From assembly GCF_004134905.2 (NCBI RefSeq), contig NZ_SDPQ02000001.1, positions 1 to 64,000 of the forward strand: a stretch of DNA of 64,000 nucleotides, read 5' to 3'. Source of the stretch: Aeromicrobium ginsengisoli. GTDB taxonomy: Bacteria > Actinomycetota > Actinomycetes > Propionibacteriales > Nocardioidaceae. This document shows positions 1 to 64,000 of this stretch, piece after piece. The translations under genes were made by a program, and so were the position numbers. Under the pieces are notes generated by a model, which worked only from the letters and a program-made list of their open reading frames with translations, was not told the origin of the DNA and made no database searches. Each line of letters opens with the position of its first letter. Positions within the stretch are counted from its first letter, which is position 1.

Positions 1-209
1 GGGAGTCATCTCAACCTTGGGGCCCACTGAAGGGTTCTCACCCGACCCATGTCGTTCCAGATCGGCGCACTGACAACACTACGACAGATCACCGACAAAG
101 TCGAACACCTGTTCGAATGGTGAGACGACGGCGGGATGGTCCAAGAGAATCCGCTGTCGCTCCCAGCTGTGTGATCCGACCTTCGAGCGTACTTCGAACG
201 CCGCGCGGC

Positions 210-578
210 TCAGTCTTGGGACGAGCGAAGCGGCGTGAAAAGCGCGACGACGGTCGAAGTGGCGGCAACGACGGTGCCGAGCAGTGCAACGAGGCCGTCC
301 CCGATCCCGACCATGCCGTCGTAGAAAAGTTCATCGAAGACCAGAACTCCCAGGCATGCGAGCCATCCCAAGCCCGCCGCGACGACTGGAATGCGTGTCA
401 CCCACCTGGCCGATAGCGCGGCCGCAAGCGCGAACGCGACCCCGGCGCCTGCAGCCGCGTAGACGGTCCCCGACCAGGTGAAGTCGTTCTCGTCACTGGG
501 CGCGAATGCCCAGATCGAGAGCGGTGTGAGGAAGACCAACGCTGCGAGAAGGCGCGAGGTGACATAGTCACGAATCAT
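210..578 (-). CDS. small integral membrane protein, unknown function
   Basis: A 122-residue, strongly hydrophobic protein with about four predicted membrane segments (near residues 10-26, 36-56, 63-82 and 92-114), separated by short polar turns. No catalytic motif or family signature is recognised. It lies just downstream of another minus-strand membrane protein, with a 16-base gap, so the two may be co-transcribed. The 209 bases beyond its stop codon, at the window edge, hold no gene I can support. The open frame and membrane pattern make it a credible gene; its function is unknown. Confidence 0.6.
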   Translation of the reverse strand: MIRDYVTSRLLAALVFLTPLSIWAFAPSDENDFTWSGTVYAAAGAGVAFALAAALSARWVTRIPVVAAGLGWLACLGVLVFDELFYDGMVGIGDGLVALLGTVVAATSTVVALFTPLRSSQD

Positions 579-594
579 GGGCAGTGCCTAACGG

Positions 595-1452
595 TCAGAG
601 CTTGTCGAGCGGGTTGACCGCAGCCCACGCCACGATCGTCGGCACGATGATCCACACGAGCACCAGCAGGATCGACGCGATCGTGGCGAACAGCTTGGCC
701 CGGTCACGGGGTGGGTTGCCGGCATCGCCGATGACCTCCCAGAGCGCCTTGAACGACGCGTCGAGCGCGATCCGCGTACGACTGCGGGCGATGCCGGCTG
801 CGCGGAGGATGCACCAGAACATGCCGAGCCCGATCACGAAGAACGCTGCCGCGAACGTGTACTGGGCCCAGGTGTCGCCCGTCAGGCTGTTCTTGATCAC
901 CGAGAGGAGCCCGGAGATCGCGGCACCACCGACGAGGAACGCCGGCAGGGGGAGCGACGACTTGTTGAGGTCGTTCGTGATCGTGTCGACCTGGATCCGG
1001 GCGGTGGCCAGCAGCTGGTAGTCGTCGGACCCGACGGGGCTGTTGGCCTCGCGCAGGGCATACAGCTGCCGGAGGTCCTTGACGAGGCGCTTCTGGTGGC
1101 TGCGCACGATCGCCGTGATCAGGAGCTGGACGACCTTGTTGGCGACCGGCTTGATCAGTCGCGGCACCTTGAGCGCCGACGGCTGGCGGGCACCGTTGCG
1201 GTCGAACACCTCGAGCGCGCGCATCGCCCGGCGATGAGCCTCGTCGAAGCGGGCCGCGTGCTTCAGCGGCTGCCGGCTGCTGAGCTCCTGGAGCATCTGG
1301 TCCTCGATGACGCCGGAGCTGCCGAACTTCTCGAGCACGGCGTTGGCCTCGGCCTCGTCGTGCTCGCGGAACAGCCGCAGCGAGTCGAGCCGGGAGGTCA
1401 GCTCGTCAAGAAGCAGGCTCTCCTCCTCGCGCAGCGGTTCGTCGATCGCCAT
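595..1452 (-). CDS. multi-pass membrane protein with helical N-terminal region, unknown function
   Basis: A 285-residue protein. The first 160 residues are charged and helical, with acidic and basic heptad-like stretches and no signal peptide. The C-terminal half carries about four hydrophobic segments (near 170-188, 198-222, 255-275 and the last 20 residues). This looks like a cytoplasmic coiled-coil region tethered to the membrane. No family is recognised. It precedes the 122-residue membrane protein on the same strand and is separated by 54 bases from the end of the lacI-type gene, which is also on the minus strand. Confidence 0.6.
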   Translation of the reverse strand: MAIDEPLREEESLLLDELTSRLDSLRLFREHDEAEANAVLEKFGSSGVIEDQMLQELSSRQPLKHAARFDEAHRRAMRALEVFDRNGARQPSALKVPRLIKPVANKVVQLLITAIVRSHQKRLVKDLRQLYALREANSPVGSDDYQLLATARIQVDTITNDLNKSSLPLPAFLVGGAAISGLLSVIKNSLTGDTWAQYTFAAAFFVIGLGMFWCILRAAGIARSRTRIALDASFKALWEVIGDAGNPPRDRAKLFATIASILLVLVWIIVPTIVAWAAVNPLDKL

Positions 1453-1506
1453 AACGCGAACGCTAGACCTCCGAGAGGTTCACTGTCCCCGTTATGCCCT
1501 CTCGTT

Positions 1507-2550
1507 TCAGTCCTGCGGGGGCGGGGCTGTGCTCTTGCGGACGACGAGCCGAGTGGGTACGAGGGTCACGCCGGGCTCGCTGACGCCGTTCTCGACCTGG
1601 TCGAGCGCGTCGGTCACGCACAGCCGGCCGACCTCAGCGAAGTCCTGATGGATCGTCGTCAGGGGCGGCAGGTAGGCCGCGGAGTCCGGCAGATCGTCGA
1701 ACCCGACGACCGAGATGTCCTCGGGCACCCGCCGGCCGCCTTCGTGGAGCGCGTTCATCAGGCCGAGGGCCATCTGGTCGTTGGCGACGAACACCGCGGT
1801 GACGGACTCCTCCTGGAGCAGTTCTTGCCCGGCGGCATAGCCGCTCTCGGCGGACCAGTCGCCGCGCAGGATGTCGGGGACGGGGCGGCCCGCCGCCTCG
1901 AGGGTCTCGCGCCAGGCGGCCAGACGGCGTTCGCTGGCGAACGACTCCTCGGGACCGGCGACGTGCCAGACGGTTTCGTGGCCCAGCGAGAGCAGGTGCT
2001 CGACGGCGAGCCGGCCGCCGGCCGACTGGTCGGTGTCGACGACGGGGTAGCGGTCGCCGGCGTTGGAGTCCGCGACCACGACGGGCGCTCCGGGCGGAAG
2101 CCCGACTGTTGCGGCGTCGAGGAGATGGATCTCCATGATGACGATGACCGCGTCGACGGCGAGCTCCTCGAGGCGCCCGAACGCGCCGATCACCGCGGCC
2201 TCCGTCGGCATCGCCACGGGGATCAGCGTGATGCCGTAGCCGCGGGCGGTGGCCTCGGCGGCGATGCCCTCCAGGGTCTTGCTGTTGCCGACGTTGGCCA
2301 GCGAGAACAGGATCACGCCGATCGTGTGGAAGCTGCCCCACTTCAGGGCCCGTGCGGCGCTGTTGGGCCGGTAGCCCAGCTCCCGCATCGCGGCCTGCAC
2401 GAGCTCGCGCGTGGCGGGGATGACGCCGGGGTGCCCGTTGGACACGCGTGACACCGTTTGTGAGGAGACGCCGGCCAGCTTGGCGACGTCCGCCATCGAC
2501 ACACGCCGGGGTCGGGATGTGCCATTCGAGACGGGCTCTAACTCGCTCAC
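1507..2550 (-). CDS. LacI-family transcriptional regulator of the adjacent sugar locus
   Basis: A 347-residue regulator. The N-terminal LacI helix-turn-helix reads VSMADVAKLAGVSSQTVSRV (about residues 17-36), followed by the hinge region (GYRPNSAARAL) and a periplasmic-binding-protein-like sugar-sensing domain to the end. The chosen start is GTG at 2550; an in-frame ATG just before the helix-turn-helix would remove 18 residues. It is divergent from an ABC sugar importer and a GH35 beta-galactosidase, with a perfect LacI-type palindrome between them. It therefore probably represses that operon until a beta-galactoside-derived inducer binds. The ligand is inferred from the neighbours only. Confidence 0.93.
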   Translation of the reverse strand: MSELEPVSNGTSRPRRVSMADVAKLAGVSSQTVSRVSNGHPGVIPATRELVQAAMRELGYRPNSAARALKWGSFHTIGVILFSLANVGNSKTLEGIAAEATARGYGITLIPVAMPTEAAVIGAFGRLEELAVDAVIVIMEIHLLDAATVGLPPGAPVVVADSNAGDRYPVVDTDQSAGGRLAVEHLLSLGHETVWHVAGPEESFASERRLAAWRETLEAAGRPVPDILRGDWSAESGYAAGQELLQEESVTAVFVANDQMALGLMNALHEGGRRVPEDISVVGFDDLPDSAAYLPPLTTIHQDFAEVGRLCVTDALDQVENGVSEPGVTLVPTRLVVRKSTAPPPQD

Positions 2551-2599
2551 AGGTCTTGACGTTCCTTCCTAGGGGTGTAACGTAACGCGCGTCACAACG

Positions 2600-2615
2600 A
2601 TGTTTACGTAAACAT
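2600..2615. promoter_or_regulatory. LacI-family operator palindrome
   Basis: The 16-bp sequence ATGTTTACGTAAACAT is a perfect palindrome with the central CG typical of LacI-family operators. It lies between the divergent lacI-type gene and the first permease gene, 50 bp from the regulator start and 62 bp from the permease start, so it can control both directions. Confidence 0.8.
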
Positions 2616-2677
2616 AGGCGGTTTCGCGCCGCATGTGAAGCGAACAGGCCGAAGGGCCGAGGAAAGGACCGAATCAG

Positions 2678-3601
2678 ATGGTTGCCACGGGATCAGTGGT
2701 CGCGCCGGCCGACAAGGTCGCGACGTCCTCCCGTCACTTCCGTCGTTCCTGGGCCGGATGGGGCTTCCTCGCCCCGTTCGCAGTGGTCTTCGCGCTGGTG
2801 TTCCTCGCGCCGATCGCCTACTCGATCTACCTCAGCCTGTTCCAGGACCGGCTGATCGGCGGCAACAGCTTCGTCGGGGCGGACAACTACAATCAGGCGC
2901 TTCAGGACCCGGCGTTCTGGGAGTCGGTCCGCCGCGTGGGCCTGTTCCTCGTGGTGCAGGTGCCGATCATGCTGTTCCTTGCCCTGCTGGCCGCGCTGGC
3001 GATCGACGGCGGCCGCCTCTACGGCGCCTCGCTGTTCCGCATCGCGATCTTCCTCCCGTACGCCGTCCCGGCCGTCGTCGCGACGCTGATGTGGGGCTTC
3101 ATGTACGGCAGCCAGTTCGGCCTGATCGGCAGCATCAACGACTCGCTCGGGCTCTCGCTGCCGGACCCCTTGGGCCCCAAGTGGGTGCTGGCGTCGATCG
3201 GCAACATCGTCACGTGGGAGTTCGTCGGCTACAACATGCTGATCTTCTACTCGGCCCTGCGGGTCATACCGGCGTCGCTCTACGAGGCGGCCGCGATCGA
3301 CGGGGCGAGTGAGTTCCGGATCATCCGCGCGATCAAGCTGCCTGCGATACGCGGCGCTCTCGTGATCGCCACGATCTTCTCGATCATCGGCAGCTTCCAG
3401 CTCTTCAACGAGCCCAACATCCTCCACTACGTCGCGAAGAACGCGATCAACACCCAGTACACGCCCAACATGTACGCGTACTCGCTGTCGTTCTCCGGCC
3501 AGCAGTACAACTACTCGGCGACCATCGCGATCATCATGGGCCTGCTGACGATGGTCATCGCGTACACGGTCCAGCTCCGCGGCATGCGAAAGGCCCTCTG
3601 A
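2678..3601 (+). CDS. ABC sugar transporter permease (MalF/UgpA type)
   Basis: A 307-residue membrane permease with about six membrane segments. The EAA-type loop that docks the ATPase is seen as YEAAAIDGASEFRIIRAIKLP (near residues 206-226). The N-terminus is cytoplasmic and polar. It pairs with the second permease, whose ATG is 2 bases after its stop codon, and with the binding lipoprotein downstream. Together they would form an importer of the CUT1 (oligosaccharide) class. No ATP-binding subunit is encoded here, so a shared MsiK-like ATPase elsewhere is likely. Substrate inferred: a beta-galactoside. Confidence 0.92.
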   Translation: MVATGSVVAPADKVATSSRHFRRSWAGWGFLAPFAVVFALVFLAPIAYSIYLSLFQDRLIGGNSFVGADNYNQALQDPAFWESVRRVGLFLVVQVPIMLFLALLAALAIDGGRLYGASLFRIAIFLPYAVPAVVATLMWGFMYGSQFGLIGSINDSLGLSLPDPLGPKWVLASIGNIVTWEFVGYNMLIFYSALRVIPASLYEAAAIDGASEFRIIRAIKLPAIRGALVIATIFSIIGSFQLFNEPNILHYVAKNAINTQYTPNMYAYSLSFSGQQYNYSATIAIIMGLLTMVIAYTVQLRGMRKAL

Positions 3602-3602
3602 C

Positions 3603-4505
3603 ATGGCGACGACGAATGCCCTCCGGCCCAAGCAGCGAGCGCGTGCCGCGCACTCGTTCGCGAAGCCTCGCCGCAGTCCGCTGCTGACGGCACTGACCGG
3701 CCTGATCCTGATCTACAGCCTCGTGCCGCTCGCGTGGCTCGTCATCAACGCGACCAAGTCGCAGGAGGACCTGCTGTCGTCGTTCGGCCTGTGGTTCGGC
3801 GACGGGTTCTCGTTGTTCTCCAACATCAAGGACACGTTCACCTACAACGACGGCATCTTCCTGCGCTGGTTCGCCAACACCCTCTTGTACGTCGTCGTGG
3901 GCGCCGGCGGAGCGACGATCCTCGCGGTGATGGGCGGCTACGCGCTCGCCAAGTTCGACTTCCCGGGCAAGAAGGGCGTGTTCGCCGTCGTGCTCGGCGC
4001 CGTGGCGGTGCCCGGCACGGCACTGGCCGTCCCGACGTTCCTGATGTTCAGCAAGATGGGCATCACCGACACCCCGTGGGCCGTCATCATCCCGTCGCTG
4101 ATCTCGCCGTTCGGGCTCTACCTCATGTGGACGTTCGCGACCGACGCGATCCCCACCGAGCTGATGGAGGCCGCCAAGGTCGACGGCGCGTCGGAGCTGC
4201 GCACGTTCTTCCAGGTGTGCCTGCCGATGCTGGCGCCGGGAATCGTCACGGTGCTGCTGTTCTCGATGGTCGCGACCTGGAACAACTACTTCCTGCCGCT
4301 GATCATGCTGAAGGACCCGGACTGGTACCCCCTGACCGTGGGCCTCAACTCGTGGAGCCAGCAGGCCCTGACCGCAGGTGGAGACGTGATCTTCAACCTG
4401 GTCATCACCGGATCGCTCCTGACGATCCTGCCGCTGATCGCGGCCTTCCTTCTTCTGCAGCGCTTCTGGCAGTCCGGGCTGTCGGCAGGGAGCGTCAAGG
4501 AGTAG
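3603..4505 (+). CDS. ABC sugar transporter permease (MalG/UgpE type)
   Basis: A 300-residue second permease of the CUT1 importer. It has six predicted membrane segments and the conserved cytoplasmic EAA loop (MEAAKVDGASELRTFFQVCLP, near residues 188-208). The C-terminal part (RFWQSGLSAGSVKE) is the usual end of this family. It starts 2 bases after the first permease and is followed, 48 bases later, by the binding protein, which is consistent with one transcript. Confidence 0.92.
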   Translation: MATTNALRPKQRARAAHSFAKPRRSPLLTALTGLILIYSLVPLAWLVINATKSQEDLLSSFGLWFGDGFSLFSNIKDTFTYNDGIFLRWFANTLLYVVVGAGGATILAVMGGYALAKFDFPGKKGVFAVVLGAVAVPGTALAVPTFLMFSKMGITDTPWAVIIPSLISPFGLYLMWTFATDAIPTELMEAAKVDGASELRTFFQVCLPMLAPGIVTVLLFSMVATWNNYFLPLIMLKDPDWYPLTVGLNSWSQQALTAGGDVIFNLVITGSLLTILPLIAAFLLLQRFWQSGLSAGSVKE

Positions 4506-4553
4506 GCCAGCTCGGGCTGGCCACCACAGTTTCGAACCAACGAGAGGAAACAC

Positions 4554-5888
4554 ATGAACACCAAGCACGGGAGGCTGCTTCGCGCAGTCGCCGTCTCCGT
4601 CGTGGCAGCGCTCGCCCTTGCGGCGTGCGGCGGCTCCGACGGTGACAAGTCGAGCTCGACCGGGGGAGCGGCCGACGTCAAGGCGGCGCTCAAGAAGGGC
4701 GGGACGATCACCGTCTGGGCCTGGGAGCCGACGCTGACCAAGGTCGTCAAGGACTTCGAGGCCGAGCACAAGAACGTGACGGTCAAGCTCGTCAACGCCG
4801 GAACCGGCAACGATCAGTACACCGCGCTGCAGAACGCGATCAAGGCCGGCAAGGGCGTCCCGGACGTCGCGCAGATCGAGTATTACGCCCTGCCGCAGTT
4901 CTCGCTCGCCAAGTCCGTCACCGATGTCAGCTCGTACGGCGCCAGCGGCCTCGACAAGACGTTCACCCCCGGCCCCTGGGCCTCGGTCCAGCAGGCCGGC
5001 GGCATCTACGGCCTGCCGATGGACTCGGGACCGATGGCGCTGTTCTACAACAAGACGGTCTTCGACAAGTACGGCGTCGCGGTCCCCAAGACGTGGGACG
5101 AGTACGTCGACGCGGCTCGCAAGATCCACAAGGCTGACCCCAAGGCGTACATCGCGAACGATGCGGGAGACGCGGGCTTCACGACGAGCCTCATCTGGCA
5201 GGCCGGCGGCCAGCCGTTCAAGGTCGACGGCGACAAGGTCAAGATCGACCTCTCCGACGCCGGCTCCAAGCGGTTCGCCGACACGTGGCAGAAGCTGCTC
5301 GACGAGAAGCTGCTCGCACCGACTCCGTCCTGGAGCGACGGTTGGTACAAGGGTCTGGCTGACGGCAACATTGCCACGCTGACGATCGGCGCATGGATGC
5401 CGGCCAACCTCGAGTCGGGCGTCAAGGCCGGTGCGGGCAAGTGGCGCGTCGCGCCGATGCCGCAGTGGGATGCCGGCGCCAACGCCACGTCCGAGAACGG
5501 CGGAAGCTCGCTCGCGATCCCGACGGCCAGCAAGAACAAGGCGCTGGCCTACGCGTTCATGGACTACGCCACCGCGGGCCAGGGTGCCCAGACGCGCGTC
5601 GATGCCGGAGCGTTCCCGGCGACGACCAAGCAGATCAGCGACCCGGCGTTCGTCGACAAGAAGTCGGCCTACTTCGGCGGCCAGGAGATCAACAAGGTGC
5701 TGGCCGCGTCCGCTGCGGACGTCGTCAAGGGCTGGTCCTACCTGCCGTTCCAGGTCTACGCGAACAGCATCTTCAACGACACGGTCGGCAAGGCCTACGT
5801 GTCGAAGACCTCGCTCGCTGACGGCCTGGCGGACTGGCAGAAGAAGTCGGCCTCCTACGGAGACCAGCAGGGCTTCACGGTCAACTGA
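4554..5888 (+). CDS. extracellular sugar-binding lipoprotein of ABC importer
   Basis: A 444-residue solute-binding protein. The signal peptide ends in a lipobox (ALAACGG), so Cys24 would be lipidated and the protein held on the outer face of the membrane. The rest has the two-lobed CUT1 binding-protein pattern, including ITVWAWEPTLTKVVKDFEA near the mature N-terminus and a glycine-rich SENGGSSLAIP region. A GAGAGG-like ribosome site precedes the ATG. It delivers sugar to the two permeases upstream. A hairpin after its stop codon may keep its mRNA more abundant than the downstream hydrolase. Confidence 0.93.
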   Translation: MNTKHGRLLRAVAVSVVAALALAACGGSDGDKSSSTGGAADVKAALKKGGTITVWAWEPTLTKVVKDFEAEHKNVTVKLVNAGTGNDQYTALQNAIKAGKGVPDVAQIEYYALPQFSLAKSVTDVSSYGASGLDKTFTPGPWASVQQAGGIYGLPMDSGPMALFYNKTVFDKYGVAVPKTWDEYVDAARKIHKADPKAYIANDAGDAGFTTSLIWQAGGQPFKVDGDKVKIDLSDAGSKRFADTWQKLLDEKLLAPTPSWSDGWYKGLADGNIATLTIGAWMPANLESGVKAGAGKWRVAPMPQWDAGANATSENGGSSLAIPTASKNKALAYAFMDYATAGQGAQTRVDAGAFPATTKQISDPAFVDKKSAYFGGQEINKVLAASAADVVKGWSYLPFQVYANSIFNDTVGKAYVSKTSLADGLADWQKKSASYGDQQGFTVN

Positions 5889-5904
5889 CCGCCGCACGCG
5901 CACG

Positions 5905-5941
5905 GGCTGTGAGGGCTCCTCGATCAGGGGTCCTCACAGCC
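5905..5941 (+). other. intercistronic hairpin between binding protein and beta-galactosidase
   Basis: The arms GGCTGTGAGG and CCTCACAGCC are perfectly complementary, with a 17-base loop. No run of T follows, so this is more likely an mRNA-stabilising or partial attenuation element than a full terminator. Confidence 0.55.
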
Positions 5942-5982
5942 GGCGGACGGCACACCTCTCACTCACCCCACGAAGGACCGGC

Positions 5983-7737
5983 ATGACATTCGCGATCGGC
6001 GACCACGACTTCCTGCTGCACGGGAAGCCGTTCCGGATCCTGTCCGGTTCGATCCACTACTTCCGGGTCCACCAGGACCAATGGGCCGACCGGATCCGCA
6101 AGGCCCGGCAGATGGGCCTCAACACGATCGAGACGTACGTCGCGTGGAACGCGCATGCACCCCGGGAAGGCGAGTTCGACCTCTCGGGCAACCTCGATCT
6201 CGGGGCGTTCCTCGACGCCGTGGCGGCCGAGGGCATGTACGCCATCGTCCGACCGGGACCGTACATCTGTGCCGAGTGGACCAACGGCGGTCTGCCGGCC
6301 TGGCTGTTCGGTGACGGCGCCGGCGTACGCCAGGACGAGCCGCGCTACATGGCCCACGTCGATCGCTACCTGCAACAGCTCGCGCCGGTGCTCGAGCCGC
6401 GGCAGATCGATCGCGGCGGGCCGATCATCCTGGTGCAGATCGAGAACGAGTACGGCGCGTACGGCAGCGAGAAGTCCTATCTGCGCAAGCTCGTGGCGAT
6501 CAACCGGCGCATCGGGATCACGGTGCCGCTGATCACGGTCGACCAGCCGGTCGACGACATGCTCGAGAACGGCAGCCTCCCGGAGCTGCACCGCACCGGA
6601 TCGTTCGGCTCGCGCTCGCACGAGCGCCTCGACACGCTGCGGCGCCACCAGCCGACCGGGCCGCTGATGTGCTCGGAGTTCTGGGACGGCTGGTTCGACG
6701 ACTGGGGGAGCCACCACCACCTGACCTCGGTGGACGAGACCGCCCACAGCCTCGACGAGCTGCTCGAGCGCGGCGCCTCGGTCAACATCTACATGTTCCA
6801 CGGAGGTACGAACTTCGGGTTCACCAACGGCGCGAACGACAAGGGCACCTATCTGCCGATCGTCACAAGCTATGACTACGACGCACCGCTCGACGAAGCG
6901 GGCAACCCGACGGAGAAGTACTGGGCGATGCGTGACGTGATCTCCAAGTACGCGCCGGTGGGCGACGAGAAGCCCCAAGCCGCGCCGGAACCGCCCTCGT
7001 TCACCGCGCCTCTGCGCAGCGTCCTGCCGCTCTGGAGCGTGCTCGACCTGCTCGGCGACTGGACGACCCACGACGATCTGCCGACCCTCGACTCGCTGGG
7101 CCACTACGAGGGCTTCGCGCTCTACCGCACCACGATCGACGTGGCCGGCCCGGCGATCCTCCGGATCGACGAGGTACGTGACCGGGCGCAGGTCTTCCTC
7201 GAGGGCGACAGCATCGGCGTGCTGGCCCGCGATCACCACGACACCGCGATCCCGTTGCCGGCCGATGCGAAGGGCACACTCGACCTGCTCGTCGAGGACC
7301 AGGGCCGGGTCGACTACGGACCGCGCATCGGTGAGCCGAAGGGCCTCATCGGCGAAGCGAGCATCAACGGGGAGCCGCTGCGGGGCTGGTCCGTGCTGCC
7401 GCTGGACCTGTCCGCCATCGACCGGGTGTCCCATGCGTTGGAGTCGGCTGGAGCGCCCTCGGTGATCGCCGGGCCGGCGTTCGCCGGTGCCACGTTCGAT
7501 CATCCCGGGTCCGGTGACCTCTACCTCGACACCTCTGCCTGGGGCAAGGGCGTCGTCTGGATCAACGGGTTCTGCCTCGGCCGCTACTGGTCGCGGGGTC
7601 CTCAGCGCACGCTGTACGTCCCCGGTCCGGTGCTGCGCGAGACCGGCAACCAGCTCGTCGTGCTCGAGCTGCAGGCGGCGTCGGGCAGCGACGTGTCATT
7701 CGTCCCCGCGGCCGACCTGGGTCACACGGAGGCCTGA
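5983..7737 (+). CDS. GH35 beta-galactosidase, cytoplasmic
   Basis: A 584-residue glycoside hydrolase family 35 enzyme that would release terminal beta-galactose. The N-terminal TIM barrel shows the family sequence RILSGSIHYFRV. The proton donor lies in QIENEYGAYG, and the nucleophile Glu in CSEFWDGWFDDWG. The jelly-roll C-terminal domains end with WINGFCLGRYWSRGPQRTLY, typical of GH35. There is no signal peptide, so it acts on sugar already imported by the upstream ABC system. The ATG at 5983 is chosen because the family sequence begins here and a purine-rich site (CGAAGGA) lies upstream. Confidence 0.95.
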   Translation: MTFAIGDHDFLLHGKPFRILSGSIHYFRVHQDQWADRIRKARQMGLNTIETYVAWNAHAPREGEFDLSGNLDLGAFLDAVAAEGMYAIVRPGPYICAEWTNGGLPAWLFGDGAGVRQDEPRYMAHVDRYLQQLAPVLEPRQIDRGGPIILVQIENEYGAYGSEKSYLRKLVAINRRIGITVPLITVDQPVDDMLENGSLPELHRTGSFGSRSHERLDTLRRHQPTGPLMCSEFWDGWFDDWGSHHHLTSVDETAHSLDELLERGASVNIYMFHGGTNFGFTNGANDKGTYLPIVTSYDYDAPLDEAGNPTEKYWAMRDVISKYAPVGDEKPQAAPEPPSFTAPLRSVLPLWSVLDLLGDWTTHDDLPTLDSLGHYEGFALYRTTIDVAGPAILRIDEVRDRAQVFLEGDSIGVLARDHHDTAIPLPADAKGTLDLLVEDQGRVDYGPRIGEPKGLIGEASINGEPLRGWSVLPLDLSAIDRVSHALESAGAPSVIAGPAFAGATFDHPGSGDLYLDTSAWGKGVVWINGFCLGRYWSRGPQRTLYVPGPVLRETGNQLVVLELQAASGSDVSFVPAADLGHTEA

Positions 7738-7760
7738 GCGCGGTCTCCAGCGCGTACGGC

Positions 7761-7925
7761 TCAGACCTCGTCGGCCACCGGATCCTGCGGATGATGATCG
7801 GCGGTCCAACCCATGTCCTGGAGACGTTTCTCGAGCTTTCGACCGGCGGTCGAGCTCATGCGCGAGGAGAGCTCGTCTTCGGGAATCGGCGATTCGTACT
7901 CGAAATTCTTGCGCTGTCTTGCCAC
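7761..7925 (-). CDS. short basic/acidic hypothetical protein (54 aa)
   Basis: GTG at 7925 opens a 54-codon frame, preceded about 9 bases upstream on the minus strand by a strong GGGGAGG ribosome site. The product starts ARQRKNFEYESPIPEDEL and ends DHHPQDPVADEV. It is charged, has no membrane segment or signal peptide, and is probably partly disordered. It is divergent from the next small Pro-rich gene. No family is recognised. The ribosome site and composition argue for a real gene. Confidence 0.55.
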   Translation of the reverse strand: MARQRKNFEYESPIPEDELSSRMSSTAGRKLEKRLQDMGWTADHHPQDPVADEV

Positions 7926-8096
7926 GGCCCAACCTCCCCATAATCGTCACATCACAGAGATTTTCGAAGCCGAGATTAGAGCGGCCGGGTCCGACTTTCA
8001 AGTCCGACTTCCGCGTCACGTCTGCGCAGGTCGGAGGCGGTTCGGGTCGGATTGGAGGGGTACGCCTGACGACACGCCGACAAGAGGAGAAGTCTC

Positions 8097-8300
8097 ATGA
8101 CCGAATCACCCGTGCCACCCGCCGACCCCAACTCCACGCCGGAGGATCCGGACGTCGCACCGGCTCCCAATCCAGGTGAGGATCCCGACCCGACCGACCC
8201 CGCTCCCGGGGCCGACTCGGGTCAGGGTGACCCCGTCGACCCGGTCCAGGAGGGCGCTCCTGCCACTGGCCCGGAAGCACCTCAGCCGCCGCTGGGCTGA
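8097..8300 (+). CDS. disordered Pro/Asp-rich small protein (67 aa)
   Basis: A 67-residue acidic protein made almost only of Pro, Asp, Glu, Gly and Ala (beginning MTESPVPPADPNSTPEDPD). It has no hydrophobic segment and should be intrinsically disordered. A good ribosome site (AAGAGGAG) lies 8 bases before the ATG. Its N-terminus resembles that of the small minus-strand protein near 11785-11943 (both M[TS]ESP, then P..EDP[DE][VI]), which suggests a small paralogous family. Function unknown. Confidence 0.6.
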   Translation: MTESPVPPADPNSTPEDPDVAPAPNPGEDPDPTDPAPGADSGQGDPVDPVQEGAPATGPEAPQPPLG

Positions 8301-8307
8301 GGCCTCG

Positions 8308-9543
8308 TCAGTGCTGGGCGAGCACCCCGGCTCGGAGATACATCTCGGCTGCTGCCGCGGTCCTGACCCTCAGGTAGTCCTTGGCGGTCGGTGAGTCGCC
8401 CATCAGGTTCTGCAGCGACGCCGACACGGCGACGTCAGGGATGATCCTGCGGTCGTCGAACGCCGCCACGGTGTCGTGCAGCACCGCCGCCATGCTGGCG
8501 TTGCGGCGTACGTCGCCCCGCCCGTCGACTGGCGCGGGGCGCGGGGCGACGGCCGGCGGCAGGTCGGGCCGCTGCAGGAAGCGATCGCGCAGCCGTCGGG
8601 GCGGAGTGGGCGGTCGAGGGACCACCGGAGGTGGATCGTCCGGGAACACGACAGGGAACGCGTCGCGCAGCAGCTGCTTGTACGTCTGCCCGCCCAGTCG
8701 TTCGCCCAGAGACTTGGACATCCAGTGCCGGACCCAGCGGGGGTCCTCGAACGGCGAGAGCGACGCGCGATAGGCGCCGCTCGCGACCGACCTGACGATC
8801 CCGTTCTGGCGGAAGCCGAGGTGCACGAGGTCGTACAACGTCAGCCCGGCGAAACAGTCCACCAGATCCTTGTGCAGGTCGATGAACTCGTCGAGCATCG
8901 CGGTCAGCCGCTCGCGTCCGCGCATCGGAGTCAGGGCCAGGTTCTTGGCGTGCTCCTTGTCGAGGAACGCGGCGGACGTCGCGGCACCGTTCCTGCGGTT
9001 CTCGCTCCGGGGCAGGTGCGAGCCGGAAGAGACTCCGCCGAGGTAACCCGAGAGCACGAGCCGGTCACCGATCGCGTCTGCCATCGCTCCGAAGATGGCG
9101 AGCGCGTCGATGGGTCCCAGGGAGTGCCACCGCTCCCACGTGGCGACGCCGGCCTTCGTGATGGTCGGCAGGTCCCAGGTGATGAAGTCGGGATCGACCC
9201 GCTGATGTCTCACGCCGAGCCGTTCGCATGTCGCGACGGCCGCCGCCGCGTCTGGGAACCTCGCCGTGCCGAAGGTGATGCAGCCGATCGCGTCTGGGGG
9301 CAGGACCATCAGAGCCGCGCCCAGGAGCGCGCGCGAGTCCAGGCCGGCGGTCAGCGGGATGACGATCTCCGAACGGCCGCGGGTGGCGTCCTCGATGATC
9401 TGGCACAGCAGCTCGATCGGGTCCTCGGCGACTGGTGCGTCCGGGACCAGGAGCTGTCGGACGTACGTGCTCGCGGCTTCGGCATCGGGCACGAAATAGA
9501 GCGACACGTAGTCGTCGAGCGCATGCGGGAGACGGGGCGACAC
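8308..9543 (-). pseudogene. asparagine-synthase-like ATP-PPi domain protein, probably 5'-truncated
   Basis: The frame encodes the synthetase half of an asparagine-synthase-like protein: a PP-loop variant (IPLTAGLDSRALLGAAL) and the following ITFGT and RHQRVDP regions. The N-terminal glutaminase or equivalent domain of the family is absent. The frame runs open upstream through a hairpin and three tRNA genes. The first usable codon is a GTG at 9543 with no clear ribosome site. The linker sequence RRWPYGEG just before it looks like the interior of a longer protein. I therefore read it as a remnant cut by recombination next to the tRNA cluster, although an intact short protein of 411 residues cannot be excluded. 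Confidence 0.6.
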
Positions 9544-9617
9544 AAGGCCTTCACCGTAGGGCCAACGGCGTTGAGTCGTCCGGCATTTTGACGGATTGAG
9601 TGTTGGAGAAGGAACGG

Positions 9618-9647
9618 ACAAGGCCCCCGCCGAAGCGGGGGCCTTGT
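9618..9647 (-). terminator. hairpin terminator downstream of tRNA-Val(GAC)
   Basis: The 13-bp stem ACAAGGCCCCCGC / GCGGGGGCCTTGT closes a CGAA tetraloop. It lies 3 bases beyond the 3' end of the minus-strand tRNA-Val. There is little T tract, but the stem is very strong. Confidence 0.75.
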
Positions 9648-9650
9648 GGA

Positions 9651-9727
9651 TGGTGGGCGATACAGGACTTGAACCTGTGACCTCTTCCGTGTCAGGGAAG
9701 CGCGCTACCAGACTGCGCCAATCGCCC
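9651..9727 (-). tRNA. tRNA-Val (anticodon GAC), CCA encoded
   Basis: Read on the minus strand, the acceptor stem GGGCGAT pairs with ATCGCCC. The anticodon loop CTGACAC gives GAC (reads GUC/GUU), and the T-loop is GGTTCAAGTCC. Discriminator A and CCA are encoded (9651-9654). It is the last of three minus-strand tRNAs. Confidence 0.95.
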
Positions 9728-9761
9728 GTGCAAAATTCAGTTGTCATGCTGGTGTTGCTCG

Positions 9762-9832
9762 AGGTGGGTACGGGATTTGAACCCGTGTAAACGGATTTGC
9801 AGTCCGTTGCCTCGCCTCTCGGCCAACCCACC
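9762..9832 (-). tRNA. tRNA-Cys (anticodon GCA)
   Basis: The minus-strand cloverleaf has acceptor stem GGTGGGT / ACCCACC, anticodon loop CTGCAAA (GCA) and discriminator U, as expected for tRNA-Cys. It is 71 nt long with no encoded CCA. It sits between tRNA-Gly and tRNA-Val. Confidence 0.95.
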
Positions 9833-9860
9833 GCTGGATGGGTATGGAGACCCGCTTCCG

Positions 9861-9932
9861 AGCGGACAACGAGATTCGAACTCGCGACCCTCACCTTGGC
9901 AAGGTGATGCTCTACCACTGAGCTATGTCCGC
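9861..9932 (-). tRNA. tRNA-Gly (anticodon GCC)
   Basis: The minus-strand cloverleaf has acceptor stem GCGGACA / TGTCCGC, anticodon loop TTGCCAA (GCC) and discriminator U. It is the first of the Gly-Cys-Val tRNA run and is probably co-transcribed with the other two. CCA is not encoded. Confidence 0.95.
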
Positions 9933-10013
9933 ACTGCCTCAAATCGAGGCGACACGAAACTTTAGCCGATCACGGCGGCCGAACCCAAACCGGGGTCGGG
10001 GTAGCGTGGCCAC

Positions 10014-10847
10014 ATGAAGACATGGCTGAACGGCGACCTCCTGCAATCGCCGGAAGCACCGTCCATTAGTGCCCTTGATCACGGGATCATCGTCGGTGAC
10101 GGCGTGTTCGAGACCATCAAGATCGAGGACGGGCAGCCGTTCGCACTGACGCGTCACCTCGACCGGTTGGTGCGGTCCGCCGAGGGTCTTGGCATCGGCA
10201 AGCCGGACGTCGGCGCGATCCGCGAAGGAGTCGCGGCGACCATGGAGAACCAGGACCTGGTCTTCGGTCGCATCCGGGTGACCGTGACCTCGGGACCGGG
10301 ACCGCTGGGTTCGCCCCGGGGGAGCACAGGACTGACGCAGGTGGTCATCACCGAGCCGTGTGAGCGTCCACCGTCGGTCAGCGCCATCGTGACCGTGCGG
10401 TGGCCCAGGAACGAGCGTGGAGCGCTCGCGGGCCTCAAGACGACGTCGTACGCGGAGAACGCCCTGATGGTCGAGCACGCGCTCGCTCGTGGCGCTTCAG
10501 AGGCCGTCATGCCCAACACGGCGGGCATGCTGTGCGAGGGCACCGGGTCCAACATCTTCTACGTCGTCGGCGAGCAGCTCATCACCCCGACGCTGCAGGC
10601 CGGTCCGCTCGCGGGCGTCACCCGTGCGCTCGTGCTCGAGTGGTGCGCCGCCGAGCTCGACGTGGTCGAGCGTGATGCGCCGATCGAGGTGCTGCAGACC
10701 GCCGACGAGGTGATCCTCGTCGGCACGACCCGGGACGTACAGGCGATCTCACGAGTCGACGGCCGTGACGTCGCGGCGCCGGGGCCGATCACGCGCAAGG
10801 CGCAGGAGATCTGGGCGCGCGAGTCGGTCAAGGACGTCGATCCTTAG
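10014..10847 (+). CDS. class IV aminotransferase, likely aminodeoxychorismate lyase
   Basis: A 277-residue PLP-dependent fold-type IV enzyme. The start MKTWLNGDLL, the SALDHGIIVGDGVFET region and the PLP lysine in GLKTTSYAENAL (about residue 142) are typical. NTAGMLCEGTGSNIF binds the PLP phosphate. The length and single-domain form fit 4-amino-4-deoxychorismate lyase (PabC, folate pathway) or a D-amino-acid or branched-chain aminotransferase; lyase is favoured for actinobacteria. It lies between two tRNA loci and is transcribed alone. Confidence 0.85.
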   Translation: MKTWLNGDLLQSPEAPSISALDHGIIVGDGVFETIKIEDGQPFALTRHLDRLVRSAEGLGIGKPDVGAIREGVAATMENQDLVFGRIRVTVTSGPGPLGSPRGSTGLTQVVITEPCERPPSVSAIVTVRWPRNERGALAGLKTTSYAENALMVEHALARGASEAVMPNTAGMLCEGTGSNIFYVVGEQLITPTLQAGPLAGVTRALVLEWCAAELDVVERDAPIEVLQTADEVILVGTTRDVQAISRVDGRDVAAPGPITRKAQEIWARESVKDVDP

Positions 10848-10901
10848 ACCGGCCTCGTTGGGAGGCCGCCCGGTCGATGGGTTAAGGTTTCTGACGCACG
10901 C

Positions 10902-10973
10902 GGGCGATTGGCGCAGTGGTAGCGCGCTTCGTTCACACCGAAGAGGTCACTGGTTCGAACCCAGTATCGCCCA
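10902..10973 (+). tRNA. tRNA-Val (anticodon CAC)
   Basis: The acceptor stem GGGCGAT / ATCGCCC, D-arm GGCGCAGTGGTAGCGC, anticodon loop TTCACAC (CAC, reads GUG) and T-arm CTGGTTCGAACCCAG are all present. The encoded 3' end reads A then CCC, so CCA must be added. It is closely related to the minus-strand tRNA-Val(GAC) 1.2 kb upstream. Confidence 0.95.
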
Positions 10974-10985
10974 CCCGTGAGACAT

Positions 10986-11020
10986 GGCCCTCTGATCGAC
11001 GCTCGAATGGTCAGAGGGCC
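10986..11020 (+). terminator. terminator after tRNA-Val(CAC)
   Basis: The perfect 10-bp arms GGCCCTCTGA / TCAGAGGGCC are followed by CTCTTGTTG. It starts 12 bases after the tRNA end. Confidence 0.75.
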
Positions 11021-11064
11021 CTCTTGTTGCCTGGGCCGGTCGCAGCATCGTGGACAATTCGCGC

Positions 11065-11223
11065 ATGGCACATGAGACCGAGGCAACCAGGCTGCCGATC
11101 GGCGAGGTGCTGAATGGCCACGGGATACATCCACTCAACGCGGGAACCACGGTCGTCACGCGATGTGGGCTGGTCGTTCCGAACGACGGAGCCGCCCAAC
11201 GAGGAAGCTGCTGGGTGCACTGA
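11065..11223 (+). CDS. possible 52-aa protein, perhaps leaderless
   Basis: ATG at 11065 opens a frame of 52 residues (MAHETEATRLPIGEVLNGHG, then a TTVVTRCGLVVP stretch, with two Cys). There is no ribosome site, but an ACAATT -10-like element ends 5 bases before the ATG, so a leaderless transcript is possible. No family is recognised. The alternative is non-coding spacer; the case rests only on codon-like composition. Confidence 0.35.
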   Translation: MAHETEATRLPIGEVLNGHGIHPLNAGTTVVTRCGLVVPNDGAAQRGSCWVH

Positions 11224-11329
11224 CTCATCAGGTCGAGCTCTTGCGACAGAGCATTCTTGAGGACTGGACGTCCGGCGACTGTGGAAGGCGCCACTGCTGT
11301 GCCGCGCCGGTCGCAGATAGGCTGTCGCC

Positions 11330-11656
11330 ATGTCGAATGAGCTCGGGCTGTCGCTGATGCTGGGTCCGCCACTGATCATCGTGGCGCTCATCGTGACGTT
11401 CCGCGTGCTCGGTCCGGGCCGGCCGACGTCAACCACGCCCGTTTCCGTTCCGGCCGACATGAGCCGGGCCCGGCTCGACGTCGCGCAGTCCGTTGCCTCG
11501 GGGATGCTGGCGGGCCAGGTCGTGGAGGACGAGACGCTGGCCGAGGTGATGGCGCTCAAGGACCAGCGCAGGCCGACGCACGCCGTCAAGCTGCTGCGGC
11601 AGCGCACCGGGCTCGAGCTGGGCGACGCCAAGCGGCTCGTCGACCGCCTGCCCTGA
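11330..11656 (+). CDS. membrane-anchored protein with ribosomal L7/L12 C-terminal-like motif
   Basis: A 108-residue protein. One hydrophobic segment (about residues 6-26) is followed by a linker. The C-terminal stretch HAVKLLRQRTGLELGDAKRL (about 85-104) matches the KxVRxxTGLGLKEAKxLV helix-turn of the L7/L12 C-terminal domain. Small membrane proteins with this module are common in actinobacteria and are of unknown role. It converges with the small acidic protein pair on the other strand. Confidence 0.7.
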   Translation: MSNELGLSLMLGPPLIIVALIVTFRVLGPGRPTSTTPVSVPADMSRARLDVAQSVASGMLAGQVVEDETLAEVMALKDQRRPTHAVKLLRQRTGLELGDAKRLVDRLP

Positions 11657-11659
11657 CCC

Positions 11660-11788
11660 TCAGTCCGGCTCGGCCGGTCGATCGCCCTCCGGTGGGTTCT
11701 CCTCGACCTCGTGCTCGGGATCGGGCGCGAGTCCGGGATCCATGTCGGGCTCCTGGCGGCGGATCGGGTCGCTCGGATCGATCGTCAT
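11660..11788 (-). CDS. acidic disordered small protein (42 aa), second of an overlapping pair
   Basis: ATG at 11788 overlaps the stop of the upstream gene as ATGA, a sign of translational coupling. The 42-residue product (starting MTIDPSDPIRRQEPDMDPGL) is rich in Asp, Glu and Pro, with no hydrophobic stretch. Composition matches the neighbouring small proteins. The overlap and shared composition support it as a gene; function unknown. Confidence 0.6.
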   Translation of the reverse strand: MTIDPSDPIRRQEPDMDPGLAPDPEHEVEENPPEGDRPAEPD

Positions 11789-11943
11789 CCGTCACCCCCG
11801 GTCCCGTCAGCGTCCGGGTTGGTCACGCTGGGCTCGGGGATCACGGTGGAGCCGCCGTCGGGATTCGACGAAGGCGTGATCTCAGGATCTTCGGTGGGCC
11901 TGGCCTCTGGATCGGCGCCGGGCTCGATGGGTGACTCGCTCAT
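11785..11943 (-). CDS. acidic disordered small protein (52 aa), first of an overlapping pair
   Basis: A 52-residue Pro/Asp/Glu/Ser-rich protein (starting MSESPIEPGADPEARPTEDP) with a GGGAGAG ribosome site just upstream of its ATG. The first half aligns by eye with the 67-residue protein at 8097-8300. It is likely disordered and cytoplasmic, with unknown function. A long inverted repeat lies in its 5' leader. Confidence 0.6.
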   Translation of the reverse strand: MSESPIEPGADPEARPTEDPEITPSSNPDGGSTVIPEPSVTNPDADGTGGDG

Positions 11944-11979
11944 GGTGCTCTCCCTTCCATGGCCGGCCCGGATGAGATC

Positions 11980-12017
11980 GGCGGGCTGGAGAGTCTGCGT
12001 AAGGCCTCCAGCCCGCC
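11980..12017. promoter_or_regulatory. 12-bp inverted repeat in the leader of the small acidic protein pair
   Basis: Perfect arms GGCGGGCTGGAG (11980-11991) and CTCCAGCCCGCC (12006-12017) are separated by 14 bases. It lies 37 bases upstream of the small-protein start on the minus strand. It could be an attenuator, a terminator against read-through, or an operator. Confidence 0.5.
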
Positions 12018-12138
12018 CGATATCTCGACTGCCGGTCGAGGTCCGCGATATACCCCAATGGTCTGGAGCCAAACACCGTTTCTGGACCATTCGTGGAAGG
12101 TCTTGACCGGCGTTGCGGCAGGGGATGACACTCGACGG

Positions 12139-12471
12139 ATGTCAGACCCGGTCGAGTCCAATCCGTCGCTCTACTCCGTCGTGTTCGAGAACGAGCGGGT
12201 CCGCGTGCTGGAGTATCGCGACGTGCCGGGCGACCGCACGACGCCGCACTCCCACCCCGACAGTGTCATGGTCACGTTGAGCGGCTTCGACCGTCGGCTC
12301 AGCGTCGGCGACCAGGTCCGCGACGTCACGCTCGAACCGGGTCATGCGGCGTGGCTCCCGGCGCAGACGCACGCGGGGGAGAACATCGGCAGCACCGAGA
12401 CGCACGTGATGTTCGTCGAGCTCAAGGAGCCGGGCGAGCCGTCCGGGGGCGCAGCCCTCGGCCCGGCCTGA
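12139..12471 (+). CDS. small cupin-domain protein
   Basis: A 110-residue single cupin barrel. The metal-binding motif 1 is seen around PGDRTTPHSHPDSVMVTLSG (two His followed by the downstream residues), and motif 2 around PGHAAWLPAQTHAGENIG. There is no signal peptide. Such single-domain cupins may be isomerases, dioxygenase-like or sugar-binding; the substrate cannot be told. The ATG at 12139 is chosen because the fold begins right after it. The upstream extension of the frame lies in spacer with inverted repeats. Confidence 0.75.
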   Translation: MSDPVESNPSLYSVVFENERVRVLEYRDVPGDRTTPHSHPDSVMVTLSGFDRRLSVGDQVRDVTLEPGHAAWLPAQTHAGENIGSTETHVMFVELKEPGEPSGGAALGPA

Positions 12472-12475
12472 GCGG

Positions 12476-12856
12476 CTACTCGCCCGTGCAGGCGGTGTAG
12501 GCCTTGCCGAACTCCGGCGTGTCCTGCATCGGTGCGACCTTGGGCTTGCTGATGCGCCCACCGGTGACCGCGAAGAACGTGTCGGAGTAGGCCACGAGCT
12601 TGGTGCCGTCCTGGCACTCGGTGACGTCCTGCAGCCCGTACGCCCCACCGTCGACGCACTTCGTGTAGTCGGCCGGCAGGGTGGCACCGTCCTTCCAGAT
12701 GCCGGAGCACGCGGGGCCGGTCGGGGCCGGGGTGGTCTTGGTCGTGGGTGGCTTCGCGGTGGGCTGGCCGTCCTCGCCCCTGCCGTTGCCGTCGGACGAG
12801 GTGCATCCCGCGAGCAGCAGGAGGGCGGTCACGGTCAGAACGACGAGGCGAGGCAT
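12476..12856 (-). CDS. secreted lipoprotein, unknown function
   Basis: A 126-residue protein with a short signal peptide and a lipobox (LLLLAGCTSSDG, Cys18). A Gly/Asp/Pro/Thr-rich linker leads to a small domain with several Cys (CSGIWKDGATLPADYTKC, CQDG, CTGE) that could form disulfides outside the cell. No family is named. The stop lies 5 bases from the convergent cupin gene. Confidence 0.75.
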   Translation of the reverse strand: MPRLVVLTVTALLLLAGCTSSDGNGRGEDGQPTAKPPTTKTTPAPTGPACSGIWKDGATLPADYTKCVDGGAYGLQDVTECQDGTKLVAYSDTFFAVTGGRISKPKVAPMQDTPEFGKAYTACTGE

Positions 12857-12875
12857 GCCTCGACCCTAACCGGCT

Positions 12876-13478
12876 CTAGGGGCGTCGCCCGAAGAGCAGG
12901 TGGAACGGCTTGCAGGCCAGGGTCAGCAGCGGCTTGCGGCCGACGAGGAACCCCAGCGGGCCGTCGGCGGCGAGCGACCACCTCGCGGTCGCGAGGCCCA
13001 TCCGGATCCGCCCGGAGACCGGGGAGACCAGGAGCGTCCCGGCCCGGTCCTGCGCGATGCGGAAGCCCAGAGGGAGGCGTACGGGCAGGCGGCGTGCCCG
13101 GGTCACCGCGAGCGAGCCGATGCCCTGAGCGGCGTACGAGGAGTGGCGGGCGACCTCGAAGTCGGCGAGGTCCTTGGGGATCGACCACAGTCGGCGACCG
13201 CCGTCGCGTGAGGCGATGCTGTTGACCCAGATGTGGGTGATCGACACCCGCGGCCGCCACCCCTCACGGACCAGCACGGTCGCCATGATCTCGTCGTACG
13301 TCAGCGGGCTGGGCTCCTCGTAGACGAAGAACGCGGCGCACACGATGGCCCGGCCGAAGATCGTGATCGTCTTGGTCGCCGGTGAGTTCGGCGCGGGCGC
13401 GTCGCCCTTGGGCAGCAGCCACACGCCGACGTATGCATGTCCGTGCAGGTCCCACGGCTCTGGGGGGTAGTCAGTCAT
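12876..13478 (-). CDS. acetoacetate-decarboxylase-like protein
   Basis: A 200-residue protein resembling the acetoacetate decarboxylase superfamily. It has the beta-rich N-terminal WDLHGHAYVGVWLLPKG region, the central YDEIMATVLVREGWRPRVSI and the WSIPKDLADFEV stretch, where the family carries its active-site lysine environment. It starts 3 bases beyond the end of the monooxygenase gene on the same strand, so it is the third gene of a TetR-monooxygenase operon. The likely role is handling a keto acid or related small ketone, or acting as a decarboxylase-like accessory. The substrate is unknown. Confidence 0.65.
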   Translation of the reverse strand: MTDYPPEPWDLHGHAYVGVWLLPKGDAPAPNSPATKTITIFGRAIVCAAFFVYEEPSPLTYDEIMATVLVREGWRPRVSITHIWVNSIASRDGGRRLWSIPKDLADFEVARHSSYAAQGIGSLAVTRARRLPVRLPLGFRIAQDRAGTLLVSPVSGRIRMGLATARWSLAADGPLGFLVGRKPLLTLACKPFHLLFGRRP

Positions 13479-13481
13479 GCG

Positions 13482-14921
13482 TCATGCCCACCGGAACGCT
13501 GTCGCATCGAGGGTCTTGGTGGCCTGGGCGAACGGGCGGGTCGAACCGGGCCAGTTGGAGGTGATGCGACCCGAACGGTGGCGGTACCAGTTGTCGCAGT
13601 GCGCCCACGGCGAGTGCTCGAGCTTCTCGGAGAGCTCGCGGTCGTATGCCAGCTCGGCCTCTTCGGTGACCTCGACGGTCCGGTAGTCGCCGGCCACGAG
13701 CCGGTCGAGGGTCTGACGCATGTGTCGCGCCTGCGCCTCGAGCATGAAGATGATCGACCCGCCGCCGAGGTTGGTGTTGGGGCCATAGGTGACGAACAGG
13801 TTGGGGAAGTTCGGGACGTACATGCCGAGGTAGGCGTGCGCGCCGTCGGCCCACTGGGTCGCGAGCTTCTGCCCGCGGGTGCCGGTGATGTCGATCGACT
13901 GGAGGAAGTCCTGTGAGTCGAAGCCGGTCGCGTAGATGATCGCGTCGACCTCGTGCTCGACGCCCTCGGTGTCGACCACGCCCTTGGGAGTCACCTTGGT
14001 GATCGCGTGCGTGACGACGTCGACGTTGTCCTGCGCCAGCGCGGGATAGAACTCGTTGGAGAACAGGATGCGCTTGCACCCGATCGGGTAGTCGGGCGTC
14101 AGCTTGGCTCGCAGCTCGGGATCCGTGACCTGCTTGCGGAGGTGCCACATCGCGATCGCCTTGTTGATGCGACCGACCCTCGACTCGTCGTCGAGACCAC
14201 GGGCGAACTGCTCCGTCACGGCCCACACACCGCCGCGCTCGAGCCGCTGGCTCACCGGCGCGATCTGGAACAGCTTCTTGTGGAACGACGTGTAGGGCTT
14301 GTCGGGCTTGGGCATCAGGTAGTTGGGGGAGCGCTGGAACACGACGAGCTTGCGGGCGTCGCGGGCCAGGTGGGGGATGAGCTGCACCGCGCTGGCACCA
14401 GCGCCCACGACCGCGACGGACGTGCCGGTCGCGTCGAACGAGTGGTCCCACTGTGCGGAGTGGAACGAGGTGCCCTCGAAGGAGTCGATGCCCTCGATGG
14501 GTGGCAGCACCGGCCGGGACAGCTGGCCGACGGCGCTGACGAGGATGTCGACGGTCTCCTCGGTCTCACCGATCGTCACGGTCCAGGTCGCGGAGTCCGC
14601 GTTCCACCGCGCCGCCACGACCTCGCTGTCGAAGCGTACGAGCGGCGTGATGCCGTAGGTGTCGGCGACCGAGCGGATGTAGGCGTGGATCTCCTCCTGC
14701 AACGCATAACGCCTGGACCAGTGCGGGTTGGGCTCGTAGGAGAACGAGTAGAGCGGCGAAGGGACGTCACAGCCGGCGCCGGGGTAGGTGTTGTCGCGCC
14801 ACACCCCGCCGAGATCGTGCGAACGCTCCCAGAGCCGCAGGTCGGTGTGGCCGGCGCGCTTGAGCTCGATCGCGACTGCGAGCGCACCGAAGCCCGAGCC
14901 GATGATGCCGACGGACGTCAT
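13482..14921 (-). CDS. flavin-containing monooxygenase, Baeyer-Villiger type
   Basis: A 479-residue FAD/NADPH monooxygenase. The FAD Rossmann motif GSGFGA is at residues 8-13, and the NADPH motif GAGASA at about 173-178. Between them, the Baeyer-Villiger fingerprint F-x-G-x3-H-x3-W-D occurs as FEGTSFHSAQWD (148-159). It would insert oxygen into a ketone to give an ester or lactone. It follows a TetR gene by 13 bases and precedes an acetoacetate-decarboxylase-like gene. Together with the divergent GMC oxidoreductase this suggests oxidation of an alcohol or ketone substrate, possibly steroid- or terpene-like. The substrate is inference. Confidence 0.9.
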   Translation of the reverse strand: MTSVGIIGSGFGALAVAIELKRAGHTDLRLWERSHDLGGVWRDNTYPGAGCDVPSPLYSFSYEPNPHWSRRYALQEEIHAYIRSVADTYGITPLVRFDSEVVAARWNADSATWTVTIGETEETVDILVSAVGQLSRPVLPPIEGIDSFEGTSFHSAQWDHSFDATGTSVAVVGAGASAVQLIPHLARDARKLVVFQRSPNYLMPKPDKPYTSFHKKLFQIAPVSQRLERGGVWAVTEQFARGLDDESRVGRINKAIAMWHLRKQVTDPELRAKLTPDYPIGCKRILFSNEFYPALAQDNVDVVTHAITKVTPKGVVDTEGVEHEVDAIIYATGFDSQDFLQSIDITGTRGQKLATQWADGAHAYLGMYVPNFPNLFVTYGPNTNLGGGSIIFMLEAQARHMRQTLDRLVAGDYRTVEVTEEAELAYDRELSEKLEHSPWAHCDNWYRHRSGRITSNWPGSTRPFAQATKTLDATAFRWA

Positions 14922-14934
14922 GATCGTCGCTTCT

Positions 14935-15516
14935 TCACGGGAGCTCCTTCTGGACGAACAACAGGACTGATGCGGTGAGCAGGTCGAGCGCTTCGTCCCG
15001 GCTGAACGTACCGCGCTGGAGCCACTCCCGGCAGACGGATTTGGTCAATGCCGCGGTCGGCCGCAGCCGCGCCCGCAGACGGGGATCGTCTGGCAGGCCC
15101 AGCGCGTCGAGCACGAGGCGGGCCGCGCGATCGTCGGCCTCGTCGACGATCGCCTGGATGTCCGAGCTGCCGTGCAGGTTGGCGGCACCGCTCGCGGCGA
15201 CCCACGCCTGGCCGTACGTCGTGGCGGCGTCGAGGATCCAGTCCATCGTGAGCCGGGCGCGCTCCTCGATGGGCCGCCCCTCGAGGCCGGTCAACGGGCG
15301 CTCGGGCATCAGGATCGACTCGCGCATGACCGCCAGGAAGAGCTCGCGCTTGTCGCCGAAGTAGTGGTTGATCAGGCCACGGGCGACACCGGCCGCCTCG
15401 GCGAGCTCGCTCGTCGACACGTCGTCGTACGGGCGGTCGGAGTAGAGGACCCGTGCTGCGTCGATGATCTGCTGGCGGCGTTGAGCGGGTGCCAGGCGCT
15501 GACGGGTCGCGGTCAT
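14935..15516 (-). CDS. TetR-family transcriptional regulator
   Basis: A 193-residue TetR regulator. The N-terminal DNA-binding helices are clear (RRQQIIDAARVLY, then TSELAEAAGVARGLINHYFG, about residues 14-53). The C-terminal ligand domain is helical. The ATG at 15516 is chosen because the family starts there; the open frame extends upstream through the intergenic operator. It probably represses itself, the downstream monooxygenase and the divergent GMC oxidoreductase through the palindrome at 15537-15551. Confidence 0.9.
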   Translation of the reverse strand: MTATRQRLAPAQRRQQIIDAARVLYSDRPYDDVSTSELAEAAGVARGLINHYFGDKRELFLAVMRESILMPERPLTGLEGRPIEERARLTMDWILDAATTYGQAWVAASGAANLHGSSDIQAIVDEADDRAARLVLDALGLPDDPRLRARLRPTAALTKSVCREWLQRGTFSRDEALDLLTASVLLFVQKELP

Positions 15517-15536
15517 GAGCCCAGTCTCACCGGCTA

Positions 15537-15551
15537 TTGGCACAGTGTCAA
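15537..15551. promoter_or_regulatory. TetR-type operator palindrome
   Basis: TTGGCACAGTGTCAA fits the palindrome TTGnCACnGTGnCAA exactly. It lies between the divergent TetR gene (20 bp away) and the GMC oxidoreductase gene (21 bp away), the usual place for an autoregulated TetR operator. Confidence 0.7.
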
Positions 15552-15572
15552 CAAGCCCGTATGCTGCCCGCC

Positions 15573-17261
15573 ATGACTGGGTATGACTATGACGTCGTCG
15601 TGGTGGGTTCTGGCTTCGGGGGCAGTGTCGCCGCGCTCCGGCTGACGGAGAAGGGCTATCGCGTGGGCGTGCTGGAGATGGGTCGCCGGTTCGCCGACCA
15701 CGAGCTGCCGAAGACGTCATGGCGTACGCGTCGCTACCTCTGGGCGCCGTGGGCGCGATGCTTCGGCATCATGCGGCTGACGCTCCTGCGCGACGTGCTG
15801 ATCGCCAGCGGCACCGGCGTCGGCGGCGGATCGCTGGTGTACGCCAACACGCTCTACGAGCCGCTCGACGCGTTCTACCGCGACCCTCAGTGGGCCCACA
15901 TCGCCGACTGGAAGGACGAGCTGGCGCCGCACTACGCGCAGGCCAAGAAGATGCTCGGCGTCGTCACCTATCCCGGTCGTACGCCGGCCGATGACCTGAT
16001 GGAGTCCCTGGCCAAGGACTACGGCGTCGGCGACACGTTCCACGCCGCGGACGTCGGCGTGCTGTTCGGTGCGGAGCCCGGCGTCGAGGTGGATGACCCG
16101 TTCTTCGGTGGTGCGGGACCCCGTCGGCGTACGTGCACCGACTGCGGCGCATGCATGACCGGCTGCCGCCACAACGCCAAGAACACCCTGCCCAAGAACT
16201 ACCTCCACCTCGCCGAGGCCGCGGGCGCGGAGGTGCACCCGCTGACGACCGTGACGGACGTACGGCCGAAGGAGGGCGGCTACGAGATCCGTACGCGGCG
16301 CACGGGCAACCGCCTCCGTCGGCGGACCTTCACCGCCCAGCAGGTCGTGTTCGCCGGCAACGCGCTCAACACCCAGAACCTGCTCCACCGGCTCCGGACC
16401 AGCTCGCTGCCCGGGCTCTCGCCGCGCATCGGCGAGCTGAGCCGCACCAACTCCGAGGCGGTGTTGAGCGCGCGGGCCAGCGACAAGCGGGCCGACTACA
16501 CGCCCGGCGTCTCGATCACGTCGTCGTTCCATCCCGACGAGCACACCCATGTCGAGCCGGTCCGGTACGGGCGAGGGTCGAGCGCGCTGTCGCTGCTCAA
16601 CGCTCCGCTCGTCGACAAGGATCAGCCCGGATCGACGATCCGCAGCATCTGGCGGGTCTATCGCGAGCTCGGACTCAAGGGCGCGTTCAGGCTGCACAAC
16701 CCGCGTCGCTGGGCCGAGCAGTCGATCGTCGTGCTGGTCATGCAGTCGCTGGACAACTCGATCACGACCTACCTCAAGCGTGGTGTCCTCGGCCGGCGCA
16801 TGACGAGCAAGCAGGGCGTTGGTGAGCCGAATCCAACGTGGATCCCGGTGGCCAACCGGGTCGCGCGCGACCTGGCCCGACGTATCGGCGGGTACGCGGG
16901 AGGATCGACGACCGACATGGCCGGCATCCCGTTGACGGCGCATTTCATCGGTGGCTGTGCGATCGGCGAGTCGGCCGAGACCGGGGTCATCGACCCGTAC
17001 CAGCGGGTCCACGGCCATCCCGGGCTGCACGTGTCGGACGGGTCGGCCGTCACCGCCAACCTGGGGGTCAACCCATCGCTCACGATCACGGCGCAGTCCG
17101 AGCGCGCGATGGCGCTGTGGCCCAACAAAGGGGAGCCGGATCCGCGTCCAGCGCTGGGCGCTCCGTACGTACGCGTGCCGGTCGTGGCGCCGAGATCGCC
17201 TGCGGTTCCGGCGCACGCTCCGGCGGCTCTGTTGCCGATCCCGGAGGTCCCGTCGCGCTAG
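15573..17261 (+). CDS. GMC-family FAD oxidoreductase (cholesterol-oxidase-like)
   Basis: A 562-residue flavoprotein. The FAD motif VVVGSGFGGSVAALRL is at the N-terminus, GTGVGGGSLVYAN follows near residue 90, and the C-terminal HFIGGCAIGE ... VSDGSAVTANLGVNPSLTI active-site region is typical of cholesterol oxidase-like GMC enzymes. A four-cysteine cluster C-x2-C-x2-C-x3-C (CTDCGACMTGC, near residue 190) precedes RHNAKNTL. It would oxidise an alcohol, perhaps a steroid. Start choice: ATG 15573; an in-frame ATG at 15561 adds four residues. It shares an operator region with the divergent TetR gene. Confidence 0.88.
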   Translation: MTGYDYDVVVVGSGFGGSVAALRLTEKGYRVGVLEMGRRFADHELPKTSWRTRRYLWAPWARCFGIMRLTLLRDVLIASGTGVGGGSLVYANTLYEPLDAFYRDPQWAHIADWKDELAPHYAQAKKMLGVVTYPGRTPADDLMESLAKDYGVGDTFHAADVGVLFGAEPGVEVDDPFFGGAGPRRRTCTDCGACMTGCRHNAKNTLPKNYLHLAEAAGAEVHPLTTVTDVRPKEGGYEIRTRRTGNRLRRRTFTAQQVVFAGNALNTQNLLHRLRTSSLPGLSPRIGELSRTNSEAVLSARASDKRADYTPGVSITSSFHPDEHTHVEPVRYGRGSSALSLLNAPLVDKDQPGSTIRSIWRVYRELGLKGAFRLHNPRRWAEQSIVVLVMQSLDNSITTYLKRGVLGRRMTSKQGVGEPNPTWIPVANRVARDLARRIGGYAGGSTTDMAGIPLTAHFIGGCAIGESAETGVIDPYQRVHGHPGLHVSDGSAVTANLGVNPSLTITAQSERAMALWPNKGEPDPRPALGAPYVRVPVVAPRSPAVPAHAPAALLPIPEVPSR

Positions 17262-17316
17262 AACGCGTTCCCTTTCGGCGCATCCCTCGTTGACACAGCA
17301 AACGAGAGGGCATCGC

Positions 17317-18801
17317 ATGGCTGAGCACGGACTGTCACGACGCGGACTGCTGAGCGGCGCTGCCGCGGGAGGTGCGATCCTCGCGATCGGAGGACTGGGC
17401 GAGGCCGCCGAGGCGGCGACGACCTCCGGAAGCCTGCCCACGAGCGTCGACGTCGTGGTCGTGGGTGGCGGGCTGTCGGGCCTCGTCGCCGCCCGGAAGC
17501 TGGTCGCGAGCGGCAAGAAGGTGCTGGTCCTCGAGGCGCGCAACCGTGTCGGCGGCCGGCTGCTCAACCACACCCTCAGGAACGGCTCGGTCATCGAGTC
17601 CGGCGGCGCGTTCGTCGGGCCGACGCAGGACCACGTGCTCGCGCTCGCCAAGGAGCTCAAGGTCGAGACGTTCAAGGAGTACGTCACCGGCAAGAACGTC
17701 TACGTCAGTGCCGACGGCAGCACCATGAAGTACACCGGCACGGTCCCGCCCGACCCGCTGATCCTCGCCGACGCCCTGCTGCTGCAGCTCCGTATCGACG
17801 AGATGTCCAAGCAGGTCCCCGTCGACGCACCGTGGACCGCCAAGCGGGCGGCCGAGTGGGACACCATGACGGTCGACACCTGGATCCGGCAGAACACGTT
17901 GATCCCCACCGTGCGCGAGGTCATCAAGGCCTACTTCCAGTCCGCATTCGGCGTCGATGCCGAGGGCATCTCGCTGCTGTTCCTGCTCTGGTACATCGCG
18001 ACGGCCGGCAACGAGACCAACGCGGGCACGTTCGAACGGTCATCCGGTACGCCCGACGCGGCGCAGGACTCGAGGTTCGTGGGCGGCTCAGGCCTGCTCC
18101 CGCTGCGAGTCGCGTCGGCGCTGGGCTCACGGGTCGCGCTCAACGCCCCGGTGCGCAAGATCAAGCAGACGAGCACGGGCGTCACGGTCGTCAGCGATCG
18201 CGGCACCGTCACGGCGAAGCGGGTCATCGTCGCGATCCCGCCGCCGCTGGTGCTGGGCATCGACTGGTCGCCGCTGCTCCCACCGCGTCGCCTGCAGCTG
18301 ATGCAGCGCATGCCGATGGGCACCTTGATGAAGGTCGACGCGGTGTACGCCACGCCGTTCTGGCGCGCCAAGGGTCTCTCGGGCTCCGGCGTCCTCAACA
18401 GCGGCGTCGTGCGCACGGTCTTCGACAACTGCCCCGCAGACGCCAAGGTCGGTGTGCTCCTGGCGTTCGTCGGCGGCTCGTCGTGGCAGCAGTGCGCGAT
18501 GCTGCCGCTCGCCGAGCGTCGCCAGCTCGTGCTCGAGGGATTCGCCAAGGTCGTGGGTGCTGAGGCGCTCAACCCCGTCGAGTACGTCGAGCACGACTGG
18601 ACCCACGAGCGGTGGACGATGGGCAGCCCCATCGCCACGGTGCAACCCGGCGCCACCGTCGCGTACGGCTCGACGATCCGCGAGCCGCACGGTCGCGTGC
18701 ACTGGGCCGGCACCGAGACCGCGACGTACTGGTCCGGCTACATGGACGGTGCCGTACGAGCGGGGGAGCGCGCGGCCGCGGAGGTCGCCAAGCTCGTCTG
18801 A
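17317..18801 (+). CDS. Tat-exported flavin monoamine oxidase
   Basis: A 494-residue flavin amine oxidase. The N-terminus has a twin-arginine signal (SRRGLLSGAAAGG) ending near residue 36, so the folded FAD enzyme is exported. The dinucleotide motif VVVGGGLSGLVAARKL, the following EARNRVGGR and the C-terminal HWAGTETATYWSGYMDGAVRAGERAA are diagnostic of the amine oxidase family. It would oxidatively deaminate an amine or polyamine, giving peroxide and an aldehyde. ATG 17317 has a GAGAGGG ribosome site. It lies 55 bases after the GMC gene on the same strand and may share its transcript. Confidence 0.93.
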   Translation: MAEHGLSRRGLLSGAAAGGAILAIGGLGEAAEAATTSGSLPTSVDVVVVGGGLSGLVAARKLVASGKKVLVLEARNRVGGRLLNHTLRNGSVIESGGAFVGPTQDHVLALAKELKVETFKEYVTGKNVYVSADGSTMKYTGTVPPDPLILADALLLQLRIDEMSKQVPVDAPWTAKRAAEWDTMTVDTWIRQNTLIPTVREVIKAYFQSAFGVDAEGISLLFLLWYIATAGNETNAGTFERSSGTPDAAQDSRFVGGSGLLPLRVASALGSRVALNAPVRKIKQTSTGVTVVSDRGTVTAKRVIVAIPPPLVLGIDWSPLLPPRRLQLMQRMPMGTLMKVDAVYATPFWRAKGLSGSGVLNSGVVRTVFDNCPADAKVGVLLAFVGGSSWQQCAMLPLAERRQLVLEGFAKVVGAEALNPVEYVEHDWTHERWTMGSPIATVQPGATVAYGSTIREPHGRVHWAGTETATYWSGYMDGAVRAGERAAAEVAKLV

Positions 18802-18802
18802 C

Positions 18803-21142
18803 TCAGGCGACCGGCACGGTCAGCACGAACGTGCCGGCCGAGTTGCCCGGCGTGGAGGGCTCGTAGAACGCTTCGCCACCCGAGGCCCGGGCGAGCTCGC
18901 GGGCGATGAACAGCCCGAGACCCGTGCCGCGGACGTTGTCGCCGGTCGCGAACCGTTCGAACAGCCGCGGCAGGACGTCGGTGTCCACCCCCGAGCCCGA
19001 GTCGCTCACGCGGACCTGTGCCATGTCAGCGGACACGGCCACGTCGAGCCTGACCGGAGGAGTGCCGTGCGAGATGGCGTTGCCGATGAGGTTGTCGATC
19101 GCCTGGCCGATCCGGTTGGTATCGACCAGGACGTCGACCTCCGGGATCGCGCCGACCTGGATGTCGACGCCGGTGCTTGCGAGACGGGCGCCGTCGACGG
19201 CCGTGGTGACCAACGTGGCGATCGAGACACGTACAGGGCGCAGGTTGAGCGCGTCGGAGTCGAGCTTGGACGCCGTGAGCAGGTCGTTGAGCAGCCGGCC
19301 GAGACGATCGGCGCTCGACGACATGCCGGCCAGCAGACCGGTGCGCTCCTGCTCGCCCAGGTCGGCCCAGTGCCGGGACAGCGTGTCGGCCGTCCCGCGA
19401 AGCACCGCTGCGGGGGTACGCAGCTCGTGTGCCGTGACGGCGAGGAATTGGGTCTGGTCCGCGGCGGCCTGCCGGAGTCGTTCGTTGAGCGCGGCGAGCG
19501 AGGCGTTGGTCTGCTCCCGCTCCTCTTCGGTGAGCCGCTTCTCGGTGCGGTCGCGCGTCACCTTGGCGAAGCCGACGTGCTCGCCGACGTCGTTGAACAC
19601 GGCGGTGATCACGACGTTGGACCAGTAACGCGTGCCGTCCTTGCGCACGCGCCAGCCCTCCTCCTCGTAGCGGCCGGTGTCGAGGGCGATCTCGAGCTCG
19701 CTCTCGGGATGCCGCTCGGCCTGGCTCTCGGGCAGGTAGAAGATCCGGAAGTGCTGGCCGATGATCTCGCGGCTCGAGTAGCCGGTGCTTCGTTGAGCAC
19801 CGGTGTTCCAGCTCATGACGTGACCTTCGGGATCGAGCATGAAGATCGCGTAGTCGGCCACCGCCTCGACGAGCAGCCGGAAACGCTCCTCGCTCTGCCG
19901 CAGCTCTTCCTGCGACTCCCGGTTGGTGGTGATGTCGCGGGTGACCTTGGCGAAGCCCAGGTGCTGCCCGGCGTCGTCGAACACGGCGGTGATCAGGACG
20001 TGCGCCCAGAACACCGAGCCGTCCTTGCGTACGCGCCAGCCCTCCTCGGAGTAGTGACCATCGGCCAGTGCGCGCTCGAGCTCGTACTCGGGGTGCCGGG
20101 CCTCCTGCAGCTCGCGGGGATAGAACGTCCGGAAGTGCCGCCCGATGATCTCCTCGGCGCGGTATCCCTCGCTGCGCTGCGCTCCGGGGTTCCAGCTGAC
20201 CACGATGCCTTCGGGCGAGAGCATGAAGATCGCATATTCCTCGACGGCGTCGACCAGGAGCCGGAAGCGCTCCTCGCTGAGCCGGAGCCGTTCCTCGGCG
20301 GCGCGCTGAGCCGTGACGTCCTGGACCTGCAGGAACAGGTAGAGCGGCGCGCCGGCCTCGTCGCGGATCGCGGCGATCGAGGCCTGCACGTGGCGGGGTT
20401 CGGGTGTCCCGCGCACCTCGTGCTCCAGGTGCACCAGGTCCGCGGCGCCCACCACGATCTCGTCGAGGGCTGCGCCCAGCTGTGCGCCGCGGCCGAAGGT
20501 GAGGGTGGCGTAGTCGACGCCGACCAGGTCCTGGTGCTTGCGGAGCAGGATCTCGCCGAGTGCTCGGTTGGCCCGCACGATGCTGCCGGTCAAGGTCATC
20601 GTCGCCATGCCGATCGCAGCCTGCTCGAACACCTCGCGGAACCGTTCGAGGTGCTCGTCGAGCACGCTCTGGTCGTCGTGCGCGTGCTCCTGCTCGGTGC
20701 TCACCTGGCGCTCTGCGGGATCCGGTACGACTTCCAGTCGTCGCTCCGGGGCCGGTGACGCAGCGGTGTCGGCCACGATGGCGTGCAGGCGATTCGCCAT
20801 CTGCTCGATCGGGACCGACTTCTCCAGGAACGCGGCGGCGCCCAGCTCGATCGCCCGGTCGGCGAGGCCGTTGCTCTCGAACCCGGTGTAGATGACGACA
20901 CGGGTCTGGGGGGAGACCGTGAGGATCCCGTGCAGAGCGTCGAGCCCGTCCATCGAGGGCATCGAGAGGTCGAGCAGCAGCAGGTCGGGCTGGTGCCGGT
21001 GCGCCAGTCCGATGGCCTCGACCCCGTTGGCTCCGTCACCGACGACCGTGAGCAGCCCGGACAACCTGAACTGGGTCTTGAGGAGCTCGCGTACCTCAGC
21101 AGAGTCGTCGATGAGAACGACTGTCGCAGTGGTGTTCCCCAT
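18803..21142 (-). CDS. hybrid histidine kinase: receiver - three PAS - HisKA - HATPase
   Basis: A 779-residue soluble sensor kinase. An N-terminal receiver domain (acceptor Asp in [13 protein letters not shown], ending with a Lys-containing FLEKSVP) is followed by a divergent PAS domain (about 165-275) and two very similar PAS/PAC repeats (about 295-400 and 415-520; [10 protein letters not shown] and [10 protein letters not shown] in both). The H-box is [15 protein letters not shown], with a catalytic ATPase domain at the end ([21 protein letters not shown]). No membrane segment is seen. The order, receiver first, means that it may be fed by another kinase. ATG 21142 is chosen because the receiver starts there. 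It is divergent from thrS. Confidence 0.92.
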
Positions 21143-21278
21143 GGTCGCAACTATGGCCCCCGCAGCCGCATTTCGCGACCGCTGCGACCACCTCTGTTCA
21201 CGTCGCCGCACTGCCATAGGGTGGACGGAAGCAGCACGCGCCATCCGTAGGGCGCGTCATACCGAACAGAGGTCACGC

Positions 21279-23255
21279 ATGCCCGACATCCAGATCGTCC
21301 TGAACGCAGAGTCACGAGCTGTCGAGACGGGCACCAAGGCGTGGCAGCTGTTCGCCGAGACGCCCGACGTCATCGCGGCCCGGGTCGGCGGTGAGCTCAA
21401 GGACCTCGCCTACGAGCTGGTCGACGGCGACGAGGTCGAAGGTGTCGCGATCGACTCCGCCGACGGCCGCGACATCCTGCGCCACTCGACCGCGCACGTC
21501 ATGGCGCAGGCCGTGCAGGAGCTGTTCCCCGAGGCCAAGCTCGGCATCGGCCCGCCGATCACCGACGGCTTCTACTACGACTTCGACGTGCCCGAGCCGT
21601 TCGTGCCCGAGGACCTCGACAAGATCGAGTCGCGCATGCGCAAGATCGTCAAGGAGGGGCAGAAGTTCGACCGCCGTGAGATCTCCGACGACGACGCCCG
21701 CACCGAGTTGTCCGACGAGCCCTACAAGCTCGAGCTCATCGGCCTCAAGTCCACCGCCGGTGACGCCGCCGAGGGAGCCAGCGTCGAGGTCGGCGCCGGC
21801 GGCCTCACGATCTACGACAACCTCAAGCGTGACGGCTCGCTCGCGTGGAAGGACCTGTGCCGCGGCCCGCACCTGCCGACCACCAAGCGCATCCCGGCGT
21901 TCAAGCTCATGCGCAGTGCCGCTGCCTACTGGCGCGGCGACGAGAAGAACAAGCAGCTGCAGCGCATCTACGGCACCGCCTGGGAGACCAAGGAGGCCCT
22001 CGACGAGCACTTGCACCGCATCGAGGAGGCGCAGCGCCGCGACCACCGGCGGCTCGGCACCGAGCTCGACCTCTACAGCTTCCCCGACGAGATCGGCTCC
22101 GGCCTGCCGGTGTTCCACCCCAAGGGCGGTGTGATCAAGCGCGAGATGGAGGACTACGTCCGCCGGCGCCACATCGAGGAGGGCTTCGAGTACGTCGGCA
22201 CGCCGCACATCGCCAAGGAGGAGCTGTTCTACACCTCCGGCCACCTGCCCTACTACGGCGAGGGCATGTTCCCCGCGCTCGACGTCGACGGCAACGACTA
22301 CCGGCTCAAGGCCATGAACTGCCCGATGCACAACCTGATCTTCCGTTCACGCGGTCGGTCATACCGTGAGCTCCCGCTGCGGCTCTTCGAGTTCGGGCAC
22401 GTCTACCGGCACGAGAAGTCGGGCGTGATCCACGGACTGACGCGCGTCCGCGGGTTCGCCCAGGACGACTCGCACTCCTACGTCACTCCTGAGCAGGCGC
22501 CGGACGAGATCCGCCACCTGCTCGACTTCATGCTCAGCCTGCTGCGCGACTTCGGCATGCCCGACTACTACCTCGAGCTGTCGACCCGCGACGACTCCAA
22601 GCCCGACAAGTTCATCGGCTCCGACGAGGACTGGGCGATCGCGACCAAGGTGCTCGAGGACGTATGCATCGACAGCGGGCTGGAGCTCGTGCCCGATCCC
22701 GGCGGCGCGGCCTACTACGGCCCCAAGGTCTCGGTCCAGGCGCGCGACGCGATCGGTCGCACCTGGCAGCTCGGCACGATCCAGTACGACTTCAACCAGC
22801 CGTCACCCGAGCGCTTCAACCTCGAGTACGTCGCCGCAGACGGCTCGCGCCAGCAGCCCGTCATGATCCACTCGGCCAAGTTCGGCTCGATCGAACGCTT
22901 CATGGGTGTGCTCGTCGAGCACTACGCCGGCGCCTTCCCGCCCTGGCTCGCGCCCGTGCAGGTCGTCGGCATCCCGGTTGCCGAGCGGCACGCCGACTAC
23001 CTCTACGAGCTCGCGGCCAGGCTCAAGGCCCAGGGCATCCGCGTCGAGGTCGACGACTCCGACGAGCGCATGCAGAAGAAGATCCGCAACGCGCAGACCC
23101 AGAAGGTCCCGTTCATGGTCATCGCCGGCGACAACGACATCGAGGCCGGTGCCGTGTCGTTCCGCTACCGCAGCGGTGAGCAGGAGAACGGCATCGTGCT
23201 CGACGACGCCATCGCCCGCATCGTCGAGGCGGTCACGACACGAGTGCAGGTCTGA
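21279..23255 (+). CDS. thrS: threonyl-tRNA synthetase
   Basis: A 658-residue class II synthetase that charges tRNA-Thr. The N-terminal TGS domain (about 1-65) is followed by the editing domain with [11 protein letters not shown], then the catalytic core with the zinc Cys in MNCPMHN and motif 2 [13 protein letters not shown], and the anticodon-binding domain. ATG 21279 has an AGAGG site nearby. It begins the conserved thrS-HIT-phosphatidyltransferase block of actinobacteria. I saw no T-box in the short upstream region. Confidence 0.97.
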
Positions 23256-23256
23256 G

Positions 23257-23472
23257 CTAGGAGGATCGCCGCCGGCGCAGCAGCTGGTGGGATGCCAGGC
23301 CGGCGCTGCACAGTCCGGCCACGAGGGCGGCGATCCCGAAGATGACGAGGCCTCGATCGGTGGACGACGTGGCGGAGATCCACAACAGCGATGCTCCGGC
23401 GAGCGCGGTCATGATGCCGGCACCCAGGAACACCGCGGGTCCGGATGTGGGCTGGTGCTCCCAGTCGACCAT
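23257..23472 (-). CDS. small two-segment membrane protein
   Basis: A 71-residue protein starting MVDWEHQPTSGPAVFLGAG, with two hydrophobic segments (about 13-32 and 40-60) and a basic tail (LLRRRRSS). It lies antisense to the flow of the conserved block, between thrS and the HIT gene, ending one base after the thrS stop. ATG 23472 is preferred over an upstream in-frame ATG because the extra region is Arg/Cys-rich. No family is recognised. Confidence 0.55.
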   Translation of the reverse strand: MVDWEHQPTSGPAVFLGAGIMTALAGASLLWISATSSTDRGLVIFGIAALVAGLCSAGLASHQLLRRRRSS

Positions 23473-23578
23473 GTGAATCCTCTCGGTCCGCCCCGCACGG
23501 AGCACGTGGAACCCAGTCAACACGACGCGGTGGCACCACGGCTCGTGCCCCGCCACGGCGCACCACTAGGCTGCTGGG

Positions 23579-24130
23579 GTGGCTGATCACGACGAGCGTC
23601 TCGGGCAGGATGGCGTGGGCGAGCCAGATGCATTCGAGCGGCTCTGGACCCCGCACCGGATTGTCTACATCAAGGGCGAGGGCAAGCCGGCTACCGGCGA
23701 CGAGGCCGACTGCCCGTTCTGCCGCATCCCGCAGATGGACGACGTCGAAGGGCTCATCGTGCACCGGGGCGAGCACGCGTACGCGGTGCTCAACCTCTAC
23801 CCCTACAACGCCGGTCACCTGCTGGTCTGCCCCTACCGTCACGTCGCGGACTACACCGACCTGACCGACGAGGAGACGCTCGAGGTCGCCGAGCTGACCA
23901 AGACCGCGATGCGCACCATGCGCGAGGTCACGAGTCCCCAGGGCTTCAACCTGGGCATGAACCAGGGCAACATCGCGGGTGCCGGCATTGCCGCGCACCT
24001 GCATCAGCACATCGTGCCGCGCTGGGGTGGGGACGCCAACTTCCTGCCTGTCATCGGCCAGACCAAGACCATGCCGCAACTGCTGGGCGACACCCGCGAC
24101 ATGCTCGCGGCCGCCTGGCCCAAGGAGTAA
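23579..24130 (+). CDS. HIT-domain nucleotide phosphorylase/hydrolase (Ap4A phosphorylase type)
   Basis: A 183-residue histidine-triad protein. The catalytic triad is seen in HLHQHIVPRWGGD (near residue 140), with a CPFC pair near residue 42 that may bind zinc and the NLYPYNAGHLLVCPYRH core. It starts with GTG. In Mycobacterium the gene at the same place, between thrS and pgsA, is an Ap4A phosphorylase (Rv2613c), so the same role is likely: removal of diadenosine tetraphosphate. It is followed 3 bases later by the phosphatidyltransferase. Confidence 0.92.
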   Translation: MADHDERLGQDGVGEPDAFERLWTPHRIVYIKGEGKPATGDEADCPFCRIPQMDDVEGLIVHRGEHAYAVLNLYPYNAGHLLVCPYRHVADYTDLTDEETLEVAELTKTAMRTMREVTSPQGFNLGMNQGNIAGAGIAAHLHQHIVPRWGGDANFLPVIGQTKTMPQLLGDTRDMLAAAWPKE

Positions 24131-24133
24131 CCC

Positions 24134-24772
24134 ATGCTCGAACGCTTCCGCCAGTTCTGGTCCAACGTCTGGGCGCCGCTCGGCGACCTGCTCCTTCGGC
24201 TCGGGGTCAAGCCCGACTGGGTCACCTGGGTCGGCACGATCGGCGTCAGCGCCGGAGCGCTGATCTTCTTCCCACAGGGCGAGTTCCTGATCGGTGTCCT
24301 GGTCGTCACCGCGTTCGTGTTCAGCGACATCATCGACGGCTACATGGCCCGCAAGTCCGGCCAGTCGTCCAAGTGGGGGGCGTTCCTCGACTCGACGCTC
24401 GACCGGGTCGGCGACGCCGCGATCTTCGGCGGCCTGCTGCTCTACTACACGACGTCTGACGCCAAGGCCGAGCTTGGTGACCCGCGGATCTACCTCTACC
24501 TCAGCCTGGCGTGCCTCGTGCTCGGCGGGCTCACCTCGTACGCCCGTGCGCGTGCCGAGAGCCTCGGCATGACGGCCAAGGGCGGCATCGCGGAGCGTTC
24601 GGACCGGCTGGTGGCGATCCTCGTGATGACGGGCTTCTCCGGCATGTTCGACGCGCCGTTCCTGCGCGAGATCACACTGTGGGCTCTGGCGGTGGCCAGC
24701 ACGATCACGGTGATCCAGCGGATGCTGATGGTGCACAAGCAGGCTGTCGCCGATCCCGGTCTCGGCAGCTGA
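24134..24772 (+). CDS. CDP-alcohol phosphatidyltransferase, likely phosphatidylinositol-phosphate synthase
   Basis: A 212-residue membrane enzyme with the family signature D-x2-DG-x2-AR ... G-x3-D-x3-D (DIIDGYMARKSGQSSKWGAF, then LDSTLDRVGD). About five membrane segments follow. Position after thrS-HIT matches mycobacterial pgsA1 (Rv2612c), which joins CDP-diacylglycerol and inositol phosphate. In mycobacteria an acyltransferase and PimA follow; here the next genes are a sigma factor and a sortase. Its stop lies 8 bases before the first promoter-like repeat. Confidence 0.92.
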   Translation: MLERFRQFWSNVWAPLGDLLLRLGVKPDWVTWVGTIGVSAGALIFFPQGEFLIGVLVVTAFVFSDIIDGYMARKSGQSSKWGAFLDSTLDRVGDAAIFGGLLLYYTTSDAKAELGDPRIYLYLSLACLVLGGLTSYARARAESLGMTAKGGIAERSDRLVAILVMTGFSGMFDAPFLREITLWALAVASTITVIQRMLMVHKQAVADPGLGS

Positions 24773-24780
24773 TCGCCAGA

Positions 24781-24814
24781 AAGTTGTAAGACCCGGCCCG
24801 CTCGCGACTCCTAC
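24781..24814 (+). promoter_or_regulatory. ECF-type promoter P1, upstream of the sigma factor gene
   Basis: AAGTTGTAAG (24781-24790) and CTCCTAC (24808-24814) are 17 bases apart. The same pair of blocks occurs before the sortase and before its presumed substrate, so this is likely the autoregulated target of the encoded sigma factor. Confidence 0.7.
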
Positions 24815-24841
24815 TGGTGACAAGACCACCAGGAGAAGAGA

Positions 24842-24901
24842 GTGACCGATGTCGCGCGTTGCCCGTACGGCCCTGCGATTCTTCGTAGGATGCCTGCGTG
24901 A
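24842..24901 (+). CDS. possible 19-aa leader peptide coupled to the sigma factor gene
   Basis: GTG at 24842, shortly after a strong AGGAGAAGAG site, opens a 19-codon frame (product TDVARCPYGPAILRRMPA after the start). Its stop TGA overlaps the sigma factor's GTG start as GTGA. Such an overlap suggests that translation of the sigma gene depends on the upstream peptide. The alternative is that the strong site is simply far from the sigma start, which has its own weaker TAGGA. Confidence 0.4.
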   Translation: MTDVARCPYGPAILRRMPA

Positions 24902-26532
24902 GCGAGCCCACCAGTCCCACGGACGCGGACCTCGTCGCGGGGGTGCTGGCTGCGGACCGCGACGCGTTCGCCGCGGTCTACGACCGCTACGGGACCAAGC
25001 TCTACGACTTCGCCTACTCGATGCTGCGGCACCGGGAGGACGCCGCCGACGCGGTGGCGGACTCGTTCGTCCTCGTGGCGGAGCGGCTCAGCCAGCTGCG
25101 GGACCCCGAACGGTTGCGGCCCTGGCTGTACGCCATCGTGCGCAGCGAGTGCCTGCGCAAGCTGCGAGCGCGCAAACGCGTCGCGTTCGGCGGCGAGGAG
25201 CAGCTGATTCAGATGGCTGACGACGCCTTGACTCCGGACCAGGAGGCGGAGCGCGCCGCGATGCAGAAGATCGTGTGGGACGCCTCTGCCGGCCTCGCCG
25301 ACCGCGATCGCGCCCTCCTCGACCTGCACCTGCGGCAGGGCCTCGAGGGCGCCGAGCTCGGCGAGGCGATGGGGGTGTCGGCCTCCAACGCGTACGTCAT
25401 GCTCAACCGCCTGCGGGCTCAGGTCGACCGGTCCCTCGGCGCGTTGCTGATCGCCCGGCTCGGTCGCGACGACTGCGACGACCTCGACGACCTGCTCGCC
25501 GACTGGGACGGCACGTTCTCTCCACTGATCCGCAAGCGCGTCTCGCGCCACGTCGACGACTGCGACGTGTGCTCCAAGCGGCGCAAGAAGATCCTGAGCC
25601 CGTGGATGCTGCTGGCGTCCGTGCCGATCTTCGCGGCGCCGCTGACGCTGCGTGACCGCGTCGTGAGCGACCCGCAGCTCGTCGCCTACACGACGCCGAC
25701 CGGCGAGCCCCTCACCGTGACCCCCGCGCTGGCGCCCCGCGGACGACCCAAGGCCGCGGTGACGGCCGTCGCCGCCGCTGTCGTCATCATCCTGGCCGGC
25801 ATCGCGGCACTGTTCTGGGCCGGCAACGACGACGACCCGTCGCCCAAGGGGGATGTCGTGACGAGCCAGCCGACGGTGCAGCCGTCGACCGAGCCGACGC
25901 TCGACGCCAAGCCGACCACGACGCCCACCCCCTCGCCGACCGCGACGACGCCGGCGCCGGGCAACCTCACGGTGTCGACCACGTCGATCGCCCTCGGTCG
26001 TAGTGGCAGCACCTCGACGATCACCCTCACCAACACCGGTGGGCTGCCGGTCGACTATCGCCTGTCGTCCGGCGCCGCGTGGCTGTCGGCGTCGCCGTCG
26101 ACCGGACGCGTCGCGGCCGGCACGTCGTCACGCGTCACCGTACGCGCCGATCGTGGCGATGTCGGCGAGGGCAGGTCGTCGGGCCGCCTCAGTGTCTCGT
26201 GGGCAGCAGGCAGTGCCGCGGTCAACGTGTCGGTCGTCGAGGAGCGCGACCCGGTCGTCGGCCGGCCCAGCCTCGGCTCCAGCTCGACCTGCACCAGCAA
26301 TCCCGTACGCGTCAGCGTCTCGGACGAGAGCGGTCTCTCGTCGGTCGTGCTGCGCTGGAGCGGCGCCGGCTCGGGCAGCACGTCGATGTCCCGCTCGGGC
26401 TCGGTCTGGACGGCTGACATGGGCCAGTTCGCCGCCGGCGGCTCGGTGACCCTGCGGGTCACGGCCACCGACAGGCGCGGCAACACGGCGTCGTCGTCGC
26501 GCACCGTCAACGTCGATCCCTGCCCGGGCTGA
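24898..26532 (+). CDS. ECF sigma factor fused to zinc-finger, membrane and BACON-like extracellular domains
   Basis: A 544-residue fusion. Residues 11-95 form sigma region 2 (DRYGTKLYDFAYSMLRHREDA) and 125-180 sigma region 4 (LADRDRALLDLHLRQGLEGA ... SNAYVMLNRLRAQ). A zinc anti-sigma-like motif H-x3-C-x2-C (HVDDCDVC, about 220-227) follows. One membrane helix (VTAVAAAVVIILAGIAALFW, about 283-302) leads to a Thr/Pro-rich wall-spanning linker. A BACON/Ig-like domain (about 360-450, with AWLSASPSTGRVAAG) and a last beta domain with two Cys complete it. Sensor, inhibitor and sigma are therefore in one chain, so activation probably needs release from the membrane. It precedes a sortase and wall protein, and all three share one promoter motif. 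Confidence 0.9.
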   Translation: MSEPTSPTDADLVAGVLAADRDAFAAVYDRYGTKLYDFAYSMLRHREDAADAVADSFVLVAERLSQLRDPERLRPWLYAIVRSECLRKLRARKRVAFGGEEQLIQMADDALTPDQEAERAAMQKIVWDASAGLADRDRALLDLHLRQGLEGAELGEAMGVSASNAYVMLNRLRAQVDRSLGALLIARLGRDDCDDLDDLLADWDGTFSPLIRKRVSRHVDDCDVCSKRRKKILSPWMLLASVPIFAAPLTLRDRVVSDPQLVAYTTPTGEPLTVTPALAPRGRPKAAVTAVAAAVVIILAGIAALFWAGNDDDPSPKGDVVTSQPTVQPSTEPTLDAKPTTTPTPSPTATTPAPGNLTVSTTSIALGRSGSTSTITLTNTGGLPVDYRLSSGAAWLSASPSTGRVAAGTSSRVTVRADRGDVGEGRSSGRLSVSWAAGSAAVNVSVVEERDPVVGRPSLGSSSTCTSNPVRVSVSDESGLSSVVLRWSGAGSGSTSMSRSGSVWTADMGQFAAGGSVTLRVTATDRRGNTASSSRTVNVDPCPG

Positions 26533-26547
26533 GGATCCAGCGGGGAA

Positions 26548-26582
26548 AAGTTGTAAGAAGCAGGGGCGTCAGGTGCTCCCAC
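26548..26582 (+). promoter_or_regulatory. ECF-type promoter P2, upstream of sortase
   Basis: AAGTTGTAAG (26548-26557) and CTCCCAC (26576-26582), 18 bases apart, match the pair before the sigma gene. The sortase ATG is 35 bases beyond. Confidence 0.75.
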
Positions 26583-26616
26583 TCGTGTAGGCACACGAGA
26601 CCCGGAGGCACCTGGC

Positions 26617-27222
26617 ATGAACCGCATCGTCCGCACCACTCTCGTCACCGCGGTGTCCGTCGCCGCGCTCGGAGGGCTCGTCGGCTCGGGCCGCACCGCG
26701 CCCGAGGTCCGCACGCCTGAGCCGGCACCCGTCCAGGCCGCGCCGCCGCCTCCACCGGTGTCCGTACGCCATGAGGCCCGTCCCGTCGGCCGGCCGACCC
26801 ATCTGTCGATCCCGGCGATCACGGTCAGCGAGCGCCTCCATGGCGTCGGTCTCAAGGCGAACGGCGCCATGCAGACCCCCGACTTCGGCGACGCCGGCTG
26901 GTACGACCTGGGGCCGCGCCCCGGCGCCCCGGGCCCGGCTGTGCTCGTCGCCCACGTCCACGGCCCCGCGGGCGACGACGTGTTCGCCCGGCTGCACGAG
27001 CTGGCGCCGGGGGACCGCGTGACGGTCGAGCGTACGGACGGCCGGTCGACGTTCGTCGTCGAGTCCGTGGAGCGGGCCGGCAAGGACCGGCTGCCGTACG
27101 ACCGGATCTGGAACGAGACCGACCGCTCCGTGCTGCGCCTCATCACGTGCGGCGGCACGCCGGACCCGGTGACCCGTATGTATCCCGACAACACGATCGT
27201 CTTCGCCCGCTTGGCGCCCTGA
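26617..27222 (+). CDS. class F sortase
   Basis: A 201-residue transpeptidase that would attach secreted proteins to cell wall peptidoglycan. An N-terminal membrane anchor or signal (about 7-25) and a Pro-rich linker are followed by the sortase barrel. The catalytic His is in VAHVHG (His113), the Cys in LITCGG (Cys178) and the Arg in VTRMYPDNTIVF (Arg187). The TCGG ... R-x2-Y-x-DN pattern is that of class F. A CGGAGG ribosome site precedes the ATG. The nearest candidate substrates are the Pro-rich protein next door and the LPDTG protein at 36892. Confidence 0.93.
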   Translation: MNRIVRTTLVTAVSVAALGGLVGSGRTAPEVRTPEPAPVQAAPPPPPVSVRHEARPVGRPTHLSIPAITVSERLHGVGLKANGAMQTPDFGDAGWYDLGPRPGAPGPAVLVAHVHGPAGDDVFARLHELAPGDRVTVERTDGRSTFVVESVERAGKDRLPYDRIWNETDRSVLRLITCGGTPDPVTRMYPDNTIVFARLAP

Positions 27223-27270
27223 CCTGCGATTTCACACCTCAGCAACAGCTGTCCGGAAAAACGTCCAGAA

Positions 27271-27305
27271 AAGTTGCAAGGACATCGGGGGTCTCGTGCT
27301 CCTAC
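27271..27305 (+). promoter_or_regulatory. ECF-type promoter P3, upstream of Pro-rich wall protein
   Basis: AAGTTGCAAG (27271-27280) and CTCCTAC (27299-27305), 18 bases apart, form the third copy of the shared motif. It has one base changed in the first block. Confidence 0.75.
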
Positions 27306-27373
27306 ATCCGAGCAAGCAACAACCACAGCCACCACCACACCAGAAGCACCACCGACCAAGAGGAGAACATGAC

Positions 27374-27961
27374 ATGAACGCCACCATCCGCAACCTGATC
27401 GTCGCCGTCCCGCTGGCCACCGCCGCGCTCACGATGGTTCCGGCCGCCGCCATGGCGACCGAGCCCGGCCCGGTCATCATCGTCCCGCCGCACACCGACC
27501 CGCAGCCCGATCTCGACATCAAGGCCCCGGCTCCGAAGCCGGAGGTTCCCGAGGACAAGGCTCCGGCTCCCAAGCCGGCCGACCCGAAGGGTCCCGGCAA
27601 CCTGAGCGATGCCCCCAAGCCCGAGGGTCCTGACGACAAGGTCGGCCCCGCGCCGAAGCCCAACGACCCCAAGGGTCCCGGTGACCTCACCAACCCGGAG
27701 CCCTGCCCGACGCACGGCGTCGACTGCACGCCCGACAGCGACGAGCCGAACGATGGCGACGACGGCGAGTCGAAGAACTCGGTCGACGATGTCGTCGACA
27801 CCCGGGACACGGTCGAGCTGCCGAACCGCATCGATGCCGGCCTCGCCTCCGAGCAGCAGGACGCGGGCCTCGACCTGGCCTGGCTGTTCGCCGGTGGCCT
27901 CGCCGTGACCGCTTCAGGTGCCGCGTTCGCGGTGCGCCGGCGCACGCGCGGCAACGCCTGA
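27374..27961 (+). CDS. secreted Pro-rich protein with C-terminal membrane anchor, presumed sortase-linked wall protein
   Basis: A 195-residue protein. The signal peptide ends at about AAAMA (near residue 28). The body is rich in Pro, Lys and Asp, with repeats of the type APKPxxPKGPG (three rough copies between about 55 and 105) and one Cys pair (CPTHGVDC). The C-terminus has a hydrophobic helix (LAWLFAGGLAVTASGAAFAV) and a basic tail (RRRTRGNA), as in sortase substrates. No clean LPXTG is present; ELPNRIDAG lies 15 residues before the helix. AAGAGGAG precedes the ATG. It is the third gene with the shared promoter motif and likely spans or coats the wall. Confidence 0.75.
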   Translation: MNATIRNLIVAVPLATAALTMVPAAAMATEPGPVIIVPPHTDPQPDLDIKAPAPKPEVPEDKAPAPKPADPKGPGNLSDAPKPEGPDDKVGPAPKPNDPKGPGDLTNPEPCPTHGVDCTPDSDEPNDGDDGESKNSVDDVVDTRDTVELPNRIDAGLASEQQDAGLDLAWLFAGGLAVTASGAAFAVRRRTRGNA

Positions 27962-27973
27962 GCCACCCAGACC

Positions 27974-28010
27974 GAAGGGCCTCGCACCGTCCAGGGGTGC
28001 GGGGCCCTTC
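27974..28010 (+). terminator. terminator after the sigma-sortase-wall protein locus
   Basis: The arms GAAGGGCC-T-CGCACC and GGGTGCG-G-GGCCCTTC form a long stem with a short loop (GTCCAG region), 12 bases after the stop codon. Confidence 0.8.
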
Positions 28011-28062
28011 GCTGTGCAACGACCCCTGTGAAAAGCGTGACACTCCCTATGTGACATCGTCG

Positions 28063-28083
28063 TTGACACATACCCTCGGTATG
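28063..28083 (+). promoter_or_regulatory. palindrome over a -35-like element upstream of the diiron oxygenase
   Basis: TTGACA (28063-28068) abuts the inverted repeat CATACC-CTC-GGTATG (28069-28083). Placement 40 bases before the ATG suggests a repressor operator over the promoter. Confidence 0.5.
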
Positions 28084-28123
28084 GCGCATGCTGACGGAAG
28101 AACCGACTGACGAGGAGCCCCAG

Positions 28124-29143
28124 ATGTCCCAGACGCTCGACCACGTGGAAGACCTGCCCGACATCCCGGTGGACGTGACGCCCGAGCAGTACGCCGACAT
28201 CCTCGAAGGGCTGTCGCAGGCGTCGGTCGACCGCCACTTCGACGCGTTCATCGACGTGCCGTGGAGCGATCCGGACTTCCAGGTCCACCACGACGACCCG
28301 CGCTGGGTGCTGCCGGCCGACGTCGACCCGCTCGGCGCCCACCCGTGGTACCAGTCGCAGTCACTGGCCCGGCAGATCGAGATCGGGCAGTGGCGCCAGG
28401 CCAACATCCTCAAGGTTGGCCTGCAGTTCGAGAACATCCTGATCCGCGGCATCATGCAGTACGTCTTCACGCTGCCCAACGGCTCGCCGGAGTACCGCTA
28501 CCTCACGCACGAGGCGACCGAGGAGTGCCACCACACGCAGATGTTCCAGCAGACCGTCAACCGCATCGGGGTCGACGTCGCCGGCATGCCGTGGCTCATG
28601 CGCAAGGTCGCCGGAATCCTGCCGTTGGCCGGTTCGGCGGTGCCGTTCGCGTTCTTCATCGGGGTGCTGGCGGGTGAGGAGCCGATCGATCACACGCAGA
28701 AGGGGATCCTGCGCAGCGGCAAGGACCTGCCGCCCGTCCTCTCGCGCATCATGGAGATCCACGTCGCCGAGGAGGCGCGGCACATCTCGTTCGCGCACCA
28801 CTACATCCGGCGCAACGCCTCGCGGCTCGGCCGCGTCGAGAAGTTCGTCATCTCGCTGCTGTTCCCGGTCATCATGCGCGTGCTGTGCGACGTGATCATG
28901 GTGCCGTCCAAGGCGTTCCGCAAGGAGTTCGGCATCCCGCGCAAGGTCATGAAGGACCTCTACTGGAGGGCGCCGGAGTCCCGCGAGCGCCTGCAGGAGC
29001 TGTTCGGAGACGTGCGCATGCTGGCCGACCAGTCGGAGCTGCGCAAGAACCGGATGGCCCGCTGGATGTGGAAGCTGTGCCGCATCGACGGTCGCCCGTC
29101 GCGCTACCGCAGCGAGCCGCCCGTCGCGTTCTCCCAGGGTTGA
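28124..29143 (+). CDS. AurF-like diiron N-oxygenase family protein
   Basis: A 339-residue protein of the AurF/p-aminobenzoate N-oxygenase-like diiron family. Metal-ligand motifs are seen as FENILIRG, EATEECHHTQMF (E-x2-H type) and EIHVAEEARHISFAHH. There is no signal peptide. ATG 28124 is chosen over the upstream ATG because CGAGGAG lies about 8 bases before it. The downstream gene is a ferredoxin-ferredoxin reductase fusion, a natural electron source. The same pair occurs in Mycobacterium (Rv0885-Rv0886). Substrate unknown; possibly an amine or lipid oxidation. Confidence 0.88.
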   Translation: MSQTLDHVEDLPDIPVDVTPEQYADILEGLSQASVDRHFDAFIDVPWSDPDFQVHHDDPRWVLPADVDPLGAHPWYQSQSLARQIEIGQWRQANILKVGLQFENILIRGIMQYVFTLPNGSPEYRYLTHEATEECHHTQMFQQTVNRIGVDVAGMPWLMRKVAGILPLAGSAVPFAFFIGVLAGEEPIDHTQKGILRSGKDLPPVLSRIMEIHVAEEARHISFAHHYIRRNASRLGRVEKFVISLLFPVIMRVLCDVIMVPSKAFRKEFGIPRKVMKDLYWRAPESRERLQELFGDVRMLADQSELRKNRMARWMWKLCRIDGRPSRYRSEPPVAFSQG

Positions 29144-29177
29144 GAGTGACTGAGCGCCAGCGAAGGAGCCATGCGTC

Positions 29178-30896
29178 GTGAGCCATGTCGTCACCCAGGC
29201 GTGCTGCGGCGACGCGTCGTGCGTCTTCGCCTGCCCGGTCAACGCGATCCACCCGACGCCCGACGAGGCCGACTTCGGCCTGGCCGAGATGCTCTACGTC
29301 GATCCCGTCTCGTGCGTCGACTGCGGCGCGTGCGTGAGCGCGTGCCCGGTCGGCGCGATCGTCCCTGACACCAAGCTGCAGGAGGCCCAGCTGCCGTTCG
29401 TCGAGGTCAACGCCTTGTTCCACGGAGCTGGCCGGGAGCACCCGGCGCAGGCGCCGGTGACACCGATCCTCGCGAAGGATCCCAGCCGAGGCGGCCTCCG
29501 TGTGGCGATCGTCGGCTCGGGACCGGCGGCGCTCTACGCGGCCGACGAGCTGTTGAAGCGGCCGGGGGTCGACGTCACCGTGGTCGACCGGCTCCCCACA
29601 CCGTACGGGCTGGTCCGCGCCGGAGTCGCGCCGGATCACCAGCACACCAAGGCGATCGACGAGCTGTTCCGGCAGGTCGAGGACCAGCCGGGGTTCGCGT
29701 ACGCGCTCAACGTCGAGGTCGGGGCGGACGTGACGCATGACGAGCTGCTCGAGCACCATCACGCGGTGGTCTATGCCACGGGAGCGTCGCAGGACCGGGT
29801 GCTCGGCCTGTCGGGGGAGCAGCTGCCCGGCAGCGCAACGGCGACCGACTTCGTGGCTTGGTACAACGGGCACCCCGATCACGCCGGCGACGACGTCGAC
29901 CTGAGCAGCGAGCGCGCCGTCATCGTCGGCAACGGCAATGTCGCACTCGACGTCGCTCGCATCCTGGCGACGCACCCCACTCGGCTGGTGTCGACCGACA
30001 TCGCGGACCACGCGCTCGCGGCGTTGCGAGAGAGCGCCGTGCGAGAGGTCGTGCTGCTCGGCAGGCGCGGCGCCGCGGAGGCCGCGTTCACGCTCCCGGA
30101 GCTCATCGGGCTGCTGGGCCGCGACGACATCGACATCGCCGTCGAGGGCGCCGACCTGACGCGGCCGGTCGAGGACGTCATGATCGGCCAGAAGCTGTCG
30201 GCCCTCCGCGCGGCTGTCGCCCGGCCGGCGCGCGAAGGCAACCGGCGCATCGTGTTCCGCTTCGCGACGTCTCCGGTCGAGCTCCTCGGCGACGACCGCG
30301 TCACCGGCGTGCGGGTCTGCCGCAACGAGCTGGTGACCGACGACGGGATCGTGCGCCCGGTGCCGACCGATGACGTCATGACGATCGAGACCGGCCTCGT
30401 GCTGCGGTCGATCGGCTATCGCGGTGTGCCCGTCGCCGGAGTCCCGTTCGACGAGGAGACCGGCACGATTCCCCACGCCGGGGGACGTGTCAACGGGTCC
30501 GCAGGGACGTACGTCGTCGGGTGGATCAAGCGGGGACCGACGGGATTCATCGGCACCAACAAGACGTGCGCGCAGGAGACCGTCGAGCACCTGATCGCCG
30601 ACTTCAATGCGGGGCTGCTCGCCGATCCGTCGCGCGACGGGTTCGCCGCGTTCGTACGCTCGCGCGTGCCGGATCACGTCGACGTCAGGGGGTGGCGCGC
30701 GATCGATCGTGCGGAGCGGCTCGACGGTGCGCGGCAAGGCCGTCCACGGCGCAAGCTGACCCGCGTCGGCGACCTGCTCGGGGCCGCTGCGAGCGGGCCT
30801 GAGGAGCGGCGGCGGTGGCGGGATCTGGCCCGGCGTCGCGGCGTACGTCCGGCAGTTGTCCACCGCGTGGAGGCGAGCTCGTCCCGAGTAGACTGA
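29178..30896 (+). CDS. fprB: ferredoxin / ferredoxin-NADP reductase fusion (FprB type)
   Basis: A 572-residue protein. The N-terminal ferredoxin domain (1-75) has two cluster motifs, the second canonical ([12 protein letters not shown]). The flavin reductase domain has FAD motif [17 protein letters not shown] and NADPH motif [15 protein letters not shown], with the family sequences [19 protein letters not shown] and [18 protein letters not shown] 29178 is about 10 bases after AAGGAG. It would pass electrons from NADPH through its own Fe-S domain, most likely to the diiron oxygenase 34 bases upstream. The last 70 residues are a basic extension. Confidence 0.93.
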
Positions 30897-30930
30897 GGAC
30901 GATCATCCAGGCACATCAAAGGACACAGCA

Positions 30931-31821
30931 GTGAGCAACGAGGCAACCGGTACGTCGCGGGTCAAGCGCGGCATGGCAGAGATGCTCAAGGGCGGCGTGA
31001 TCATGGACGTCGTCAACGCCGAGCAGGCCAAGATCGCGGAGGATGCCGGCGCGGTCGCCGTGATGGCGCTGGAGCGCGTACCCGCCGACATCCGTTCGCA
31101 GGGCGGCGTTGCCCGGATGTCCGATCCCGACCTGATCGACGGCATCATCGAGGCCGTCTCGATCCCGGTCATGGCCAAGGCCCGCATCGGTCACTTCGTC
31201 GAGGCGCAGGTGCTGCAGTCTCTCGGCGTCGACTACATCGACGAGTCCGAGGTGCTGACCCCGGCCGACTACGCCAACCACATCGACAAGTGGCAGTTCA
31301 CGGTGCCGTTCGTCTGCGGTGCGACCAACCTCGGCGAGGCGCTTCGCCGGCTGACCGAGGGCGCGGCGATGATCCGCTCCAAGGGCGAGGCCGGCACCGG
31401 TGACGTGTCCAACGCGACGACGCACATGCGCCAGATCCGTGCGCAGATCCGCCGCCTCGGCTCGTTGTCCGAGGACGAGCTGTTCGTCGCGGCCAAGGAG
31501 CTGCAGGCCCCCTACGAGCTCGTCAAGGAGGTCGCCGAGAACGGCAAGCTCCCTGTGGTGCTCTTCACCGCCGGCGGCATCGCGACCCCGGCCGACGCCG
31601 CGATGATGATGCAGCTCGGCGCCGAGGGCGTGTTCGTCGGCTCGGGCATCTTCAAGTCCGGCAACCCGGCTCAGCGCGCCGAGGCCATCGTCAAGGCCAC
31701 CACGTTCTTCGACGACCCTGACGTGATCGCCAAGGTCTCGCGCGGTCTGGGTGAGGCCATGGTCGGCATCAACGTCGACGACATCCCCGAGCCCCACCGG
31801 CTGGCTGAGCGCGGTTGGTGA
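30931..31821 (+). CDS. pdxS: pyridoxal 5'-phosphate synthase subunit PdxS
   Basis: A 296-residue TIM-barrel synthase that makes PLP from ribose 5-phosphate, glyceraldehyde 3-phosphate and ammonia. The active lysine lies in [14 protein letters not shown], and [19 protein letters not shown] and the C-terminal [13 protein letters not shown] phosphate site are conserved. GTG start after AAAGGACA. Its partner PdxT (ammonia supply) is not adjacent as usual: it lies 7.3 kb downstream, beyond the SipW-type cluster. Confidence 0.97.
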
Positions 31822-31847
31822 AACGCAACCACTAGGCGTCACCTCTT

Positions 31848-31883
31848 GAGACGGCCGGGACTCTTTCGGGTCCCGGCCGTCTC
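31848..31883 (+). terminator. strong terminator after pdxS
   Basis: The 14-bp perfect arms GAGACGGCCGGGAC / GTCCCGGCCGTCTC with an 8-base loop start 26 bases after the pdxS stop. It isolates the downstream secretion cluster from pdxS. Confidence 0.9.
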
Positions 31884-31904
31884 TGTCTGCTCCTGACCTC
31901 TGGG

Positions 31905-31935
31905 TAGTCAGTTCGAGTCATCTTTTCCCGATTGC
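31905..31935 (+). promoter_or_regulatory. shared 31-nt block, copy A, upstream of module A
   Basis: A block running TAGTC-N5-GAGTCATCTT-N-TCCC-N-ATTGC, 92 bases before the first alternate-signal gene. An almost identical block (26 of 31 bases, same spacing) lies upstream of module B. It is a candidate promoter or activator site for both. Confidence 0.65.
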
Positions 31936-32026
31936 CTGCCAGGCGGTGCCCTGAGGGTGCACGCTCGACGTGGGAGATCGACTGCGCGACCCCTCTGGTG
32001 CGCAGCGATGAAAGAGGGAGTAACTC

Positions 32027-32560
32027 ATGAAGAGGTCTACTAAGGGCGCCCTGGCGGCGTCCGCCGCCGGCATTCTGCTGCTTGGCGGAGCCGGTTCGCT
32101 CGCGTTCTGGAACGCCGACGTCAGCGTGCCGGGTGGCGCGATCGCGGCCGGTGAGCTCAAGCTGTCGACGCCGGACTGCGGCGCAGGCTGGCTGCTGGAC
32201 GACGGCGAGTCAGCGCCGAACGATCCGTACGAGCCGGGCGACAAGGTCGTCCCGGGCGATGTCATCACCAAGGTCTGCACGTTCGACATCACGGCGACGG
32301 GTGATCACCTTCGCGCGACGCTCGATGTCACCGGTGGGGGATTCGCCGCCACCAACGCGCTGACGGACGATCTCGACATCGTCGCGACGTACCAGATCGA
32401 TGGCGTCGACATCCCGGCCGAGATCACCGAGGCCAACGGCGGCGACACCGTCACCGCGACGATCGCCGTCACGTTCGACTCGGGCTCGCTCAACGCGACG
32501 CAGACCTTGTCGGCGACGCTCAACGCGGTCACGATCGCGGCGCAGCAGGTCCACAGCTGA
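32027..32560 (+). CDS. exported protein with alternate (SipW-type) signal peptide, module A
   Basis: A 177-residue secreted protein of the alternate signal-mediated exported family known from Rhodococcus (RER_14450 type). The N-terminus KRSTKGALAASAAGILLLGG, then SLAFWNA, is the characteristic signal, with cleavage expected before the FWN region. The mature part is acidic, beta-rich and has two Cys (PDCGAGW, KVCTFDI) likely joined in a disulfide. The ribosome site AGAGGGAG is strong. The next gene is a SipW-like peptidase. Likely role: a structural surface or matrix component, as for TasA/camelysin. Role inferred. Confidence 0.88.
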   Translation: MKRSTKGALAASAAGILLLGGAGSLAFWNADVSVPGGAIAAGELKLSTPDCGAGWLLDDGESAPNDPYEPGDKVVPGDVITKVCTFDITATGDHLRATLDVTGGGFAATNALTDDLDIVATYQIDGVDIPAEITEANGGDTVTATIAVTFDSGSLNATQTLSATLNAVTIAAQQVHS

Positions 32561-32566
32561 TCTGAT

Positions 32567-32593
32567 CCGGTCCGCCTCCAGGGGGCGGGCCGG
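32567..32593 (+). other. intercistronic hairpin after first exported gene of module A
   Basis: CCGG-T-CCGCC and GGCGG-G-CCGG form a short strong stem between the exported protein and the peptidase gene. There is no T tract. It probably lowers expression of the enzyme relative to its substrate. Confidence 0.55.
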
Positions 32594-32607
32594 CTCGGGG
32601 ACCCACG

Positions 32608-33168
32608 ATGTCGACACATCGCAACGAACGACCTGTGCGGGGATGGCTGATCCAGGCCATCTCCTGGTTCGTCATGTCCGCATTCCTGCTGGTGCTCGTC
32701 GTCTCGGTGCTGGTGCCGCGGTTGGCGGGCGCCACGCCCTACACGATCCTCACGAGCTCGATGCGGCCCGGCATGCCGCCCGGGACGTTGGTCGTGGTCA
32801 AGCCGGTCGACGCGTCGGACATCGCGATCGGCACCGTCATCACGTACCAGCTGGAGTCCGGCGAGCGGGACGCCGTCACCCACCGCGTCGTCGGCATCGG
32901 CTTCGACGGGCACGGCGAGCGCATCTTCCGCACGCAGGGCGACGCGAACGGCGCGCCCGATCCGGCGCCCGTCAGGCCGGTGCAGGTCAAGGGCGAGCGG
33001 TGGTACGCCATCCCGTACCTCGGCCGCGTGACGAACGTGTTGACGAATGCGCAGCGGCAGACCGCCGTGGTGATCGTCGCCGTCGGTCTGCTCGGCTACG
33101 CCGCCGCGATGTTCACGGCTGCAGCGCGGTCTCGAGGCCGCAAGGAGGGCACGCATGTCCAGTCATAG
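32608..33168 (+). CDS. SipW-like signal peptidase I (S26B, Ser-His-Asp type), module A
   Basis: A 186-residue membrane protease with an N-terminal helix (about 14-37) and a C-terminal helix (about 152-172). The catalytic Ser51 is in TSSMRPGMPPGTLVVV, His92 in AVTHRVVG (His replaces the Lys of ordinary bacterial signal peptidase) and Asp112 in TQGDANGAPDP. This is the archaeal/ER-like class used for alternate signals. Its last 14 bases overlap the next exported-protein gene, so enzyme and substrate are co-translated. Confidence 0.9.
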   Translation: MSTHRNERPVRGWLIQAISWFVMSAFLLVLVVSVLVPRLAGATPYTILTSSMRPGMPPGTLVVVKPVDASDIAIGTVITYQLESGERDAVTHRVVGIGFDGHGERIFRTQGDANGAPDPAPVRPVQVKGERWYAIPYLGRVTNVLTNAQRQTAVVIVAVGLLGYAAAMFTAAARSRGRKEGTHVQS

Positions 33169-33766
33169 GCGCACCACGCGGAGCCGTATGCCGTCGGTGC
33201 GGGTCCGCGCACTGCTGAGCCTGGGTGTCGCTCTGGGCATCGGCTCGGTCGGCACGTTCGCCTCGTGGACCGACGACGTGACGGTCAGCGGCACCACGTT
33301 CACGGCCGGCACGCTCGACCTGCAGGTCAACAACTCCGACTCGTACGCCACCACGACACTGAGCATGAGCGCCATGGTGCCGGGCACGACGTCGGCGGAG
33401 GTGCTGACCGTCAAGAACAACGGGACCGTCCCGTCGAAGTACACCTTGACCGGCGGGCTCACCGGCACCAACGCGGCCGACTACAACGCGGCGGCGGCAA
33501 ACGGGCTGCTGCTGACGGTCCGCCTCGGCGGCGCCAAGTCAGGTGCCACGTGCACGGGTGGCACGGCACTGGTCACGGACCAACCGCTGACCAGCACGAC
33601 GACGACCACGATCCTCGCCAAGCGCCCGAGCACGGCGCTGACCGCTTCTGGCGGCAACGAGGTCCTGTGCTTCCAGGTCAAGCTCTCCGACACCGCCCCC
33701 AGCAGCTTGCAGGGCAAGACGGCGACAGCCACGTTCACCGCAACCGGCACCTCGGACATCTCATGA
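33155..33766 (+). CDS. TasA/camelysin-like SipW-dependent exported protein, module A
   Basis: A 203-residue secreted protein. A basic N-terminus (SHRRTTRSRMPSVRVRALLS) precedes a hydrophobic run and the SipW-type junction GTFASWTDDVTVSGTTFTAG, as in TasA/CalY proteins. The mature part is Thr/Gly-rich and beta-like, with two Cys (ATCTGGT, VLCFQV). It overlaps the peptidase gene upstream by 14 bases and the peptidase fusion downstream by an ATGA. Likely a fibre or surface-layer subunit; the paralogue in module B is at 37514. Confidence 0.87.
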   Translation: MSSHRRTTRSRMPSVRVRALLSLGVALGIGSVGTFASWTDDVTVSGTTFTAGTLDLQVNNSDSYATTTLSMSAMVPGTTSAEVLTVKNNGTVPSKYTLTGGLTGTNAADYNAAAANGLLLTVRLGGAKSGATCTGGTALVTDQPLTSTTTTTILAKRPSTALTASGGNEVLCFQVKLSDTAPSSLQGKTATATFTATGTSDIS

Positions 33767-34710
33767 CCGGGCGCAGGTTGGTCCGCGGCACTCGCGAGGC
33801 CGCCCTGACCGGGGGCGCAATCCTCGGCTGTGTGTGCCTTGCCGCGACCGTGGCGGGGTACGCGTTCGGGATCACGCCGTTGGTGTTCCGCTCCGGGTCG
33901 ATGTCACCCGCGATCCACACGGGCGACCTCGCCGTCGCGCGTACGGTCGACGCCCGGTCGTTGGACGTCGGTGACATCGTCTCGGTGATCAATGCGGACG
34001 GTCATCGGGTGACCCATCGCCTCCGCGACATGTCGGCCGAAGGGGATGCTCGACAGCTGACCCTGCAGGGCGACGCCAACCAGGCTCCGGATGCCGAGGT
34101 CTACACCGTGACCCGCGCCGAACGGGTGCTCTTCGACGTCCCGAAGGCGGGATATGTCGTCAGCGCCGCGTCGGGTCCCGGAGGACTGTTCGTGCTCGGG
34201 GCATACGTGACCGGGATGCTGGTGCTGGCCTTTCGACGGCGACCCCCGGACGATCCGGTCGCACCGACGAAGCGCGGGGGAGCGCGCAAGGCAGGGCGCC
34301 GCACGAGGGTGGCGGCCCGCTCCGCGGTCGTCGCGGTCACCGGTGCCACGCTGGCCGTGGCCGCTCCGGCGTCCGCGGCCTTCTGGACGGATCCGGCACC
34401 CGTCACCGGCACGAGCCTGACGGCGTACACCCTGCCGGCGCCGGCGACGTTCACCTGTGGGGGACTCGGCGTGCTCTCCGTGACGTTCAACTGGGCAGCA
34501 GTCACCGGAGCGACCGACTACACGCTGCACTACGGACCGGGCGGAGCGACGACCAAGACCGTGACGGGCACCTCGACCAGCATCACGTCGGCGATCAGCG
34601 GCGGTACGGCCTGGATCGTGGCGAATCGCGGCTTCACCTCGACGACGTGGAGCTCGGTCGCCTCCACCACCCGGAGCTACACCGTTGCCGTCGTCAGCCT
34701 CTGCAGCTGA
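33763..34710 (+). CDS. SipW-like signal peptidase fused to a second SipW-type signal and beta domain, module A
   Basis: A 315-residue fusion. Residues 1-160 are a complete S26B peptidase: helix 12-36, Ser46 (RSGSMSP), His85 (RVTHRLR), Asp104 (QGDANQAP), helix about 138-157. After a basic linker (161-185), a second hydrophobic stretch ends in APASAAFWTDPAP (about 186-212), the same junction type as in the exported substrates. It leads to a fibronectin-like domain (222-315) with a Cys near each end. The chain seems to carry its own substrate. ATGA overlap with the upstream gene. Confidence 0.85.
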   Translation: MTGRRLVRGTREAALTGGAILGCVCLAATVAGYAFGITPLVFRSGSMSPAIHTGDLAVARTVDARSLDVGDIVSVINADGHRVTHRLRDMSAEGDARQLTLQGDANQAPDAEVYTVTRAERVLFDVPKAGYVVSAASGPGGLFVLGAYVTGMLVLAFRRRPPDDPVAPTKRGGARKAGRRTRVAARSAVVAVTGATLAVAAPASAAFWTDPAPVTGTSLTAYTLPAPATFTCGGLGVLSVTFNWAAVTGATDYTLHYGPGGATTKTVTGTSTSITSAISGGTAWIVANRGFTSTTWSSVASTTRSYTVAVVSLCS

Positions 34711-34777
34711 CGGGGCCGACGCGTCAGGGCGGGCCGCCGATAGAGTCTTCGCCGGGTGGGAGACCCGAAGGGACGCG

Positions 34778-35320
34778 ATGCCTCACGTGGGACGACGCAG
34801 GGCCAGATCAGGCCCGCGGACCGGTGGCTTCTGGCGCACGACCCTTCTCAACGTGGGGGCGGCGCTGGGTGTCGTGTGCCTGCTCGCGGCCGGGCTCGGA
34901 GCGGCACTCGGCGTGACCCCCATCGCCTTCCGCTCCGACTCGATGGCACCGGCCATCTCCTCGGGCGACCTGGCCCTGGCGAGGAGCGTCTCGGCCGGCG
35001 ACATCGGCAACGGCGACATCGTGAGCGTGTCCGACCGCCAGGGCTCCCGGGTGACCCATCGCGTGGTCCAGGTCGAGCCGTACGGCAGCAGCATCCGGCT
35101 GACGCTCCAGGCCGACGACAGCGCGGCGCCCGACGCCGAGACGTACGACGTGACGTCGGTCGAGCGGGTCTTCGTCTCGGTCCCGCTCCTCGGGTACGTC
35201 TTCGGTGCGGCCGGCGGCCTGGTGGTGATCGGCATCGGTGGGGTCTTCGTGGCCTGCCTCGCCATCGTGGTCTTCGTCCCGCGGCGGAAGATCGCCGGCA
35301 CGCGACGCGCCGTCGACTGA
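34778..35320 (+). CDS. stand-alone SipW-like signal peptidase with altered active-site loop
   Basis: A 180-residue S26B peptidase homologue. N-terminal helix about 23-46, Ser55 in RSDSMAPAI, His94 in RVTHRVV, Asp113 in QADDSAAPD, C-terminal helix about 146-170. The usual GDxN loop reads ADxS and the GSM becomes DSM, so activity may be shifted or lost. It is closest in sequence to the peptidase part of the preceding fusion, as if copied from it without the substrate domain. ATG 34778 has GAAGGGA upstream; a TAGAGT element may give it its own promoter. Confidence 0.82.
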   Translation: MPHVGRRRARSGPRTGGFWRTTLLNVGAALGVVCLLAAGLGAALGVTPIAFRSDSMAPAISSGDLALARSVSAGDIGNGDIVSVSDRQGSRVTHRVVQVEPYGSSIRLTLQADDSAAPDAETYDVTSVERVFVSVPLLGYVFGAAGGLVVIGIGGVFVACLAIVVFVPRRKIAGTRRAVD

Positions 35321-35726
35321 GGTTGTGGCGAAGTCGCGATTCCGCACTGATACCGCGTATGATTCGTGGTGATCGCCGCGCTGAAGTATGGGAGTGCTTC
35401 GCAAGGTGCGGTGATGGAACAGAGGGAGCACGACCCCTGCACGGACGCTCTGCGTCCCAGGCGTGCTTGCCTCCGTCGAACCCGATCGGGAGGGATATCC
35501 GAGAGGGAGCGGCGGCGGTGGCGTATCCCCTGGAGATTCGTCTCTCACGCCGCCGCCGTCGCCTGACGGACTGCGCATGGCTCCTCTGACCCATTCGGAC
35601 AAGCCGTCTAGTCCCTTTGAGTCATCTTCTCCCCATTGCAGTGTCCTTGTGGTCCACGTCTCGTTTGTCGAGTGAAAGCAACGCGTGACCTGCCCGGGTC
35701 GCGCCGAACTCGGATGGGACTCCCAC
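35321..35726. other. 406-base intergenic region between modules A and B
   Basis: No gene is supported. An open frame here (35366-35566) is Arg-rich and has no ribosome site. The stretch holds a TATGAT element (35358-35363), a GC-rich inverted repeat (CGGCGGCGG at 35510-35518 and CCGCCGCCG at 35550-35558), and the second 31-nt shared block (35609-35639). Confidence 0.6.
35609..35639 (+). promoter_or_regulatory. shared 31-nt block, copy B, upstream of module B
   Basis: TAGTC-N5-GAGTCATCTT-N-TCCC-N-ATTGC, the same as upstream of module A at 26 of 31 positions and with identical spacing. It lies 88 bases before the module B exported gene (92 in module A). Confidence 0.65.
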
Positions 35727-36248
35727 ATGAAGAAATCCACCAAGGGCGCACTCGCTGCCGCCGCCGCAGGCACGCTGCTTCTCGGCGGCGCCGGATCGCT
35801 GGCCTTCTGGAACGCGACCGCGACGATCGACTCGTCGAGCGTCAACGCCGGCTCGCTGACCTTGACCGACGACGACTGCTCGGACTGGATCCTGGACAAC
35901 GGCGAGGACGTCGGCGGAGTTGCCCTCGTCGACTCGATCGTCCCGGGCGACCAGCTCACCAAGACCTGCACGTACAAGATCACCGCGACCGGTGATCACC
36001 TCCGCGCCACGCTCGGTGCCAGCGGCGGAACCCCGTCCGGTGACCTGGCCGGCGTCGTCACCGTCACCCCCTCGTTCGACGTGGACGGCAACACCGTCAC
36101 CGAGATCACCGAGGACAACGACGGCGACACGCTGACGGCCAAGATCGTTCTCGACTTCCCGTACGGCACGGGCGTCGACAACGACACACAGCTCGATCAG
36201 CTGAACCTCAGCGACTACGTGGTCACGGCCACGCAGGTTCACAACTGA
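35727..36248 (+). CDS. exported protein with alternate (SipW-type) signal peptide, module B
   Basis: A 173-residue paralogue of the module A protein at 32027. The signal KKSTKGALAAAAAGTLLLGG, then SLAFWNAT, is nearly identical. The mature part keeps the two-Cys pattern (DDDCSDW, KTCTYKI), the ITATGDHLRATL stretch and the C-terminal VTATQVHN, but differs elsewhere. Start ATG 35727 follows GGGAC. A long hairpin follows the gene, then the module B peptidase. Likely a second structural subunit type. Confidence 0.88.
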   Translation: MKKSTKGALAAAAAGTLLLGGAGSLAFWNATATIDSSSVNAGSLTLTDDDCSDWILDNGEDVGGVALVDSIVPGDQLTKTCTYKITATGDHLRATLGASGGTPSGDLAGVVTVTPSFDVDGNTVTEITEDNDGDTLTAKIVLDFPYGTGVDNDTQLDQLNLSDYVVTATQVHN

Positions 36249-36268
36249 TCGATCAGTAGGTATCCCTC

Positions 36269-36310
36269 CCTGGCAGGGGTGCCGGCGCACGCCGGCACCC
36301 CAACGCCAGG
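36269..36310 (+). other. strong intercistronic hairpin after first exported gene of module B
   Basis: An inner 11-bp stem GGGGTGCCGGC / GCCGGCACCCC with a GCAC loop is extended by outer CCTGGC / GCCAGG arms. No T tract. It is at the same place as the hairpin in module A. Confidence 0.65.
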
Positions 36311-36340
36311 GACACCTGACATGACACGAAACGGGGACGC

Positions 36341-36895
36341 ATGAAGAGCACCGCTGGATGGATCGGCCAGGTCGTCTCCTGGTTCGTCATCTTCGCGATG
36401 CTCGCTGTCCTCGCGGTCTGTGTCCTGATCCCCAGGCTCGGCGGCGGCACGCCGTACACGATCCTGACGGGCTCCATGAAGTCGTCCTTGCCGCCCGGAA
36501 CCCTCATCGTCGTCAGGCCCACGCCGGCGAACGAGATCAACATCGGAGACGTCATCACCTTCCAGATCGAGACCGGCAAGCCGGCTGTCGCGTCGCACCG
36601 GGTCATCGGCAAGACCGTTGCCGACGACGGCACCCCGCGTCTCATCACCAAGGGCGACGACAACGCGGCCGCGGATCCCGATCTCGTACAGCCGGCGCAG
36701 ATTCGCGGCAAGCTCTGGTACTCCGTCCCCGTCCTGGGTCGGGCCAACACCCTTCTCGACAGGTCCCAGCACCAGACGCTGGTGATCTCGGCCGGTGGCG
36801 CGCTGCTCGTCTATGCCGCGTTCATGCTCGTGTCGGCCGCCACCGACTCCCGCGCGCCGCGCGCCGCGCGCCGCAAGACGGAGGTCGTCGCATGA
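36341..36895 (+). CDS. SipW-like signal peptidase I (S26B), module B
   Basis: A 184-residue membrane peptidase, paralogue of the one at 32608. N-terminal helix about 8-31, Ser45 in LTGSMKSSLPPGTLIVV, His86 in VASHRVIG, Asp106 in TKGDDNAAADP, C-terminal helix about 144-164, basic tail. All three catalytic positions are kept. It overlaps the LPDTG-protein gene by an ATGA. Confidence 0.9.
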   Translation: MKSTAGWIGQVVSWFVIFAMLAVLAVCVLIPRLGGGTPYTILTGSMKSSLPPGTLIVVRPTPANEINIGDVITFQIETGKPAVASHRVIGKTVADDGTPRLITKGDDNAAADPDLVQPAQIRGKLWYSVPVLGRANTLLDRSQHQTLVISAGGALLVYAAFMLVSAATDSRAPRAARRKTEVVA

Positions 36896-37521
36896 AGCGC
36901 CTCCTGACCCTCGTGCTGGCGATCGGCCTCGTGCTCATCGGCGGCCCGGCTTCCGCGGCCGACGAGATCGGCCTCAGCCGCGACGGCGTGACGTTCACGT
37001 CCTCGCTCAGCGGCTCCCTGTTCGACTCGGCGTTCATCTGGGTGCCAGGAGACGTCGAATCGGAGACGTTCTACGTACGCAATCAAGGTGGCGACACGGC
37101 TCGGCTGACGGTCGACATCATCGGCGAGCAGATCAGCGACCTGATCGAGTCGGGCGACCTGCACGTCACGGCGACCAGTGGCAGCCACAGCACGACCGTC
37201 TCGGCTCCCGGCGACCACCGGCTCCTGAGCATCCCCGGCGTCAAGGCCGACCAGATCGTGCCGGTGACCGTCACGGTCGCCTTCGACGAGGCATCGACCA
37301 ACGAGACGCAGCTGCTCTCGAGCGACCTCACCTTCCGCATCAACCTCAAGCAGACCTCGGCCGTCCTGGGCGAGGACGACGAAGACGACGACGGCCTGCT
37401 GCCCGACACCGGGGCCCTGACCCCGCTGTGGCTCGCGGGCCTGGCCGCCATCTGCATCGGCAGCGGTGCCGCACTCATCTCACGACGACGCACTCACACA
37501 GAGGGAGCCTCCCATGGCTAA
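36892..37521 (+). CDS. secreted LPXTG (LPDTG) wall-anchored protein
   Basis: A 209-residue protein. An ordinary Sec signal ends GGPASAADE (about residue 23). The middle part is beta-rich (about 30-155) and reminiscent of WxL/DUF-type immunoglobulin folds, with no Cys. An acidic spacer (GEDDEDDDGL) precedes the sortase motif LPDTG (170-174), a hydrophobic helix and the RRR tail. This is a textbook sortase substrate, and the only sortase in the window is the class F enzyme 10 kb upstream. Coupled to the peptidase by ATGA overlap and to the next TasA-like gene by an 8-base overlap. It may tether the SipW-processed fibre to the wall. Confidence 0.9.
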   Translation: MKRLLTLVLAIGLVLIGGPASAADEIGLSRDGVTFTSSLSGSLFDSAFIWVPGDVESETFYVRNQGGDTARLTVDIIGEQISDLIESGDLHVTATSGSHSTTVSAPGDHRLLSIPGVKADQIVPVTVTVAFDEASTNETQLLSSDLTFRINLKQTSAVLGEDDEDDDGLLPDTGALTPLWLAGLAAICIGSGAALISRRRTHTEGASHG

Positions 37522-38107
37522 GCACTCCACGTCCCGACTCCGCCGCGCTGCGAGGGGCCTGCGATCGACGCCGGTCCGTGCCGTGCTCAGCCTTGGCGTC
37601 GTGTTCGGCCTGGGTGCCGTGGGCACGCTGGCCTACTGGACGGACACCGCGGCCCTGGCCGGCGGCACGTTCACGGCCGGCACCCTCGACATCAAGCTGT
37701 CAGGGGTCGACAACAACCCCGCCGCGTTCACGACGAGCTTCGCGATGACCAACATGCAGCCCGGTGACAGCAAGGCGGCGAGCGTCTCGGTCCAGAACGC
37801 CGGCAGCCTCGACTTCACCTACACCGCGACGGGCACGGCACCCGGCGCGCTGAACTCGACCTTGGTGTTCCGGGTCGTCCCGGGCGGCACGGTCTCCGGC
37901 GGCACCTGCACCGGTGGGACCCAGACGTACAACGCGAGCCTGACGGCCGGCAACACCGGCGTCATCACGACGAACCGCCCGCTGGCTGCCGGTGCGAACG
38001 AGTCGTTCTGCGTCAGCGCCTCGATCCCGTCCGGCGCCACCACCGGTCAGGGCCTGTCGACCACGGCCTCGTTCACCTTCAACGCGAAGCAGGTCGGAGC
38101 CCCGTAA
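37514..38107 (+). CDS. TasA/camelysin-like SipW-dependent exported protein, module B
   Basis: A 197-residue paralogue of the protein at 33155. The basic N-terminus (KHSTSRLRRAARGLRSTPVR) and hydrophobic run end in VGTLAYWTDTAALAGGTFTAG, the SipW-type junction. The mature chain is Thr/Gly/Ala-rich and beta-like, with Cys in GGTCTGGTQ and ESFCVS. It overlaps the LPDTG gene by 8 bases and the peptidase fusion by one base. Likely a fibre subunit. Confidence 0.87.
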   Translation: MAKHSTSRLRRAARGLRSTPVRAVLSLGVVFGLGAVGTLAYWTDTAALAGGTFTAGTLDIKLSGVDNNPAAFTTSFAMTNMQPGDSKAASVSVQNAGSLDFTYTATGTAPGALNSTLVFRVVPGGTVSGGTCTGGTQTYNASLTAGNTGVITTNRPLAAGANESFCVSASIPSGATTGQGLSTTASFTFNAKQVGAP

Positions 38108-39120
38108 TGAAAGAGCCCAACATGCGGCTCGTCTACGTGCAGAATTCGGAGACCCGAGCCGAGCGGCGCAAGCGTCGCCGTCGTGCCCTGTTCTCCCTGC
38201 GCGCCGTGCGCGAGGTCGTGCTGACCGTTGGTGCGATCCTCGGGGTGCTCTGCCTCGTGAGCGGTGTCGCGGCGATCGCGTTCGACATCAAGCCGATCGT
38301 GTTCCAGTCCGGCTCGATGGCGCCTGCCGTCGACACCGGCGCACTGGGCATCTCCCGCACGGTGCCGGCCAGCGACCTCAAGGTCGGCGATGTCGTCACG
38401 GTGCGTACGGGCACTGGCGTACGCGTGACCCACCGCATCAAGGACATCAGCCATTCCGGCGACAAGGCGACGTTGGTGCTCAAGGGTGACGCCAACAAGG
38501 TCCCCGACGACAAGGTGTACGTCGTGAAGTCCGCACCGCGCCTGCTGTTCGACGTGCCCAAGGCGGGATATGTCGTGTCGTTCATCTCGGGGCCGATCGG
38601 CATCTTCGCCGGCGGGCTCATGGTGGGCGTCGTCCTGCTGACGGTCTTCCGACCCGGCAACCCACGCTCCAAGAGCAAGGGCGGCGGCTCCCGCAAGGCG
38701 TTCTCCGCGGCTGCTGTGATGATCATCGGCACGAGCGTCACCGGGGTCTTCAGCGGCGCGCAGACGCAGGCCTACTACACCGACAGCGCGACGGCGACGT
38801 CCGGGACGTTCAGCGGCGCAGCTGCCGTGGTGATCACGAACTGCACCACGAGCGGCAACAGTCTCACGATCACCTGGACGGCTCCGGTCAGCCCGACGAC
38901 GTGGGAGTTCCGCTACGCCTACACGACGCCCGCAGGCGGCACCGAGGTCGACTCGTTCGCCGGCTCGCTGCGGACGAGGACGTCGTCGACGAACCTCAAC
39001 AACAAGGCCGGCACCGTGACGCTGGTCGGGATCTTCCCGTCGCCGACGGGTGAGAAGACGTCGTTCACGTACGCGTTCTCCGGCAATGGTGCCAACCGCT
39101 CCTGCACCCTGGTCCCGTAG
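38107..39120 (+). CDS. SipW-like signal peptidase fused to a second SipW-type signal and beta domain, module B
   Basis: A 337-residue fusion with the same plan as the protein at 33763. The basic cytoplasmic N-terminus is longer. Peptidase part: helix about 35-60, Ser70 (QSGSMAP), His109 (RVTHRIK), Asp128 (KGDANKVP), helix about 161-181. A Lys/Gly/Ser linker leads to a second hydrophobic segment (198-219) ending GAQTQAYYTDSATA, the SipW junction type. The C-terminal beta domain (about 235-337) has Cys at both ends (ITNCTTSG, RSCTLVP). Independent conservation of the fusion in both modules shows that it is not an accident of annotation. Confidence 0.86.
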   Translation: MKEPNMRLVYVQNSETRAERRKRRRRALFSLRAVREVVLTVGAILGVLCLVSGVAAIAFDIKPIVFQSGSMAPAVDTGALGISRTVPASDLKVGDVVTVRTGTGVRVTHRIKDISHSGDKATLVLKGDANKVPDDKVYVVKSAPRLLFDVPKAGYVVSFISGPIGIFAGGLMVGVVLLTVFRPGNPRSKSKGGGSRKAFSAAAVMIIGTSVTGVFSGAQTQAYYTDSATATSGTFSGAAAVVITNCTTSGNSLTITWTAPVSPTTWEFRYAYTTPAGGTEVDSFAGSLRTRTSSTNLNNKAGTVTLVGIFPSPTGEKTSFTYAFSGNGANRSCTLVP

Positions 39121-39151
39121 GCGTCGATCTCGTCGCCGGTAGGCTCGTACG

Positions 39152-39751
39152 GTGGCTTCCCCATCGATCGGCGTGTTCGCGCTGCAGGGCGACGTGCGCG
39201 AGCATCTTCGTGCCCTGGGCGACCTCGGCGTGCCGGCGTTCACGGTGCGCCGGCCCGAGGAGCTCGAGCGGTGCGACGCCCTGGTGCTGCCGGGTGGGGA
39301 GTCGACCACGATGTACAAGCTCGCCCGCTCGTTCGACCTCTTCGAGCCGCTCGCCGCGCGCATCCACGGTGGGATGCCGACGTTCGGCACATGTGCGGGC
39401 ATGATCATGCTCGCCGACCGCATCGAGGACGGGATCGCCGGCCAGGAGACGCTCGGTGGCCTCGACATCACGGTGCGGCGCAACGCCTTCGGGCGCCAGG
39501 TCGACTCGTTCGAGGGCGACATCGAGTTCGACGGGTTCAGTGAACCCGTGCACGCCGTGTTCATCCGCGCGCCATGGGTCGAGACCCTCGGCCCGGACGT
39601 GCAGCCCCTCGCCACGATTCCTTCCGGCGAGGCCGCCGGTAGAATCGTGGCCGTTCGGCAGGGCAACCTGATGGCGACGTCGTTCCACCCCGAAGTCGGG
39701 AGCGACGACCGCATCCATCGTTACTTCGTCGACCTCGTCAAGCAGTCGTAG
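39152..39751 (+). CDS. pdxT: pyridoxal 5'-phosphate synthase glutaminase PdxT
   Basis: A 199-residue class I glutaminase that feeds ammonia to Pdx[15 protein letters not shown] at the start, LPGGESTT, the nucleophile Cys in FGTCAGM and the His-Glu pair in FHPEVG are all present. It starts with GTG, 31 bases after the SipW-fusion stop, so it may be read from the secretion operon. It is followed 15 bases later by yebC. Confidence 0.96.
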
Positions 39752-39766
39752 AAAGAAGGCACCCTC

Positions 39767-40528
39767 ATGTCAGGCCACTCCAAGTGGGCGACGACCAAGC
39801 ACAAGAAGGCCATCGTCGACGCCAAGCGCGGCAAGATGTTCGCCAAGATGGTCAAGAACATCGAGGTCGCGGCCCGCATCGGCGGACCCGATCCTGAGGG
39901 CAACCCCACGCTCTACGACGCGATCCAGAAGGCCAAGAAGTCCTCGGTGCCCAAGGACCACATCGATCGCGCGGTCAAGCGCGGTGGTGGCGTGGGCGAC
40001 GACGCCGTCGACTACATCACGATCATGTACGAGGGCTATGCCCCGGGCGGCGTCGCGCTGCTCGTCGAGTGCCTCACCGACAACCGCAACCGCGCCGCGA
40101 TGGAAGTACGCACCGCGATGACGCGCAACGGCGGCACGATGGCCGATCCGGGCTCGGTGTCCTACATGTTCCACCGCAAGGGCGTCATCATGGTGCCGCA
40201 GGAGCAGGAGGGTGGCGCGACCAACGAGGACGACGTCCTGATGGCCGTGCTCGACGCGGGCGCCGAGGAGGTCAATGACCTCGACGGCTCGTTCGAGGTC
40301 ATCTGCGAGGCGACCGACCTGGTGGCCGTACGCACGGCGCTGCAGGAGGCCGGGCTCGACTACGACTCGGCGGACGCCTCGTTCGTACCCACGGTGACGG
40401 TCGAGGTCGACGTCGACGCGGCGACCAAGGTCATGCGGCTGATCGACGCGCTCGAGGACAGCGATGACGTGCAGAACGTCTTCGCCAACTTCGACGCCTC
40501 CGACGAGGTCATGGCGCAGGTCCAGTAG
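39767..40528 (+). CDS. YebC/PmpR-family transcriptional regulator
   Basis: A 253-residue protein of the YebC family, with the invariant start [14 protein letters not shown] and the [17 protein letters not shown] and [21 protein letters not shown] stretches. Members act as transcription regulators or, as recently found, help ribosomes at difficult sequences. It sits at its usual place just before ruvC. Confidence 0.95.
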
Positions 40529-40613
40529 CCGTTTGGCCTCGGCGCGTCGCCCACAGCCTGAGGGAGTCGCCGTCTAGGCTGTCGAACATGCGTTCGGTAT
40601 GCGTGGTGCGGCG

Positions 40614-41153
40614 ATGAGGGTTCTCGGCATCGATCCCGGCCTCACCCGGTGCGGTGTGGGTGTCGTCGACGGCTCGGTCGGCCGGCCCCTGACGATGGTG
40701 CACGTGGGCGTCTACCGCACGCCGGCCGACCTCGACATCGCCAAGCGCCTCCATCAGCTGGAGCAGGCGGTCGAGGCGGGCATCCTCGAGCACCGCCCCG
40801 ATGTGGTCGCGGTCGAGCGGGTCTTCAGCCAGCACAACGTCCGCACGGTCATGGGCACGGCCCAGGCCAGCGGCATCGCGATGGTCGTCGCGGCCCGTCA
40901 CGGCATCCCGGTGCAGCTGCACACCCCGAGCGAGGTCAAGGCCGCCGTGACCGGCAGCGGCCGCGCCGACAAGGCACAGGTCACGCAGATGGTGACCCGG
41001 CTGCTGCGACTCACCTCCGCCCCGACGCCCGCCGACGCCGCCGACGCGCTGGCGCTGGCGATCTGCCACATCTGGCGCGGGGGAGCGCAGACCCGGCTCC
41101 AGGCCGCTGTCGAGGCTCAGTCACTACGCACCTCCGGCACGGCGAGCCGATGA
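40614..41153 (+). CDS. ruvC: Holliday junction resolvase RuvC
   Basis: A 179-residue endonuclease that cuts Holliday junctions. Metal-binding acidic residues are in [13 protein letters not shown], in VERVFSQHN and in the [13 protein letters not shown] pair. ATG 40614 is chosen because the beta strand with the first Asp starts directly after it. Overlaps ruvA by ATGA. Confidence 0.96.
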
Positions 41154-41740
41154 TCGCGCACGTACGCGGCCCGGTCGCCGCCGTCACCCTGACCTCGGCC
41201 GTCATCGACGTCGGCGGCGTCGGCATGCAGGTCATGTGCACGCCCAGCACGATCGCGTCGCTGCGCATCGGCCGCGAGGTGCAGCTCGCCACCTCGATGG
41301 TGGTCCGTGAGGACTCGCTCACGATCTTCGGCTTCGCCAGCACCGACGAGCGCGACATGTTCGAGCTCGTCCAGACCGCGAGCGGGGTCGGCCCCAAGGT
41401 CGCCCAGGCCATGCTGGCCGTGCTCGATCCTGACCGGCTGCGCCAGGCGATCGGCCAGGGCGATCTCGCGACGCTGACGTCGGTGCCCGGCATCGGTCGC
41501 AAGGGCGCCGAGCGCATCGTCGTCGAGCTCAAGGACCGGGTCGGCGTCACGACGATCGCGGCCAGCGGCGCTCCCGCGTGGCGCGACCAGGTGCACGAAG
41601 CGTTGCTCGGGCTCGGCTGGTCGGCTCGTGACGCCGACGCCGCCCTCGAACGCGTCGCCGCAGACCTCGAGCCCGGAGCCAGCCCCGACGTCTCGACCGT
41701 GCTGCGCGACGCGCTCCGCACCCTCTCCAAGGCCCGCTGA
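41150..41740 (+). CDS. ruvA: Holliday junction branch migration protein RuvA
   Basis: A 196-residue DNA-binding subunit. N-terminal OB fold ([20 protein letters not shown]), two helix-hairpin-helix motifs ([13 protein letters not shown] and [13 protein letters not shown]) and a C-terminal RuvB-contact domain. Its start overlaps ruvC as ATGA and its stop overlaps ruvB as TGATG. Confidence 0.96.
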
Positions 41741-42786
41741 TGGACGAACGCGAAGAGTTCGAGGCGATCGTCGCCGAGGCCGGCCCCGAGGACCGGGCGT
41801 TCGAGGCGGCCCTGCGGCCCCGCACGCTCGACGAGCTGATCGGCCAGGAGCGCGTGCGCGAGCAGCTCTCCCTCATGCTCGAGGCGGCCGTGGCTCGCGG
41901 ACGTACGCCCGACCACGTGCTGCTGTCGGGCCCACCGGGGCTCGGCAAGACCACGATCGCGATGATCATCGCCCACCAGCTCTCGGCGCCGCTGCGCATC
42001 ACGAGCGGCCCGGCCATCCAGCACGCCGGCGATCTCGCGGCGATCCTGTCCGGCGTCAACGAGGGCGACGTCCTGTTCATCGACGAGATCCATCGCATGT
42101 CGCGGCCTGCTGAGGAGCTGCTCTACATGGCGATGGAGGACTTCCGCGTCGACGTCATCGTCGGCAAGGGCCCTGGCGCCACCGCGATCCCTCTGGAGAT
42201 CCCGCCGTTCACGGTCGTCGGTGCGACGACGCGCGCCGGGCTGCTGCCCAGCCCGTTGCGCGACCGCTTCGGGTTCACGGCCCAGCTCGACTACTACGGC
42301 GCCGACGAGCTGCACCGCATCGTCGACCGTTCCTCCGGTCTCCTCGACCTCGAGGTGACTGCCGAGGGTGGGCGCGAGATCGCGTCCAGGTCGCGAGGCA
42401 CACCGCGCATCGCCAACCGCCTGCTGCGGCGGGTCCGCGACTTCGCCGAGGTGCGTGCCGGGGGAGTCGTCGACCACACCGTGGCTCGTGACGCGCTGGC
42501 GCTCTACGAGGTCGACGAGCTCGGCCTCGACCGGCTCGACCGCGCCGTCCTCGACGCGTTGTGTCGCAGCTTCGGCGGCGGGCCCGTCGGCGTCTCGACG
42601 CTCGCGGTCGCCGTCGGCGAGGAACGCGAGACCGTCGAGGAGCTTGCTGAGCCGTTCCTCGTACGCCTGGGATTCCTGGCCCGCACGCCGCGTGGACGCG
42701 TCGCCACCCCGGGCGCCTGGCGGCATTTGGGACTCCCTGTCCCTGCCGCGCTCGACCAATTGCCGCTCGACGACGACCCTCGGTGA
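41740..42786 (+). CDS. ruvB: Holliday junction DNA helicase RuvB
   Basis: A 348-residue AAA+ motor that drives branch migration. The start region has [15 protein letters not shown], Walker [10 protein letters not shown], Walker B LFIDEIHR, sensor VVGATTRAG and arginine finger region [11 protein letters not shown]-terminal winged helix follows. Full length for the family. Confidence 0.97.
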
Positions 42787-42828
42787 CGCCATACGCATGA
42801 GCCAGGTCACGGTCGCTGCGTCGAGGGG

Positions 42829-42858
42829 TTAAACTTCCCGAGGCTCCGGCGCTAGACT
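42829..42858 (+). promoter_or_regulatory. probable promoter for yajC-secD-secF
   Basis: TTAAAC (42829-42834) and TAGACT (42853-42858), with an 18-base spacer, lie in the only sizeable gap between ruvB and yajC. Confidence 0.45.
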
Positions 42859-42935
42859 GCGCGGCGGCCCATGGCACTCAGCCGAGCCGTCCACAGGCGG
42901 CGGGCATCTCCGAACTCGTACGGGAGCATCAAAGC

Positions 42936-43229
42936 GTGAAAGATCTGGGCGTACTCCTGCCCCTCATCCTCCTCATCGCGGGGTTCTACTTCCTGGTGCT
43001 CCGCCCGGCGCGGGCGCGTCAGCAGTCGTTCGTCAAGGTGCAGTCCGAGCTGGCTCCCGGCGCGCGCGTCATGATCGCGAGCGGCATCTTCGGCGACATC
43101 GTGTCCGTCGGCGACGACACGATCGAGCTGCGCGTCGCCGCCAACACGGTCATCACCGTCAAGCGCCAGGCCGTTGCGCAGGTCATCCCGGCCGAGGGAC
43201 CCGAGACCGAGACGAGCACTGACGACTGA
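42936..43229 (+). CDS. yajC: preprotein translocase subunit YajC
   Basis: A 97-residue single-pass membrane protein (helix about 7-24, VLLPLILLIAGFYFLVLRPA), with the usual RPARARQQ turn and a small cytoplasmic beta domain (GARVMIASGIFGDIVSV). It belongs to the SecDF-YajC holotranslocon. GTG start; its stop overlaps secD's ATG. Confidence 0.94.
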   Translation: MKDLGVLLPLILLIAGFYFLVLRPARARQQSFVKVQSELAPGARVMIASGIFGDIVSVGDDTIELRVAANTVITVKRQAVAQVIPAEGPETETSTDD

Positions 43230-44866
43230 TGGCGACCACTCCCAAGAACCGGGGCAACCTGCCGCGCCCCCGACGCACCTTGGTGCTGTTCCTCGCGGCG
43301 ATCATCGCGCTCTACGGGCTGGTCGCACTGATCAACCTCGACAACAAGAAGGGCGATGACAGCGCCTGGAAGCCCAAGCTGGGTCTCGACCTCGAGGGCG
43401 GCACGCGCATCACGCTGGAGGCCAAGGCCAACCAGGGCAAGGTCACCAAGCCCAAGCTGGACCAGGCCCGCGACATCATCGACCAGCGTGTCAACGCCAC
43501 AGGCGTGACCGAGGCCGAGGTGACGACGCAGAGTGGCAACCAGGTCATCATCGAGATCCCGGGCGAACGCAAGGCGGGCATCGTCGACCAGGTCGGCAAG
43601 ACCGCCCAGATGCGCTTCCGCCTGGTGTGGACCCAGAACCTCACGAGTGCTGCCAAGAAGGTCGACACCAGCGCCGAGCAGAAGATCATCGACGGGATCG
43701 ACTGGAGCAAGGTGTCGCTCGACCAGATGATCAAGGCCGAGACGACCGGGCTCGCCGCGTTGCCCAAGGACGTCCAGCCGGGCATCGCCGCACTGCAGAA
43801 GCAGGCAGCCGGCTTCGTGTGCACCCCTGGCGGCGTCCAGGTCGAGGACGTCTCGAGCAAGCCCCTCGTCACCTGTGACACCAAGACCGGCGAGGTCCAG
43901 ATCCTCAGCCCGGCCGTCATCGAGGGCTCTGAGGTCAAGAGCGCCAACCAGCAGTACAACACCCAGACCGCTCAGTGGACCGTGCAGATCAAGCTCAAGG
44001 GCAAGGGTTCTGACGTCTTCGAGACTGTCACCAAGGCGTTGACGCCGGCGCAGAACCGCTTCGCCATCGTGCTCGACGGCGAGATCATCACCGCGCCGTC
44101 GTCGCAGGCGGCCATCACCAACGGCGTCTCGGAGATCACCGGCAGCTTCACGCCGACATCGTCCAAGGCACTTGCGGACCAGCTCAAGTACGGCGCCCTG
44201 CCGCTGACGTTCGGCGTGAACGGCAGCGAGGAGATCGGCCCGTCGCTGGCCGGCACGCAGCTCCACGCTGGGCTGCTCGCCGGCGTCATCGGCCTGATCC
44301 TCGTCGTGGTCTACTGCCTCTTCTACTACCGCGGCCTCGGCCTCGTCATCATCGGCTCGCTGCTCGTGGCGTCCGCCCTCACGTACGTGATGGTGCTGCT
44401 GCTCGGCAAGGGGATGGGCTTCACCCTGACCTTGCCCGGCATCGCCGGACTCATCGTCGCGATCGGCATCACGGCGGACTCGTTCATCGTGTTCTTCGAG
44501 CGCATACGAGACGAGGTGCGTGACGGCAAGTCGCTGCGCCTCGCGGTGGAGGCCGGCTGGGTACGGGCACGGAGCACGATCCTGGCAGCGGATGCAGTGT
44601 CGATCCTCGCGGCGCTGACGCTGTTCATCTTCGCGATCGGCGTCGTCCGCGGGTTCGCGTTCGCTCTTGGTCTCACGACCCTGATCGACGTGTTCGTGGT
44701 CTTCTTGTTCACCAAGCCGCTGGTGTCGCTGCTGGCGCGTACGAAGTTCTTCGGTCAGGGCCACAAGCTGTCGGGCCTCGACGCGGCGCACCTCGGCATC
44801 GAGGGTCGCAAGGTCTCGCAGATCGCCCGCACCGCAGAAGCCCGCACCACTGGAGAGGTCAACTGA
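43229..44866 (+). CDS. secD: protein translocase subunit SecD
   Basis: A 545-residue membrane protein. First helix about 16-34, then a large external domain beginning with the family sequence GLDLEGGTRITLEAK. DGEIITAPSSQAAI lies before the five C-terminal helices (LAGVIGLILVVVYCLFYYRG onward). SecD uses the proton gradient to finish secretion. Coupled to yajC (overlap) and secF (overlap). It would serve the many exported proteins in this window. Confidence 0.96.
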   Translation: MATTPKNRGNLPRPRRTLVLFLAAIIALYGLVALINLDNKKGDDSAWKPKLGLDLEGGTRITLEAKANQGKVTKPKLDQARDIIDQRVNATGVTEAEVTTQSGNQVIIEIPGERKAGIVDQVGKTAQMRFRLVWTQNLTSAAKKVDTSAEQKIIDGIDWSKVSLDQMIKAETTGLAALPKDVQPGIAALQKQAAGFVCTPGGVQVEDVSSKPLVTCDTKTGEVQILSPAVIEGSEVKSANQQYNTQTAQWTVQIKLKGKGSDVFETVTKALTPAQNRFAIVLDGEIITAPSSQAAITNGVSEITGSFTPTSSKALADQLKYGALPLTFGVNGSEEIGPSLAGTQLHAGLLAGVIGLILVVVYCLFYYRGLGLVIIGSLLVASALTYVMVLLLGKGMGFTLTLPGIAGLIVAIGITADSFIVFFERIRDEVRDGKSLRLAVEAGWVRARSTILAADAVSILAALTLFIFAIGVVRGFAFALGLTTLIDVFVVFLFTKPLVSLLARTKFFGQGHKLSGLDAAHLGIEGRKVSQIARTAEARTTGEVN

Positions 44867-45963
44867 TGGGCCGCATCAGCGCATTCGGACAGCACCTGTA
44901 CGAGGGGCGCGTCTCGTTCGACTTCGTCGGTCGTCGCAAGCTCTGGTACTCGATCTCCGCGATCATCGTGATCGTGGCGGCGCTGGCGTTCGTCGTCCGT
45001 GGGTTCAACTACGGCGTGGAGTTCAAGGGCGGCGTCGAGTTCACCGCGACGGTCAAGACCGCCAACTCGGCGTCCTCCGACCGGATGGCCAAGGCTGTCG
45101 AGGACTCCGGGGTGCCGGAGGCCGGCGATCCGACGGTCCAGACCTCCGGAAGCGACCGCATCCGGATCCAGACCCGCGCGTTGACGCAGGACCAGGCCAC
45201 CCAGGTCACGAAGTCCCTGACCAAGGCCGGTGCCACCGAGGTCAGCCAGCAGCTGGTCGGACCGACGTACGGCAAGCAGGTCGCCAAGAAGGCCCTGACC
45301 GGTCTGATCGTCTTCCTGTTCATCGTCGTGATCTTCATCTGGGCCTATTTCCGCGAGTGGCGCATGTCCGTCGCGGGCATCGTCGCCCTCGCACACGACC
45401 TCGTCATCACGGGAGGCGTCTATGCCTTGTCGGGGTTCGAGGTCACGCCGGCCACGGTGACGGGCCTGTTGACGATCCTGGGCTACTCGCTCTACGACAC
45501 CGTCGTGGTCTTCGACAAGGTGCGCGAGAACACCAAGGGCATCCTCAAGTCGACGTCCAAGACGTACGCCGAGCAGGCCAACCTCGCGCTCAACCAGACG
45601 CTCGTGCGCTCGATCAACACGTCGATCACGGCTCTGCTTCCGGTCGGCGCGCTGCTGTTCGCCGGTGCTGCGATCCTGGGCACCGGACCGCTCAAGGACC
45701 TCGCGCTCGCGCTGTTCGTCGGCATGCTGGCGGGCACCTACTCCTCGATCTTCATCGCGACACCGTTCGCGTCGCAGCTCAAGGAGCGCGAGCCGGCCAT
45801 CAAGGCTCAGGCCGCCCGGGTCCTGGCGAAGCGCGCCAAGCAGGTCGACGCGCCGGTCGAGACCCCGGCGCCGGTCGCTCACCGACCGGTGGCTTCCTCG
45901 GGTGCCTCGAAGCGCACGCAGCCGTCGCGCCAGCCGAGGTCCAAGCGCGGCAAGGGTCACTAG
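44866..45963 (+). CDS. secF: protein translocase subunit SecF
   Basis: A 365-residue partner of SecD. Helix 1 (YSISAIIVIVAALAFVVRGF) is followed by the signature NYGVEFKGGVEF and five more helices, including SLYDTVVVFDKVREN. A basic, disordered C-terminal tail of about 50 residues (ending RSKRGKGH) is longer than in E. coli, as usual in actinobacteria. Confidence 0.96.
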   Translation: MGRISAFGQHLYEGRVSFDFVGRRKLWYSISAIIVIVAALAFVVRGFNYGVEFKGGVEFTATVKTANSASSDRMAKAVEDSGVPEAGDPTVQTSGSDRIRIQTRALTQDQATQVTKSLTKAGATEVSQQLVGPTYGKQVAKKALTGLIVFLFIVVIFIWAYFREWRMSVAGIVALAHDLVITGGVYALSGFEVTPATVTGLLTILGYSLYDTVVVFDKVRENTKGILKSTSKTYAEQANLALNQTLVRSINTSITALLPVGALLFAGAAILGTGPLKDLALALFVGMLAGTYSSIFIATPFASQLKEREPAIKAQAARVLAKRAKQVDAPVETPAPVAHRPVASSGASKRTQPSRQPRSKRGKGH

Positions 45964-46048
45964 CCGAGGCCGGACCGTGCCATGCTGTACCCACTGATTC
46001 AGTGGCGCGGGGACAGTCCGGGCCACGTCGCATCTTGGAGGAGAACCC

Positions 46049-46519
46049 ATGAAGATCCCCATGGCCATTGCCAGCGCGGTGCTGCTCGCCGGCACCCTTG
46101 CTGCATGCGGTGGCGGCGACGGCGGCAGCGGCGGTTCGGGCAGCGACTACTGCAAGGACCTCAAGAAGGCACAGGGATCCTTCGGCGACCTCTCGTCAGG
46201 TGACCTCGGCGAGCTCGATGCCGCGTTCAAGACGTTCCACAAGCTGGCCGACGAGGCCCCGAGCGACATCGACGCCGACTGGAAGAAGCTCGACACCGCG
46301 CTCGACACGGTCGAGAAGGCCATGAAGGACGCCGGCCTGAAGTTCTCCGACCTCGCCGAGATCCAGAAGGGCAAGATGCCCGAGAACGTCGACCCGTCGA
46401 AGCTCCAGGGACTCGCGGCCGAGATGACCAAACTCGGCAGCTCGGACTTCACCCAGGCGTCCAAGTCGATCGAGGCGCACGCGAAGAAGACCTGCAAGGT
46501 CGATCTCAGCGGTTCATAA
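46049..46519 (+). CDS. secreted lipoprotein with helical domain
   Basis: A 156-residue protein. Signal peptide with lipobox (AGTLAACGG, Cys20), Gly/Ser linker, then a helical, Lys/Asp/Glu-rich domain with two Cys (DYCKDLKK and KTCKVDL) probably bridging the ends of a helical bundle. GGAGGAG precedes the ATG. It lies between secF and apt. No family is recognised; small lipoproteins of this sort are common in actinobacteria. Confidence 0.78.
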   Translation: MKIPMAIASAVLLAGTLAACGGGDGGSGGSGSDYCKDLKKAQGSFGDLSSGDLGELDAAFKTFHKLADEAPSDIDADWKKLDTALDTVEKAMKDAGLKFSDLAEIQKGKMPENVDPSKLQGLAAEMTKLGSSDFTQASKSIEAHAKKTCKVDLSGS

Positions 46520-46590
46520 ATCACATCGACGGCAGGTCTCGCGGGCACCAGCCGGCGGGGCCTGCTGTCATTCGCCACCCAAGGGAGAAC

Positions 46591-47121
46591 ATGAGCGACC
46601 TGACCGAGACGATCGACGGTCTCGTGCGCCCCATCGAGGACTGGCCCGAGCCCGGTGTGACGTTCCGCGACATCACGCCGCTGCTGGCCGATCCTGCGGC
46701 GCTGGCGGCTGTCATGGACGGGCTCGTCGAGCTGGCCCAGCAGGCCGGCCCGATCGACGCCGTCCTGGGCATCGAGGCGCGCGGGTTCCTGTTCGGCCCC
46801 AGCGTCGCGCTGCGCCTCGACGCGGGCTTCGTACCGGTCCGCAAGGCCGGCAAGCTGCCGGCCACCTCGCTGTCCACGTCGTACGAGCTGGAGTACGGCG
46901 CGGCGGTGCTCGAGATGCATGTCGACGCGCTCACGCCCGGCGCCCGGGTGCTGGTCGTCGACGATGTGCTCGCCACGGGCGGCACGATGCTGGCGGCGGC
47001 CGACCTCGTGCAGCAGGCCGGCGCGACGGTCGCCGGCAACCTCGTCCTGATCGAGCTGCTCGCGCTCGGGGGGCAGGCGCGCCTCGCGCCCGTAGGCTGT
47101 GCGAGTCTGCGTACGTACTGA
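46591..47121 (+). CDS. apt: adenine phosphoribosyltransferase
   Basis: A 176-residue purine salvage enzyme (adenine + PRPP to AMP). The PRPP-binding motif VLVVDDVLATGGTM, the GIEARGFLFG loop and the opening WPEPGVTFRDITPLL are diagnostic. It stands in its conserved place before relA. Confidence 0.96.
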   Translation: MSDLTETIDGLVRPIEDWPEPGVTFRDITPLLADPAALAAVMDGLVELAQQAGPIDAVLGIEARGFLFGPSVALRLDAGFVPVRKAGKLPATSLSTSYELEYGAAVLEMHVDALTPGARVLVVDDVLATGGTMLAAADLVQQAGATVAGNLVLIELLALGGQARLAPVGCASLRTY

Positions 47122-47145
47122 GTCCTCGTCCCAGAATCGAGATCC

Positions 47146-47241
47146 ATGAATCCCCATCAGGTCCGCGTCGTCGCCATCGTCCTGGTTGCCGTGCTGGTGC
47201 TGGCCGCCGGTGCCACGTTGATCGACGGTCTGCTGACCTGA
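47146..47241 (+). CDS. possible single-helix membrane microprotein (31 aa)
   Basis: ATG at 47146 opens a 31-residue frame (NPHQVRVVAIVLVAVLVLAA, then GATLIDGLLT) that is almost entirely one membrane helix. Upstream GAG is a weak ribosome site. It fills the gap between apt and relA. Hydrophobic composition supports it, but it is short. Confidence 0.5.
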   Translation: MNPHQVRVVAIVLVAVLVLAAGATLIDGLLT

Positions 47242-47292
47242 CCTGCGCGTTGACCGGCTGGCATACCATTGTCAGACACAGTGAGGAACGCG

Positions 47293-49593
47293 ATGGCTGA
47301 ACGGATCGAGGCGCCGCCGGCCGAGTCGAAGAACGCCGACTCGGCACCGGCTTCTGCGCGCGTCCGCAACCGGTTGGCCCGCATCGGCGGCAAGTCCGGG
47401 TCCACCGACGTCGTGCTCGATCCGCTGCTCAAGGTCTATCGCTCGACGCACGCCAAGGGTGACGTCTCGTCGATCCGCAAGGCCTACGAGATCGCCGAGC
47501 GCATGCACGAGGGGCAGACCCGCAAGAGCGGCGACCCCTACATCACCCACCCCCTGGCCGTCGCCACGATCCTCGCCGAGCTCGGCATGACCGCGCCGAC
47601 CCTGTGCGCCGCGCTGCTGCACGACACCGTCGAGGACACCGACTACACGCTCGAGCAGCTGAGCACCGACTTCGGCGACGAGGTCCGGCAGCTCGTCGAC
47701 GGCGTCACCAAGCTCGACAAGGTCAAGTACGGCGACTCGGCGCAGTCCGAGACGATCCGCAAGATGGTCGTCGCGATGAGCCGCGACATCCGCGTGCTCG
47801 TGATCAAGCTCGCGGACCGCCTGCACAACATGCGTACGCTCCGCTATCTGCGGCAGGACAAGCAGGAGCGCATCGCGCGCGAGACGATCGAGATCTTCGC
47901 GCCCTTGGCTCACCGGCTCGGCATGAACACGATCAAGTGGGAGCTCGAGGACCTCGCGTTCGCGACGCTGCACCCCAAGGTCTACGACGAGATCGTGCGC
48001 CTGGTCGCCGATCGTGCGCCGTCGCGTGAGCAGTTCCTCGAGCGTGTCGTCAGCGACGTCGAGTCCGACCTGCGGCACGTCAAGCTCAAGGCCAAGGTGT
48101 CGAGCCGGCCCAAGCACTACTACTCGATCTACCAGAAGATGCTGGTCGGCGGCCGCGAGTTCTCCGACATCTTCGACCTCGTCGGCGTACGCATCCTCGT
48201 CGACACGGTCGCGGACTGTTATGGCGTCCTCGGCGTGCTGCACGCGAGGTGGAACCCGATTCCCGGCCGGTTCAAGGACTACATCTCGGTCCCCAAGTTC
48301 AACATGTACCAGTCGCTGCACACGACGGTGATCGGCCCGCAGGGCAAGCCCGTCGAGCTGCAGATCCGCACGTACGCGATGCACCGCCGAGCCGAGTACG
48401 GCGTCGCGGCGCACTGGAAGTACAAGGAGGACGCCACCGCCGGCAAGGCTGGTAAGGGTCCCGACAAGGACGACATGCTGTGGCTGCGCGAGCTGCTCGA
48501 CTGGCAGTCCGAGACGGCCGACTCGGTCGACTTCCTCGACTCGCTGCGCTTCGAGATCAACAACGCCGGCGTCTATGCCTACACGCCGCGTGGCGACCTG
48601 ATCCAGCTCCCGGCCAAGGCCACGCCTGTCGACTTCGCCTACGCGGTGCACACCGAGGTGGGCCACGCCTGCATCGGGGCGCGGGTCAACGGCCGGCTCG
48701 TGTCACTGGAGTCCGAGCTCGAGAGCGGCGACGTCGTGGAGATCTTCACGTCCAAGTCGCCCGACGCCGGGCCGAGCCGCGACTGGCTGGAGTTCGTCGC
48801 CAGCCCGCGTGCGCGCAACAAGATCCGGCAGTGGTTCACCAAGGAGCGCCGCGACGAGGCGATCGAGCGCGGCAAGGACCTCATCGCCAAGCAGATGCGC
48901 AAAGAGGGGCTGCCCCTCCATCGCCTGTTCCGACACGAGACCCTCGACACCGTCGCCAAGGAGCTGCACCTCGCCGACGTGTCGACGCTCTATGCCTCGG
49001 TGGGCGAGGGCAACGTCGGCGCCCAGAACGTCGTCGAGCGAGTCATCGACCTCGCTGGTGGCCGCGAGGGCGCCCAGGAGGACCTGGCTGAGGCGACGTC
49101 GCTGCCCGGGGTCGGGATGCGCAGGCCGCGCGCCGAGACCCGCGATGCCGGCGTCGTCGTCGAAGGGCTCGATGGTGACATCATGATCAAGCTGGCCCGG
49201 TGCTGCACGCCGGTGCCCGGCGACGCGATCGAGGGGTTCGTGACGCGTACGGCTGGCGTCTCGGTCCACCGCACCGACTGCGTCAACCTGATCGCGCTGC
49301 GCAGCCAGCCCGAGCGCCTCGTCGCGGTGCACTGGGCGCCGACCGGCAAGAGCACGTTCCTCGTCGCGGTGCAGGTCGAGGGGCTCGATCGTCCCAGGCT
49401 GCTGAGCGACATCACGCGGGTCATCTCCGACCAGCACGTCAACATCTTGTCGGCGTCGCTGTCGACGGGCCGCGATCGCGTGGCCAAGTCGAAGTTCACG
49501 TTCGAGATGGCCGATCCCAAGCACCTGGGCCACGTCCTGTCAGCCGTACGCACCGTCGAAGGCGTCTTCGACGTCTACCGCCTGACCCAATAA
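47293..49593 (+). CDS. rel: bifunctional (p)ppGpp synthetase/hydrolase (Rel)
   Basis: A 766-residue stringent-response enzyme. The HD hydrolase domain has [16 protein letters not shown]. The synthetase domain has [23 protein letters not shown] ([20 protein letters not shown]), helical and zinc-finger ([11 protein letters not shown]) regions and a C-terminal ACT domain follow. ATG 47293 has TGAGGA 6 bases upstream; the longer frame from a TTG is less likely. The intact HD and synthetase motifs indicate both activities. Confidence 0.96.
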
Positions 49594-49602
49594 CCCCCTC
49601 CC

Positions 49603-49685
49603 GCTGACGAGTCACTCCCGTCGTGCTGAGGAGTCACTCCGGTGGTGGTGAGGAGTCGCGCCGGTGATGGTGAGGAGTCGCTCAG
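49603..49685. repeat. imperfect 22-nt tandem repeat array, left side
   Basis: Four units with period 22 (49603, 49625, 49647, 49669) based on GCTGAGGAGTCACTCCGG. The first two are closest to each other and the last is cut off inside the stop region of the minus-strand gene. Its 17-base core CGCTGACGAGTCACTCC (49602-49618) is repeated in inverse orientation in the array at 50709. Confidence 0.75.
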
Positions 49686-50650
49686 CTCGCCAAGCCAGCA
49701 CGTTCGGCCCACCAGCGCGATTCACCACGTCCGTGCCCCCACCAACGCGCGATCGGTTTGATACCGAGCAAGTCTCCGAGCTCATCCTCGAACGATGTGT
49801 CCGTCCCGAAGAGTCGCGCACGCGTGCCGATCACCCATCGCCACCCGTGCAAGTCGCTGAGGTACTCCCGGCGTTCTCGGTCGTGGGCCACATGGTGTCC
49901 GGCGGTATGGAACTCGCGTCCATCAAACTCCGTGCCAATCAGAAGGTCCGGATAGGGAAGATCGATAAACATGCTCCGCCCGAAATCGTCGATGACCTCG
50001 AATTGAGGCTCCGGTGGTGGAAATCCCGCGTCGCGAATCCGGAGCCGTTGCCACGACTCGCCAGGGGACTGCATTCGCGGATCCACCATCGTGGCCAGTG
50101 TTCGTGCCTGGACAATGCCGCGGTAACCCTTCAGACGGTTGACGTACTCGGTGAGCTCGTCGGGATCGACGAGACCGTCGTGGGCGAATGCATCGGCGGC
50201 AGCAAGGGCGTACGGCCGATACAGCTTTCGCAGCAAGTCTGATGCTGTGCGTACCGGAGTGGTGACGTGCACACCGTCGACGAAAGTGATGTCTCTGGCC
50301 TTGATGAGCGCCTGGCGAGGGCGTGTCCCAGGTCGTCGAACCCGCGTCGCCCCATGAGCGACAACCAGCGCCGGCTCCAAGTTGTGTCGCTCACGGGGTG
50401 GAAAGACATCAAGGCCGTAGAGCCACGCTGCGGTCTCGTCGCTGACAATCGCTTGAGTGGGCGTGACGAGCTTGATGGCGCGAAGGCGATGAGCTCGCGA
50501 ATCCGGTACTCGTGCATCCACGTAGACACCACGGAAGACCCTTCTCAGTAGTCCGAGGCTGGTCTGCTCGACGAGCGCCGCGTGTGCCATGCCGAGATCT
50601 CGAGCCTGTGAGGCTGTGAACGGGAATCCATCGTTGACGAGCGTGGGCAT
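49682..50650 (-). CDS. AbiEi-like / DUF559-type endonuclease-fold protein
   Basis: A 322-residue protein. The N-terminal 70 residues look like the winged-helix AbiEi antitoxin domain (FPFTASQARDLGMAHAALVE, then LLRRVFRGVYVDARVPDS). The C-terminal 110 residues have a DUF559/Vsr-like PD-(D/E)xK pattern (YPDLLIGTEFDGREFH, then RERREYLSDLHGWRWV). No toxin partner gene is adjacent. Homologous proteins occur as scattered singletons in actinobacteria. It interrupts the conserved block after relA and is bounded by inverted 22-nt repeat arrays, so it may be a recent or mobile insertion. Role unknown; DNA damage or defence is possible. Confidence 0.72.
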   Translation of the reverse strand: MPTLVNDGFPFTASQARDLGMAHAALVEQTSLGLLRRVFRGVYVDARVPDSRAHRLRAIKLVTPTQAIVSDETAAWLYGLDVFPPRERHNLEPALVVAHGATRVRRPGTRPRQALIKARDITFVDGVHVTTPVRTASDLLRKLYRPYALAAADAFAHDGLVDPDELTEYVNRLKGYRGIVQARTLATMVDPRMQSPGESWQRLRIRDAGFPPPEPQFEVIDDFGRSMFIDLPYPDLLIGTEFDGREFHTAGHHVAHDRERREYLSDLHGWRWVIGTRARLFGTDTSFEDELGDLLGIKPIARWWGHGRGESRWWAERAGLAS

Positions 50651-50708
50651 ACACGGATGGAACCCTCGCAGCTATCGCGAGGCGACTTCGCCGTCCACAG
50701 GTACATAC

Positions 50709-50774
50709 GGAGTGACTCGTCAGCGTGGCCGGAGTGACTCGTCAGCGTGGCCGGAGTGACTCGTCAGCGGGGAG
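50709..50774. repeat. three perfect 22-nt tandem repeats, right side
   Basis: Units at 50709, 50731 and 50753; the core GGAGTGACTCGTCAGCG is identical in all three. Each unit contains the palindrome TGACTCGTCA. The core is the reverse complement of the left array's first unit. The array lies upstream of the AbiEi-like gene and just beyond the DUF349 gene's stop. Confidence 0.85.
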
Positions 50775-50777
50775 GGG

Positions 50778-52013
50778 TCAGGAGTAGTCGGCCTGGGCCT
50801 TCTTGGCCATGTCGAGGAACGCTTCCTTGGAGGCCTTATCGGCTTCCAGGTCCTTGACCTTCTTCTTGTCGCCCTTGGCCTCGGCCGCCGCGATCTTCTC
50901 GCCGACCTCGTCGATCGCGCGCTGCAGCTTGCCGATCATGTCGTCGGCGCGGGCGGACTTCTCCGGATCGGTCTTCTTCCACTTGCTCTCGGTCGCGTCG
51001 CGCACGGCCTGCTCGACCTTGCGGATGCGCGCCTCGAACTCGCCGATCTTGGCCCGCGGCACCTTGCCGGCCGCCTCCCAGCGATCGGCGATGTCGAGCC
51101 AGGCCTTGCGGGCGGCGTCGATGTCCTTGATCGGGATGAGCTTCTCCGCCTCGGCGAGGATCTCGAGCTTCTTCTCGGCGTTGACCTCGTACTCGGCGTC
51201 GAGCTGGGCATTGGCCTCGTCGCGCGCCGTGAAGAACGCGTCCTGTGCGGCACGGAACCGCTTCCAGAGCTTGTCCTCGACGTTGCGGGGAGCCGATCCG
51301 GCCTTCTTCCACTCCGTCATCAGGTCGCGATACTTGCCCGCCGTCACACCCCACTCGGTCGACGTCGAGAGTGCCTCGGCCTCGACGATCAGCTTCTCCT
51401 TGATCGTCTTGGCGGCCTCACGGAGCGTCGACTGCTCGCCGAAGTGCGTCTTGCGACGTCGCGTGTACGCCGTGCGGGCCGTGCTGAAGCGGTGCCACAG
51501 CTCGTCGTCGGCGGACTTGCTGAGCCGGGGGAGCGCCTTCCACTCGTCGAGCAGGGCACGGAGCTTGTCGGCGCCGGCCTTCCAGTCGTTGCCGGCGGCG
51601 ATCTTCTCGGCCTCGTCGGCGATGCGGATCTTCTCGGTCTGTGCCTCGGCGACCTTGGCCGCACGCTCGACCTTGCGCTGCTCGCGCTGCTTGTCGATCG
51701 CCGGCTGCAGGGCATCGAGTCGCTTCAGCAGCGAGTCGAGATCGCCGAGTGCCTGGGCGTCGACGATCTGCGCGCGCACCTTGGTGACGGCCTTGGCGGC
51801 GTCGTCGGGCGACAGCGCACCACCCTCGAGGCGCTTCTCGAGCAGGTCGACCTCGACCTCGAGTCCTTCGTAGCGTCGTACGTACAACGACATCGCCTCA
51901 GCGGGATCACCGCCGGGCCACTGGCCGATCAGTCGTTCACCGTCAGTGGTCTTGACGTAGACATTGCCTTCGTCGTCGACACGACCCCAAGGGTTCGTGG
52001 GCGCAGAACTCAT
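50778..52013 (-). CDS. DUF349 coiled-coil protein
   Basis: A 411-residue, highly charged helical protein starting SSAPTNPWGRVDDEGNVYVKT. It carries repeated DUF349 units (DKLRALLDEWKALPRLSKSA, YRDLMTEWKKAGSAPRNVED, WLDIADRWEAAGKVPRAKIG), each with the W..A..P pattern. The C-terminus is a long coiled coil. ATG 52013 is preferred; the open frame upstream enters the spacer shared with the divergent metallo-beta-lactamase gene. Function of DUF349 in actinobacteria is not established. Confidence 0.88.
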   Translation of the reverse strand: MSSAPTNPWGRVDDEGNVYVKTTDGERLIGQWPGGDPAEAMSLYVRRYEGLEVEVDLLEKRLEGGALSPDDAAKAVTKVRAQIVDAQALGDLDSLLKRLDALQPAIDKQREQRKVERAAKVAEAQTEKIRIADEAEKIAAGNDWKAGADKLRALLDEWKALPRLSKSADDELWHRFSTARTAYTRRRKTHFGEQSTLREAAKTIKEKLIVEAEALSTSTEWGVTAGKYRDLMTEWKKAGSAPRNVEDKLWKRFRAAQDAFFTARDEANAQLDAEYEVNAEKKLEILAEAEKLIPIKDIDAARKAWLDIADRWEAAGKVPRAKIGEFEARIRKVEQAVRDATESKWKKTDPEKSARADDMIGKLQRAIDEVGEKIAAAEAKGDKKKVKDLEADKASKEAFLDMAKKAQADYS

Positions 52014-52077
52014 GGGCGACAGTGTAGGCGTCAGCCGGTCGCAGGGTTGCCAGTGCGTCTCGCGTACCCTGTCGCAC

Positions 52078-52769
52078 GTGCTTCTCACGTCATTTCCGGC
52101 CGGCCCGCTGCAGGCGAACTGCTATTTCGTCTCCCGCGGTCCCGGCACGGGTTGCGCGATCGTCGACCCCGGCATGGACGCGATGGACGGCGTCCGCACG
52201 GTCGTCGCCGAGCACAACCTGACGCCCTCCGCGGTGCTCATCACGCACGGCCACTTCGACCACATGTGGTGCGCCCAGGACGTCGCGCGCGACTACGGCT
52301 GCGCAGTGTGGATCCACCCCGCCGACCGGCACCTGCTGGCCGACCCCATGGCCGCGATCTCCAACGAGTCCGCCACGATGCTGCGCTCGCAGCTCGGCAT
52401 GACCGACATCCCCGACTTCACCGAGCCCGCTGACGTACGCGATGCGGTCGACGGCGCCCGGATCGAGGTCGACGGGCTGACGTTCCTCGTCGACCACGTG
52501 CCCGGCCACACGCCCGGCACGGTGTTCTACCGCGTCGACTACGACGGGCCCGAAGACGTCTCGCAGGTGATGTTCTCCGGAGACTTCCTGTTCGCCGGGT
52601 CGATCGGGCGTACGGACCTCAACGGCGGCTCGCACCCGCAGATGCAGGACAGCCTGCGCGACCGGGTGCTGCCGCTCGACGACGACATCGTGGTGCTGCC
52701 CGGCCACGGCGGCCAGACGTCGATCGGCCGCGAGCGCGCCACCAACCCGTTCCTCGCCGAGGTCATGTC

Positions 52770-52773
<4 letters not shown>
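52078..52773 (+). CDS. metallo-beta-lactamase-fold hydrolase (glyoxalase II-like)
   Basis: A 231-residue MBL-fold protein. Metal ligands H-x-H-x-DH in LITHGHFDHMW, a later His in VPGHTPGT, an Asp in FSGDFLFAG and the last His in VLPGHGG. This set fits glyoxalase II (hydroxyacylglutathione or mycothiol thioester hydrolase). GTG 52078 is chosen because the fold begins there (LLTSFPAGPLQANCYFV). ATGA overlap with hisS, as at the equivalent mycobacterial locus. Confidence 0.88.
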
Positions 52774-54103
<1,330 letters not shown>

Positions 54104-54107
<4 letters not shown>

Positions 54108-55882
54108 TCCGCACCCACGACGCCGGAAGCCTGCGCGCCGAACACATCGGCCAGCAGGTCACCCTCGCCGGATGGGTGGCGCACCGTCGAGATCACGGTG
54201 GTGTCGCGTTCATCGACCTGCGCGAGGCCTCGGGAGTCGTCCAGGTCGTCATTCGCGAGGAAGTCGCTCGCCAGCTGCGGGCCGAGTTCTGCCTCAAGGT
54301 CGTCGGCACGGTGCAGAAGCGCCCCGAGGGCAACGAGAACGCCGGCATCCCCACGGGCGACATCGAGGTCATCGCGGACGACGTCGAGATCCTCAGCGCA
54401 GCGGCGCCCCTGCCGTTCCCGATCGACGACCACGTCGACGTCGGCGAGGAGGCGCGCCTCAAGTACCGCTACCTCGACCTGCGCCGCACGGGCCCGGCTG
54501 CCGCGATCCGGCTGCGCAGCAAGGTCAACGCCGCCGCCCGTGAGGTGCTCGCCGCCAAGGACTTCGTCGAGATCGAGACGCCGACGCTGACCCGCTCGAC
54601 GCCCGAGGGCGCTCGTGACTTCCTGGTGCCCGCCCGGCTCAAGCCCGGCAGCTGGTACGCGCTGCCGCAGAGCCCTCAGCTGTTCAAGCAGCTACTGATG
54701 GTCGGCGGCATGGAGCGCTACTACCAAATCGCGCGCTGCTACCGCGACGAGGACTTCCGCGCCGACCGGCAGCCCGAGTTCACCCAGCTCGACATCGAGA
54801 TGAGCTTCGTCGAGCAGGCCGACGTCCTCGAGCTGATGGAGCAGATCCTGGTCAAGATGTGGTCGCTCATCGGCTACGAGATCCCGACGCCGATCCCGCA
54901 CATGACCTACGCCGAGGCGATGCGCCGGTTCGGCTCCGACAAGCCCGACCTGCGGATGGGCCAGGAGCTGGTCGAGTGCACCGAGTTCTTCAAGGACACC
55001 CCGTTCCGGGTGTTCCAGGCCGAGTACGTCGGCGCGGTCGTGATGCCCGGAGGCGCTTCGCAGCCGCGCCGTCAGTTCGACGCCTGGCAGGAGTGGGCCA
55101 AGCAGCGTGGTGCGCGCGGCCTGGCGTACATCACGATCTCCGAGGACGGCGAGCTCGGTGGTCCCGTGGCCAAGAACCTGTCCGACGCTGAGCGAGCCGG
55201 CATCGCCGTGCACGTCGGCGCCAAGCCCGGCGACTGTGTGTTCTTCGGCGCCGGCACGACCAAGTCCACCCGCGGCCTGCTCGGTGCCGCTCGGCTCGAG
55301 ATCGGTGAGCGCTGCGACCTGATCGACAAGGCCGCCTGGGAGTTCGTCTGGGTCGTCGACGCCCCGCTGTTCGAGCCGTCGAGCGACGCGGTCGCCTCGG
55401 GCGACGTCGCCGTGGGCGCCGGAGCCTGGACGGCCGTGCACCACGCGTTCACGTCGCCCCAGGATCTCGACACGTTCGACACCGATCCGGGCAACGCGAT
55501 CGCCTGGGCGTACGACATCGTCTGCAACGGCAACGAGCTCGGTGGCGGCTCCATCCGAATCCACCGTGAAGACATCCAGAAGCGCGTCTTCGCGATGATG
55601 GGCATCGGCGAGGACGAGGCGCAGGAGAAGTTCGGCTTCCTGCTCGACGCCTTCAACTTCGGCGCGCCGCCGCACGGCGGCATCGCCGTCGGGATGGACC
55701 GCATCTGTGCCCTGCTTGCCGGCGCCGACTCGATCCGTGAGGTCATCGCGTTCCCCAAGTCGGGAGGCGGATTCGATCCGTTGACCGCAGCCCCAGCGCC
55801 GATCACGACCGAGCAGCGCAGGGATGCCGGGGTGGACTGGAAGCCCGAACCGAAGAAGGTGGACGTCGCACCCGCCAACTAG
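54104..55882 (+). CDS. aspS: aspartyl-tRNA synthetase
   Basis: A 592-residue class IIb synthetase of bacterial type. N-terminal OB anticodon domain ([20 protein letters not shown]), motif 2 [15 protein letters not shown], the GAD insertion (about 300-420) and motif 3 [18 protein letters not shown] start overlapping hisS. Whether it also charges tRNA-Asn cannot be told from this window. Confidence 0.96.
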
Positions 55883-55891
55883 GCTCGCTGC

Positions 55892-57256
55892 ATGAGCGAC
55901 GACGGGCTGTTCGACCTTCCTGAAGCACCCCCGTCGACCGGCACGGGTGGTGGCAGTCTGTCGGGCAACACGCACGCCTCGGCGCCGCTGGCCGTACGCA
56001 TGCGGCCGCGGTCGCTCGACGAGCTCGTCGGCCAGCAGCACCTGCTGGCGCCAGGATCGCCGCTGCGGCAGATGATCGAGGGCAACCAGCCGCTCACGAT
56101 CCTGCTGTGGGGCCCTCCAGGCACGGGCAAGACGACGATCGCCAGCCTGCTCAGCGCCCACACGCAGCGCCGCTTCGTCGAGGTCTCCGCGGTCTCGGCC
56201 GGCGTCAAGGAGGTCCGCGAGACGATCGCCGGTGCCCGCCGTGCGCTGGCGCAGAGCGGCGTCGAGACCGTCCTGTTCGTCGACGAGGTCCACCGCTTCA
56301 GCAAGTCCCAGCAGGACGCGTTGCTGCCCGGCGTCGAGAACCGTTGGGTGTCGCTCGTCGCCGCGACGACCGAGAACCCGCACTTCAGCGTCATCTCGCC
56401 GCTGCTGAGCCGCAGCCTGCTGCTGACGCTCGAGTCACTGACCGACGACGACATCGGCGTGCTCGTCGACCGCGCGCTCACCGACGAACGCGGTCTCGGC
56501 GGCACCGTGACGTTGACCGAGGAGGCCAAGAGCCATCTCGTACGCCTGGCAGGTGGCGACGGTCGCCGGGTCCTGACCTATCTGGAGGCCGCCGCCGGCG
56601 CCGCGACGAGCCAGGGCAAGACCGAGATCGACGTCGACGACGCGGCTCTGGCCGTCGACAAGGCCGCGGTGCGCTATGACCGGCAGGGCGACCAGCACTA
56701 CGACGTCATCAGCGCGTTCATCAAGTCGATCCGCGGCTCCGACGTCGACGCATCGCTGCACTACCTCGCCCGGATGATCGAGGCGGGGGAGGACCCGCGA
56801 TTCATCGCGCGACGACTCATGATCCACGCCAGCGAGGACATCGGCATGGCCGATCCGACGGCTCTCCCGCTGGCGACCGCCACGGCGCAGGCCGTCGCGA
56901 TGATCGGCTTTCCCGAGGCGCGCATCCCGCTGGCGCAAGCCGTGATCCACCTGGCGTCCGCGCCCAAGTCCAACGCCGTCGTCGAGGCGATCAACCGCGC
57001 ACAGGCGGATGTCCATGCCGGCAAGGTCGGTGCCGTGCCGCCCGCACTGCGCGATGCGCACTACTCCGGCGCCAAGCAGCTCGGACACGGCCACGACTAC
57101 AAGTACCCCCACAACGACGTCCGTGGCGTGGTCGGCCAGCAGTACGCACCCGACGACGTCGACGGGGCGACCTACTACGAGCCCAGCGAGCACGGGTTCG
57201 AGGCGCGACTGGGTGAGCGTCTCGCCGTGATCCGGGCCATCCTGCGCGACCGCTGA
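55892..57256 (+). CDS. rarA: replication-associated recombination AAA+ ATPase RarA/MgsA
   Basis: A 454-residue clamp-loader-like ATPase. [20 protein letters not shown], Walker [10 protein letters not shown], Walker [21 protein letters not shown] and sensor ATTENPHF. The C-terminal part ([20 protein letters not shown]) is the family's tetramer domain. Acts at stalled replication forks. It starts 9 bases after aspS. Confidence 0.94.
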
Positions 57257-57274
57257 CGAGATAAGGTCGTGGGC

Positions 57275-57742
57275 ATGTCGGCGGAGCTCTGGATCCTCGT
57301 CGCGACCGCACTTCTCGCGGTCGTGACGATCGGTGCTGCCGTGATCGCCGTACGCGCCGCGCGCCGGGTCGCCCTGCCTCCCGAACCCCGGCCGGTCGCA
57401 CGTGCGCCATACGAGTCGTCGCTCGTCATCACGTACGACGAGCCGGAGACGATGCACGTGCCTCACGAGCTGCAGCCCCGCATCGTCGAGGGCCATCTGA
57501 TCGTGCCGCCGTCGCAGCAGCAGGTCGTCAACACCGCGCTGGGCCGCCCCGGCGTACGCCTCTCGATCCTGGCTCACGGACTGGCGCACGCCCTGCGCCC
57601 CGAGAGCCGCGACCGCATCACCGCGATGATGCGCCGCGAATACCGTCGTCGCCGCCGTGAGCGCCTGCAGGCCGGCCGCCGTGCCGTACGCGCCGGCCGC
57701 CCCACTCCGCCCTCCGAGGAATGGCTGGGGGGACCCTCATGA
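57275..57742 (+). CDS. single-pass membrane protein with basic tail, unknown function
   Basis: A 155-residue protein. One N-terminal membrane helix (about 5-28), a middle region with ITYDEPETMHVP, and a very Arg-rich C-terminal helix (RREYRRRRRERLQAGRRAV). It lies between rarA and a DUF6167-like gene, the region where related actinobacteria keep small membrane proteins before alaS. Start ATG 57275; a GTG two codons earlier is possible. No family is recognised. Confidence 0.7.
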   Translation: MSAELWILVATALLAVVTIGAAVIAVRAARRVALPPEPRPVARAPYESSLVITYDEPETMHVPHELQPRIVEGHLIVPPSQQQVVNTALGRPGVRLSILAHGLAHALRPESRDRITAMMRREYRRRRRERLQAGRRAVRAGRPTPPSEEWLGGPS

Positions 57743-58011
57743 GATCCCGCGTCGTGTGGTTCGTCGCCGGCTCCGCCGCAGGGCTCTACGCCTCGGTCAA
57801 GGCCCGTCGAGCCGCCTACCGGCTCTCCACGCCGGGTCTCGTCGACCAGGCCGCAGCCCTCGGGCTCGGCTGGCGAGCGTTCAGCTCAGAGCTGCGAGAC
57901 GGCATGGAGACCCGCCAGCGCGACATCGCGCGCGGGTTGTCCGGCGCCCCCCATGACCACACCGACCTGCTCCGCCTCGAGGCCGAGCACACCCAGAAGG
58001 ACCAGACCTGA
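57739..58011 (+). CDS. small DUF6167-like membrane-associated protein
   Basis: A 90-residue protein. N-terminal hydrophobic stretch [20 protein letters not shown], then [20 protein letters not shown], the pattern of the small protein that precedes alaS in many actinobacteria. ATGA overlap with the upstream gene and TGATG overlap with alaS. Function unknown. Confidence 0.75.
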
Positions 58012-60668
58012 TGCAGACCGCGGAGATCCGCCGCCGATTCCTCGCGCACTTCGAGAACGCCGGCCACACCGTCGTGCCCTCGGCGCCGTTGCTGTTCGAC
58101 GACCCCAACTTGCTGTTCGTCAACGCCGGCATGGTGCCGTTCAAGCCCTACTTCCTCGGCCAGGAGACGCCGCCGTGGGACACCGCCACGAGCGTCCAGA
58201 AGTGCGTCCGTACGCAGGACATCGAGGAGGTCGGCAAGACCACTCGTCACGGCACGTTCTTCCAGATGAACGGCAACTTCTCGTTCGGCGACTACTTCAA
58301 GGCCGGCGCCATCACGCACGCCTGGAGCCTCATCACGAGCTCGGTCGACGACGGCGGGCTCGGCTTCGACCCCGACACGATCTGGGTCACGGTGCTGCAC
58401 TCCGACGACGAGGCGCGCAGCCTCTGGAAGGAGATCGCCGGCCTGCCCGACGAGCGCATCCAAAGCCGAGGGCTGCTCGACAACTACTGGCACATGGGCG
58501 TCGCCGGCCCTGGTGGGCCGGCCAGCGAGATCTACGTCGACCGTGGTCCCGAGTTCGGCCCCGACGGCGGCCCGGTCGTCGACGAGGACCGCTTCCTGGA
58601 GATCTGGAACCTCGTGTTCATGCAGGAGGAGATCACCAACGTCCGCGCCAAGGACCAGTTCGACGTCCTCGGCGACCTGCCCAACAAGAACATCGACACC
58701 GGCATGGGCCTCGAGCGCGTCGCCTACCTGCTGCAGGGCAAGGGCAACCTCTACGAGATCGACGAGGTCTTCCCGGTCATCGAGAAGGCGTCGGAGATCT
58801 CCGGTCGCACGTACGGCAAGGACCACGCCGACGACGTACGCTTCCGGGTCGTCGCCGACCACGTCCGCAGCGGCCTGATGCTGATGGGCGACGGGGTGAC
58901 GCCGGGCAACGAGGCACGGGGCTACGTCCTGCGCCGCCTGCTGCGCCGGGCCGTGCGCTCGATGCGCCTGCTGGGCTACGACGATCCCGCACTGCCCGAG
59001 CTGCTCCCGGTGAGCCTCGACCGCATGAAGGCGTCCTACCCCGAGCTCGAGGCCGACTTCCCGCGCATCTCCCAGATCGCGTACGCCGAGGAGGACGCGT
59101 TCCGCCAGACACTCGGCAAGGGCACGCAGATCTTCGAGAGCGCCGCGATCGCGGTCAAGGACAGCGGCGGCACGACGCTCCCGGGCGAGCAGGCGTTCGC
59201 ACTCCACGACACCTACGGGTTCCCGATCGACCTGACGCTCGAGATGGCGTCGGAGCAGGGTCTTGCGGTCGACGAGGAGGGTTTCCGCTCGCTCATGGCC
59301 GAACAGCGCTCGCGCGCCAAGGCCGACGCGAAGTCCAAGAAGGGCGCGCACGCCGACACCACGGTCTATCGCGCTGCGCTCGACGCCAACGGCCCGACCG
59401 ACTGGCTGGCCTACACCGATCTCACGACCGAGTCGCGGGTCATCGCACTGATCGCCGGCGGCGACAGCGTCCCGGCGATCCCGGCCGGCTCGATCGGTGA
59501 GGTCGTGCTCGACCGCACCCCGTTCTATGCCGAATCCGGTGGCCAGAACGCCGACGCCGGCGTGCTGACGTGGGACGGCGGCCGCGCCGAGGTCCTCGAC
59601 GTGCAACGGCCCGTACGCGGTCTCGTCGTGCACCAGGTCCGCGTGCTCGACGGCGAGCTGACGCTCGACCAGCAGCTCGAGGCAGCCGTCGACCCCGAGT
59701 GGCGCCTCGGCGCTCGTCAGGCCCACTCCGGCACCCACGTCGTGCACGCCGCCCTCCGCGAGGTGCTCGGCCCCACCGCGCTGCAGTCCGGTTCCTACAA
59801 CCGCCCGGGCTATCTGCGCCTCGACTTCGGCTGGAACAGCGCATTGTCGCCCGACCAGCTGCACCAGGTCGAGGACGTGTCCAACCGCGCCCTGCGAGCC
59901 GACCTGCCGGTCAGTGCGCAGATCATGTCGCTGCCCGAGGCTCGCGAGTGGGGTGCGCTCGCACTGTTCGGCGAGACGTACGGCGAGGACGTCCGCGTCG
60001 TCGAGATCGGCGGCCCGTGGTCGCGCGAGCTCTGCGGCGGCACGCACGTCGAGCGGTCGTCGCAGATCGGCACACTGGTCATCACGTCCGACGGCTCGGT
60101 GGGCGCCGGCAACCGGCGCATCGAGGCGTTGACCGGCATCGAGGGCTTCGACTACCTCGCCCGCGAGCGCGACGTCGTACGCCAGCTCACCGACATCCTC
60201 AAGACGCAGCCCGACGAGGTGCCCGCCCGTGTACGCGACCTGGTCGAGCGGCTCAAGTCCGCGGAGAAGACCGCCGAACGCATGAAGGCCGCGCAGCTCC
60301 TCGGTGCCGCCGGTGACGTCGCGGCCACGGCCAAGGACGTCAACGGCGTCGCCTACGTCGGCCATCACGCGGCCGGCGCCGGCGGGGGAGACGTGCGCAC
60401 GCTCGCGCTCGACATCCGCGGACGCCTGCGCGATCGTCCGGCCGTCGTCGTCGTGATCGGCGACGCCGGCGACAAGCCCGCGGCAGTCGTCGCGCTCAAC
60501 GACGCCGCCCAGGAGCGAGGCCTCTCGGCCAACCAGCTCATCGGTGTCGTCGGCGACAAGATCGGCGGCCGTGGTGGCGGCAAGGCCGACGTGGCCCAGG
60601 GCGGTGGCACGGACGTCTCGGCGATCCCGGCTGCGCTGGCTGCGGTCGAGGCGGCACTGTCAGCGTGA
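58011..60668 (+). CDS. alaS: alanyl-tRNA synthetase
   Basis: An 885-residue synthetase. Catalytic domain starts [20 protein letters not shown] and includes [14 protein letters not shown]. The editing domain has the zinc motif [11 protein letters not shown] plus [17 protein letters not shown]-terminal coiled coil and C-Ala domain ([17 protein letters not shown]) end it. Overlaps ruvX as GTGA. Confidence 0.97.
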
Positions 60669-61117
60669 CGATGCGTCGTGGCCGGAGGGTCGGTGTCGAT
60701 GTCGGCGACGTACGCATCGGGGTCGCGGTCAGCGATCCCGACGGCATCCTCGCGACACCGGTCGAGACGGTTCCGGCGGGAACCGGCGCGATTGCCCGGC
60801 TCGCCGAGATCGTGCGCGACTACGAGCCGATCGAGTGCGTCGTCGGGCTCCCGGTCGGCCTGTCCGGCCGTGAGGGCCCGGCGGCAGTCAAGGTGCGTAC
60901 GTTCTGCGCCGAGCTGCTGCCGGCGATCGCACCGGTGCCGATCCGGCTGTTCGACGAGCGCATGTCGACCATGACGGCCGAGGGGCAGCTGCGACACAGC
61001 GGACGCTCCGGAGCATCCAGACGCACGGTGATCGACCAGGCTGCCGCTACGGTGATCCTGCAGACGGCACTGGACACAGAACGGACCCGTGGGTCCGCCC
61101 CCGGAGAGAGCTTGTGA
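60665..61117 (+). CDS. ruvX: RuvX/YqgF-family nuclease
   Basis: A 150-residue RNase H-fold protein. The first Asp motif [15 protein letters not shown], the central [10 protein letters not shown] and the last acidic motif [11 protein letters not shown] are present, with the C-terminal Asp of [10 protein letters not shown]. Members process rRNA or resolve junctions. GTG start overlapping alaS. Confidence 0.94.
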
Positions 61118-61124
61118 GGGATCG

Positions 61125-62270
61125 ATGAGTGACAGCGGACTGGACCTGATGACGGGTGGCTCCTCGGGCCCAGGGCGCCGGCGTGCCAGCACGCCCCCGA
61201 GCAAGCCGTGGGGACGCCGCATCGTGACGCTCCTCGTCATCCTCGCGCTGGTGCTGGGCGGCTACTTCGTCTGGACCAAGGTCTCGGGCTTCATCAGCGG
61301 CCCGGCCGACTACTCCGGCACGGGCACCGGAAGCGTGACCGTGGAGATCCCGCAGAACTCCAACGGCCAGCAGATCGCCGACATCCTCGCCGAGAAGGAC
61401 GTCGTCAAGAGCGCCGAGGCGTTCTACCAGCTTGCGCTCAAGGACTCGCGGTTCCAGGCGATCCAGGCCGGCTACTACAAGGTCAAGAAGCAGATGTCGG
61501 CCGAAGCGGCGATGAAGGCGCTGTCCGACAAGCGCAACATCGTCGGCGCGCCGGGGGAGAGCCGCGTGACGATCCCTGAGGGGTCGCGCATCAAGAGCAT
61601 CACCAAGATCATCGCGGCGCGGACCAAGATCTCGGCGGCTGCCGTCACCAAGGCGCTCAAGGACCCCGACGCACTCGGGCTGCCCGCGGTGGCGAAGGGC
61701 AACCCCGAGGGCTACCTGTTCCCGGCGACGTACTCGGTCGGTGCCAAGACGACCGCGACCCAGCTGCTCAAGCAGATGGTCGCCAAGACACTGTCAGTGG
61801 CCAAGGACCTCGACATCGGCACCCGCGCCCGTGCCCTGGGCCTCGATGGCGAGCAGGTGCTGACCGTGGCCAGCATCCTGGAGTACGAGGCCAAGAAGGA
61901 CTCCGACTACCCCAAGGTCGCTCGGGTCCTCTACAACCGGCTCAAGGCCGGCATGCTGCTGCAGCTCGACTCCACCGTGTCCTACGCCAGCGGCCGCGAG
62001 GGCGACGTGTTCACGACCCAGGCCGAGCGCGACTCCGACTCGCCCTACAACACCTACAAGGCCGCGGGCCTGCCGCCGGGACCGATAGGCTCGCCCGGCG
62101 AGAAGACCATCGAAGCGGCGCTCAACCCGGCCGATGGTGACTGGCTCTACTTCGTCGCGGTCAACCTCGAGACGGGCGAGACGGTGTTCTCCAACACCAA
62201 GGCTGAGCACGATGCTGCGGTCCTCAAGCTCCAGGAGTACTGCCGTTCCGCCGACGCCAAGGGTTGCTGA
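61125..62270 (+). CDS. mltG: endolytic murein transglycosylase MltG
   Basis: A 381-residue membrane-anchored enzyme that cuts nascent glycan strands. Cytoplasmic N-terminus of about 35 residues, one helix (RRIVTLLVILALVLGGYFVW), a LysM-like domain, then the YceG core with NPEGYLFPATY and the catalytic Glu in ASILEYEAK. LPPGPIGSPGEKTIEAALNP is invariant in the family. ATG 61125 follows GTGAGGGATC. Overlaps aroE (TGATG). Confidence 0.95.
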   Translation: MSDSGLDLMTGGSSGPGRRRASTPPSKPWGRRIVTLLVILALVLGGYFVWTKVSGFISGPADYSGTGTGSVTVEIPQNSNGQQIADILAEKDVVKSAEAFYQLALKDSRFQAIQAGYYKVKKQMSAEAAMKALSDKRNIVGAPGESRVTIPEGSRIKSITKIIAARTKISAAAVTKALKDPDALGLPAVAKGNPEGYLFPATYSVGAKTTATQLLKQMVAKTLSVAKDLDIGTRARALGLDGEQVLTVASILEYEAKKDSDYPKVARVLYNRLKAGMLLQLDSTVSYASGREGDVFTTQAERDSDSPYNTYKAAGLPPGPIGSPGEKTIEAALNPADGDWLYFVAVNLETGETVFSNTKAEHDAAVLKLQEYCRSADAKGC

Positions 62271-63073
62271 TGCATTGCGCCGTCCTGGGCTCGCCGATCG
62301 CCCACTCGCTCTCCCCGGCGATGCACCGCGCCGCGTACGTCGAGCTCGGCCTCGACTGGACCTACGAGGCCGTCGAGCTCGAAGAGGATGGACTCGAGCT
62401 GTTCCTGTCGTCCCTGGGTGACGACGTCCGCGGCTTCTCGGTCACCGCACCGCTCAAGCGCCGCGTCGCCGAGCTGGTGCCCGAAGCCAGTGAGATCGTC
62501 GGGCGCCTCGGCGTGGCCAACACGATCCTGGTCGAGGACACCGGACTGCGCAGCGACAACACCGACGTGCCGGGTGCCGTGGCGGCGCTGCGGGAGCGCG
62601 GTGTCGAGCAGGCCCGCTCGGCACGCATCCTCGGGGGCGGGGCGACCGCAGCCTCCATGGCGTACGCCGTCGCGTCGATCGGCGCCGAACGCGTCGAGTT
62701 CGTCGTCCGCGAACCCTCCCGTGCGACCGAGGCCGCCCATGCGGCCAAGGCTGCGGGCCTCGCGGTGACGATCCACACGATCGACGAACCGCTGATCGAC
62801 AAGCTCGACCTCCTGATCTCGACCATGCCGGGTGAGGTCGTCGGATCGCGCTCGCACGAGCTCGTCGACTCGTCGCGTGCGGTGTTCGACGTGGTCTACG
62901 ACCCGTGGCCGACGCCGATCGCCAAGGCCGCCGAACAGGCAGGCGTCCGCGTGGTGTCGGGGCTCGACCTGCTGGCCCACCAGGCGGCGCTCCAGGTCGA
63001 CCTCATGACCGGCAGCCAGGTTTCTCCACAGCTGTTGCGCCGAGCCGCACTGGCTGAGCTCTCGACGCGCTAG
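62270..63073 (+). CDS. aroE: shikimate dehydrogenase
   Basis: A 267-residue NADPH enzyme of the shikimate pathway. Shikimate site LGSPIAHSLSP, catalytic Lys in FSVTAPLKRR (near residue 65), NTDVPG, and the nucleotide-binding ILGGGATAASMAYA. The Rossmann motif is slightly divergent, as in actinobacterial AroE. The start ATG overlaps the mltG stop codon. Confidence 0.92.
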   Translation: MHCAVLGSPIAHSLSPAMHRAAYVELGLDWTYEAVELEEDGLELFLSSLGDDVRGFSVTAPLKRRVAELVPEASEIVGRLGVANTILVEDTGLRSDNTDVPGAVAALRERGVEQARSARILGGGATAASMAYAVASIGAERVEFVVREPSRATEAAHAAKAAGLAVTIHTIDEPLIDKLDLLISTMPGEVVGSRSHELVDSSRAVFDVVYDPWPTPIAKAAEQAGVRVVSGLDLLAHQAALQVDLMTGSQVSPQLLRRAALAELSTR

Positions 63074-63083
63074 GTTCGCACCC

Positions 63084-63755
63084 GTGACCATCGCCATCGT
63101 TGCTCTGGCAGCGGCTCTCATCGGCGCGGCCGGGCCGTGGGTGCTCAGGCGCATGCCGGAGCCTCCCGAGCCCGATGAGGACAAGGTCACCTACGCCGAC
63201 CTGTCGCGGACTCGCGGACTCGCCGTGGGACTGGCGATCGGCGCCGCGCTCATGGCCGGGATCGTCGCGTGGAAGATCGAGCCCCCCGAGCTGTTGCCCG
63301 TATGGGTCCTGGTGACGGGCGTGGGCTCATGGCTCGTGTTCATCGACTGGCGCACGAGGCTGTTGCCGTACGTCGTGGTCGCACCGACCTATCTGGCGAC
63401 CTACGCGCTCGTGGGTCTCGGCGCGATCCTGCTGCAGGACGTCGATGTGCTCGTCGACGCGCTGGTGGCCAACATCGTCGTCTACGTGATCTTCCGGGTG
63501 CTCTATGCGATCGCGCGCGGCGCGTTCGGCTTCGGTGACGTACGACTCTCAGCAGTCCTCGCCACGGCACTTGGCGCCTTGGGCACGCACGAGGTGCTCG
63601 TCGGCATGTACGCCGGATTCCTTCTCGGCGCGGTGTTCGGTCTGGTGCTCTCGCGGCTCAAGATCGTCGACTCGAAGTCGTACGCCTTCGGGCCCTACAT
63701 GGTCGTCGGCGCCGTCATCGGTGCCGCCTGGGGGCCCGCGCTCTACGGAAGTTGA
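63084..63755 (+). CDS. A24-type prepilin peptidase, short form
   Basis: A 223-residue multi-helix membrane aspartyl protease. The two catalytic Asp are in VFIDWRTRLLP and GFGDVRLS. The N-methylase domain with its Cys motifs is missing, as in FlaK/TadV-like forms. No pilin genes are nearby. The same gene follows aroE in mycobacteria (Rv2551c). GTG start. Confidence 0.9.
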   Translation: MTIAIVALAAALIGAAGPWVLRRMPEPPEPDEDKVTYADLSRTRGLAVGLAIGAALMAGIVAWKIEPPELLPVWVLVTGVGSWLVFIDWRTRLLPYVVVAPTYLATYALVGLGAILLQDVDVLVDALVANIVVYVIFRVLYAIARGAFGFGDVRLSAVLATALGALGTHEVLVGMYAGFLLGAVFGLVLSRLKIVDSKSYAFGPYMVVGAVIGAAWGPALYGS

Positions 63756-63764
63756 TCGCCGGGC

Positions 63765-63796
63765 TTGACCTTGACCCGAGGGTCAACGTCTAGCGT
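63765..63796 (+). promoter_or_regulatory. MerR-type promoter/operator
   Basis: TTGACC (63765-63770) and TAGCGT (63791-63796) are 20 bases apart, with TTGACCC-GA-GGGTCAA centred between them. The long spacer with an embedded dyad is the mark of promoters bent open by MerR-family activators. Confidence 0.75.
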
Positions 63797-63803
63797 GGTC
63801 GGC

Positions 63804-64000
63804 ATGAGGATCGGCGAGGTCGCCCGGCAGGCCGGGGTCACCATCAAGGCAGTGCGCTACTACGAGTCGCTCGGGCTGGTCTCGGCGCAGCGACTCGGCA
63901 ACGGTTACCGCGACTACGACGACCGGGCCGTGCGCCTGGTCCGCGAGGTGCATGCGCTCGGTGCGCTCGGCATCAAGGCCGAGCAGACCCGGCCGTTCCT
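63804..64000 (+). CDS. MerR-family regulator, 3' end beyond the window
   Basis: The first 65 residues are seen: RIGEVARQAGVTIKAVRYYE, then LGLVSAQRLGNGYRDYDDRA, the MerR winged helix-turn-helix. The effector domain lies outside. ATG 63804 is 8 bases after the -10 element, so the gene is read from the MerR-type promoter directly upstream and is probably autoregulated. Confidence 0.93.
   Translation, partial: MRIGEVARQAGVTIKAVRYYESLGLVSAQRLGNGYRDYDDRAVRLVREVHALGALGIKAEQTRPF

Follow-up and report, generated by a model that had tools for sequence, protein, structure and literature searches.

In Bacillus subtilis the genes tapA-sipW-tasA encode an ER-type signal peptidase, SipW, together with substrates of the TasA/camelysin type. 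According to the available part of PMC10151520, the SipW substrate TapA has a mature start (AFHDI) resembling that of TasA (AFNDI) and an Ig sandwich closed by the disulfide Cys92-Cys188, its gene overlaps sipW, and the protein acts as starter. In Bacillus cereus CapP (BC1280) is processed by SipW, shares its locus with the subunits of the CapP/SipW/TasA/CalY system and starts filament assembly (available part of PMC13082335). The starters of TasA-type donor-strand fibres differ by species, as TapA and CapP illustrate.

Here we describe a locus in a window of 64,000 nucleotides from Aeromicrobium ginsengisoli, in which two proteins, P0001 and P0002, each combine, in one chain, a peptidase with a third hydrophobic segment that leads into a SipW-type junction and a beta sandwich. 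We regard this fused architecture as a variant of the SipW-TasA system. The reading we favour, and to which we give close to an even chance, is a two-in-one product: an S26B peptidase plus a cargo that would be exported by its own internal SipW-type signal, cut there and used as a fibre starter. A search of titles and abstract openings of freely accessible papers found no published description of the fusion.

The locus shares with the B. subtilis system the ER-type peptidase and the TasA/camelysin-type substrates, but here the accessory domain and the peptidase form one chain, the fold match is FnIII and each cassette holds two peptidase types. Strip, sandwich and gene order would fit a TapA/CapP-like anatomy, in likeness and not in homology; the signal is recognised by our own profile alone and the disulfide is predicted from Cys positions. 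CapP is moreover a separate gene in another organisation. The junction is of the type found in the neighbouring substrates of families TIGR04088 and TIGR04089, but in P0001 and P0002 the signal lies within the chain, behind the two helices of the peptidase, and neither tail is scored by TIGR04088. In a structure search the nearest solved structures of the enzyme part were SEC11A and SEC11C of the eukaryotic signal peptidase complex, which are not known to carry a cargo domain or an internal signal. Self-cleavage also occurs in LepB and other type I signal peptidases, but there a part of the enzyme is removed, whereas here an exported cargo domain would be released.

Results and Discussion

The genes discussed here all lie on the forward (+) strand and, but for one gene between them, form two cassettes. 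Cassette A begins with a separate SipW-type exported protein (32027..32560; TIGR04089 136.6 bits, TIGR04088 23 bits; junction LA^FWNAD), followed by a type-1 S26B peptidase without tail (32608..33168; TIGR02228 95.2 bits) and a camelysin-family substrate (33155..33766; PF12389 30.1 bits, gathering threshold 22.5; TIGR04088 32.3 bits; junction FA^SWTD), the stop of which is overlapped by the start of P0001 (33763..34710, 315 aa), the fused type-2 S26B peptidase with internal signal and FnIII cargo. Downstream lies a third type-2 S26B peptidase, without tail (34685..35320 as a mechanical ORF, the true start being probably near 34775), which scores 46.9 bits with TIGR02228, below the cut-off, and groups in the Aeromicrobium clade of the tree. 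Cassette B contains a separate TIGR04089 exported protein (35727..36248; 134.3 bits; junction LA^FWNAT), a type-1 S26B peptidase without tail (36341..36895; TIGR02228 83 bits), a surface protein with an LPDTG-type C-terminus seen in its sequence (36892..37521; NCBIfam anchor models scored below cut-off only), a camelysin-family substrate (37466..38107, true start probably near 37514; PF12389 35.3 bits, TIGR04088 29.8 bits; junction LA^YWTD) and P0002 (38107..39120, 337 aa), built like P0001 according to profiles, alignment and model. The coordinates and frames first given for P0001 and P0002 proved correct, and the reading frames have no internal stop.

Both proteins score above the curated cut-off of the S26B family (TIGR02228, 51.85 bits) with 59.8 bits for P0001 and 73.3 bits for P0002, while with the Bacillus SipW equivalog NF046067 they reach 61.8 and 61.7 bits, below the 190 required. 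The predicted catalytic Ser46 (codon 33898..33900) and His85 (34015-34017) of P0001 are invariant in a 40-row alignment, their role being assigned by family, and Ser70 (38314..38316) and His109 (38431-38433) of P0002 are invariant in a 34-row alignment and aligned with SEC11A, where they match SGSM..P and HR. Two Asp are also conserved in both alignments, which places the enzymes in the Ser-His type with Asp and not in the Ser-Lys type, and AlphaFold2 models of the two proteins (mean pLDDT 78) show a peptidase domain with two helices. The originally proposed S26B peptidase with Ser, His, Asp and two helices is thereby borne out, and from its active-site residues the enzyme is predicted to be active.

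Beyond the peptidase the original prediction had placed a further hydrophobic segment that ends in a SipW-type junction, and this is recovered as a third helix in the AlphaFold2 models (P0001 residues 181-199, 34303..34359; P0002 residues 198-213, 38698..38745), which for P0001 agrees with the signal homology of such tails. The predicted junctions are Ala206^Phe207 of P0001 (A206^FWTD, 34378..34383; from motif, alignment and profile, A206 kept in at least 90%), where an alternative site ASA^A one residue earlier is also conceivable, and Ala222^Tyr223 of P0002 (A222^YYTD, 38770..38775; from the profile and an Ala invariant in 34/34 rows). Both sit in a low-confidence, disordered strip (pLDDT <50; residues 200-219 and 210-238, respectively), so the models show an exposed junction and not a plain third membrane helix, and from sequence and models the topology is basic loop, helix, exposed junction and sandwich. 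Among the homologues listed (the best 120 of 447 and the best 120 of 333) the third segment is present in 223/226, counted as the most hydrophobic stretch anywhere and in some rows located inside the domain, and the loop carries a net charge of +3 or more in 199/226 by automatic picks. The 34-row alignment shows P4' Asp, Trp257 and Cys333 with a conservation of at least 90%, and no column of the loop or of helix 3 is among the conserved ones.

Could the junction be a chance motif in a plain three-helix peptidase with an unrelated ectodomain? TIGR04088 (cut-off 19 bits) matches neither P0001 nor P0002, whole or cut, and only 4/34 relatives at E<=1; a motif scan, which finds the junction in 216/226 tailed homologues (5/231 homologues have no tail), is loose, since the same cut-off fires elsewhere in 49/216 of the same proteins. 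The scan alone is thus insufficient. However, a profile that we built from 156 separate substrates detects, at E<=1e-3, the two tails of the window, with E 4.4e-4 and 5.7e-6, as well as 19/69 fused tails, missing 50/69 (best 80 of 109 loci), and its controls were silent: 0/69 S26 parts, 0/82 type-1 peptidases and 0/69 shuffled tails (0/220 in all). Together with the invariant P1 Ala, the conserved P4' Asp, Trp257 and Cys333 and the homology to N-terminal signal regions, this puts the junction beyond chance, and we reject the chance motif as very improbable. An internal translation restart yielding a separate cargo was also rejected, as no internal start upstream of helix 3 is conserved: before helix 3 an in-frame ATG occurs in 17/68 fused genes, any start codon in 47/68 and an RBS-like stretch with a start in 7/68, and of the two window genes one has a single GTG without RBS and the other none.

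As to the enzyme that would use the junction, LepB copes poorly with an aromatic P2', whereas SipW accepts TasA (available part of PMC10269814); both window tails have the aromatic P2'. It is absent in 17/69 fused tails, all from Rhodococcus or Rhodococcoides (best 80 of 109 loci).

The residues that follow the junction, P1'-P13', form a donor-strand-like strip, FWTDPAPVTGTSL in P0001 (34381..34419) and YYTDSATATSGTF in P0002 (38773..38811), identified by comparing tails with substrates and with the TasA donor strand. In TasA the donor strand comprises residues 28-38, with contacts F29, I32 and F39 (available part of PMC9674648); in our alignment F29 corresponds to P2' and F39 approximately to P13', and I32 is without clear counterpart. 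PF12389 scores the neighbouring substrates and lists neither P0001, P0002 nor their tails. Over P1'-P16' the tails are closer to their cognate substrate than to others (BLOSUM 37.0 vs 26.0, 0/5000 permutations), also with 48 non-redundant cassettes (36.0 vs 24.9, 0/5000 permutations) and in 5/5 two-cassette genomes. A partial Mantel test given peptidase distance did not reach significance (r 0.118; 126/2000 permutations as high), and the case for co-evolution of strip and substrate is weak. The likeness extends to about P15', beyond which the substrates continue with G-T-L-D-L (Gly16' in 62/68) and the tails are Pro-rich. A strip that resembles the donor-strand end of fibre subunits, a feature absent from the original prediction, suggests a starter like TapA or CapP.

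A Cys-flanked beta domain after the junction was likewise expected and is seen in both models as a sandwich matching FnIII domains by Foldseek and, for P0002, VIA-align. It covers about residues 231-314 of P0001 (model 231-308; 34453..34704) and residues 242-336 of P0002 (38830..39114), and it is bracketed by C232/C314 and C246/C333, which are invariant or kept in at least 90% in the alignments and, by their positions, probably form a disulfide. TapA is absent from the structure matches listed (Foldseek for both proteins, VIA-align for P0002). The domain could also be cut off as a secreted or tip adhesin with no donor-strand role, the fusion setting stoichiometry and export order. Many surface proteins contain FnIII domains, and tail bodies range from 151 to 510 aa behind a constant junction, both of which would fit an adhesin; however, the likeness to the substrates runs across just the donor-strand part of TasA and then stops, and we consider this alternative quite unlikely. 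The Rhodococcus tails (334-510 aa) far exceed one FnIII domain in length, which counts against the favoured reading.

The layout recurs in relatives from Nocardioidaceae, Nocardiaceae, Micrococcaceae and Cryobacterium. Among 79 fetched actinobacterial loci and the window (the best 80 of 109; one, L049, yielded no S26B row) a fused tail is present in 69/94 type-2 S26B genes, a share that is not a prevalence, because homologues and loci were drawn with fused queries. All but one of these genes (68/69) follow a fibre-type substrate gene, and in 68/68 an in-frame start codon lies within 15 nt of the substrate stop; the remaining locus, L057, gave no substrate match and was omitted from the strip, partial Mantel and gene-start analyses. 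Searches with P0002, which count the peptidase and not the tail, found it in 30/41 genomes of the genus at E<=1e-10 (22/41 at 1e-28 or better) and in 7/57 genomes of the order at E<=1e-20. Type-1 genes have at least 60 residues beyond the domain match in 7/82 cases and more than 100 in 4/82; the stretches inspected resemble cytoplasmic tails. The Cryobacterium ruanii assembly (L084) has no S26B above cut-off besides the fused enzyme, the other match being a Ser-Lys LepB, and two substrates adjoin the fused gene; a second Cryobacterium genome has five S26B above cut-off, so that the lone fused enzyme is found in 1/2 genomes. A mobile origin was rejected, as four plasmid records match and none covers 80% of the query.

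Loss of the segment in homologues, which had been set down as evidence against the original prediction, does occur, in that 25/94 type-2 genes are without tail, but in 15/25 the tail is a separate adjoining gene (best 80 of 109 loci). In these split loci an ORF of >300 aa can begin right at the peptidase stop or no more than about 20 nt away from it, and the same segment serves as signal at the N-terminus of its product, which identifies the segment as a signal sequence and the tail as exported cargo. In BLASTP each of the 15 split tails finds fused tails, the best match reaching 44% over 379 columns, and 0/15 match 138 ordinary substrates; a split-tail profile matches 41/69 fused tails and 4/138 substrates at E<1e-3. 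In the tree the split rows lie nested within the fused rows. The aromatic P2' is retained in 52/69 fused vs 3/15 separate tails (with L057, a fused row, assigned by hand). The number of independent comparisons, however, is just 2 if well supported branches are counted and 4 at most, which gives no support for dependence on the peptidase, and we rejected that interpretation.

The split loci also bear on the possibility that helix 3 is a signal anchor that is never cleaved, so that FnIII domain and strip stay tied to the peptidase and hold substrates or the first subunit. In favour of such an anchor are the fused state in 69 of the 94 type-2 genes and a nominal Pro at P1' in 47/216 homologues among those listed (8/69 fused loci), as compared to 0/143 separate substrates, which like the 156 of the profile were picked with a motif score that favours aromatics at P2' and Asp at P4' and gives no credit for P1'. 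An A-x-A-like site, perhaps serving LepB, lies one residue earlier in 46/47 of the Pro homologues. An anchor, however, needs neither the Ala/Gly/Ser at P1 (206/216) nor the small P3 (192/216) found among the homologues listed, 15 loci encode this domain as a protein of its own that begins with the signal, and a fixed tie would leave the N-terminus of the strip unfreed; we find an uncleaved anchor rather unlikely. The earlier idea that the domain serves as a dock for fibre subunits is weakened too, because in the split loci it exists as a separate protein.

Conclusions

Taken together, we favour release of the tail as a fibre starter. An S26B active site, whether in the protein itself, in a second copy of it or in the type-1 partner, would cut after the conserved Ala, and the freed domain would present a fibre-subunit-like N-terminal strip on a sandwich with paired-looking Cys; since this body is already complete it could donate a strand but not accept one. 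The domain may then have the role that TapA plays in B. subtilis and CapP in B. cereus: present in few copies, it would start or cap the camelysin-type fibre encoded by the adjacent substrate genes, and it would arrive in a 1:1 ratio to the peptidase at the site where the subunits are trimmed. Against this reading stand the lack of a TIGR04088 match, the fused tails missed by the substrate profile, Pro at P1' in a part of the homologues, the absent aromatic P2' in Rhodococcus and Rhodococcoides, the partial Mantel result, the second Cryobacterium genome and the long Rhodococcus tails. More doubtful is the further proposal of a self-sufficient machine in which release in cis and donation of the first strand, to a subunit that the same enzyme has trimmed, couple processing to nucleation in space and number, and in which the one-chain form is the older and was broken into two adjacent genes more than once.

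The architecture would be unusual for a bacterial signal peptidase, since the enzyme's own polypeptide would include an exported cargo together with a site of the substrate type, and trimming of the subunits and initiation of the fibre may lie with one protein. A starter-like domain tied to its peptidase in several actinobacterial families, and encoded elsewhere by an adjoining gene, would link signal-peptide removal to fibre nucleation, a link that can be tested.

Organization of the island

The region from 32.0 to 39.1 kb of the window is an island of two cassettes, A and B. Cassette A holds a TIGR04089 exported protein (start 32027), a type-1 S26B peptidase of the kind without a tail (start 32608), a camelysin-family substrate (start 33155), the fused peptidase P0001 (start 33763) and a tail-less third peptidase (34685-35320, mechanical start). 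Cassette B holds a TIGR04089 protein (start 35727), a type-1 peptidase (start 36341), a surface protein with an LPDTG ending (36892-37521), a camelysin-family substrate (start 37466) and the fused peptidase P0002 (start 38107). A whole-genome search placed all four S26B peptidases above the curated TIGR02228 cut-off in the island, together with a fifth just under it; the sixth match lies on contig 3 and belongs to a Ser-Lys LepB. All four TIGR04088 matches of the genome also fall within the island.

The surface protein sits between the type-1 peptidase and the substrate, and its LPxTG-like ending hints at sortase anchoring; by pattern search 20 of 59 cassettes have such a C-terminus, L042 at least being doubtful by eye. 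The third peptidase has SDSM, not SGSM, as active-site motif. Three other Aeromicrobium loci (L012, 4649-5188; L015, 4210-5106; L041, 8998-9540) likewise have a tail-less type-2 peptidase after the fused gene of cassette A, and in the peptidase tree the four sequences group together as a single, well supported clade.

Conservation of the junction

The original prediction of two S26B peptidases with an in-chain SipW-type junction and a tail is confirmed. The two real tests of the junction are an alignment with P1 Ala in 34/34 rows and a profile from separate substrates only, run with three controls. Among 231 proteins (the best listed homologues of both searches, the two queries included) a tail was found in 226, of which 216 had a scored junction, with Cys close to both ends in 202 of these 216 tails. 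P1 was Ala in 206, P2' Trp, Phe or Tyr in 214 and P4' Asp or Asn in 214 of the 216, counts that are description and not test because the motif scan rewards those same letters. The P2' aromatic (Trp208 in P0001, Tyr224 in P0002) is kept in 52 of 69 fused tails. Fused junctions that have lost it (AGxD, PLTD) occur in a Rhodococcus/Rhodococcoides group (L020, L028-L032, L034, L037, L040, L063, L072), where P1 Ala and the later SG are kept; perhaps another peptidase took over there. Many Rhodococcus cassettes (L018, L025, L031 and others) begin with two upstream substrates with unlike junctions: A^LWxD preceded by LGS[FY], and A^LWRD preceded by Q[TS]TG.

Fused and split relatives

The relatives, the best 80 of 109 loci from one scan, are mostly Rhodococcus, Aeromicrobium, Nocardioides, Prescottella, Gordonia and Dietzia, with Psychromicrobium, Arthrobacter, Renibacterium, Tomitella, Speluncibacter and Cryobacterium also present. 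In 79 of these loci and the window we counted 94 type-2 and 82 type-1 S26B genes, and 64 of the 80 sources have a fused type-2 gene. Sixty-nine type-2 genes are fused and 25 lack the tail; 15 of the latter are immediately followed by a separate tail gene, whose product has an N-terminal signal region of its own. The remaining ten are the Aeromicrobium third peptidase (four, window counted), first copies in L025, L026, L035 and L055, where the second type-2 copy is fused, an extra copy of L022, and L078. By BLASTP all 15 separate tails matched fused tails and none matched the 138 ordinary substrates. A peptidase tree with six type-1 rows as root has basal fused rows and nested split rows. In its best version the fused label changes five times, and at least two of these changes fall on branches with good support, in a tree where 41 of 97 inner branches are weak. 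The fusion is likely older and splitting later.

Proposed processing and a possible starter role

Since the segment is a signal peptide where the genes are apart, the simplest reading is that it is a signal sequence in the fused chain as well, and the topology agrees, with the positive loop inside and the tail outside. The proposal that each enzyme carries its own substrate is partly supported. P1' is Pro in 47/216 homologues vs 0/143 separate substrates, the clearest result against cutting at the nominal bond. An A-x-A-like site lies one residue earlier in 46 of these 47. Passages of PMC10269814 describe LepB as coping poorly with an aromatic P2', whereas SipW processes TasA. In a Cryobacterium ruanii draft assembly (L084, L092) the fused peptidase is the sole S26B above the cut-off, the type-1 enzyme is absent, and two separate substrates adjoin, one recognised by TIGR04088; there the fused enzyme alone is probably enough for SipW-type processing. 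The other Cryobacterium tested (L083) has five S26B above the cut-off.

The strip after the junction resembles neighbouring substrates up to about P15'. Beyond this, substrates continue into their body with Gly (62/68), Thr/Ser, Leu/Ile, Asp (51/68) and Leu/Ile, and fused tails become Pro-rich. In L047 (7471-9095) the usual SGTF pattern is missing from both the strip (fused TASASAGF) and the cognate substrate (STATASFS). In TasA the strip becomes the donor strand, residues 28-38, which makes contacts through F29, I32 and F39 (PMC9674648). TapA, a filament starter, carries a strip of this kind on an Ig domain that is closed and disulfide-bonded (PMC10151520), and CapP of B. cereus is processed by SipW and proposed as an assembly starter (PMC13082335). 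The fused tail appears to have the same three parts as TapA, a likeness in anatomy and not homology. Taken together, the fused proteins are best read as a SipW-type peptidase joined to a putative TapA/CapP-like starter, with cleavage and the starting role predicted and action in cis a possibility.
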